From an uncultured Methylococcaceae bacterium (GTDB lineage: Bacteria; Pseudomonadota; Gammaproteobacteria; Methylococcales; Methylomonadaceae), in assembly GCA_903863905.1 (NCBI GenBank), contig CAIPDT010000101.1:1-32918 (forward strand): DNA of 32,918 nucleotides. Reading direction: 5' to 3'. Shown here piece after piece: positions 1 to 32,918 of the stretch. How positions within the stretch are numbered: the first letter of the stretch is position 1; every line of letters starts with the position of its first letter. The notes under the pieces were generated by a model, which was not told the origin of the DNA, searched no databases, and saw only the letters and a list, made by a program, of their open reading frames with translations. A program made the translations under genes and the position numbers.

Positions 1-288
1 GATTTTAATATCACCGCAGGTTCAGAGGGTTATAATTTAGTCGTTAATGATAATAAGTATGATGATCAATTTTTAAAGATTAATGATCAAGGCGTATTTG
101 ATAAAATCTTTAGGGTTAATGACTCACATTGGCAGCATTATTTAGCGGACGATTATCGTATTGATTATATTTTTATGAGTAAATCGAGTGAATTACAGAT
201 TACGCATGGAAATGTATTATTTACAGATCAAGATTATGGTCGGGTATCTGATCATTGTGGTTATTTGATGACGTTTGAACCCAAGTAA
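1..288 (+). CDS. EEP-family phosphatase/nuclease, C-terminal part
   Basis: Partial gene cut by the left edge; 95 residues remain, read in frame from base 1. It starts at the DFN of the usual GDFN metal-site motif, and further on shows DYIF and a terminal SDHCGYL. These are the conserved C-terminal elements of the endonuclease/exonuclease/phosphatase fold (DNase I-like, including sugar-phosphate phosphatases and sphingomyelinase-like enzymes). The His of SDH is normally catalytic. The spacing suggests a small soluble member, but the substrate cannot be told. It is followed after 18 nt by a phospholipase-D-like gene, so the two are probably co-transcribed. In E. coli an EEP protein (ybhP) also sits beside a PLD-family cardiolipin synthase (clsB), which makes a lipid or phosphodiester role conceivable, but this is inference. 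Confidence 0.75.
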   Translation, partial: DFNITAGSEGYNLVVNDNKYDDQFLKINDQGVFDKIFRVNDSHWQHYLADDYRIDYIFMSKSSELQITHGNVLFTDQDYGRVSDHCGYLMTFEPK

Positions 289-306
289 ATCAAAGGAGAC
301 TCCAAG

Positions 307-1902
307 TTGATAGCAGAACATTATGCAAGCCCTACCCATGGACATTTGGGGGGATATTTTCAAAGGGTGAATGATTTTAATGATAAATTTAATGTCCGTT
401 GGGGAAAAATAGAGTTTGATGTTTTTCAGGGTGCCCACGTTAATCTTAAGGTGATTCTTAAAGTGTATCGTGAGCATCACGGTCTCTGTGAAACGTATAT
501 AGTCGATACCGATGCGTTTGATATTGAATGGAATCGTCACAAGCGTAGAACGCGTGATTTTTATATGTTGCCGCACTCAAATCAGTTTGGTGCCATTACG
601 TGTATTAAGTTTTCTTTTTTAATTCATCTTAATGAACATTCCATAGCGTCTGAACGTGATTATGTTTTTATGGAAGGTTTTCAGGCGCACGATGAACAGG
701 ATGCGTATCGAAAAATAACCCAAGAATGGTCAACGCCTAATGACTATCGAACCTATGAACTGGATGCTGAGGCGTTACAAAGTGATGTTAATTGGTATAA
801 CCATCATTTTGACTCTTTAAAATTGACCCCTAAGTTTACTAAGGGCCAACAGTATCATCCGTATCATCCTAAGCGTTTTTTACATGATCATATAGACAAG
901 GTCATTCGTTCAAAATGGGAAAATCCAAATCGGTTATGTACTATAAAGGTCAGTGTTGATTGTATCGATGATACTGATTTTGTTGCGCATTTATTACATG
1001 CGAGTCATCAGGGCGTGTTGGTGCAATGTATTGTCGATTGGCGCAAGATGACCTTAACCAATAGTCATAATTATGCCCGCTTAAAACAAGCTAACGTTGA
1101 ATTGATAGGGGTTTTTTGTACACCTAAGCATCATCTTATTGAAGTAGAACCGGATATGCACACCAAATTTGTTATCTTTAATGATGAGGATTGCATCTTA
1201 GGTTCGTTTAATATTACCTTTGATCGTTGGTGGGCCAATTGGGAGTCAGGCATGACGTTTCATTCCAAAGGCGTGTGTCGATTATTGGATAATATCTTTC
1301 AGAGTCAGCGCGGTGGGGTTAATCAAAAATATGGCATTGACCCGTTTAGTCATTTTAATTTGTTGTATACCTTTGGTCGACAAATGATGTTAAATGGCAA
1401 GCCTTATCGGCCGCATCATGCGATTTTAGCGGAAGTTAATCACGCAAAACATTCTATTAAATTGTGTCTCTTTTTAATGGGAGATTTATTGGGTGAGCAT
1501 CATGAAAGTGTCGTTGAGGCCTTGATTCATGCAAAGAATAGAGGCGTGTATGTGCATGTGCTTTTTAATGGCCATTTAGCCAGGCAAGGGCGGATTGGTG
1601 TTGAACGATCTATGGCGGATGAACTTAATCGACCTTTGTTACCCGCCGTACAGCGCTTAAAGAATGCCGGTATTGTGGTCGGTTTGGTTTATGGTCAGGA
1701 TGATCATCCCGTCCCGTATTCACCCATTCATTCAAAGTATTGTGTGATTGACGAGTCTATTGTGATTGAAGGCAGTTTTAATTGGTATAACACCTCTGTT
1801 TTCTCGCATGATTTAGTGGTGGTGGTCAATAATCATCACGTAGCACAGCCGTATCTTTATGAGTTTGAGCAAATACAATCTTCATTCAGAGTGTATTATT
1901 GA
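307..1902 (+). CDS. Phospholipase D-like protein with two HKD motifs
   Basis: 531 residues beginning at TTG; a strong AAGGAGA lies 7-8 nt upstream and no better ATG exists nearby. Residues 1-150 form an unassigned N-terminal domain, probably beta-rich. Two PLD half-domains follow. Motif 1 (H285, K287, then N292 where Asp is usual) leads into GSFN; motif 2 (H475, K477, D482) also leads into GSFN. Paired HxK motifs form one active site through a phosphohistidine intermediate in phospholipases, cardiolipin synthases and some nucleases. No signal peptide or membrane segment is visible, so it is probably cytosolic, unlike typical Cls enzymes. The Asn in motif 1 is noteworthy but need not abolish activity. 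A nuclease role is the main alternative. It lies 18 nt after an EEP-family gene. Confidence 0.8.
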   Translation: MIAEHYASPTHGHLGGYFQRVNDFNDKFNVRWGKIEFDVFQGAHVNLKVILKVYREHHGLCETYIVDTDAFDIEWNRHKRRTRDFYMLPHSNQFGAITCIKFSFLIHLNEHSIASERDYVFMEGFQAHDEQDAYRKITQEWSTPNDYRTYELDAEALQSDVNWYNHHFDSLKLTPKFTKGQQYHPYHPKRFLHDHIDKVIRSKWENPNRLCTIKVSVDCIDDTDFVAHLLHASHQGVLVQCIVDWRKMTLTNSHNYARLKQANVELIGVFCTPKHHLIEVEPDMHTKFVIFNDEDCILGSFNITFDRWWANWESGMTFHSKGVCRLLDNIFQSQRGGVNQKYGIDPFSHFNLLYTFGRQMMLNGKPYRPHHAILAEVNHAKHSIKLCLFLMGDLLGEHHESVVEALIHAKNRGVYVHVLFNGHLARQGRIGVERSMADELNRPLLPAVQRLKNAGIVVGLVYGQDDHPVPYSPIHSKYCVIDESIVIEGSFNWYNTSVFSHDLVVVVNNHHVAQPYLYEFEQIQSSFRVYY

Positions 1903-2007
1903 AGTGTGTCATTTAGTAGTTTTTAAAATGGTTTAAATAATATTGTCATAGTAAAGGTGTTATAAGGTGTTGGATTTTAAATGCGGTTTTAAGGAGCAGT
2001 AATTAAT

Positions 2008-2967
2008 ATGGATGAGAGTCAATATTCTTTTGATCCCAGTTATGGGTATACGATTGAGCAGTTATTAACGGTTCGGTCTCCAAAGGCCCCTAAAGATTTT
2101 GATGATTTTTGGCAACAACGCTATCAGCGGGCCTTATTAATTAACCCCCAGCTTTACTTAAACTGTATTGCTGAAAATCAATCCGGTTGGCAGGTGTTTG
2201 AGGCCAGTTATACCTCGACAGATGAATTTATGGTGCGTGGTTGGTTACTACTGCCGGTATCAGGAGAAATTAAACGCGGCTTTATTGTGGGGCATGGGTA
2301 TGGGGGGCGTGATGGGCCCGATTTTCATTTTCCGTTTAAAGATGCCGCCTTGTTCTTTCCGTGTTTTAGAGGTTTGGGGTTAAGCACTTCAACGGTTATT
2401 TCTGCCGAACCGTATTGGCATGTTTTGCATAATATTGATGATAAAGCACGTTATGTAATTGGCGGGTGTGTTGAAGATGTATGGCTGGCAACCAGTGCCT
2501 TGTTAGGTTTTTTACCTGACTTAAAGGGACACCTCGGTTATATGGGGATAAGCTTTGGTGCAGGGGTCGGTGTTTTGGCCTTAGCGTTTGATTCTCGCAT
2601 GAGTCGAGGGCATTTTAATGTGCCCACTTTTGGTCATCAATCTTTGCGCTTAAGGTTGTTGACTAATGGCAGTGCACACAGTGTACAAAATTATTGCCAG
2701 ACTCATAAAAAGCAAGTATTAGAGGTATTACGCTATTACGATGCTGCAATAGCGGCGCAGAGAATTAAAATACCTATCCATTGTGCGTGCGCAATGTTTG
2801 ATCCTTGTGTGGCTCCGCCGGGACAATTTGCAATTTATAATGCTTTAAATTGTGAAAAGCAGTTGTATGTCTTGGAGGCCGGGCATCATCAGTATAGTCA
2901 TCAGGCAGAACAAGACGCTGTTTTAATGGCTCAACTTGAACACTTCTTTGCACCTTTAAATGCATAA
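2008..2967 (+). CDS. Acetyl xylan esterase/cephalosporin-C deacetylase-like hydrolase
   Basis: 319-residue alpha/beta hydrolase of the AXE1 type (PF05448-like). The N-terminal DFDDFWQQR resembles the family's opening helix. HGYGGR near residue 96 is the oxyanion region, GISFGAG around S182 the nucleophile elbow (the family usually has GGSQGG), FDPCVAPP gives the acid at D265, and AGHH near 293 the catalytic His. Family members remove acetyl groups from xylo-oligosaccharides or cephalosporin C; the true substrate here is unknown. There is no signal peptide, so a cytosolic role is likely. The start is supported by AAGGAG about 11 nt before the ATG. The 105-nt gap after the PLD gene leaves room for its own promoter. 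A second hydrolase follows. Confidence 0.78.
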   Translation: MDESQYSFDPSYGYTIEQLLTVRSPKAPKDFDDFWQQRYQRALLINPQLYLNCIAENQSGWQVFEASYTSTDEFMVRGWLLLPVSGEIKRGFIVGHGYGGRDGPDFHFPFKDAALFFPCFRGLGLSTSTVISAEPYWHVLHNIDDKARYVIGGCVEDVWLATSALLGFLPDLKGHLGYMGISFGAGVGVLALAFDSRMSRGHFNVPTFGHQSLRLRLLTNGSAHSVQNYCQTHKKQVLEVLRYYDAAIAAQRIKIPIHCACAMFDPCVAPPGQFAIYNALNCEKQLYVLEAGHHQYSHQAEQDAVLMAQLEHFFAPLNA

Positions 2968-3021
2968 CGTAAGTGAACTTAAACTGTATAGCATTTAATT
3001 AATGAAAGATTGGGAAACTCA

Positions 3022-3750
3022 ATGAATCGCGAATATCACAGGTGGTGGAGTCAGGCGTTACAACGCGATATGGAGTGTTTGGTATTTGGTCATGCAGGCG
3101 CTAAAGTCTTGGTGTTTCCGTCACGTTTTGGGCGTTTTTATGAGTATGAAAATTTAGGACTCGTTAAGACTTTAAAAGATAAGATAGAGGCGGGCTATTT
3201 GCAGTTATATTGTGTCGATAGTGTGGATGTTGAGAGTCTTTATTGTGGATTGGCGCATCCCTCAGAACGTATTTCTCGTCATATCGCTTTTGAGAAATAT
3301 ATCTTGGATGAAATGGTGCCTTTTATGCAAAGTAAAAATTCGCATGAATGTATTATTTCTCATGGGGTTAGTTTAGGGGCTTTTCATGCGGCAAATGTTG
3401 CTTTTAGAAATCCACATTTGTTTAAAAAGTTAGTGGCTTTCTCAGGGCGTTATGATTTGACTCTCAATGTCGAGTTTTTTAATGATTTATTTGATGGGTT
3501 TTATAATGAGGATATTTATTTTCACACGCCTAGTCATTTTTTACCCAATTTAGAATGTGCACAGCGCTTAGATCAATTAAGAGAGATGGACATCACGCTC
3601 GTGATTGGTCGAGAAGATCCTTTTTTACAAAATAATCAACAATTGAGTGAAATATTAAACCAAAAAAATATTAATCATCAATTATTGATTTGGGATGATA
3701 GGGCGCACAGTGGCTATTATTGGCGCCGCATGGCCCCACTTTATATCTGA
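3022..3750 (+). CDS. Putative esterase, alpha/beta hydrolase fold
   Basis: 242 residues from the ATG that gives MNREYHRWWS, a start typical of this esterase family; a TTG four codons upstream is possible but less convincing. Visible features are VLVFPS in the first core strand, HGVSLGAF with nucleophile S117, a probable acid at D199 in REDPF, and H229 in RAHSGYYW. It belongs to the esterase-D/PHB-depolymerase-like group (PF00756-like), often annotated only as esterase. It has no signal peptide. It follows the AXE1-like gene after about 50 nt on the same strand and may be co-transcribed with it. Substrate unknown. Confidence 0.8.
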   Translation: MNREYHRWWSQALQRDMECLVFGHAGAKVLVFPSRFGRFYEYENLGLVKTLKDKIEAGYLQLYCVDSVDVESLYCGLAHPSERISRHIAFEKYILDEMVPFMQSKNSHECIISHGVSLGAFHAANVAFRNPHLFKKLVAFSGRYDLTLNVEFFNDLFDGFYNEDIYFHTPSHFLPNLECAQRLDQLREMDITLVIGREDPFLQNNQQLSEILNQKNINHQLLIWDDRAHSGYYWRRMAPLYI

Positions 3751-3833
3751 TTTTAGTTTGAATAAACGATAGCTTGAACACATTTAGTTGAGGCGATTGA
3801 TTAATAGTGATTTCAAATAGTTGAAAAAGTCTT

Positions 3834-3839
3834 TATAAT
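3834..3839 (+). promoter_or_regulatory. Probable -10 box of the rpsF operon
   Basis: A perfect TATAAT stands about 87 nt upstream of the rpsF start codon, in the only intergenic space before the ribosomal operon. The expected -35 position (TTTCAA, 17-nt spacer) matches poorly. Transcription would begin near 3846 and give a leader of about 80 nt carrying the S6:S18-like hairpin. Confidence 0.55.
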
Positions 3840-3840
3840 G

Positions 3841-3866
3841 CGCGGTTCTACGGAGCATACCGCTCC
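3841..3866 (+). promoter_or_regulatory. rpsF leader hairpin resembling the S6:S18 motif
   Basis: GGAGC and GCTCC (5 bp) enclose a loop holding ATACC followed by G, so the RNA presents AUACCG. The same AUACCG follows GGAG in helix 23 of 16S rRNA, where S18 and S6 bind. An alternative 5-bp pairing, GCGGT with ACCGC, overlaps it and could be a competing fold. Leaders of rpsF in many bacteria carry a structured element with a conserved CCG that binds the S6:S18 complex for autoregulation; position and content here match. The overall fold is inferred by eye. Confidence 0.55.
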
Positions 3867-3925
3867 TCCTTGCTTTACCTTCTTTTTAAGACAAGAGAGG
3901 GAAGGCTTAACCGAAAGGAAAAATA

Positions 3926-4387
3926 ATGCGACATTATGAAATTGTCTTTTTAGTCCATCCGGACCAATCAGCTCAGGTTCCTGCAATGATTGACCGATAT
4001 AAGTCAACTATTGAAGCTGGATCTGGCACTATTCATCGTTTGGAAGATTGGGGTCGTAGACACCTTGCTTATCCAATTAGAAAAATTCATAAAGCACATT
4101 ATGTGTTAATGAATGTTGAAATTGATCAAGCAACTTTAGAAGAATTAGAAAGTGGTTTTCGTTTCAATGACGCTATCTTACGTAGTATGACTTTATTACA
4201 AAAAGAAGCTGTTACTGAACCGTCTACTATTGCCACTTCAACTGCTGAAGAAAATAAAGTAGCTGAATCCAGAGCAAAAGACGCAGCTGCTAGAGAAGCA
4301 GTTGTAGTACCAGCGACAGGCGATCTTGACGACGAGGTCGACTTAGACGACGTTGATTTCGACGCTGACGAAATTATTGCTGATTAA
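3926..4387 (+). CDS. rpsF: 30S ribosomal protein bS6
   Basis: Small-subunit protein S6, partner of S18 on the platform of the 30S subunit. The start [15 protein letters not shown] and the central [12 protein letters not shown] and [10 protein letters not shown] segments are diagnostic. The conserved domain ends near residue 97. Residues 98-153 are a long tail, first Ala/Glu/Thr-rich and then strongly acidic with Asp repeats, longer than the tail of E. coli S6 (131 residues), which also ends in acidic residues added to by glutamate ligation. AAAGGAAA precedes the ATG. First gene of an operon with rpsR, a DUF2232 gene and rplI. Confidence 0.97.
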
Positions 4388-4419
4388 TACGACAACTTAT
4401 TTGGATTCAGGAAATTATT

Positions 4420-4647
4420 ATGGCACGTAACATTAGACGCAAAAAATTCTGCAGATTCAGTGCAGAAGGCGGCACTCAGATTGATTATAAAGATCTGGAT
4501 TTATTAAGCGATTACATTACTGAAACTGGCAAAATTGTACCAAGCCGGATTACAGGAACTAGCGCAAAATATCAAAGACAACTTTGTGTTGCAATTAAAC
4601 GCGCGCGTTTTATTGCTTTGTTGCCTTTCTGCGACGCACACAAATAA
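4420..4647 (+). CDS. rpsR: 30S ribosomal protein bS18
   Basis: 75 residues, the normal length for S18. Diagnostic segments are [34 protein letters not shown] and a basic C-terminus [11 protein letters not shown]. It binds S6 and 16S helix 23 in the 30S platform. It lies 32 nt after rpsF, with AGGAAATT before the ATG, and is followed by the DUF2232 gene, as in many gammaproteobacteria and in keeping with joint control by the leader. Confidence 0.97.
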
Positions 4648-4668
4648 CATTATAAGCGGAGGGGGGTA

Positions 4669-5571
4669 GTGAATTTTTTAGCGACTTATATAATGAAAGG
4701 TAGAATACAAGCCATGATAATGGCTTCTACTTTAGCGTTAATGTCTCTGATAATGCCCCCTGTAAGTGTCTTAAGTTCGGCTACTGTTGCTCTGGTAACT
4801 TTAAGGCTAGGCGCGTATGAGGGGTTAAGCATTTTAGGCTGTTCCTCATTAGCGGCAGGTATATTAGGATTTTTTGCAACAGGTAGTTTCCAGTTTGCCA
4901 TAATGTATGTTTTGGTTTTATGGTTACCTGTTTGGATTATTTCAATTATTTTAAGAGAGGGGCGGCATTTATCCCTCGCAGTTGAAATAGCCGTATTAAT
5001 GGGTGTCGTGGGTGTTATCGGCTTTTATCTTTTTTCAGATAATCCAGCCGCAATGTGGGGAATGGTGCTTGCACAGATGGTTCCTCCCGATGCACCTGTT
5101 GCTGATATTCAGCGCACTATTGATATGCTTGTCCATTATATGACTGGAGTCGTGGCGGCCGGGTCTATTTTAGGGTTGTTGTTTGGGTTGTTTTTAGCAC
5201 GATGGTGGCAAGCGAATCTCTATAATCCGGGTGGTTTTAAGCAAGAGTTTTTAACGCTAAGAACTAAACCAAGATTATCAGTAGGTAGCATAGCCATTTT
5301 GGGAGTTGCTTTAGCAACTTCTGGAGAACTTGCTGAAATCGCTTGGAATATTAGTATTTTGTTGTTTGTGTTATACACAGTCACCGGAACATCAGTATGC
5401 CATACCGTATGCTCAAAAATGAAATTGGGCCGTTATGCGGTACCCATGCTCTACATAACTCTATTTTTGATACCCCATGCCATGTTACTAGTCGCTATTA
5501 TTGGATTAATAGACCCGTGGCTGAACTTACGAAAAATAAAATCGAATCAACACACGCCAGATGGCGTATAA
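4669..5571 (+). CDS. DUF2232 integral membrane protein
   Basis: 300-residue polytopic membrane protein starting at GTG, with a strong GGAGGGGG just upstream. About seven or eight hydrophobic helices can be seen, for example around residues 16-38, 42-62, 70-95, 100-122, 150-178, 200-240 and 255-285, so it resides in the inner membrane. The sequence and its place between rpsR and rplI match the DUF2232 (YybS-like) family, distantly related to small-molecule transporters; the function is not established. It is clearly in the ribosomal operon, 21 nt after rpsR and 36 nt before rplI. Confidence 0.85.
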   Translation: MNFLATYIMKGRIQAMIMASTLALMSLIMPPVSVLSSATVALVTLRLGAYEGLSILGCSSLAAGILGFFATGSFQFAIMYVLVLWLPVWIISIILREGRHLSLAVEIAVLMGVVGVIGFYLFSDNPAAMWGMVLAQMVPPDAPVADIQRTIDMLVHYMTGVVAAGSILGLLFGLFLARWWQANLYNPGGFKQEFLTLRTKPRLSVGSIAILGVALATSGELAEIAWNISILLFVLYTVTGTSVCHTVCSKMKLGRYAVPMLYITLFLIPHAMLLVAIIGLIDPWLNLRKIKSNQHTPDGV

Positions 5572-5583
5572 ATAATCGGTTAA

Positions 5584-5594
5584 TAACCGAAAGG
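5584..5594 (+). promoter_or_regulatory. TAACCGAAAGG element before rplI
   Basis: This 11-mer also occurs exactly at 3908-3918, just before rpsF. In both places it contains CCGAAAGG, able to form a CC/GG stem capped by a GAAA tetraloop, and it ends within the ribosome-binding region. Before rplI it also pairs upstream as CGGTT...AACCG. It may be a shared translational control site; function is inferred only. Confidence 0.35.
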
Positions 5595-5607
5595 TGAGGA
5601 TTAAAAG

Positions 5608-6057
5608 ATGGAAGTTATTCTTCTTGAAAAGATAGCAAATTTGGGTAACCTAGGTGACAGAGTCACAATTAAATCAGGTTACGGCAGAAACTATCTTGTT
5701 CCACAAGGTAAAGCAGTTGCAGCAACACCCACTAAAATAGCTGAGTTTGAAGCACGTCGTGCTGAACTTGAAAAAGCAGCACAAGAAAAGTTAAGTGCAG
5801 CGCAAAAATTGGGTACTGAATTAAGCAAATTAAATATCTCAATCGCGCATAAAGCCGGTGATGAAGGTAGATTGTTTGGTTCTATTGGTACTCACAATAT
5901 TGCTGAAGCGATTACTGCTGCCGGTATTGCTATCGAAAAGCATCAAATTCGTTTGCCACATGGCACGATTCGTCACTTAGGTGAATATGCTATCGATATC
6001 AACTTGCATTCAGATGTTATCGTTACCTTAACAATCACTGTGATTGCTGAAGCATAA
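5608..6057 (+). CDS. rplI: 50S ribosomal protein bL9
   Basis: 149 residues, the same length as E. coli L9. The N-terminal domain has the signature NLGNLGDRVTIKSGYGRNYL followed by VPQGKAV. A long central helix (about 41-75, rich in Ala, Glu and Lys) joins it to the C-terminal domain (GRLFGSIGTHNIAEAI, then an HLGEYAIDINLHSDV stretch). It binds 23S rRNA near the L1 stalk. Last gene of the rpsF operon, preceded by GGTGAGGA, and followed by a long stem-loop before waaA. Confidence 0.97.
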   Translation: MEVILLEKIANLGNLGDRVTIKSGYGRNYLVPQGKAVAATPTKIAEFEARRAELEKAAQEKLSAAQKLGTELSKLNISIAHKAGDEGRLFGSIGTHNIAEAITAAGIAIEKHQIRLPHGTIRHLGEYAIDINLHSDVIVTLTITVIAEA

Positions 6058-6067
6058 TTTATAAAAA

Positions 6068-6123
6068 CGCAAGATTTAAGGTGTAAGCATTCGCTTTTTA
6101 AATCTTATACTTTGAATCTTGCG
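6068..6123. repeat. 20-bp stem-loop between rplI and waaA
   Basis: Arms 6068-6087 and 6104-6123 pair over 20 positions, with three or four G-T wobbles, around a 16-nt loop. There is no T-run after it on the + strand, but A5 before it would give U5 on the - strand. It ends 10 nt before the waaA ATG and overlaps the only place for that gene's ribosome-binding site. It may be the end of the ribosomal operon transcript, a processing site, or a block on waaA translation. Confidence 0.6.
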
Positions 6124-6133
6124 GTTATAAACA

Positions 6134-7408
6134 ATGCAATTTATTTATTCTGCTCTCTTTTATTTCCTAGCCCCACTCATACTTTTACGCTTACTTTGGC
6201 GCAGTATAAAAGCACCTGCTTATCGATATCGATGGCGAGAAAGGTTTGCTTTATATCCTCAAGCGTTACCTCAACATGTTATTTGGTTTCATGCGGTGTC
6301 TGTCGGTGAATCTGAAGCTCTGTTTCCTTTATTAAAGAAAATACAACAGCATCACCCTGAGGCAAAGTTGTTAGTAACCACCACCACGCCAACCGGATCT
6401 GCGCGTGTTCAAGCGGTTATGAAGGATACCGTAACCCATGTCTATTTACCGTATGATATGCCTGACGTTGTTCAGCGTTTCATTGGTCATTTTAAGCCAA
6501 CGTTAGCTGTTATTATGGAAACAGAAATCTGGCCAAATTTATATACTTGTTGCGGACAGCATCACATACCGTTGTATTTAATTAACGCACGGTTATCTGA
6601 AAGGTCGGCACGGGGTTATCAAAAAATCTCTCAATTTGTGCGCTCTACTTTAGATAATGTGTCTATTATAGCGACACAAACGCAAGATGATGCGCAGCGG
6701 TTTGTGTCTTTAGGGGCAAAGACTGACGCCATCAAAGTGATGGGTAATATAAAGTTTGATATTTCAGTACCTGAGATCACTCTTGCAGACGGGCACCAAT
6801 TAAAGAACACCTTATTTGCGAATCGCTTTGTATGGGTTATTGCCAGCACGCATAAAGAGGAAGAGGCGATATTCATAACGCTGTATCAGCACATAAAATT
6901 ACAGATACCAGAGTTATTATTATTGCTAGTGCCTAGACACCCTGAGCGGTTTATCGAAGTAAAACGTTTATGTGAACAAAAGCAATTAAAGACAGTGAGT
7001 CGAACGTCCGGTGAACCAGTGACCCAAGACACGGATGTGTATTTGGTGGACACCATGGGCGAATTAAAAGTGATTTATGCGGCTTCTGATATCGCTTTTG
7101 TCGGAGGGAGCATGGTGCCAACAGGTGGGCATAATATCTTAGAAGCGGTTGCAGTTGGGGTTCCAGTTTTATTTGGCCCCTATATGAGTAATTTTAAAGA
7201 AATAGCGCGTGGGATTTTAAATCAACAAGCGGCTATTCAATGTGTAGATAATGACGCTATTGTTCAGTCAGTATTGTCTTTATATCACCAACCTAATGAG
7301 CGTTTAGAATTGGTTGCAAAAGGCCAAGTTTTTTTAAAACAAAATCAAGGGGCTATTGCAAGAATTTACGCAATGCTTGAACCAGTCATTCGAGGTGAGT
7401 CGATTTAG
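6134..7408 (+). CDS. waaA: Kdo transferase (lipid A glycosylation)
   Basis: 424 residues, the usual length. It transfers 3-deoxy-D-manno-octulosonic acid from CMP-Kdo to lipid IVA, at the inner face of the inner membrane. A hydrophobic N-terminal anchor (residues 3-22) is followed by the acceptor domain with SVGESEAL (catalytic Glu), TTTTPTGS, MPDVVQRF, METEIWPNL and the INARLSERS motif. The C-terminal GT-B domain has the donor-site SDIAFVGGSMVPTGGHNILE. The ATG lies just after a 20-bp stem-loop and has only a weak GCGG upstream. No other LPS genes are nearby. Confidence 0.95.
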   Translation: MQFIYSALFYFLAPLILLRLLWRSIKAPAYRYRWRERFALYPQALPQHVIWFHAVSVGESEALFPLLKKIQQHHPEAKLLVTTTTPTGSARVQAVMKDTVTHVYLPYDMPDVVQRFIGHFKPTLAVIMETEIWPNLYTCCGQHHIPLYLINARLSERSARGYQKISQFVRSTLDNVSIIATQTQDDAQRFVSLGAKTDAIKVMGNIKFDISVPEITLADGHQLKNTLFANRFVWVIASTHKEEEAIFITLYQHIKLQIPELLLLLVPRHPERFIEVKRLCEQKQLKTVSRTSGEPVTQDTDVYLVDTMGELKVIYAASDIAFVGGSMVPTGGHNILEAVAVGVPVLFGPYMSNFKEIARGILNQQAAIQCVDNDAIVQSVLSLYHQPNERLELVAKGQVFLKQNQGAIARIYAMLEPVIRGESI

Positions 7409-7443
7409 GTCGACGTCTAATCTTTTTTAAACACAAAGGTGTT

Positions 7444-8487
7444 ATGAGTAAGCAAAGAAAAGCAGTGGCATTAATTTCGGGTGGATTGGATTCAATGCTA
7501 GCCGCAAAGATAATTATGGAACAAGGTATCCATGTTGAGGGTATTAATTTTTTTACGGGCTTTTGTGTGGAAGGTCATACCCATGCCATTCGTGAGAAAA
7601 GTAATGCTAAGCCGACTCGAAATAACGCCTTATGGGTCGCAGAACAATTAGGTATTAAATTACATATTGTGGATGTGATCGAAGAGTATAAAAAAGTCCT
7701 GATTAATCCTAAGCATGGTTATGGTCAGCACATGAATCCGTGTTTGGATTGTAAAATCTTTATGGTTAATAAAGCCAAGCAATGGATCGTGGAAAATGAT
7801 TTTGATTTTATTATTACCGGTGAAGTGATCGGACAGCGTCCTATGTCACAAACAAAATCAAAAATGCCTATCGTGTCTAAGCAGTCAGGGGCAGATGATT
7901 TATTACTGCGCCCCATGTGTGCAAAGAATTTACCGGCTACGCTGCCTGAAATTGAAGGCTGGGTAGATAGAGAAAAGCTTTATGATATTACGGGGCGTTC
8001 ACGCAAACCCCAAATTGAAATGGCTAAAGAATTTGGTATTGATGATTATTCCCAACCTGCCGGGGGGTGTTGTTTTTTGACAGATAAGTATTATTCTGCA
8101 AAACTCGTTGATCTATGGAAAGCTCAAGGCACTAAAGATTATGAATTAGATGATATTATGCTGTTAAAAGTAGGTCGACATATTAGACCTAGACCGCATT
8201 TTAAGCTAATTATTGCCAGAGAAGAAGGTGAAGGACGCTTCTTGCAAGGCTATAAAAAAGAATTTACCAGTATGCACTGTTCAAGTCATCCTGGACCATT
8301 AGCGTTAATTGATGGTGTCGTGTCTGCCGAAGATTTATATTTAGCGGCTCAAATTGTCGGGCGTTATGGACAAGGTCGTGAAGCAGAGCAGGTCGATATT
8401 ACGGTAACAGATCAAGAGGGTTCAGAAAGAGTTCTTCAGGTTAAGCCGTTAAGAACAGACGAAATAAGTAATGACTGGCACGTTTAA
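7444..8487 (+). CDS. PP-loop thiouridylase-like protein (MnmA/TRMU-related)
   Basis: 347 residues. SGGLDS at 12-17 is the PP-loop that binds ATP and adenylates a carbonyl oxygen. Paired cysteines C100 and C103 in NPCLDC and C209/C210 in PAGGCC are well placed to carry and deliver sulfur. RPMSQ near residue 132 and a basic C-terminal half suggest RNA binding. It is related to MnmA, which makes 2-thiouridine at tRNA position 34, but the CxxC and CC pattern and the C-terminal domain differ from E. coli MnmA, so it is probably a distinct paralogue. AAAGGTGTT precedes the ATG. The TusA-like gene directly after it is a natural sulfur donor. Substrate unproven. Confidence 0.8.
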   Translation: MSKQRKAVALISGGLDSMLAAKIIMEQGIHVEGINFFTGFCVEGHTHAIREKSNAKPTRNNALWVAEQLGIKLHIVDVIEEYKKVLINPKHGYGQHMNPCLDCKIFMVNKAKQWIVENDFDFIITGEVIGQRPMSQTKSKMPIVSKQSGADDLLLRPMCAKNLPATLPEIEGWVDREKLYDITGRSRKPQIEMAKEFGIDDYSQPAGGCCFLTDKYYSAKLVDLWKAQGTKDYELDDIMLLKVGRHIRPRPHFKLIIAREEGEGRFLQGYKKEFTSMHCSSHPGPLALIDGVVSAEDLYLAAQIVGRYGQGREAEQVDITVTDQEGSERVLQVKPLRTDEISNDWHV

Positions 8488-8497
8488 GAACATTCCT

Positions 8498-8728
8498 ATG
8501 GCACTAAAAGAAACTTTAAATGCTCGGCGGTTACTCTGTCCTTTACCGGTGATTCGAACTCAGGATAAAGTAAAACTACTTAAACCTGGTGATCAGTTGG
8601 AAGTGATTTGTACAGACCCTGGGGTGATGCATGATATTCCCGCCTGGTGTCGTATTAATGGTCATAAAGTGCTTGAAACCCATTCGTGTGATCATGAATA
8701 TATTATTGTTCTTGAAGTAGGTGAGTAA
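8498..8728 (+). CDS. TusA-family sulfurtransferase
   Basis: About 76 residues from the ATG giving MALKETLNARRLLCPLPVI; an ATG nine codons upstream would overlap the previous gene by 17 nt. CPLP is the CPxP active-site motif of the TusA/SirA/YeeD family, in which the Cys carries a persulfide. DPGVMHDIPAWC is the conserved helix, and the second Cys there is common. TusA proteins relay sulfur from a desulfurase to tRNA-modifying enzymes or to sulfur oxidation. Placed between a PP-loop thiouridylase-like gene and a CDF transporter, it most likely serves the former. Its stop overlaps the next start by one base. Confidence 0.88.
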   Translation: MALKETLNARRLLCPLPVIRTQDKVKLLKPGDQLEVICTDPGVMHDIPAWCRINGHKVLETHSCDHEYIIVLEVGE

Positions 8729-9882
8729 TGACTGAAGTCCTTGATACAGCGAAAATCCATAAACTTAAAGCTCGAGCTAGTTATGTAGGTGCTGCGGTTA
8801 ATGTGTGTCAGACGCTGATCAAAATTGGCTTTGGTTTTTGGGTGCAGTCTGCGGCTTTAATTGCTGATGGGATTCATTCCTTATCTGATTTGTTAAGTGA
8901 TTTACTCGTTATCGTTGCGGTTAGATTAGGCAGTCGAGAAGCAGATTACGAACATCCCTACGGACATCGTCGTTTTGAAACGATCGCCACTGTTATTTTA
9001 GGAGTTAGTTTAGTATTGATTGGCGGGGGGATTACCTGGTCTGTCATGAATCGAATGGCAAATCCCGAGCATTTGCCGGTACCTAATATCTTTGGGATAG
9101 CGATTGCAGCACTTTCTATTTTAATTAATGAGTGGCTCTATCATTACACTAAACGGATCGCTAAAAAGACGCGCTCTAAATTATTGTTGGCCAATGCTTG
9201 GCATCAACGCAGTGATGCCATTTCATCTTTAGTGGTGTTGGTCGGTATTGGCGCGGTGATGCTAGGTTATCCTTTAGCGGATGCCATTGCTGCGATTGTG
9301 GTCGCTTTAATGGTCGCAAAAATCGGTTTAAATCTGATTTTTGAAAGTATTAAAGAATTGGTTGATACTTCATTACCGCCTAAATTAGTTTCTGAAATCC
9401 GAAAGGCTATTATGACCATTGATGGTGTGGAAGGGATTCACTTATTACGGACACGACAAATGGGCGAGGATGCCTTAATTGATGCGCATATTGTGGTTGA
9501 TCCGCGTATTACGGTTTCTGAAGGGCATACTATTGGCGATACGGTAAGAGACGAATTAATTAGTCGTTTTGATGATGTGATGGATGTCTTAGTGCATGTT
9601 GATCCAGAAGATGATGAAGGCTTATTTTGCAAACAAAAGCCCTTAATTCGGGCTGATGTAAGAAGTTTATTAGATCAATATCTGGTTGATTTTAAAGAGT
9701 CGATTATTGATTTTAGGATTCATTATTTAAATGGCTTGATTGAATTAGAATTAATCTTACCTTATACCGTGAGTACACAACCACAGGTCTTAGATAAATT
9801 AAATAAACAGCTTAGACGCATGGAAAGAAGAGTCAGGAAGATTAAGACTATTACATTATTTTTTAAACAAAAAGAGGGTTAA
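8728..9882 (+). CDS. Cation diffusion facilitator family transporter
   Basis: 384 residues. Inner-membrane CDF antiporter that exports divalent metals (Zn, Fe, Mn, Cd) against protons. Helix 2 holds the metal site in ADGIHSLSDLLSD (D47, H50, D54) and helix 5 the matching pair in AWHQRSDAISS. EHPYGHRRFET is the family loop. The cytoplasmic domain follows (IDGVEGIHLLRTRQMG, DAHIVVDP, VLVHVDPEDD). The tail from about residue 300 adds some 80 residues resembling a second ferredoxin-like domain, longer than in E. coli FieF (300 residues). The 1-nt TAATG overlap with the TusA-like gene implies translational coupling. The metal cannot be told. Confidence 0.92.
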   Translation: MTEVLDTAKIHKLKARASYVGAAVNVCQTLIKIGFGFWVQSAALIADGIHSLSDLLSDLLVIVAVRLGSREADYEHPYGHRRFETIATVILGVSLVLIGGGITWSVMNRMANPEHLPVPNIFGIAIAALSILINEWLYHYTKRIAKKTRSKLLLANAWHQRSDAISSLVVLVGIGAVMLGYPLADAIAAIVVALMVAKIGLNLIFESIKELVDTSLPPKLVSEIRKAIMTIDGVEGIHLLRTRQMGEDALIDAHIVVDPRITVSEGHTIGDTVRDELISRFDDVMDVLVHVDPEDDEGLFCKQKPLIRADVRSLLDQYLVDFKESIIDFRIHYLNGLIELELILPYTVSTQPQVLDKLNKQLRRMERRVRKIKTITLFFKQKEG

Positions 9883-9885
9883 ACG

Positions 9886-11100
9886 ATGGCGGTAGGACAG
9901 TGCGATTTTCCAATCATGAACGATGTCGCTGGAATAACGCTGGGCACAGCCTGTGCAGGTATTAAGCAAACGGTAAAAGATGACATCTTGGTCATTCAAA
10001 TGTCCGAACAGGCGACGTGTGCCGGTGTATTTACGCAGAATGCTTTTTGCGCGGCACCTGTACATGTTGCCAAGGCAAATTTGGCTCATCAACCGCGTTG
10101 GTTATTAATTAACTCGGGTAATGCAAATGCCGGAACAGGCGAACAAGGTATGCAGGATGCACTCTTATCGTGTGCTGAGTTGGCTAAAGTCGTTGGCGGA
10201 AAAGAGAATCAAGTCTTACCCTTTTCGACCGGAGTGATCGGTCAGCCTCTACCCGTGGCTAAAATAACCGCTGTATTACCGAAAGTAGTTAAAGATTTAG
10301 CTATCAACCATTGGGGTAAGGCAGCTTACGCGATTATGACCACCGATACTTTTCCTAAAGGGGTTTCTAAAGTCATTACCGTAGCGGGTGAATCGATTAC
10401 CATTAATGGCATCTCTAAAGGTGCCGGTATGATTCAGCCTAATATGGCGACTATGCTCGGGTTTATGGCAACCGATGCTAAAATTAATCAAGCTTTGTTG
10501 CAGGACTGTTTGGCGGCGGCGGTTGAGCAGTCGTTTAATCGCATTACCGTAGATGGCGATACCTCAACTAATGATGCTTGTATCTTAATTGCGAGTGCTT
10601 GTTCTGCCGCCCCTGAAATTGTAGCAGGCACTGACAATTATACAATTTTTGCGGATGCTGTCATGAGCGTGTGTAAACAATTAGCTGAAGCGATTGTGCG
10701 TGATGGAGAAGGCGCCACTAAATTGATGCGTATAAAAGTCAAAGAGGCTTTACACGATGAAGAAGCCGTTCGCGTGGGTAAAACCATTGCTCACTCACCG
10801 CTAGTTAAAACCGCTTTCTTTGCCAGTGATCCTAATTGGGGTCGTATTCTTGCGGCGGTTGGGCGCTCGGGTGTCGAAAATATGGTGCTTGAGCAGGTGC
10901 AGATTTTCTTGGATGATGTTTGCATCGTTAGAAACGGAGGTCGTGCTGAGGATTATACTGAGGAGGCAGGGCAAGCCGTCATGGATAGAGAAGAAATTAC
11001 CGTGACTGTAAAGTTGGGTCGAGGAACAGCCGCTCAAGAAGTGTTAACCTGTGATTTATCTTATGATTATGTAAAAATTAATGCAGAGTATAGAACGTAA
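9886..11100 (+). CDS. argJ: Glutamate N-acetyltransferase/amino-acid acetyltransferase
   Basis: 404 residues, as expected. ArgJ transfers acetyl from N-acetylornithine to glutamate, recycling acetyl groups in arginine synthesis; some versions also use acetyl-CoA. The precursor cleaves itself before the nucleophile Thr, here T189 in QPNMATMLGF. INSGNANAGTG, TTDTFPKG, TVDGDTSTND and DPNWGRILAA are family signatures, as is the C-terminal SYDYVKINAEYRT. AGAGGG precedes the ATG. It lies 3 nt after the CDF gene and 39 nt before mutT-thiE. The monofunctional/bifunctional question cannot be settled from this sequence. Confidence 0.96.
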   Translation: MAVGQCDFPIMNDVAGITLGTACAGIKQTVKDDILVIQMSEQATCAGVFTQNAFCAAPVHVAKANLAHQPRWLLINSGNANAGTGEQGMQDALLSCAELAKVVGGKENQVLPFSTGVIGQPLPVAKITAVLPKVVKDLAINHWGKAAYAIMTTDTFPKGVSKVITVAGESITINGISKGAGMIQPNMATMLGFMATDAKINQALLQDCLAAAVEQSFNRITVDGDTSTNDACILIASACSAAPEIVAGTDNYTIFADAVMSVCKQLAEAIVRDGEGATKLMRIKVKEALHDEEAVRVGKTIAHSPLVKTAFFASDPNWGRILAAVGRSGVENMVLEQVQIFLDDVCIVRNGGRAEDYTEEAGQAVMDREEITVTVKLGRGTAAQEVLTCDLSYDYVKINAEYRT

Positions 11101-11139
11101 ACCAACGACTCTGATTAATGTTTTCAAATTTTCTAAGCC

Positions 11140-12111
11140 GTGAATAAGCCATCACCTCTTCAAGTCGCTGTGGGCGTGGTTAAGAATACGCAAGGGGAAG
11201 TCTTAATCTCCTTGCGCAGTCAGTCACTGCATCAAGGTGGGCTTTGGGAGTTTCCGGGTGGAAAGGTTGAGCCGGCGGAAACGGTGGAACAGGCCTTACG
11301 GCGTGAGCTTAAAGAAGAGCTCGGGATTACAGTTATTTCAGCGCATTCATTGTTGACCATTAAGCACGATTATCCTGATATTTCAGTGCAATTACATGTT
11401 TATGAAGTGACGGAATTTTTAGGGGGCGCTAAGAGCCACGTTAATCAGCCTCTTAAATGGGTTAAGCCTGTGGAGTTAACGCGCTATACCTTTCCTGCCG
11501 CTAATCAGTCGATTGTTATGGCGGCTCAATTACCGAATTATTATGCGATTTTAAATGACGCAGAAAATGCCTTATTAGAGAGTCGTTTGAGGTTATTGGT
11601 GGATAGGGGTGTTAAACTCATTCAGTTGCGCTTAAAAAGCATTTCTGAGCCTGATTTGCATGAGTTTTTAAGGTGGGCTAAGCCTTTATGTCAGCAACAT
11701 AAGGTGATGTTATTGGTTAATTCGGCGGTTATTAATGCGCAAGCGATTGCTGTTAATGGTATTCACTTAACCAGTCGAGACTTGATGGCGATGACGCAAC
11801 GTCCACAAGGTAAAGAACTAGGGTTTAACGAGGCGCCTTATTGGGTATCCGCTTCCTGTCATACTTTAACGGAATTAAAACACGCAGAAGCTGTAGGTGT
11901 TGATTTTGTGGTGCTCTCGCCGATATTACCGACCGAGACGCACCCAGAAGCCGAACCCTTAGGATGGCAAACCTTTGCTGAGTTAGTGTCTCAAGTTAAC
12001 TTGCCCGTCTATGCCTTGGGCGGTTTGTCTTCTCACCACTTAGAGCAGACTCAATTACTGGGTGGACAAGGCATTGCGGGTATTAGGGCGTTTTTAAATG
12101 AGCGCTTGTAA
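11140..12111 (+). CDS. Nudix hydrolase (MutT) fused to thiamine-phosphate synthase-like domain
   Basis: 323 residues from a GTG start with a weak ribosome-binding site. Residues 7-130 are a MutT domain with the complete Nudix box (41-63: G, E47, R55-E56, E59-E60, G62), as in 8-oxo-dGTP diphosphatase. From about 134 (YYAILND) a ThiE/TenI barrel follows, with IQLRLK, LLVNS, NGIHLTSRDL, SASCHTLTELKHAEAVG, DFVVLSPI and ALGGLS, the last two being ThiE phosphate-site elements. This fusion is known in gammaproteobacteria. Whether the second domain makes thiamine phosphate is uncertain: the region that usually binds pyrophosphate is diverged. It ends nine bases from the convergent bcp gene. Confidence 0.92.
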   Translation: MNKPSPLQVAVGVVKNTQGEVLISLRSQSLHQGGLWEFPGGKVEPAETVEQALRRELKEELGITVISAHSLLTIKHDYPDISVQLHVYEVTEFLGGAKSHVNQPLKWVKPVELTRYTFPAANQSIVMAAQLPNYYAILNDAENALLESRLRLLVDRGVKLIQLRLKSISEPDLHEFLRWAKPLCQQHKVMLLVNSAVINAQAIAVNGIHLTSRDLMAMTQRPQGKELGFNEAPYWVSASCHTLTELKHAEAVGVDFVVLSPILPTETHPEAEPLGWQTFAELVSQVNLPVYALGGLSSHHLEQTQLLGGQGIAGIRAFLNERL

Positions 12112-12120
12112 GCGTTGAGT

Positions 12121-12603
12121 TTACACTAAGCCTGCAAGTTGCTGGCACTGTGCTAAAACCTCGGCAACGTGGCCCTTTACTTTAACTTTTCTCCATTCGG
12201 CACTTAATAAACCTTCTGGATTAATAAGAAAAGTACTGCGTTCAATGCCTCTCACTTGTTTGCCATACATATTCTTCATTTTGATAACATCAAATAATTG
12301 GCAAAGGGTTTCGTCAGTGTCTGAGAGTAAATCAAAAGGAAAGCATTGCTTGGCTTTAAAGTTATCGTGTGAACGCACACTGTCTCGAGAAATGCCTAAG
12401 ATAACAGTATTGGCTTGGCTAAAAGCTTCGATAGAATCTCTAAACTCTTGGCCTTCAAGCGTGCAACCGGGCGTACTGTCTTTTGGATAAAAATAAAGTA
12501 CAACGGATTGGCCTTGGTAATCGCCGAGTTGGATTATTTTATCGTCAGTGGCCGAGGCTTTAAAGTTGGGGACAACAGATCCAATGCTTAAATGGCTTAT
12601 CAT
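12121..12603 (-). CDS. bcp: Thioredoxin-dependent peroxiredoxin of the BCP/PrxQ type
   Basis: 160 residues from the ATG giving MISHLSIGSVVPNF; the longer in-frame start would overlap gcvR. It reduces hydroperoxides in the cytoplasm. FYPKDSTPGCTLEGQEFRD carries peroxidatic C47. The resolving Cys that many members have five residues later is replaced by Gln, so it may work as a 1-Cys enzyme or with a distant Cys. Later elements are VILGISRD, FDLLSD and RSTFLINPEG. Four nt after gcvR, an order also seen in E. coli. A second, exported member of the family lies at the far end of the window. Confidence 0.93.
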   Translation of the reverse strand: MISHLSIGSVVPNFKASATDDKIIQLGDYQGQSVVLYFYPKDSTPGCTLEGQEFRDSIEAFSQANTVILGISRDSVRSHDNFKAKQCFPFDLLSDTDETLCQLFDVIKMKNMYGKQVRGIERSTFLINPEGLLSAEWRKVKVKGHVAEVLAQCQQLAGLV

Positions 12604-12607
12604 AAAA

Positions 12608-13138
12608 TTATCTTTTGACGGGTTCAAGAATAGCATCAATGTTTAATTGATCACAAAAGTCTAAAAACTCTTCTCTTAAGGATAAGAGCGGCAGTTGCGG
12701 CGGCACTAAGACGATAAACTTAGTGGAAAAAACGGCAGATTGAATGTAAGGTGCTTGGTAAGAACTACCCACAATTTCTTCAATCATAATTTCTCGATCG
12801 TATAAAAAAGCAGTGATCGATTCTACCACACTGTTTTTATCTAAAGAGAGGGTTTCCAACGAATACGGAATACAATCTTTGGTACGTTCTTTGTCTTTGT
12901 GATCAGGACGTAAGGTTTGTATTTTAATATCAATACGTTTTTGAACATATTCCAAGGTGCTTTCCACTTTGGCAATTTGGTTCCAATTACCTTGGATAAG
13001 CAAGTATGCAGCGTTCGATTGACTGAGTTGTGATGATCTTATTTCGAGAATGTTACAGTTGCAGTCACGCACAATCGGTAATATTTCGCCAATAAAATCG
13101 GTTGAGTTGGTACCTAAAACAGATATGACTAATTGCAT
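12608..13138 (-). CDS. gcvR: ACT-domain regulator, GcvR-like
   Basis: 176 residues with two ACT domains: residues 1-80 (LVISVLGTNSTDFIGEILPIV, then NCNILEIRSSQL) and about 90-170 (SVVESITAFLYDREIMIEEI). GcvR of E. coli binds GcvA and holds back transcription of the glycine cleavage operon; no gcv genes are nearby. Position directly before bcp is the classical one. No clear ribosome-binding site precedes the ATG. A likely promoter (TTGTCT, 17 nt, TATCTT) lies about 65 nt upstream in the divergent region shared with the SPOR gene. Confidence 0.88.
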   Translation of the reverse strand: MQLVISVLGTNSTDFIGEILPIVRDCNCNILEIRSSQLSQSNAAYLLIQGNWNQIAKVESTLEYVQKRIDIKIQTLRPDHKDKERTKDCIPYSLETLSLDKNSVVESITAFLYDREIMIEEIVGSSYQAPYIQSAVFSTKFIVLVPPQLPLLSLREEFLDFCDQLNIDAILEPVKR

Positions 13139-13202
13139 TGTATTAAATAAAGTTAATTTTTGATAAGTTTATCATTAAAAGCTCCAAAACTTTATGAACA
13201 TT

Positions 13203-13231
13203 AAGATATATTGGTATTAAAATAAAGACAA
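13203..13231 (-). promoter_or_regulatory. Predicted promoter for gcvR-bcp
   Basis: On the - strand TTGTCT is followed after exactly 17 nt by TATCTT. Transcription would start near 13196 and give a leader of about 58 nt. That leader contains a perfect 6-bp inverted repeat, TGATAA-gt-TTATCA (13161-13174), a possible operator. Confidence 0.4.
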
Positions 13232-13304
13232 ATTTCTCATCGGATTACATAGTAGTTATTTTAATTATTAGGGTTAATCTTTCTTTCCGCTATAAATTCT
13301 CAAT

Positions 13305-14774
13305 ATGACTAAAAAACAGAAACATAATCCGAATAGCCGTTTTAATGATTTTAATGCAGAAGATGATTTTATTGTTGATTTAGATATTAACTCAAATCAA
13401 CAAGAATTGCCCCCTGTACCTTTAAATAATACTTGGGATGATGATGCGACTATTAATACTTTATTGATGGGGACGGATTTAAATGCCCAAGAAGAGGTCG
13501 ATGATGATGACTTAGTGTTATTAGATCATCGCCCGATAGAAGATATAGAGGTTTTAGATGAGCATGAAAATGTTGATCATTTTGCCATAGGGCCTATTGA
13601 AGAGTTTGAAGATTTAGTTGAAGAGACTGTACCTGTTGAACGTAAAGCACCTATTACTTTAAATAAAGAAATAATAGACTCTCAGCCAGACACGTTGTTT
13701 GTCGATGAAAATTTTGAGCTTCCACCTTTAAAAGATGCTTCTGATCTGAATGCTCTTGACGAAGCATCCTTGAAGTCCGTGCCTGTAATGATAGATAAAG
13801 ACGTTGAGATGGTTTCTGACTTCAATTTTTTATCCGAACCATTAGAAGAACCTATTGTACCTATCGACTTAGAAGCAAAAGACGCTTTTTTTAAAGCGGA
13901 AGATACGTCTAATCATCCTGTCAATTCATCTGTTGATTATCAGGCAGAAGCATTGAATTATCAGAATGATGCTGGGTTGGATAGTTTCGATACCAAGACC
14001 TTGGCTCAAATAAATGTTGACGACACGCAAATAAAACAGCTAAAGCGGTTAAGTTTTATTGCGTTAGGTGTGAGTGGGTTAGCCTTGTTATGTGCGATAG
14101 GCTTAGGGATTGCCGTGTTTAATTTACACAATCAAGTGTCTAAGTTAAAAGATCTGACTTCAATTCTTGAAGAAGATGTGAGTGCTTTTACCGAAAAAAC
14201 GTCACAGATAGAGGGGGGAAGTCATATCGCTATTGAATCGGTTAATCCTTCAGCAGATAACCCCGTTATTGGTACTGAAAATAGAGGGGTTAAAAATGAT
14301 CATCCGCATGAGAAACCTAAAAAGGCGCGTGAAGCGGCTGTTATAGAAACAACTTTTGATTTGCCCGTAGATCATAAGTCAAACAGTCAGGCAACCTTTA
14401 CGTCAATCAAGGCGGAAAAAATAAAGACTAAAGCTGTTGAGGTTAATCGAAAGAAAATAGCGGTTGAGGTGGCCCATAAAGAAACTAAAGCATCGGTTAA
14501 AGAGCATGTTTTAGCTAAAAAAGAAAGTATTTCTATATCAAAAGCATGGGCCGTTAATTTAATCGCGTTTAAAGACCCAACAGAGGCAAGAAAAAAAGCC
14601 ACAAAACTGATCCAACAAGGCATTCCCGTTAAAGTGATTACTTTTAATGCTAATAAAACCGCTTGGTATCAACTGAGGGTAGGGGGCTTTAAGAATAAAA
14701 TCAATGCCAGTTCTTATGCTGATAAAGTTAAGAAGTCTTTTAATTTGGATAGTGTATCGGTCAATAGCTTATAA
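13305..14774 (+). CDS. SPOR-domain single-pass membrane protein, DamX/DedD-like
   Basis: 489 residues. Residues 1-245 are acidic, low in structure and cytoplasmic; 249-272 (LSFIALGVSGLALLCAIGLG) form one membrane helix; then a short coiled stretch, a Lys-rich linker, and a C-terminal SPOR domain from about 412 (AWAVNLIAFKDPTEA ... WYQLRVGGFKN). SPOR domains bind denuded peptidoglycan at the division septum. The layout matches E. coli DamX and DedD. It stands alone, divergent from gcvR and convergent with the DUF1249 gene, and not at the aroB-linked locus where damX usually sits. No ribosome-binding site is visible, and a TATAAA lies only 9-14 nt before the ATG. Confidence 0.85.
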   Translation: MTKKQKHNPNSRFNDFNAEDDFIVDLDINSNQQELPPVPLNNTWDDDATINTLLMGTDLNAQEEVDDDDLVLLDHRPIEDIEVLDEHENVDHFAIGPIEEFEDLVEETVPVERKAPITLNKEIIDSQPDTLFVDENFELPPLKDASDLNALDEASLKSVPVMIDKDVEMVSDFNFLSEPLEEPIVPIDLEAKDAFFKAEDTSNHPVNSSVDYQAEALNYQNDAGLDSFDTKTLAQINVDDTQIKQLKRLSFIALGVSGLALLCAIGLGIAVFNLHNQVSKLKDLTSILEEDVSAFTEKTSQIEGGSHIAIESVNPSADNPVIGTENRGVKNDHPHEKPKKAREAAVIETTFDLPVDHKSNSQATFTSIKAEKIKTKAVEVNRKKIAVEVAHKETKASVKEHVLAKKESISISKAWAVNLIAFKDPTEARKKATKLIQQGIPVKVITFNANKTAWYQLRVGGFKNKINASSYADKVKKSFNLDSVSVNSL

Positions 14775-14783
14775 CGTTTTATG

Positions 14784-14805
14784 CGATTAGCATCCCTGCT
14801 AATCG
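14784..14805. terminator. Hairpin between convergent SPOR and DUF1249 genes
   Basis: CGATTAGCA and TGCTAATCG form a perfect 9-bp stem with a 4-nt TCCC loop, midway between the two stop codons. T-runs are poor on both sides, so a bidirectional terminator is likely but not certain. Confidence 0.55.
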
Positions 14806-14814
14806 ACTCAAGAG

Positions 14815-15252
14815 TTAAGTATTTTTAGGGTCAAACTGATATTGTTTTTTAAGGCAATGATCTAGCCATTTTTGTAAGAAGTAATTTAAACGCCATTTAT
14901 AATTCATAATCTCAGTGCTTAAGCTTGGGTTTTTATAAACCTGCGTGACCTGTGGGCGATTATGATCATTTAAGACTTCTGCTATTTGTGCATCTAGATA
15001 AAGACGAATATGCAGGGCAGGTTCAACGAAGCTATCAGACGGCGTATTAAAGCAATGGCTGAGTTCAATGGTCATGGTATAGGGCGATAACGCCAATACT
15101 TTTAAATAAAGATTCGATTGATGGTGAGCAATACCCGTAGCAGACTCTTTAAACGATAATAAATCCGGAACTAACCTCAGTAGTTTTTGATAATTCGATT
15201 CACAGATGATCTCAAGACAATAAGATTTATTGATCGGATTAACAAAACTCAT
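14815..15252 (-). CDS. DUF1249 family protein (YqiB-like)
   Basis: 145 residues. ICESNYQKLLRLVPDL at the N-terminus and PALHIRLYLDAQIAEVL in the second half are the hallmarks of DUF1249 (E. coli YqiB). Function unknown; soluble and probably cytoplasmic. In E. coli yqiB lies by nudF and cpdA, but here it directly follows queD with a 5-nt gap, suggesting co-transcription. Confidence 0.85.
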   Translation of the reverse strand: MSFVNPINKSYCLEIICESNYQKLLRLVPDLLSFKESATGIAHHQSNLYLKVLALSPYTMTIELSHCFNTPSDSFVEPALHIRLYLDAQIAEVLNDHNRPQVTQVYKNPSLSTEIMNYKWRLNYFLQKWLDHCLKKQYQFDPKNT

Positions 15253-15257
15253 GCGCT

Positions 15258-15665
15258 TTAGTTATTTTCTTGATAACAAGCAGAGGCACTTGATGTTTCC
15301 CATAACACCACTTGTGCCACATTAAAGCCAGAACGTTTTAGATGTTGATAAATCATCTTGCTAAGCACTTCAGCGGTAGGGTGTTCATCTAAAGCCATAA
15401 AGCGTTCATTATTGGCGGTTAACATTGGAATAATCGGATCATCTTTATGTAATAAAAAATTATGATCAAGATATTCGTCAATATACGCTTCTACACAGTC
15501 TCTAATGTCTGCAAAATCACACACCATACCTTGATCGTTTAGTTGCTCTTGTTTGATAGAAATAGAGGCTTTAACGCTATGGCCATGTAAATTACGGCAT
15601 TTGCCTTGATGGTTCATTAAGCGGTGGCCGTAACAAAAATAAACTTCTTTGGTAATTGTAAACAT
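15258..15665 (-). CDS. queD: 6-carboxytetrahydropterin synthase
   Basis: 135 residues, the family length. It converts 7,8-dihydroneopterin triphosphate to 6-carboxy-tetrahydropterin, the second step towards queuosine and preQ0. Zn ligands are H14, H27 and H29 in YGHRLMNHQGKCRNLHGH; C23 is the catalytic Cys. VCDFADI, LDHNFLL and the C-terminal WETSSASA with the pterin-binding Glu complete the fold. The closely related PTPS of pterin synthesis is the alternative, but the single Cys in this motif favours QueD. No other que genes are in the window. Confidence 0.92.
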   Translation of the reverse strand: MFTITKEVYFCYGHRLMNHQGKCRNLHGHSVKASISIKQEQLNDQGMVCDFADIRDCVEAYIDEYLDHNFLLHKDDPIIPMLTANNERFMALDEHPTAEVLSKMIYQHLKRSGFNVAQVVLWETSSASACYQENN

Positions 15666-15780
15666 ATTGAGAATTGAGGATTTTTGACGTCTAATTGAAG
15701 ACGGATTGAATATAAATTAAAGCAGATTTTACTATAAAAACACGTCTTACGTTGAAGGAGTCGATTAAAAAATGAAATTA

Positions 15781-15811
15781 TTTAGAAATAATTGCTAAAT
15801 TTCTATAAAAT
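15781..15811 (+). promoter_or_regulatory. Predicted promoter for accA
   Basis: TTTAGA and TATAAA (continuing to TATAAAAT) are spaced by 17 nt and would start transcription about 30 nt before the accA ATG. A second possible -10, TATACT at 15833-15838, would leave almost no leader. No clear ribosome-binding site precedes accA. Confidence 0.4.
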
Positions 15812-15849
15812 CTACACTTTAATCTAACTGTTTATACTAAGTTGTCTAC

Positions 15850-16818
15850 ATGGATCTAAATTTTCTCGATTTTGAACAACCAATCGCCGAATTAGAAGCG
15901 AAAATAAAAGAACTCCGTAATGTGGAGTTTGATAATGATATAAATATTTCAGGCGCGTTAAAGCAACTAGAAGATAGAAGTCAATCATTGACTGAATCCA
16001 TTTTTAGTTCGCTTTCTGATTGGCAAATTTCTCAATTATCTAGGCATCCAGGTCGTCCTTATACGCTAGATTATGTTGAGCATATTTTTACTGATTTTCA
16101 TGAGTTACACGGTGATAGAACTTTTGCAGATGATCCGGCTATTGTGTGTGGACTCGCACGTTTAGATGATCAGCCGGTGATGATTATTGGTCATCAAAAA
16201 GGCCGAGATACTAAAGAAAAGATTTATCGAAACTTTGGTATGCCACGTCCAGAAGGTTATCGTAAAGCTTTACGCATGATGAAGATGGCAGAGCGATTTG
16301 AAATACCGGTTATTTGTTTAATTGATACCCCAGGTGCTTATCCAGGTATTGGTGCAGAAGAGCGAGGCCAAAGTGAAGCGATTGCCAGAAACTTATTTGA
16401 AATGGCTAAACTGAAAACTCCTATTATTTGTACCATTATCGGTGAAGGTGGATCAGGGGGGGCTTTGGCCATTGGGGTTGGTGATCGTTTAATTATGCTT
16501 GAATACAGTACGTATTCAGTTATCTCGCCTGAAGGTTGTGCGTCTATTTTATGGAAGAGCCAAGATAAGGCCCAATTAGCCGCAGAAGCGATGGGTATCA
16601 CCTCAGATCGTATTCGTGAGCAAGGCTTTTTGGATGAGGTTGTAAGAGAGCCACTGGGTGGTGGTCATCGTGACTTTGAGGCCATTAGCTTAAATTTAAA
16701 AGAAGCGCTAAAACGTCACTTAGCTGAATTAAAGCGTCAAGATATTGATCAATTGTTAACCAATCGTTATCAACGCATTATGGATTTTGGCGTGTTTACA
16801 GAAGAAGTCACTAAATAA
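15850..16818 (+). CDS. accA: Acetyl-CoA carboxylase, carboxyltransferase alpha subunit
   Basis: 322 residues, close to E. coli AccA (319). With AccD it moves carboxyl from biotin carrier protein to acetyl-CoA, the committed step of fatty-acid synthesis. Diagnostic parts are [14 protein letters not shown] at the N-terminus, [48 protein letters not shown], and [18 protein letters not shown], with the two glycine-rich oxyanion loops of the crotonase fold. It is a single gene between the divergent queD and the convergent DUF411 gene. Confidence 0.97.
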
Positions 16819-16825
16819 AATGAGT

Positions 16826-16864
16826 TCAAGTGGCTTTAGCTTAAACTAAGCTAAAGCCACTTGA
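16826..16864. terminator. Bidirectional terminator hairpin after accA
   Basis: An 18-bp perfect stem with a 3-nt AAC loop, arms built around AAGTGGCTTTAGC, lies between the convergent accA and DUF411 genes. T-runs are weak, but the very stable symmetrical stem in this position fits shared termination. Confidence 0.75.
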
Positions 16865-16890
16865 TCAATAACCCTGCTTTATATCGCTGA

Positions 16891-17346
16891 TTACTCGTAG
16901 CTATTAAATACCGCTACATTTTTTTGTGCATCAAAACTGATCACTTGATAAGGATCTTTTTTACCGCCCATTTCCATACCCGGTGTTCCTCTGGGCATAC
17001 CAGGCACGGTTAAACCGGCTACTTTAGGTTTGGTTTGTAAAAGTTTCATAATGTCATTCGCTGGAACGTGTCCTTCGACTACGTAACCCTCAACAATGCC
17101 CGTGTGACACGAAGCCAACGGCTCAGTGATACCGTATTTATCTTTAATCTCTTGAACATTGTCAGTCACAATTTCTTTGATTTTAAAGTTGTTTTGTTGT
17201 AAATGTTCCAACCATCTGCCGCAACATTCACAACTAGAACTTCTATAGACCACAATATCAATCGGTTTAGGGGTTTCAGTGGCGTCTGCCTGGCCTATCG
17301 TTAAGGCCAGTAAACTCATCGTCAATAGACTTCTTAATTGCTTCAT
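16891..17346 (-). CDS. Exported DUF411 metal-binding protein
   Basis: 151 residues with a signal peptide (MKQLRSLLTMSLLALTIGQADA, cut near 22). The mature part starts as a thioredoxin-like fold with SSCECCGRW (C39, C41, C42), then LASCHTG and VEGHVPANDIMKLL, and a Met-rich stretch PGMPRGTPGMEMGG. These features define DUF411, periplasmic proteins linked to copper handling by their Cys and Met motifs and usual neighbours. Here it lies 14 nt after hemE at the end of a long - strand array, with no copper genes in sight. Function is inferred from family features. Confidence 0.88.
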   Translation of the reverse strand: MKQLRSLLTMSLLALTIGQADATETPKPIDIVVYRSSSCECCGRWLEHLQQNNFKIKEIVTDNVQEIKDKYGITEPLASCHTGIVEGYVVEGHVPANDIMKLLQTKPKVAGLTVPGMPRGTPGMEMGGKKDPYQVISFDAQKNVAVFNSYE

Positions 17347-17360
17347 AAGACACCTTAGGT

Positions 17361-18431
17361 TTAGTTGGATGAATGATAAGTCGGACTAAAGGTATGAACC
17401 GCATCCACCATCGCTTTAACATGATCAGGATTAATGTCGGGTAATATACCGTGTCCAAGGTTAAACACATGGCCTGAACCTTGACCGTATTTGTGTAATA
17501 CAGATTTTACTTTTTCCACAATCACTTCAGGTGGCGCATAAAGAGAAACCGGGTCCATATTGCCTTGTAAGGCCACTTTATCACCAACACGGGCACGGGC
17601 AATTTGAATATCGGTTTGCCAATCTAAGCCCAAGGCATCATAGCCGGAATCAGCCATTGTTTCCAACCATAGACCGCCGCCTTTGGTGAATAAAATAGTC
17701 GGAATTTGCTGGCCATCGACATTCGTTTTTAATAAGGCTCTGACTTGCTTGGCGTAATATAAAGAAAACTCAATATAGTCTTCAGAGGTCAACATACCTC
17801 CCCATGTATCAAACAGCATAACCGCTTGAGCGCCCGCTTCAATTTGTGCATTTAAATAAGTCGCGACGGATTGCGCCAACTTATCCAACATAATGTGCAA
17901 CAATTTGGGTTGTTCATACATCAAGCTTTTAATTTTTTGGAAGCTTTTACTGCTGCCGCCTTCAACCATATACGTCGCCAAGGTCCAAGGGCTTCCAGAA
18001 AAACCAATTAAAGGCACACTGCCTTGTAACGTTTTTCTAATTAAACTCACCGCATCCACCACATAACGTAAGTCTGTGTGTGGATCAGGAATAGGCAGTT
18101 TATGAATATCGGCCGCTGTTGTAATCGGATTTTTAAACTTTGGACCTTCGCCTTCGGTAAAGTAAAGACCTAAACCCATGGCATCTGGAATGGTTAAAAT
18201 ATCAGAGAATAAAATAGCGGCATCAAAATCGAAGCGGCGTAAAGGTTGTAAGGTAACTTCACAGGCTAACTCAGGATTGGTACATAAGTTTAAAAAACTG
18301 CCGGCTTGCTCTCTTACTTGTCGGTATTCTGGTAAATAGCGGCCTGCTTGTCTCATCATCCACACAGGGGTGCGATCAATAGGTTGTTTTAAAAGAGCTC
18401 TGATAAAGATGTCGTTTTTTAAAGCAGTCAT
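17361..18431 (-). CDS. hemE: Uroporphyrinogen decarboxylase
   Basis: 356 residues, as in E. coli (354). It decarboxylates uroporphyrinogen III to coproporphyrinogen III in heme synthesis, in the cytoplasm. Signatures are [18 protein letters not shown] (substrate-binding Arg residues), [18 protein letters not shown] (catalytic Asp), [34 protein letters not shown] and [10 protein letters not shown]. It lies 58 nt after the AAA ATPase gene and 14 nt before DUF411, so it is probably read with the aroKB group. Confidence 0.97.
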
Positions 18432-18489
18432 TGGTATTTAAATAGTAAAGTTGAAGGGTTTAAATAAGTAAAGATGCGTGAATGCCCTG

Positions 18490-19398
18490 TTATGGCTTGG
18501 GTACATTGAGGTCTGAAGCAGGCGGTGTCGTGCTTGATGAATCAATAGACGTCTCTATAACCGATAATGATTTTAATAAAGTAGTGCGATCCTGTTTTGA
18601 AGCACTTAACCATTGCGTGGCCAGTGCCAAAAAAATTAATAATATGACACCAACAACCAGTATTCTAAGTGAATTGTTTCTATATTTAAACCTTTCTATG
18701 GCTGGTAGGTTCGAGATAATATTACCCGGTATGCCTTGCGTTTTTAAATAAATAGCCTCTATCAGATCTTCGTTAATTTCATTTAAACCAACCCTAACCT
18801 GGTGAGAGGAGGCTAAAAATTCTAAAAAACGACCACATTGTGCTTTTGTGAAAGGCTGAAGTTCAATTAAATGACAATCTTGAATGGTTTCATCAGAATC
18901 ATTTTTAAGCGCTAAACCTTCACTGGTTAACACAAAGATAATTCTCAGTAAGGGATTATTAGTGGCATAATCAATTAGGATATTAATAAGATCGGGCTCT
19001 AAATAATCAGCATCGTCAATAATGAGAATGATCTTTTTATTTGTTTTTTCTAGTTGATAAAAACCAATAATTAGATCTTGAGCGCGGGTATTGATTTTAC
19101 TTGGGCTGATAGTGCGACTTAAGCGGTCTTGAATTTTTTCTAGCGATAAGTTTTTATTACCCTGAACCAGGCAATACAACCAAGACTCCGTATTATTGGT
19201 TTGTAAGAGCGTGAGCAAAGTAGATTTACCAATACCTTCAGGGCCACAGATAATCAGTTCTTTTTTTGAATTAGTGAGTAAGTGCAGCACTAAGTCAAGT
19301 TTTTGAGTGATCTCTTGAGTTATCAGGGATTGTAAAACTTTATTTTTTTGATAACCCAGAGGAAGTCTTATATCCGTTAAGGTATCAAATCCTGCCAT
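18490..19398 (-). CDS. AAA ATPase with C-terminal membrane anchor, DamX position
   Basis: 302 residues from the ATG giving [16 protein letters not shown], which overlaps the end of aroB by 14 nt; a longer in-frame start would run 77 nt into aroB. Walker A is GPEGIGKST (52-60) and Walker [10 protein letters not shown] (123-131), with a sensor-like FVLTSEG near 155-161. One membrane helix spans about 244-263 and only about 40 residues follow, probably periplasmic. The ATPase resembles ExeA/GspA and the N-terminal half of DamX proteins found after aroB. Those normally end in a SPOR domain, which is absent here. Role in cell division or envelope processes is inferred. Confidence 0.8.
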
Positions 19399-20467
19399 AC
19401 GTATTGAGCGTCTCCAGTAATAAGTTTTTATCAATATCAATAGGTAAAGTAGCGACACCAATTGAATGTAGTAAAATCAAACGAATTTGACCATTAACAT
19501 TTTTCTTATCAACGGCCATTAACTCTAGAAAACGATCTGAATTGAGGTTGTCAGGCGGGGTTGTAGGCAGATGACAGCGTTTAAATAGGTTAATGATACG
19601 CTCTACATCCGCGTCTGTTAACCAGCCTTTTCGTCTGGATAAATCAGCCGCTTGACAGGTACCAATTGCAACGGCTTCACCATGAAGATAGGTACCATAC
19701 CCTGAGCCGGTTTCAATGGCATGACCAAACGTGTGGCCTAAATTAAGCGTTGCTCTAACACCGGTTTCGGTTTCATCTTCAGACACAACTTGCGCTTTAT
19801 TAAGACACGATTGTTCAATAGCATACGCTAAAGCGACTTTATCTCTGGTTAATAACCGATCAATATTAGTTTCAAGCCACTCAAAAAAGATTTTATCTCG
19901 GATTAAACCGTATTTAATCACTTCAGCGAGTCCTGCCGCCAGTTGTCGATCATCTAAGGTATCTAAAACATCGGCATCCGCAATCACACATTGAGGCTGA
20001 TAAAAAGCCCCAATCATATTTTTACCTAAAGGATGATTGACCCCTGTTTTACCGCCCACAGAAGAATCTACTTGAGCTAATAACGTCGTTGGTATTTGAA
20101 TAAAAGCAATGCCGCGTTGATAACAGGCCGCCGCAAATCCCCCCATATCGCCAATCACACCCCCGCCTAAAGCAATGAGTGTGGCATTACGGCTAAATTT
20201 ATGAGACAACAACGTATCAAAAATTTGCGTGACGTATTCTAAAGTTTTAAATTGTTCACCATCCGGTAAGATGACGGTCTCAACGGTAAAATTGCCTAAA
20301 CTGTTTAAAACTTTATTTAAATATAACGGCGCAATTGTCTCATTGGTGATAACAACAACCTGTTTTGCTTTAATACAGCGGGTATATAACTCAGGCTGAT
20401 TTAATAAACCCGCCCCAATATAAATTGGGTAACTTCTATCGCCCAACTCGACTAATAAAGTGTTCAT
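19385..20467 (-). CDS. aroB: 3-dehydroquinate synthase
   Basis: 360 residues, normal length. It turns DAHP into 3-dehydroquinate, the second step of the shikimate pathway, using NAD and a divalent metal. Visible motifs are [25 protein letters not shown] (NAD site), [43 protein letters not shown] (metal His) and LHGEAVAIG. It starts 5 nt after aroK and overlaps the ATPase gene downstream by 14 nt, so the three form an operon. Confidence 0.97.
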
Positions 20468-20472
20468 GACTA

Positions 20473-20997
20473 TTAACGATTAGCTGATTTATATTCTTCA
20501 AGGATATGACTGACGACCACTTTGCTTTGCATCACACCGGTATCAATAATAAAGTCGGCAGCAGATAAATAAAGATGTTCGCGTTCTGCAAATAAAGTCT
20601 CAATCCGCGCTTTAGGATTGTCTGTTTTTAATAACGGTCTTTGCGTGTCTCTACGGGTTCTTTCTAAAATACGTTCCACAGAGCATTGCAAATACACAAT
20701 AAAGCCATTTTGCTTTAAGAGTTGACGGTTTTCTTCTCGTAAGATCGCACCGCCGCCGGTTGCCAACACAATACCGTCTAATTTGGTTAATTGCTGCAAC
20801 ATTTTTTGTTCACGATCTCTAAAGCCTTCTTCGCCTTCAAATTCAAAAATAGTAGGAATATCAACTCCAGTACTTTCTTCAATGGCCTTGTCACTATCGT
20901 AAAAAGGAACCGCTAACGATTTTGCCAATTGTCGGCCAATCGTTGTTTTGCCGGCACCCATAAGGCCAACTAAATATATGTTCTCTGATCTTGTCAT
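20473..20997 (-). CDS. aroK: Shikimate kinase
   Basis: 174 residues from the ATG giving [16 protein letters not shown]; a TTG one codon earlier is unlikely. Phosphorylates shikimate at C3. Walker A is [11 protein letters not shown], the shikimate-binding Asp lies in [22 protein letters not shown] and LATGGGAI are the other substrate motifs, and the lid carries TQRPLLKT. First gene of aroK-aroB-ATPase, 177 nt after pilQ, with a probable terminator between them. The ribosome-binding site is weak. Confidence 0.96.
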
Positions 20998-21041
20998 CAA
21001 AATACCGTGAGGGTTTAAAACGTCCCGTTAAAGGGGGCTAT

Positions 21042-21070
21042 AAAAAAATGATAACCTAATTCGTGTTATC
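21042..21070 (-). terminator. Probable Rho-independent terminator after pilQ
   Basis: Read on the - strand, GATAAC and GTTATC form a 6-bp stem with a 9-nt loop, followed by ATTTTTTTAT. It lies about 105 nt beyond the pilQ stop and 45 nt before aroK. The stem is short and AU-rich, so termination may be partial and allow read-through into aroK. Confidence 0.5.
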
Positions 21071-21174
21071 GTTTTAGAAATATGTGACTACTTAACTTTA
21101 AAATAGTCCTATTATAAAGTTTAATTTATAAAATTTGGGGAGATTATGCCCGTTTTTGACTCAACTAGAAACTA

Positions 21175-22755
21175 TCAATTACTTGCAGCGTTATCTTTAA
21201 TGATCTTTGGGGTAATAAAAATTAATAATTCTTTTTTATCATCCGTAGTGATTGTGCGTTTAAATAAAAATCCTATAACAGGTAGTTCACCCAAAAAAGG
21301 CACTAAATTAATGATGCTGGTTTTAGAATTCTCAAAAACACCGCCTAACACCACGGTTTCCCCATCCATGACTTGCACCGTCGTTTCAACCTCTCGTTTA
21401 GTGAGAGGTGGCGGTTGGTCTTTTTTCTGTAACGTATAGTTAGGTTCATTTTTACTGATAATGAGAGTCATAGAAATACTGCCGCTGGGCGTTATTTGGG
21501 GCAACACATCTAATTCTAATAAAGCATCAATAAATTGAATATTAGCCGGGGTGGTCGCTGTTGAGCCGGATTGATACGGTTCTTGCGTGCCTTGTTTTAT
21601 TTTAGCATTACAGCGGTCGGTCGTCATTACTCTCGGATTAGAAACAATTTCACCTTTACCTTGGTCTTGTAAAGCAGACAGTTCAAGATTCAGCACATAA
21701 TCTGCGCCTTTTGCTAAAGTCATACCTAATTGCCCATAAGGATTCGTTGCTGCAAGGTCAACTAACGCATCATTCAGAACAGCCGTGCCATTAATACTGC
21801 CTGTGGTACCACCTACGCTATTAACAGAGCCTATGGCACCCGAACTATTGCCAAAGGCGGCATTCGTTCCTGCCACGCCAAATCTGACGCCTAATTGCTT
21901 TGCAAAGGTATGGCTGGCAATCACAATTCTGGATTCAATCATTACTTGACGAACCGGCACATCTAATTTTTGAATTAATTGGGCTGCTTCGGCTAATCTT
22001 TTTTGGGTTTCACGAATAATAAGCGTATTGGTTCTGGCATCAACCACGGCCGAACCTCGTGCCGATAAGATTTTAAAGGTATCATTTTTGGATATTTTGG
22101 GGAGTGTAGAATTAGTTAGGCTTGGATTATTGAGACTCGGCGTATTAAAAGCACTATTGGCAGAGTAGGGATTAGGGGTGTTTGTATTGGTCGTTGATTT
22201 AATCCCACAACTGCCAAATTGTCCCGCATCCAGCCCATTTAATAAATTTCTAAAATTCTCAGCCCGAGCATAATTGATTTTAATATGGCGAGTCTCTAAA
22301 GGTTCTAATTGTTCAATCACAGCGGCCGTTTCTTCTTGTTGTTCCTTATATTCTTTAATTTTACCGATCGGGGCAATTAACGTGACTGATCCAGATTGAA
22401 ATTTCTCAAGGCCTTGAGTCATCATAATAAAGTCGAGCGCTTCATCCCAAGGCACATCATTAAGCCGTAACGTAATGGTTCCTGTTATATCATCACCCGC
22501 AACGATATTTTGCTGGGTAAACTCAGCAATCAGAGAAATAACATTGCGGATTTCGATGTCCTGAAAATTTAAAGATAAATGCTCACCCGTATATTGAAGC
22601 TGATTTTTTAAAAGACTTTTATCGGGCTTCGTTAGGGGCTTAAACAGCGCTTTTTTAGCCGTGTTGTCCGCTAAAATAAAGCCGCTTTGCAGAGATAAAA
22701 GCCAGCTAATGAACAGGGTAAGGTGCAACCACCTAATGTGTTTCGTAATAATCAT
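21175..22755 (-). CDS. pilQ: Type IV pilus secretin PilQ, short form
   Basis: 526 residues from the ATG that overlaps the previous stop by 4 nt. A signal peptide ends near A29. STN/N0 domain about 45-105 (LNFQDIEIRNVISLIAEFTQ, VPWDEALDFIM), secretin N domain with a Thr/Asn/Ser-rich insert about 190-225, and the secretin barrel about 250-520 (DVPVRQVMIESRIVIA, EIVSNPRVMTTD, MDGETVVLGGVF, VPFLGELPVIGFLF, LLIFITPKI). It forms the outer-membrane channel for the pilus. Typical PilQ is about 700 residues with one or two N-terminal AMIN peptidoglycan-binding domains; there is no room for them here. Last gene of pilMN-OP-Q. Confidence 0.93.
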   Translation of the reverse strand: MIITKHIRWLHLTLFISWLLSLQSGFILADNTAKKALFKPLTKPDKSLLKNQLQYTGEHLSLNFQDIEIRNVISLIAEFTQQNIVAGDDITGTITLRLNDVPWDEALDFIMMTQGLEKFQSGSVTLIAPIGKIKEYKEQQEETAAVIEQLEPLETRHIKINYARAENFRNLLNGLDAGQFGSCGIKSTTNTNTPNPYSANSAFNTPSLNNPSLTNSTLPKISKNDTFKILSARGSAVVDARTNTLIIRETQKRLAEAAQLIQKLDVPVRQVMIESRIVIASHTFAKQLGVRFGVAGTNAAFGNSSGAIGSVNSVGGTTGSINGTAVLNDALVDLAATNPYGQLGMTLAKGADYVLNLELSALQDQGKGEIVSNPRVMTTDRCNAKIKQGTQEPYQSGSTATTPANIQFIDALLELDVLPQITPSGSISMTLIISKNEPNYTLQKKDQPPPLTKREVETTVQVMDGETVVLGGVFENSKTSIINLVPFLGELPVIGFLFKRTITTDDKKELLIFITPKIIKDNAASN

Positions 22756-23744
22756 TTGGATAACATTAAGGTCGTTAGTTGTTTTTGCCATAAGCCCGTT
22801 TCATAGGGGATGATTTCATTTAGCTCAAGGCCCTGATTATTTATTTGGGTAATTTTGCCATCATGCTGACCCAAATAATCACCTACCTTCACGCGATATA
22901 TCATATTTTCTTCTGTTTTGATCAGCGCCCACATCATTGAGTTCATTGTGATCGTGCCCACCATGTTTAAATCCGTCAAAGCGAAAGCCTCTAAAAGTTC
23001 TTTAGGGCGTGTTGAGTCAGGTTGTAAATGATATTTAAGAGCTTTATCCAGTTGAAAAGTGTCTTGCATATAGGGTATAAAAGGATTGCGTAAATCCTTC
23101 GTGTTAAAAATCACTGTCGTGGCTTGAGGCTGAGCAGAAAGGGCCAATTGAGGGACTGCCAGTTTATATTGATCGGTATTTTCGTAATAAGTCTTGACCG
23201 TTGCTGTCATCAGTATTTCACCACTGACCGATAAAGAGGTCATTGTTAGATCATGCAAGGTAACGATTCGAGGCAGAGACGCTAACCCACTGATAAAGTG
23301 TCCCAAGGTTTGATATTGCCCTATCACTTTAATCGTAACAGGTTGTTCCATATAAAAATCTTGGCTAAGTGGTGCTTCTGGTTTAAATAAAGTAAATTTT
23401 AAACCGTTAAGCGTACCTGTTTTTGAAATATCGATGAGCAGATTAGCCATTTCTTCTTTTGAAGGCAGATCTTTAAGTAAGTTGCTTAACTGATTTTCAA
23501 GGTATAGCGCGTGCGCTTTTATGTCTGGACTCTGCGACAGTTGGGTTTGTTTAAACGCAATATCTTTTTTTAAGGTAAGTTCGGAGGTTTTTCTTTCATC
23601 TAATATTGTTAACTGGCTTAAGGTATCAAAATAATAGCCCGTGCTTAACACTAGTCCATAACAACTGATCATCGCAACGGTTTTAATCGATAAGGGCCAC
23701 GACCCGGCTTTTGAAATAGTCCAATCAATTCTTGAGGCGTTCAT
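22752..23744 (-). CDS. PilO-PilP fusion, type IV pilus alignment protein
   Basis: 330 residues in one open frame. Residues 18-37 form a membrane helix; 38-95 a coiled coil; 95-190 the PilO ferredoxin-like domain (LPSKEEMANLLIDISK, ITIK-like core, GHFISGLASLPRIVTLHDLTM). After a 25-residue linker, 219-330 read as PilP: RNPFIPYM, LEAFALTDLNMVGTI, WALIKTEENMIYRVKVGDYLG, GKITQINNQGLELNE and an ending ETGLWQ. PilP is normally a separate lipoprotein; here no lipobox or second signal exists. PilN and PilO form the inner-membrane ring and PilP links it to PilQ. It overlaps pilN and pilQ by 4 nt each. Confidence 0.88.
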   Translation of the reverse strand: MNASRIDWTISKAGSWPLSIKTVAMISCYGLVLSTGYYFDTLSQLTILDERKTSELTLKKDIAFKQTQLSQSPDIKAHALYLENQLSNLLKDLPSKEEMANLLIDISKTGTLNGLKFTLFKPEAPLSQDFYMEQPVTIKVIGQYQTLGHFISGLASLPRIVTLHDLTMTSLSVSGEILMTATVKTYYENTDQYKLAVPQLALSAQPQATTVIFNTKDLRNPFIPYMQDTFQLDKALKYHLQPDSTRPKELLEAFALTDLNMVGTITMNSMMWALIKTEENMIYRVKVGDYLGQHDGKITQINNQGLELNEIIPYETGLWQKQLTTLMLSK

Positions 23745-24331
23745 TTAAGGGGAGACTTATTAGTGGGGGGGCCTACATTTTTTTGCTGAGCTGTTAAGAT
23801 AAAATCACTCAACAAATGATCTTCTTGAGGTCCTTGTGCTTGTTTGTCGATTAATTCAATGACTCTTAATTTAGGCTTCTGTAAGTAAGCAGAGCTTTCA
23901 AGCGCTTGCATAAAAATAGACACTTGAGCATTGGCTTGGGCTTTACCTTCAAAGGTCAGTTCTTGGGTCTGCTGGGTCAGACGGGTTAAATAAATGCCTT
24001 GAGGCATTAATAGCGGAATGGTATTTAATAAACTCACCCATTCAGGACGACTGGCGTGTATGTGCACAAACAGTGCAATTTGAGAGCTTAACTGTTGCGA
24101 GTGTTGTTTGGTTTTTGTTAGGTTAACAAGATCAGCATTTAATTGAGTTATGACGGTACTTAACTGCGTATTGATTTTGGCTTGATGGGTTGCTAGCTCT
24201 TGAATATAAAAGTGAGCCAGTAGAATGCTTAACAAAGCGGTTAATAGCGCGGCGAACAGTGATAAGACAAAGTGAGTTTGTTTTTGAATCTGTTGGGTTT
24301 CACGCCAAGGTAATAAATTAATGCGAGTCAT
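23741..24331 (-). CDS. pilN: Type IV pilus assembly protein PilN
   Basis: 196 residues, near the usual length. The cytoplasmic N-terminus MTRINLLPWRE contains the INLLPWR motif that binds the groove of PilM. One membrane helix about 21-43, a periplasmic coiled coil about 45-90, and a ferredoxin-like domain with WVSLLNTIPLLMPQGIYLTRL. It forms a dimer with PilO across the inner membrane. Four-nt ATGA-type overlaps join it to pilM before and pilOP after. Confidence 0.94.
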   Translation of the reverse strand: MTRINLLPWRETQQIQKQTHFVLSLFAALLTALLSILLAHFYIQELATHQAKINTQLSTVITQLNADLVNLTKTKQHSQQLSSQIALFVHIHASRPEWVSLLNTIPLLMPQGIYLTRLTQQTQELTFEGKAQANAQVSIFMQALESSAYLQKPKLRVIELIDKQAQGPQEDHLLSDFILTAQQKNVGPPTNKSPLK

Positions 24332-25428
24332 ATCTTAAAACCCCTCATGGCTAAGCCGCAAGCGACCATCATAGCCGGCGCAAGATGCATTAATTGTGGC
24401 GTATTAAGTGTAGGCGATAGGCGCATATTTACAAAAGGATTGGCCACAAAAACCGGAATAGATAAAGCCTCGGTGATTAATTGATCAATGCCTGCAATGG
24501 ACGCACACCCGCCTGCTAATACGAGACTGTCAATGGGTTGAGGGGTGTTGGATGACATAAAAAACTGTATGGAGCGTTTAATTTGTTGCAGCATGGTTTC
24601 TTTAAACTGCATCAGCACCTTATCACTATTGTAATCAGCGTCTACATCGACCTGATAGCGTTGTTGATACGCTTTTGTATAAGAAATACCTAGGCGTTTT
24701 TGGTGTTCATCAATCAGCGATTGTCCGCCAAACTCTTGCTCATGGGTATATAAGAATTGGCCGTTATCTAAAACAGTAAAGGTGGTTATCGTGGAGCCTA
24801 TATCAGCAATCGCAACCGTTTGCTTCGGTAATAATTGCGTAGAAAACTCCCCTAACAGTAAGCAGGCGTCTTCCATCGTAAAGGCTTCAACATCAACGAG
24901 TATCGTCTTTAAACCTGCTTGAGTTAATACCTCAACTCGATCATCTATGTTTTCTCTTTTAGACGCTACAAACAAAATATCAGTAAGCATTGGTGTGTTT
25001 GGATTAGGCGAGAGTACTTCAAAATCAAAATTAATTTCATTTAGCGAATAGGGCATATAGTCCAGAGCGGCGCTTAAGATGTGTTCTTCTATTTCATTGG
25101 CAGTAAGGGTAATGGCTAAACTCATTGGTTTAGTAATGGCCGCAGAACTCAAAATGGCCACACAGGCTGATTTATGTTTTGAATGAAGTTGTGCTAAAGC
25201 GAGTTTGATGGTATCCGCGATAATCTGTAGGTTGGTGCTGTGATTACTTAACAAGAGACCTTCTGGAAAAGGCTCAATGGCAAAGTCTTCAACGCAGTAG
25301 TCGAGTCCTTGTTTGCTTAAAACGATCATTTTTACAGCGACTGAACTAATATCAATACTTAGCACAGTTTTGGAATGAAAAGAATAATGTTGCCAAAACA
25401 AAGAGCGCGGTGATGTTTGGGTTGGCAT
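24328..25428 (-). CDS. pilM: Type IV pilus assembly ATPase-fold protein PilM
   Basis: 366 residues with the FtsA/actin fold. The first phosphate strand is LSIDISSVAVKM near 23-34, the second ADIGSTITTFTVL about 208-220, and the adenosine motif LAGGCASIAGID near 320. PilM sits at the cytoplasmic face and binds the PilN tail. AAGGA is spaced 8 nt before the ATG. First gene of the pilM-pilN-pilOP-pilQ operon; the 240 nt before it also hold the tRNA-Leu promoter on the other strand. Confidence 0.95.
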   Translation of the reverse strand: MPTQTSPRSLFWQHYSFHSKTVLSIDISSVAVKMIVLSKQGLDYCVEDFAIEPFPEGLLLSNHSTNLQIIADTIKLALAQLHSKHKSACVAILSSAAITKPMSLAITLTANEIEEHILSAALDYMPYSLNEINFDFEVLSPNPNTPMLTDILFVASKRENIDDRVEVLTQAGLKTILVDVEAFTMEDACLLLGEFSTQLLPKQTVAIADIGSTITTFTVLDNGQFLYTHEQEFGGQSLIDEHQKRLGISYTKAYQQRYQVDVDADYNSDKVLMQFKETMLQQIKRSIQFFMSSNTPQPIDSLVLAGGCASIAGIDQLITEALSIPVFVANPFVNMRLSPTLNTPQLMHLAPAMMVACGLAMRGFKI

Positions 25429-25544
25429 AAGTGCATCCTTATGATGACAAAATATGAAGTCTTACTTATGAAAGTAGACTATATTTTTCAAAAGGAAAGG
25501 AAAATGCGAAAATAATTTTAAATGACTACAAATTTGTCATGCAG

Positions 25545-25573
25545 TTGTCACGATGTCACATCCACTGTATACT
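25545..25573 (+). promoter_or_regulatory. Sigma-70 promoter of tRNA-Leu
   Basis: TTGTCA and TATACT are separated by exactly 17 nt, close to consensus. Transcription would start near 25580, about 90 nt before the tRNA. Two further TGTCA-type copies flank the -35 (near 25534 and 25555), so the unit is repeated three times. Confidence 0.72.
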
Positions 25574-25667
25574 TAGAACCTAGTTAGGGTTTTAGTGCGT
25601 AAGCAATAAAAACGACTAAGTCATAAAAGCACAAATAGGCAGTAATTTTAGCTATTTGAGAATCTAA

Positions 25668-25754
25668 GCCGGGATGGTGGAATTGGTAGACACGCTAGCT
25701 TCAGGTGCTAGTGAGCGTAAGCTCGTGGAGGTTCAAATCCTCTTCTCGGTACCA
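25668..25754 (+). tRNA. tRNA-Leu, anticodon CAG
   Basis: 87 nt including an encoded CCA. The 7-bp acceptor stem pairs GCCGGGA with TCTCGGT (two G-U pairs). The anticodon loop TTCAGGT between CTAGC and GCTAG gives anticodon CAG at 25702-25704. A long variable arm (GAGCGTAAGCTC) marks a class II tRNA, and the T loop is TTCAAAT. It reads CUG codons. Solitary; no other tRNA is next to it. Confidence 0.96.
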
Positions 25755-25885
25755 TAATACAGTTAAAATGCAATTACCGTAACCTTCTAATTAATATTAA
25801 TACCACTGTGTTTAATCAGTCTTAAGTTACAGTAAGCATCAATCCACGTTAAGTGATAGTTTTCTAATTGAAGTGTTTTAAGGCT

Positions 25886-25909
25886 CCTTGGCACAAATAA
25901 GGCCCAAGG
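25886..25909 (-). terminator. Possible terminator after the kinase gene
   Basis: CCTTGG and CCAAGG form a 6-bp GC-rich stem (7 with a wobble) about 45 nt beyond the stop of the histidine kinase. No good T-run follows. The remaining bases from 25755 to the kinase stop show no other feature. Confidence 0.35.
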
Positions 25910-25951
25910 GCGTCGTAAAATGGCTGCTATAAGAAAAACAAATGGCAGATT

Positions 25952-28009
25952 TCAGACGCGTGGCTTTAGCCATAACGTAAGTGAACGACATAAGTCATTT
26001 ATGTTTATAGGCTTGCAGATAAAATCAGTCATGCCAGCATTCATGCAATTATTACGTTCTTCTTCAGTTACGCCAGCGCTTAGAGCAATGATCGGTAGTT
26101 CTGCAAACCTTCTTTGCCGTTGTATCAGCCTAGTGGCTTCAAGACCATTCACGATGGGCATATGAATATCCATTAACACGGCATCAAAATGCTGTAACTC
26201 TAAGTGCTCCATTGCCTCCAAACCGTTATCAGCACTTACAATTTCAGCCCCTAATTCATTCAGATATTCATGGAGTAACAGTTGAGTCGCCTGATTATCG
26301 TCTACCACCAAAATTCGACGGCCTTTAAACATCGTTGAATCTAATTTTTTGTGCGTTGTCTCGGTGCTCTCAGTTAAGTTATCCGTGTACCCTATAGCGT
26401 TATTAATGAGAGGAAATTGTAAAGAAAAGCTAAATGTACTGCCTTGACCAATGTCACTAACAACAGAGATTTCACCCCCCATCAGCGTTACTAATTCCTT
26501 ACTAATGACCAAACCTAAGCCAGTGCCACCATATTGCCTAGAAATAGAGCCATCCACTTGACTAAATTCTATAAATAACTTATGTTGATCCGCAAGGGAA
26601 ATACCAATGCCGGTATCGCTCACCGAAAATAATATCTGTACGTGTAAGGGAGTTAACACTTGCAGGGTTACGTTTAGCTTGACGTCACCTTGCGAGGTAA
26701 ATTTAACTGCATTACCGACTAAATTAATCAGTACTTGTTGCAACCTGAGTTTATCGCCTACCAATTCATAAGGGAGAAGGTTATCACGTGTAATCGTGAA
26801 CGTCAGTCCTTTTTGTTGTGCTGAGCCAGAAAAAAGTGTGTTAATAAAACCTAGCAGATCCAGAATATTAAAGGGGATCGCCTCAATGCTCACACAACCG
26901 GCTTCTAGCTTCGTAAAATTAAGGATGTCTTCCAATATACCTAGTAGGCTAGTAGCAGCGATATTGATTTTTTCGACATAACCCTTAACTTTTGCAGACA
27001 TATCTTGATACAACGCTAGCTCAGAAAAACCGATGATAGCGGTCATAGGCGTGCGAATCTCATGCGACATACTGGCTATGAATTGCGATTTTAGGGTTGA
27101 AAAACGCTCTGCTTTTTCTTTAGCTTCTATTAAACCAAGTTTATAAACATTAAACAGGCTAATGTCCTGATAGGTACTCACATAATGCGTAATGTAGCCA
27201 TGAGTATTTTTTACAGCACTAACCGTGAGATATTCTTGATATACATCACCATTTTTACGTTGGCTCCAGAGTTCGCCAGCCCACTCTCCGGTGTCTTTAA
27301 TGGTTTTTTTAAATAAGTTATAAAACTCAATCGTATTGGCAGGCGAGTCTAGCATGTTACAATCCTGGCCAATCACTTCTATTTCTTCATAGCCAGTGAG
27401 TTTAGTGAAAGCCGCATTGACTCGAAGTATCGTGCCATCAACAGCACAGATGGTCATCGGTAAGTTTGTTTCGAAGGCAATCCCCGCAATCGCTAAATTC
27501 TGTTCGGATAGCTTTTGTTCAGAAATATCTATGCCGAAATAAACGATCCGTTCGAGTTGATGATCACAATCAAAAATATCAAAGGTATTCCAAGAAATAA
27601 TTTTATTATTTCCATCCACACTGACTAGTTTGGTTTGATAATCAATTAACTCACTGTTATTAATAAAGTCAACGCATAGCTGATCACTAGTATTAAAATC
27701 AAAGGGTTTGATAACTTCAAAGCAACTACTATCCAGTAGATTTTGAACAGGAATGCCAGTGAGTTGACTCGTGATTTCGTTGCAATAGATAATCTTGCCT
27801 GTGACGGTTAGTTCTAGCACCACTATGCCCAACCGATTAATGAGCGAGCGATAGCGTGCTTCCGAAAAAGGCACGCTAAAACGCGCATCTCCCACTAACA
27901 AAGGACCATAAGACGTTAATATGGCGTCAATACCAGAATCCTTTAGGTCGTCACTAATGAGTTCTAAGTTACTGACTGCTTGCAGAATCTTTTTATCTAT
28001 TGGGATCAT
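25952..28009 (-). CDS. PAS-PAS hybrid histidine kinase, KaiBC-linked
   Basis: 685 residues, no membrane segment, so cytoplasmic. Residues 1-50 are unassigned; PAS 1 about 52-165 (VVLELTVTGKIIYCNEITSQLTGI); PAS 2 with PAC about 174-288; a short coiled linker; HisKA with phosphoacceptor H316 in SMSHEIRTPM; HATPase with N box LINLVGNAVKF (429-437), G1 DTGIGI (465-470) and G2 GGTGLGL (494-500). A receiver follows at about 564-680, with D570/D571, phosphoacceptor D614 in LMDIHMP and K666. No output domain, so phosphate must go on to another protein. Its ATG overlaps the kaiB stop by 4 nt, which makes it the likely output of KaiBC. It lacks the KaiB-like sensor domain of cyanobacterial SasA. Confidence 0.92.
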   Translation of the reverse strand: MIPIDKKILQAVSNLELISDDLKDSGIDAILTSYGPLLVGDARFSVPFSEARYRSLINRLGIVVLELTVTGKIIYCNEITSQLTGIPVQNLLDSSCFEVIKPFDFNTSDQLCVDFINNSELIDYQTKLVSVDGNNKIISWNTFDIFDCDHQLERIVYFGIDISEQKLSEQNLAIAGIAFETNLPMTICAVDGTILRVNAAFTKLTGYEEIEVIGQDCNMLDSPANTIEFYNLFKKTIKDTGEWAGELWSQRKNGDVYQEYLTVSAVKNTHGYITHYVSTYQDISLFNVYKLGLIEAKEKAERFSTLKSQFIASMSHEIRTPMTAIIGFSELALYQDMSAKVKGYVEKINIAATSLLGILEDILNFTKLEAGCVSIEAIPFNILDLLGFINTLFSGSAQQKGLTFTITRDNLLPYELVGDKLRLQQVLINLVGNAVKFTSQGDVKLNVTLQVLTPLHVQILFSVSDTGIGISLADQHKLFIEFSQVDGSISRQYGGTGLGLVISKELVTLMGGEISVVSDIGQGSTFSFSLQFPLINNAIGYTDNLTESTETTHKKLDSTMFKGRRILVVDDNQATQLLLHEYLNELGAEIVSADNGLEAMEHLELQHFDAVLMDIHMPIVNGLEATRLIQRQRRFAELPIIALSAGVTEEERNNCMNAGMTDFICKPININDLCRSLTLWLKPRV

Positions 28010-28314
28010 ATCAGTACATTGCTAAGTTGTTCTTTATCGCTCAAATTACCCATCATCTTGACCTGGGGTAGTGGCGATATTCGCAATAGCATAGGCGTTG
28101 CCGTCACGCCATCGTTCCAGGCTTGCTCTGGAGATAACAACACATCAATTAGCTTAAGTTGATAATCATTGCCGTAATGATTATCACAAAATACTTTTAT
28201 ATTACGTTGAGCTAGTACAGAGTTGGCTGACTCACCCGCAATATATAAATGGAATACGTGGCTTGAAATATTGAACACCTCATTCTGTTTTGGTCTTATA
28301 TTTAACGTATTCAT
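28006..28314 (-). CDS. kaiB: KaiB-family protein
   Basis: 102 residues, the KaiB length. FHLYIAGESANSVLAQRNIK forms the first strand and helix, KLIDVLLSPEQAWNDGVTATP matches the conserved VIDVL and ATP segment, and PLPQVKMMGNLSDKEQL matches the PLPVRRIIGDLSDRE region, which in cyanobacterial KaiB takes part in fold switching. KaiB binds the CI ring of KaiC and, in cyanobacteria, sequesters KaiA and recruits kinases. Four-nt overlaps with kaiC and the kinase show tight coupling. The C-terminal tail is shorter than in Synechococcus KaiB. Clock function is not implied: non-cyanobacterial KaiB proteins are also tied to stress responses. Confidence 0.94.
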   Translation of the reverse strand: MNTLNIRPKQNEVFNISSHVFHLYIAGESANSVLAQRNIKVFCDNHYGNDYQLKLIDVLLSPEQAWNDGVTATPMLLRISPLPQVKMMGNLSDKEQLSNVLI

Positions 28315-30041
28315 TGACCGTGGGGCATTGAAGGTTGACTATCATCACCAGAACGTTTACTCCATAACTCATCACGAGTCGTATCTATATGGCCAAGGCG
28401 CGTGGCTTCGGTAGCCAATAATAATTCTAACTCTTTCTGCTTGACAGCTAAATCCACCTGCAAAATCTCAACGCGAGCATTCACTTCATTTTGGGCAAGT
28501 TCGATCACTCGGCGTTTATACTCAACATTGGCCAACAGTAATTGTTCGGCCGCTATTTCAGCTTGTTCTTTTTGCCATCTGGCGGTGCCCATGAGTACTT
28601 CGCCATTCGATTGATAAACATCTGCTAGCGTAATACCTTGGGCATCTATAATCAGTTCACGCACTTGATTGGAATGCTCACTACCTCGTGACTTGATAAT
28701 CGATAAGGCTCGATTACGTTCGCCACCCAGTATCGAATAACTGATATGAATCCAGGTGTCTGCTACCGCTGAAATTTGAATGCCCGTTTCTTCATTTAGT
28801 GAGTCACCGCCATTACCCAGTAAACTGGTACAGAGTAAGGTAATGCCATTTGATTTAGTTAGGGTTAATATTTTTTCAGGCATGCGTCTACGACTATCAC
28901 CTTCGCTATGAACAATGGCAGAGAGTGGGTCAATGACAAAACATTGCGGCTGGTATAATTCAATCAACTTGCGCAAGTTTCCGACCTGCTCTTCGGTGCC
29001 CGCTAAACTACTGCGTATAGATTCAATATGCAGTAACCCACTTTGGACATGCTTTATTAAGTCAATGTTAACGGACATCAAGTTACGGACAATTTCACTA
29101 ACGGATTCATCAAAACTGACATACAGGCAGCGTTCACCGCGCTCACAAGCCGCGCTCATAAAGATACCGCACAAAGTCGATTTTGATGTGCCAGGGGCGC
29201 CGCTTAATAATATCGCCGAGCCTCTATAATAACCACCACCTAACATACTATCTAGGCGAGGCACACCCGAGGAAACACGAGCGCTGGTGGCAAGTTGATC
29301 TTCCGACTTTTCCGGAAAGGCGATGATCTCAGCGCCTTTTTCACCCAACAATAAGGTCACTTCACCCGAATAAAAACCAGAGCCACGGTATTTAACAACC
29401 CGGAGTGAGCGGTGCGCGACCCTATCTTCCATTTCATGCGTCAGTTGAATGACGCAATCAACCATGTATTGCATGAAATCTTTATAATCGAGTCCGGACA
29501 AGCCTGAATCATTGTTTTTGCAGGTGACAATGCCGGTCATGTTATTACTTACTAGCCAGTCGTTGAGTCTAAATAACTCACGGCGCTCAGCCTTAGGATT
29601 ATCGAGTAGCGACAGCAGCACATCGATAGAATCAAACACGATCCGTTTAGCGCTGATTTGATCTGACTTAGCTTTAAGCATTGCGAGCAGTCCGGTTAGA
29701 TCAAAATCACCGGCCCAAATATCTTCTGGACGCGGTTTACCGTCTAAGAAAAACAACTCTTTATTTTCTAGATCAGGCAAATCCCAGCCAAAAGTAGCCG
29801 CATTGGTTACAATACGCTTAGCATCTTCTTCAAAGGCGACAAAAATACCCGCCTCACCATTTTTGGCACCATCAACCAAAATTTGTAAAGCCAGTACCGT
29901 TTTTCCGCAACCAGGACCACCTGTTAGTAGGGTACATCGACCTTGCGGTAAGCCACCATTAGTGATCTCATCGAGTCCGCGAATACCTGTGAGCGTTTTA
30001 TTAAGTTCAATTCGCTTCTTAGAGGGCATAGTGGTAGCCAT
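28311..30041 (-). CDS. kaiC: KaiC-family double RecA ATPase
   Basis: 576 residues from the ATG giving MATTMPSKKRIEL; an ATG 25 codons upstream adds only low-complexity repeats and would place the likely promoter inside the gene. CI: Walker A GGPGCGKT (41-48), catalytic E71-E72 in AFEED, Walker B D137. CII: Walker A GAPGTSKST (281-289), Walker B D371; the CII catalytic pair is Asp-Glu (D311-E312). At the phosphosite loop IST of Synechococcus KaiC the sequence is ISAVADT, so S424 is kept and the second site is Ala. Residues about 488-560 form a coiled-coil tail. CI resembles KaiC subfamilies outside cyanobacteria. First gene of kaiC-kaiB-kinase; no kaiA. Confidence 0.94.
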   Translation of the reverse strand: MATTMPSKKRIELNKTLTGIRGLDEITNGGLPQGRCTLLTGGPGCGKTVLALQILVDGAKNGEAGIFVAFEEDAKRIVTNAATFGWDLPDLENKELFFLDGKPRPEDIWAGDFDLTGLLAMLKAKSDQISAKRIVFDSIDVLLSLLDNPKAERRELFRLNDWLVSNNMTGIVTCKNNDSGLSGLDYKDFMQYMVDCVIQLTHEMEDRVAHRSLRVVKYRGSGFYSGEVTLLLGEKGAEIIAFPEKSEDQLATSARVSSGVPRLDSMLGGGYYRGSAILLSGAPGTSKSTLCGIFMSAACERGERCLYVSFDESVSEIVRNLMSVNIDLIKHVQSGLLHIESIRSSLAGTEEQVGNLRKLIELYQPQCFVIDPLSAIVHSEGDSRRRMPEKILTLTKSNGITLLCTSLLGNGGDSLNEETGIQISAVADTWIHISYSILGGERNRALSIIKSRGSEHSNQVRELIIDAQGITLADVYQSNGEVLMGTARWQKEQAEIAAEQLLLANVEYKRRVIELAQNEVNARVEILQVDLAVKQKELELLLATEATRLGHIDTTRDELWSKRSGDDSQPSMPHGQ

Positions 30042-30050
30042 AGTTATAGT

Positions 30051-30086
30051 GTTTAGAATGGAGTCATTGTTTAGAGTAGAGTCATT
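30051..30086 (-). repeat. 18-bp tandem repeat at the 5' end of kaiC
   Basis: Two adjacent 18-bp copies of GTTTAGA(A/G)T(G/A)GAGTCATT differ at two positions. They lie immediately upstream of the chosen kaiC start, inside the alternative longer reading frame (where they encode NDSTLN and NDSILN). Confidence 0.7.
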
Positions 30087-30103
30087 ATTATAATAGACTC
30101 TAC
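30076..30103 (-). promoter_or_regulatory. Palindromic element with a TATAAT core, kaiC promoter
   Basis: GTAGAGTC and GACTCTAC form 8-bp arms around a 12-bp AT-only core. On the - strand the core contains TATAAT, which would start transcription near 30080 and leave about 40 nt before the kaiC ATG. The -35 position is poor, so an activator, or a repressor binding the palindrome, is likely. Function inferred. Confidence 0.5.
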
Positions 30104-30303
30104 AGAGGGCATTCATTATGTGGCGCCTGATTACCTATTCGAGTTTGAAACCATTATTCTAGGCATCCCAACACACTCTTTATTTAAGTGCGGAAAAATT
30201 AATTAACCTATATCTTTAGGTTTAAGAATAAATGATCATCGAACAGCTAAATACTGCGACTAGTTGATGCTAAGGTTAGTGCGTTTTTATAAATGCAATA
30301 GCC

Positions 30304-30333
30304 TAAATAGAGGTGTTTTTTTGTCTCTATTTA
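30304..30333. repeat. Hairpin next to the small membrane peptide gene
   Basis: TAAATAGAG and CTCTATTTA form a perfect 9-bp stem with a 12-nt T-rich loop, 17 nt beyond the stop of the 35-aa gene. It may end that transcript, though no T-run follows the stem. A second small hairpin (AACCTA/TAGGTT, 30205-30222) is followed by T5 on the - strand. Confidence 0.4.
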
Positions 30334-30350
30334 ACGGCCTTAAGGGCTGA

Positions 30351-30458
30351 TCAATATTCTGGAAATAATTGAAAGGCAAGCCATGCCATAATACCTGCGA
30401 TGACTAATAAGGTTAATTTGATGTTTTTTAACGTGTTTGAGTCAAATTTTTTTAACAT
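30351..30458 (-). CDS. Small single-pass membrane protein, 35 aa
   Basis: Open frame of 35 residues: a basic start (MLKKFDSNTLKN), a hydrophobic helix about 13-32 (IKLTLLVIAGIMAWLAFQLF) and a short PEY end. TTGGAG stands 8 nt before the ATG, a good ribosome-binding site. The Lys-rich N-terminus favours an inside-in orientation in the inner membrane. It lies alone between kaiC and the exported peroxiredoxin gene. The family is not recognised. Confidence 0.6.
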   Translation of the reverse strand: MLKKFDSNTLKNIKLTLLVIAGIMAWLAFQLFPEY

Positions 30459-30586
30459 TTTTTACTCCAATTCGTATCAGCTATAAAGAATTCTTGTTTA
30501 AATTTAATATTTAACAGGTCTTGGGATAAAAGCAAATCAACAGCTATTAATTCATCTTGTTAACAGGCCAAGTATTAAAACTAGGT

Positions 30587-30615
30587 TTGACGAGTGCACC
30601 TCTTGCAGATATATA
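30587..30615 (+). promoter_or_regulatory. Promoter of the exported peroxiredoxin gene
   Basis: TTGACG, 17 nt, TATATA, giving a start near 30622 and a leader of about 30 nt with GGAAGG before the ATG. Confidence 0.6.
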
Positions 30616-30651
30616 GTACAGATATTCACATTCTTTAAACGGAAGGTTAAA

Positions 30652-31185
30652 ATGGAAAAACAAAAATCTTTATTAAAAACGCTGATGTTCTGCTTGGCTT
30701 TATTACCCACTATGTCGGTTAAAGCTGAAAAATTATCCGTCGGTCAAGTTGCTCCGCAATTTGAGTTAAAAGCCCAAGACGGTAGTAGCCTTAATTTAGC
30801 GGATAGAAAAGAGAAAGGGTGGACGGTTTTATATTTTTATCCCAAAGCCGGAACCCCAGGTTGCACCACACAAGCCTGTGCTTATCGAGATGGGGTTAAT
30901 TTAATACGTAACCAAAATGCTGAGGTGTATGGCATTAGTACCGATGAGGTTAAAGATTTACAAGCGTTTCATGAGAAACATCGTTTAAATTTTACCTTGT
31001 TATCAGATGCTGAAGGTAAGGTGACAGAAGCTTATGGTGTAAAAATGCCGGTAGTGAATTTTGCTAAGCGTTGGACTTTTATTATCGACTCTAATTTGGT
31101 TATTCGTTATATAGATGATGACGTTGATCCGGTTTTGGATGCTAAGAAAGTAGCGGAAGAAATTGCTAGATTAAAAGCTGGGTAG
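30652..31185 (+). CDS. Exported peroxiredoxin, BCP/PrxQ type
   Basis: 177 residues. A signal peptide (basic MEKQKSLLK, hydrophobic core, cut after VKA at 25) sends it to the periplasm. The peroxidatic C71 lies in YPKAGTPGCTTQACAYRD with C76 as resolving Cys five residues on, the classical atypical 2-Cys arrangement that the cytosolic member of this window lacks. NFTLLSDAEGKV, GVKMPVV and RWTFIIDSNLVI complete the fold. It needs a reductant in the periplasm, probably a thioredoxin-like protein from elsewhere. Stand-alone gene with its own promoter. Confidence 0.92.
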   Translation: MEKQKSLLKTLMFCLALLPTMSVKAEKLSVGQVAPQFELKAQDGSSLNLADRKEKGWTVLYFYPKAGTPGCTTQACAYRDGVNLIRNQNAEVYGISTDEVKDLQAFHEKHRLNFTLLSDAEGKVTEAYGVKMPVVNFAKRWTFIIDSNLVIRYIDDDVDPVLDAKKVAEEIARLKAG

Positions 31186-31292
31186 TGAATTCGGTAGACC
31201 CCCAACTTTATAAATAATAAGATTGTTAGATAGCGGTTAACTTGTTACTTCCTCCGGGAATTCATAAGGCAACTTGGACACTTTTAATTAAG

Positions 31293-32636
31293 TTACCTGG
31301 CTTGGCTTGTCGGTAAATACGGTATTAGGTTTTTATTGGCGCTTAAATCAAAGCGTGAGGCGATAAATACGGCACGGGTGAGTGTCGTATTTTCGAGTGT
31401 TATGTCCCATAGCAAGGGAAATTCTTTATGGGCAGGTTGAGTCACTGTTGAATAAACATAAGGAAAATTAGCTGTTAACTGTTCCCATATCCACGGTCTA
31501 GTGGGCCTACATCCTAAGCCATGTAAGGCTTGGGTGACATCTAAATTATCTTCATTAACTGGATTAATTTCTGCTTCATTTCCGTAAGAAACACAGGTTT
31601 CAAGAATTAACAGGCCTTCTGTATGCTCAGCCAGTTGTTTTATGGCGTTAAGGGGATTGTTTAAATGATAGAGCAAGCCGTAACAATGAACTACCTCAAA
31701 TTGTTGAGCTAAATTAAACGGTTGATCTACATCTAAAAATTTAACCCGTGCCTTAGGTTCATTCACATAACGTATTTGTAATTGTGCCAGATTCTCGTAG
31801 CGCCCCTCGGTGATTAAAACAGAACACTCACGATCTAAATAAAAAGTGGAATGATCACCCACCCCCGCACCGATTTCTAAGACCGATTTATGCGCTAAAG
31901 CTAATCCTAAGCTGGCAAGATGTTCTAAATGTCTTTGATTATGTCTTAGGTAAGGAGTGGAATGAAATTTGGCCTTGGCTGCATCTAATGTTGTCTCCCG
32001 AATAAATAAAATATCATCATGAATATTGCTGGGTTGCCAAAGTGGAATTAGACCATTTTTAAAGAGATAATCTTGTAAGATTGGCCATAGCACCCCGCCT
32101 TTATAAACTTCAGCCGTACTCACTTCAATATACATCGCCGTGCATTTGGTGAGGGATTCTCCTGCACCCTTTAGTGCGAGTAATTCTGCACCTTGTAGAT
32201 CAATAATCCAATAATCATACTGCTCAGCATCAATAGCATTGGCCGTTAATAAACTGTCAAGGCGGAGCATGGGTAGGGTAATAGAATCGATCATTGTTAA
32301 GCCTAATTCTGGCCACAAGGAATGATCACCGGCTGCATAACTGCCAAACTCATAGATTGATGAGGAAACGCCGTTAGAATTATTTGAAATATAGAAAGTA
32401 TTTTGTTTACCGTTAACGTCACCCAATAACGCACACAGTGCTTTTTGTTGGCTGTATTCTGCGATATTTTGGGCCAGTTTTTTATAGATATCTGGCATTG
32501 CTTCAACCCAAACCACGGGTTTATTTTGGCTTGCGTAACTCGCAGCTTCTTGACCATAATGAGCCCCTAGATGCAAAATGCCTTTGGATGCTTTAAGGAC
32601 TTGCGCTAATAAATCCGTTTTATCTTTTGGAGTCAT
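31293..32636 (-). CDS. FkbM-type and class I methyltransferase fusion
   Basis: 447 residues. Residues 1-215 are an FkbM-like domain: SAM motif I ILHLGAHYGQE (20-30), acidic E45, LPMLRLDSLL and IIDLQGAELLALKGAG (144-158), typical of FkbM enzymes. Residues about 235-430 are a second Rossmann methyltransferase with motif I VLEIGAGVGDHS (252-263), VLITEGRY as motif II, and VVHCYGLLYHLNNP as motif IV. FkbM enzymes methylate sugars or polyketides, often in surface polysaccharide or glycan loci; none is visible here. No signal or membrane segment. The ribosome-binding site is weak. Substrates unknown. Confidence 0.85.
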   Translation of the reverse strand: MTPKDKTDLLAQVLKASKGILHLGAHYGQEAASYASQNKPVVWVEAMPDIYKKLAQNIAEYSQQKALCALLGDVNGKQNTFYISNNSNGVSSSIYEFGSYAAGDHSLWPELGLTMIDSITLPMLRLDSLLTANAIDAEQYDYWIIDLQGAELLALKGAGESLTKCTAMYIEVSTAEVYKGGVLWPILQDYLFKNGLIPLWQPSNIHDDILFIRETTLDAAKAKFHSTPYLRHNQRHLEHLASLGLALAHKSVLEIGAGVGDHSTFYLDRECSVLITEGRYENLAQLQIRYVNEPKARVKFLDVDQPFNLAQQFEVVHCYGLLYHLNNPLNAIKQLAEHTEGLLILETCVSYGNEAEINPVNEDNLDVTQALHGLGCRPTRPWIWEQLTANFPYVYSTVTQPAHKEFPLLWDITLENTTLTRAVFIASRFDLSANKNLIPYLPTSQAR

Positions 32637-32877
32637 CTTTAAGGCTAATAAGGGTTATCAAGGTGTTAGGGGGTGTAAATGATTGGCTTAACTAATTGAG
32701 ATATGGGTCTTTATTATGCAGTGCCAGCCCATTAATTTATTGAGCTGATTTTACTCTTTCTTTTAAACCCCGGTCATTAATTTTAGTTGGTGCTTAAGTT
32801 TTTCCATTGATAAGCAAAGGAGTTAACTCGTAAAACATTTATGTTTACTTAAGATAAGACTCAGCGGGCGATTAATA

Positions 32878-32905
32878 TTGCTTTTAACACGACTTACTAT
32901 ATAAT
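32878..32905 (+). promoter_or_regulatory. Promoter pointing out of the right edge
   Basis: TTGCTT, 16 nt, TATAAT, followed by a GC-richer CCGTCGATC, typical of stable-RNA promoters. The gene it serves lies beyond the window; a tRNA or rRNA gene is a guess. The rest of the space after the methyltransferase gene shows no coding feature. Confidence 0.5.
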
Positions 32906-32918
32906 CCGTCGATCAGTA

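Follow-up and report, generated by a model that had tools for sequence, protein, structure and literature searches.

Outside the cyanobacteria, how the state of the Kai proteins is relayed is, to our knowledge, an open question. A methane-eating relative of Methylobacter psychrophilus carries a reduced set of the cyanobacterial clock genes next to a signalling kinase; this Kai system lacks KaiA, and the third protein lacks the KaiB-like domain of SasA. In the window (the whole stretch of 32,918 nucleotides that was analysed), three minus-strand ORFs, kaiC, kaiB and a hybrid kinase gene, form one operon (Table 1), and both junctions, kaiC/kaiB and kaiB/kinase, are 4-nt ATGA overlaps, as the preliminary description of this DNA had it. 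The longest kaiC ORF (28311-30116) comprises 601 aa counted from the first start; in-frame ATGs at 30041, the start chosen in that description, and at 30029 lie near the position where the homologues begin.

The reported absence of KaiA was borne out as well, as no match to PF07688 was found in the host genome (given as 99.98% complete), while among 14 control genomes the same search found KaiA in Synechococcus elongatus only. By its gene order, and with kaiA not found, the locus belongs to the kaiC-kaiB-PAS/HK operons without kaiA. A search for the same order in related genomes, as had been suggested, revealed the kaiC-kaiB-third-gene unit 7 more times within the genus, although at one of these loci KaiC is reduced to a remnant, and KaiB lies close behind KaiC in 67 of the 80 KaiC loci of the named genomes. 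Because of this recurrence, the arrangement is not due to chance. The layout was dropped as a novelty, since the same order is on record from Rhodopseudomonas, Rhodobacter and numerous other organisms (PMC4794148, PMC3164672); operons of this kind without kaiA, and their GGDEF/EAL variants, are already published. Two features look new: a swappable third gene with a shared leader, and a group of KaiC proteins with an altered CII domain.

Table 1. Features of the kai locus in the window (all on the minus strand).
Feature	Coordinates	Strand	Remarks
kaiC, two-domain (CI, CII), coiled-coil-like C-terminal tail	28311..30041	-	start set at ATG 30041
CII Walker A, GAPGTSKST	29175..29201	-	Gly before Lys replaced by Ser
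CII catalytic pair, F-D-E for F-E-E	29106..29114	-	first Glu replaced by Asp
CII phosphosite pair, Ser-Ala	28767..28772	-	counterpart of R. sphaeroides S413/S414 in the alignment; Ala at the second site, which is lost
KaiC C-terminal tail	28314..28574	-	87 residues past GTARW
kaiB	28006..28314	-	102 aa
Hybrid sensor histidine kinase, PAS-PAS-HisKA-HATPase-receiver	25952..28009	-	685 aa; Pfam domains
Kinase N-terminal leader	27848..28009	-	residues 1-54; GIDA at residues 26-29
PAS domain 1	27512..27829	-	residues 61-166 (Pfam from 66)
PAS domain 2	27158..27466	-	residues 182-284
HisKA	26897..27091	-	residues 307-371
HATPase_c	26414..26758	-	residues 418-532
Receiver domain	25982..26314	-	residues 566-676

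Pfam detected no KaiB-like N-terminal sensor domain in the kinase, which is thus not of the SasA type, and the structure model of its N-terminus consists of a helix, a hairpin and PAS. We agree with the earlier conclusion that some other contact must then convey the Kai state to the kinase, and propose the N-terminal leader as that contact. A fixed attachment of the kinase to the Kai genes, as had been stated, proved too strong a claim: at 8 orthologous loci of the genus the third gene codes for a kinase in 6 cases and for a GGDEF-EAL protein in 2, and the GGDEF-EAL variants keep a related N-terminal half (43-44% identity to residues 21-284 of the window kinase). M. psychrophilus carries the GGDEF-EAL form (L084). 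Likewise, it had been claimed that a further partner of the receiver must exist elsewhere in the genome. Searches for Hpt and receiver domains in the host genome revealed no clear kinase partner; the single Hpt match (C-terminal in another hybrid kinase) and the 35 receiver-domain matches make such a partner possible; to say that it must exist goes too far.

The leader comprises approximately 50 residues and takes the form of a helix, a G-x-[VI]-D-A motif and a predicted hairpin. It was found on third genes in many phyla, ahead of four kinase classes as well as in GGDEF-EAL proteins; the domains assigned to 58 leader proteins include HisKA (34), HisKA_3 (7), HisKA_2 (6), HWE (4) and GGDEF/EAL (2). 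Two models of the leader were built, one on 66 third genes and a later one (A5) on 29 rows, so that counts made on those rows are partly circular; L130 does not differ from L063, a training row, and was counted as trained. The window carries a diverged form of the leader (S-G-I-D-A instead of G-x-V-D-A), which scored 34.8 bits against the first model and 50.5 bits (E=4.6e-13, whole-genome search) against A5, the window row being one of the 29 used to build the latter. It thus has the form of the proposed Kai-linked module, on a gene directly behind kaiB, with a hairpin of low confidence (the leader is modelled poorly, pLDDT 52-60 near the hairpin).

Three leader stretches matched nothing in Pfam, even with E values up to 1 allowed, hence the leader was rejected as a known domain. 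In five further third genes, the NCBIfam matches among the best 25 per protein begin at residue 49 or later, except that L117 matches CckA loosely from residue 9 on. The best PDB match of the leader by sequence had E=0.003, to short stretches of unrelated proteins, and no paper on the leader was recognised among the titles and abstract openings of the Kai literature, in which few subscription papers are covered.

Evidence for a link to the Kai proteins comes from the position of the leader in the genomes. In a class-level sample of 369 genomes there were 13 matches, 9 of them N-terminal, and all 9 had KaiB directly upstream (a fragment in G125); five of these, including the window, had been used for the model and four had not. 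The other 4 matches scored weakly (21-24 bits), lay inside their proteins and had no KaiB beside them. All 10 matches in a phylum-level sample of 398 genomes, namely the window and 9 outside the model, had KaiB directly upstream too, which brings the N-terminal leaders directly behind kaiB to 18/18 for the two samples, partly overlapping in genomes. Meanwhile, 45 Kai-bearing named genomes gave 44 matches, 41 of which are the leader of the fetched Kai locus and 3 lie at a further Kai locus.

Among the named KaiC loci with KaiB, the leader lies 24-381 nt past the last KaiB in 59/67 (37/45 outside the model), compared with 0/10 of the loci that have KaiC and room downstream yet lack KaiB (Fisher p=4e-8 and p=1.5e-6, respectively, uncorrected for kinship). 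Nine of these ten KaiB-less loci carry a distant KaiC type (25-28% identity to that of the window), and the missing leader may reflect the type rather than KaiB. L194 has KaiB and a leader protein, with KaiC not found on the contig. A leader hit is missing at 8 of the 67 loci with KaiB, including L085, where a diverged form can be seen by eye. In four relatives with altered CII motifs (L057, L059, L060, L065) it is upstream of kaiC that a gene for a GGDEF-EAL or EAL protein stands; the leader was found neither in the three of them that are readable whole nor at L188 (G240) and L193 (G392). L162 is the exception: its leader protein is a strong match but follows a gene for a receiver, not KaiB. 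On these genomic grounds the leader, seen almost solely right behind KaiB genes, is a good candidate for the plug between the Kai proteins and their outputs.

We have to consider whether the leader is nothing more than a coiled coil of the usual N-terminal kind that caps the PAS, linked to KaiB by descent from one ancestral operon protein, in which case KaiBC and the kinase may still cooperate via another surface. Its predicted structure, a long helix and a hairpin ahead of PAS, would suit such a role, and similar short stretches in unrelated proteins do score weakly (L171-L174). However, the leader persists at L137, where it precedes HisKA_3 with no PAS match, and across changes of kinase class or output; it is more conserved than the adjoining PAS (mean pairwise identity between rows of 46-49% vs 29%), and the strong copies in the sets of 369, 398 and 45 genomes, some of them shared, all lie behind KaiB, except that of L162. 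This explanation seems unlikely to us, though it deserves to be taken seriously. A leader inherited with the operon could also merely dimerise the protein, which would speak against docking. Binding of the leader to the KaiC tail was rejected, as the leader is present where KaiC is nearly tailless (L062, L126, L138, L139).

What we propose instead is that the leader docks the output protein on KaiB or on KaiB-KaiC, and the odds appear to lie just on the side of a Kai module that does without KaiA and controls a signalling protein through the leader of the third protein. In such a module the KaiC ring would hydrolyse ATP at its intact CI site, as is known for C. sphaeroides, and KaiB would bind CI after hydrolysis, favoured by ADP, as others have shown in the same organism. 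KaiB or the KaiB-KaiC surface could then bind the leader, whereupon the next PAS and the output, here the hybrid kinase, would change activity, a step suggested by genome context. The kinase would presumably phosphorylate its own receiver and subsequently a putative partner. The opposite direction, in which the kinase is an input device that acts on KaiBC after sensing redox or a metabolite with its PAS domains, has been suggested for Rhodobacter sphaeroides (PMC5520375); the exchange of the kinase for GGDEF-EAL, i.e. c-di-GMP enzyme domains, in 2 of the 8 orthologous loci reads more easily as a change of output, and we regard this direction as improbable. A short portable element tied to kaiB would offer one testable contact for a large group of systems. 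One of them is the operon of C. sphaeroides KD131, the kinase of which carries the leader like that of the window (47 bits, outside the model-building set) and for which the KaiB-KaiC structure of Cereibacter is already solved. L046 contains a single open frame KaiB-leader-PAS-GGDEF-EAL; MAG errors may account for this fusion, as well as for the truncated KaiC of L042 and a stop in G028.

The KaiC of the window consists of two KaiC/RecA modules (Pfam ATPase, E=1.1e-88) and is recognised as a two-domain KaiC by NCBIfam PRK09302.1 (483.5 bits vs a cut-off of 408, residues 34-535), with a score well short of the circadian KaiC model TIGR02655 circ_KaiC (270.5 bits vs 546.25). The CI site is intact, with the Walker A motif GGPGCGKT and the catalytic FEE. 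The CII site departs from the Walker A motif, given as GXXXXGKT in PMC5520375, even when GXXXXGK[ST] is allowed; it has D-E at the catalytic pair and lacks two adjacent phosphorylatable residues, the first Ser alone being kept. The Walker A and catalytic changes are shared by relatives: KaiC proteins with an altered CII form a clade (SH-aLRT 99) of 20 of the 96 tree rows, window included, in which the Walker A position holds Ser or Ala in 20/20 rows and the first catalytic Glu is Asp in 19/20. The tree was made by a quick method with no bootstrap and contains long branches (L131, L147, L060, L061); L065 (incomplete, though showing the CII motifs), the near-copies L053, L083 and L084, two cut sequences (L100, L101) and 15 KaiC of distant type were left out of it. 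In L087, which belongs to the clade, KaiB and the leader are both missing from the vicinity of KaiC. Asp in place of Glu and Ser in place of Gly may still permit CII catalysis.

A phosphorylation hourglass as in C. sphaeroides, in which KaiC phosphorylates itself at two CII sites and is reset by KaiB and the ATP/ADP ratio, is suggested by the best PDB match of the window KaiC (8dba, the R. sphaeroides KaiC of PMC10076222; E=1.7e-99), which has a similar tail and works with no KaiA, yet it is very improbable given the single phosphosite, the Asp for the first catalytic Glu and the Ser in Walker A, as well as the family relative G308, where the CII catalytic core has been deleted from KaiC in frame and kaiB and a GEVD-type leader protein are kept. 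The clock reading of the locus is weakened by the same altered site and single phosphosite. The preliminary description as a whole is supported in part, in its operon, its lack of KaiA and its SasA-unlike kinase. Because the CII kinase site is altered and one phosphosite is gone, the module more probably reports the energy state than acts as a two-site timer; judged from the protein sequences, an ATP/ADP switch driven by CI seems likelier than a phosphorylation timer. Such a clade would split Kai switching from Kai timekeeping.

KaiB scored 62.3 bits with Pfam KaiB (gathering score 27) and 58.2 bits with the circadian model TIGR02654, below its cut-off of 145.3. The positions aligned with the S. 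elongatus fold-switch residues K57, G88 and D90 are occupied by G, V and I, hence none of the three is retained; among 8 orthologues, the K57 position is G in 8/8, D90 is replaced in 8/8 and G88 is kept in 2/8. These residues are named in PMC5520375, according to which they are not highly conserved among cyanobacterial KaiB1 proteins. Taken as one claim, somewhat more doubtful than not, the leader would be an undescribed KaiB-docking module that connects KaiA-less Kai systems of bacteria and some archaea to four histidine kinase classes and c-di-GMP enzymes, and the KaiC clade of the window would have abandoned CII phosphorylation for the most part; the window's KaiB would no longer need to fold-switch, and a CI-driven energy-state switch would take the place of a timer.

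Among known systems, those of Rhodopseudomonas palustris and Rhodobacter (Cereibacter) sphaeroides share with the window the gene order (PMC4794148), the lack of KaiA in the KaiBC system studied and an extended KaiC C-terminus (PMC4794148, PMC10076222), but in CII their KaiC proteins have EE, and TSS or S413/S414 as phosphosites, in contrast to D-E and S-A, and the annotation places the KD131 kinase in the HWE class, whereas that of the window is a HisKA hybrid with a receiver. In the Ramlibacter paper, the first of the kaiC contexts has the same layout, kaiC-kaiB followed immediately by HK or GGDEF/EAL in almost all such non-cyanobacterial clusters; the main-text section on this context does not mention a leader on the kaiB-linked proteins (PMC3164672). 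The RtaNt module of that paper differs, being found on kinases beside kaiC without kaiB and likened to KaiB and SasA (PMC3164672). SasA of cyanobacteria is likewise a histidine kinase that reads the Kai state, but with a KaiB-like N-terminal domain (PMC3164672) where the window kinase has the helix-hairpin leader and PAS domains. The kaiC1-kaiB2-kaiB1-kaiR1 cluster of Methylobacterium extorquens AM1 also has a further gene after kaiB, and differs in its two KaiB copies and the two conserved serines of KaiC1, the deletion of whose gene alters UV resistance (PMC8069551). The kai operon of Legionella pneumophila, as summarised in PMC5520375, is tied to the stress response, and its KaiB-like protein Lpp1115 is present in the PDB (4kun).

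The locus in the window is a genuine operon of an already described type, in which, as had been claimed in the preliminary description, three genes are joined by 4-nt overlaps at both the kaiC/kaiB and the kaiB/kinase junction. KaiC, KaiB and the two PAS, HisKA, HATPase_c and receiver domains were all supported by Pfam and NCBIfam. The reported absence of KaiA was also supported: a KaiA search of the window genome (2.79 Mb, 179 contigs, given as 99.98% complete) gave no match, while the Synechococcus control did. A search of the same genome for a partner of the kinase returned a single Hpt match, which is part of another hybrid kinase. Methylobacter psychrophilus falls within the window's genus group, and the same locus is seen at the named locus L084 and in genome G034.

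Features of the Kai operon in the window and of the compared loci
Feature	Location	Position	Strand	Remark
kaiC	window	28311-30116	-	longest ORF
kaiB	window	28006-28314	-	
hybrid kinase gene	window	25952-28009	-	
AhpC/TSA-family gene	window	30652-31185		divergent; one flank of the Kai unit
tRNA-Leu, then PilM-type gene	window			other flank of the Kai unit
small open frame	window	30352-30458	-	35 residues, one hydrophobic stretch; between kaiC and AhpC/TSA-family gene
leader protein gene	L162	2226-4901	-	
CII-deleted kaiC	L192 (G308:C1:384001-394000)	3229-4575		
kaiC remnant	L042 (G018:C195)	650-913		
Leu-Ala codon run	L040	3-130		upstream of kaiC, at contig start

The layout itself is ordinary, and the existence of Kai loci outside cyanobacteria, mentioned in the same description, is documented in three papers: a kaiC-B-PAS/HK operon is reported for R. 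sphaeroides and R. palustris (2016; PMC4794148), a HK or GGDEF/EAL gene immediately downstream for almost all kaiC-kaiB clusters, cyanobacteria excepted (2011; PMC3164672), and the order kaiC1-kaiB2-kaiB1-kaiR1 for M. extorquens (PMC8069551). Among 80 KaiC loci of named genomes, the best of a list limited in length, KaiB lies close after KaiC in 67.

KaiB was found in 16 of 61 genomes: that of the window, 34 from its genus and 26 from its family and order. Seven of these genomes hold the window-type locus, at eight places in all (the window and L038 to L044). The third gene encodes a kinase at six of these, counting L040, whose contig ends before the receiver, and a GGDEF-EAL protein at L038 and L039. 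The output is thus swapped in close relatives of the window operon while the input half is retained, since both GGDEF-EAL proteins have an N-terminus that matches the window kinase over its residues 21-284 (43-44% identity). When all 35 genomes of the genus were searched for KaiC, 15 gave strong matches; one of these is G028, whose KaiC (66% identity) contains one stop and where the KaiB search found no KaiB. At L042, KaiC is reduced to ∼60 residues ahead of kaiB, either by natural loss or by assembly error, and kaiB and the hybrid kinase gene stay open. The Leu-Ala run of L040 is probably a DNA repeat.

Across many phyla, the products of third genes share a pattern in their first ∼55 residues: a helix, the motif A-I-R-x-G-E-V-D-A and a stretch ending in Y-R, followed by PAS. 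The window carries a diverged form of this leader (L-K-D-S-G-I-D-A ... S-E-A-R-Y-R), and the S-E-x-R-Y-R ending recurs in L086, L089 and L151, KaiC relatives of the window. Identity between rows is 46-49% in the leader as opposed to 29% in the adjoining PAS. In AlphaFold2 predictions, the L093 leader has a helix at residues 8-34 and a hairpin at 40-53 (pLDDT 66-97 by ten-residue block), and that of the window a helix at 4-25 and a poorly defined hairpin (pLDDT 52-60). No name for such a module was found in the domain libraries and papers that could be searched.

A 29-row leader profile (A5) gave 13 matches in 12 of the 369 genomes of the class sample. KaiB lies directly upstream of all nine N-terminal matches (as a fragment only in G125), five of which, the window included, were training rows; the four weak internal matches are all without KaiB. 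In the phylum sample (398 genomes) KaiB is directly upstream of 10 of 10 matches, nine of them new and outside the training rows. Among 45 Kai-bearing named genomes, 44 matches were obtained in 43, and 41 of the matches coincide with the leader at the Kai locus under comparison. Of the remaining three, two (G825 and G842) follow KaiB at an additional Kai locus, and one, in G805 (M. psychrophilus), corresponds in position to the second Kai locus of G034. The leader lies within 24-381 nt after KaiB in 59 of the 67 named loci with KaiB (37 of 45 untrained; 80 loci in total), the eight without a match being L085, L128, L131, L136, L142, L143, L144 and L147. It was found in none of the 10 named loci having KaiC and room downstream but no KaiB, a contrast confounded by the distant KaiC type at nine of them. 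The converse exception is L162, where a strong leader protein follows a receiver gene rather than kaiB and is encoded divergently to a kaiC that runs off the contig. Among five of 16 KaiC-bearing plasmid records, the leader is present in all three loci ordered kaiC, kaiB, signalling gene (L232 of C. sphaeroides KD131, L233, L236), and absent from the neighbouring signalling or hypothetical proteins of L234 (kinase, kaiB, kaiC) and L235 (no kaiB annotated).

Domain counts in 58 leader proteins, some cut by contig ends and with classes that may overlap within one protein, were HATPase_c 46, HisKA 34, receiver 23, HisKA_3 7, HisKA_2 6, HWE 4 and GGDEF/EAL 2. In L137 the leader accompanies HisKA_3 with no PAS match, and L046 holds a single continuous KaiB-leader-PAS-GGDEF-EAL frame, open at the contig end.

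Judged by its sequence, the window KaiC belongs to a clade with altered CII. Together with 19 others it forms one group in a 96-row tree (SH-aLRT 99), which tests the grouping only, because the 20 rows had been chosen by motif beforehand. The CII Walker A Gly before Lys is replaced by Ser or Ala in all 20, and the first catalytic Glu by Asp in 19 (L087 retains it); the second phosphosite lacks Ser/Thr in seven, including all five complete kinase-type Methylobacter KaiCs, and both GGDEF-EAL-type Methylobacter KaiCs retain S-T. In the 76 rows outside the group, Ala precedes the Lys in L105, L119 and L147, each of which retains the first Glu, and L069 alone lacks that Glu (Lys instead). The CI motifs of the window are canonical. 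In G308, of the same family, KaiC is missing its CII catalytic core, corresponding to residues 258-415, with the frame intact, and kaiB and a leader-type GGDEF-EAL gene still follow; this genome has two contigs and is given as 100% complete. Against a general rule stand L087, a clade member with neither KaiB nor leader near KaiC, and L057, L059 and L060, where a GGDEF-EAL gene without leader match precedes kaiC.

Of the KaiB residues proposed in PMC5520375 to regulate fold switching (S. elongatus numbering), K57 is replaced by G and D90 is absent at all eight window-type loci, and G88 is kept at two. In C. sphaeroides, according to PMC10076222, the KaiC tail mediates assembly into dodecamers, KaiB attaches to post-hydrolysis CI and accelerates the ATPase, and the system is reset by the ATP/ADP ratio. 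By analogy, the same CI-KaiB reaction may operate in Methylobacter, where the leader would read it through a putative contact.

Other Kai arrangements were also observed. A second locus in the genus, kaiC-kaiB-kaiB (L045, L049-L052, including the order-level relative L050), is followed by a gene for a PAS-only, kinase or GGDEF-EAL protein and has canonical CII motifs. In a third type (L047, L048), kaiB-kaiC precedes a GGDEF-EAL gene with no match to the first leader model, an earlier profile from 66 third genes. Finally, at L194 (G389:C105) kaiB is followed by a leader-GGDEF-EAL gene, and its upstream neighbour is a GGDEF gene, not kaiC.
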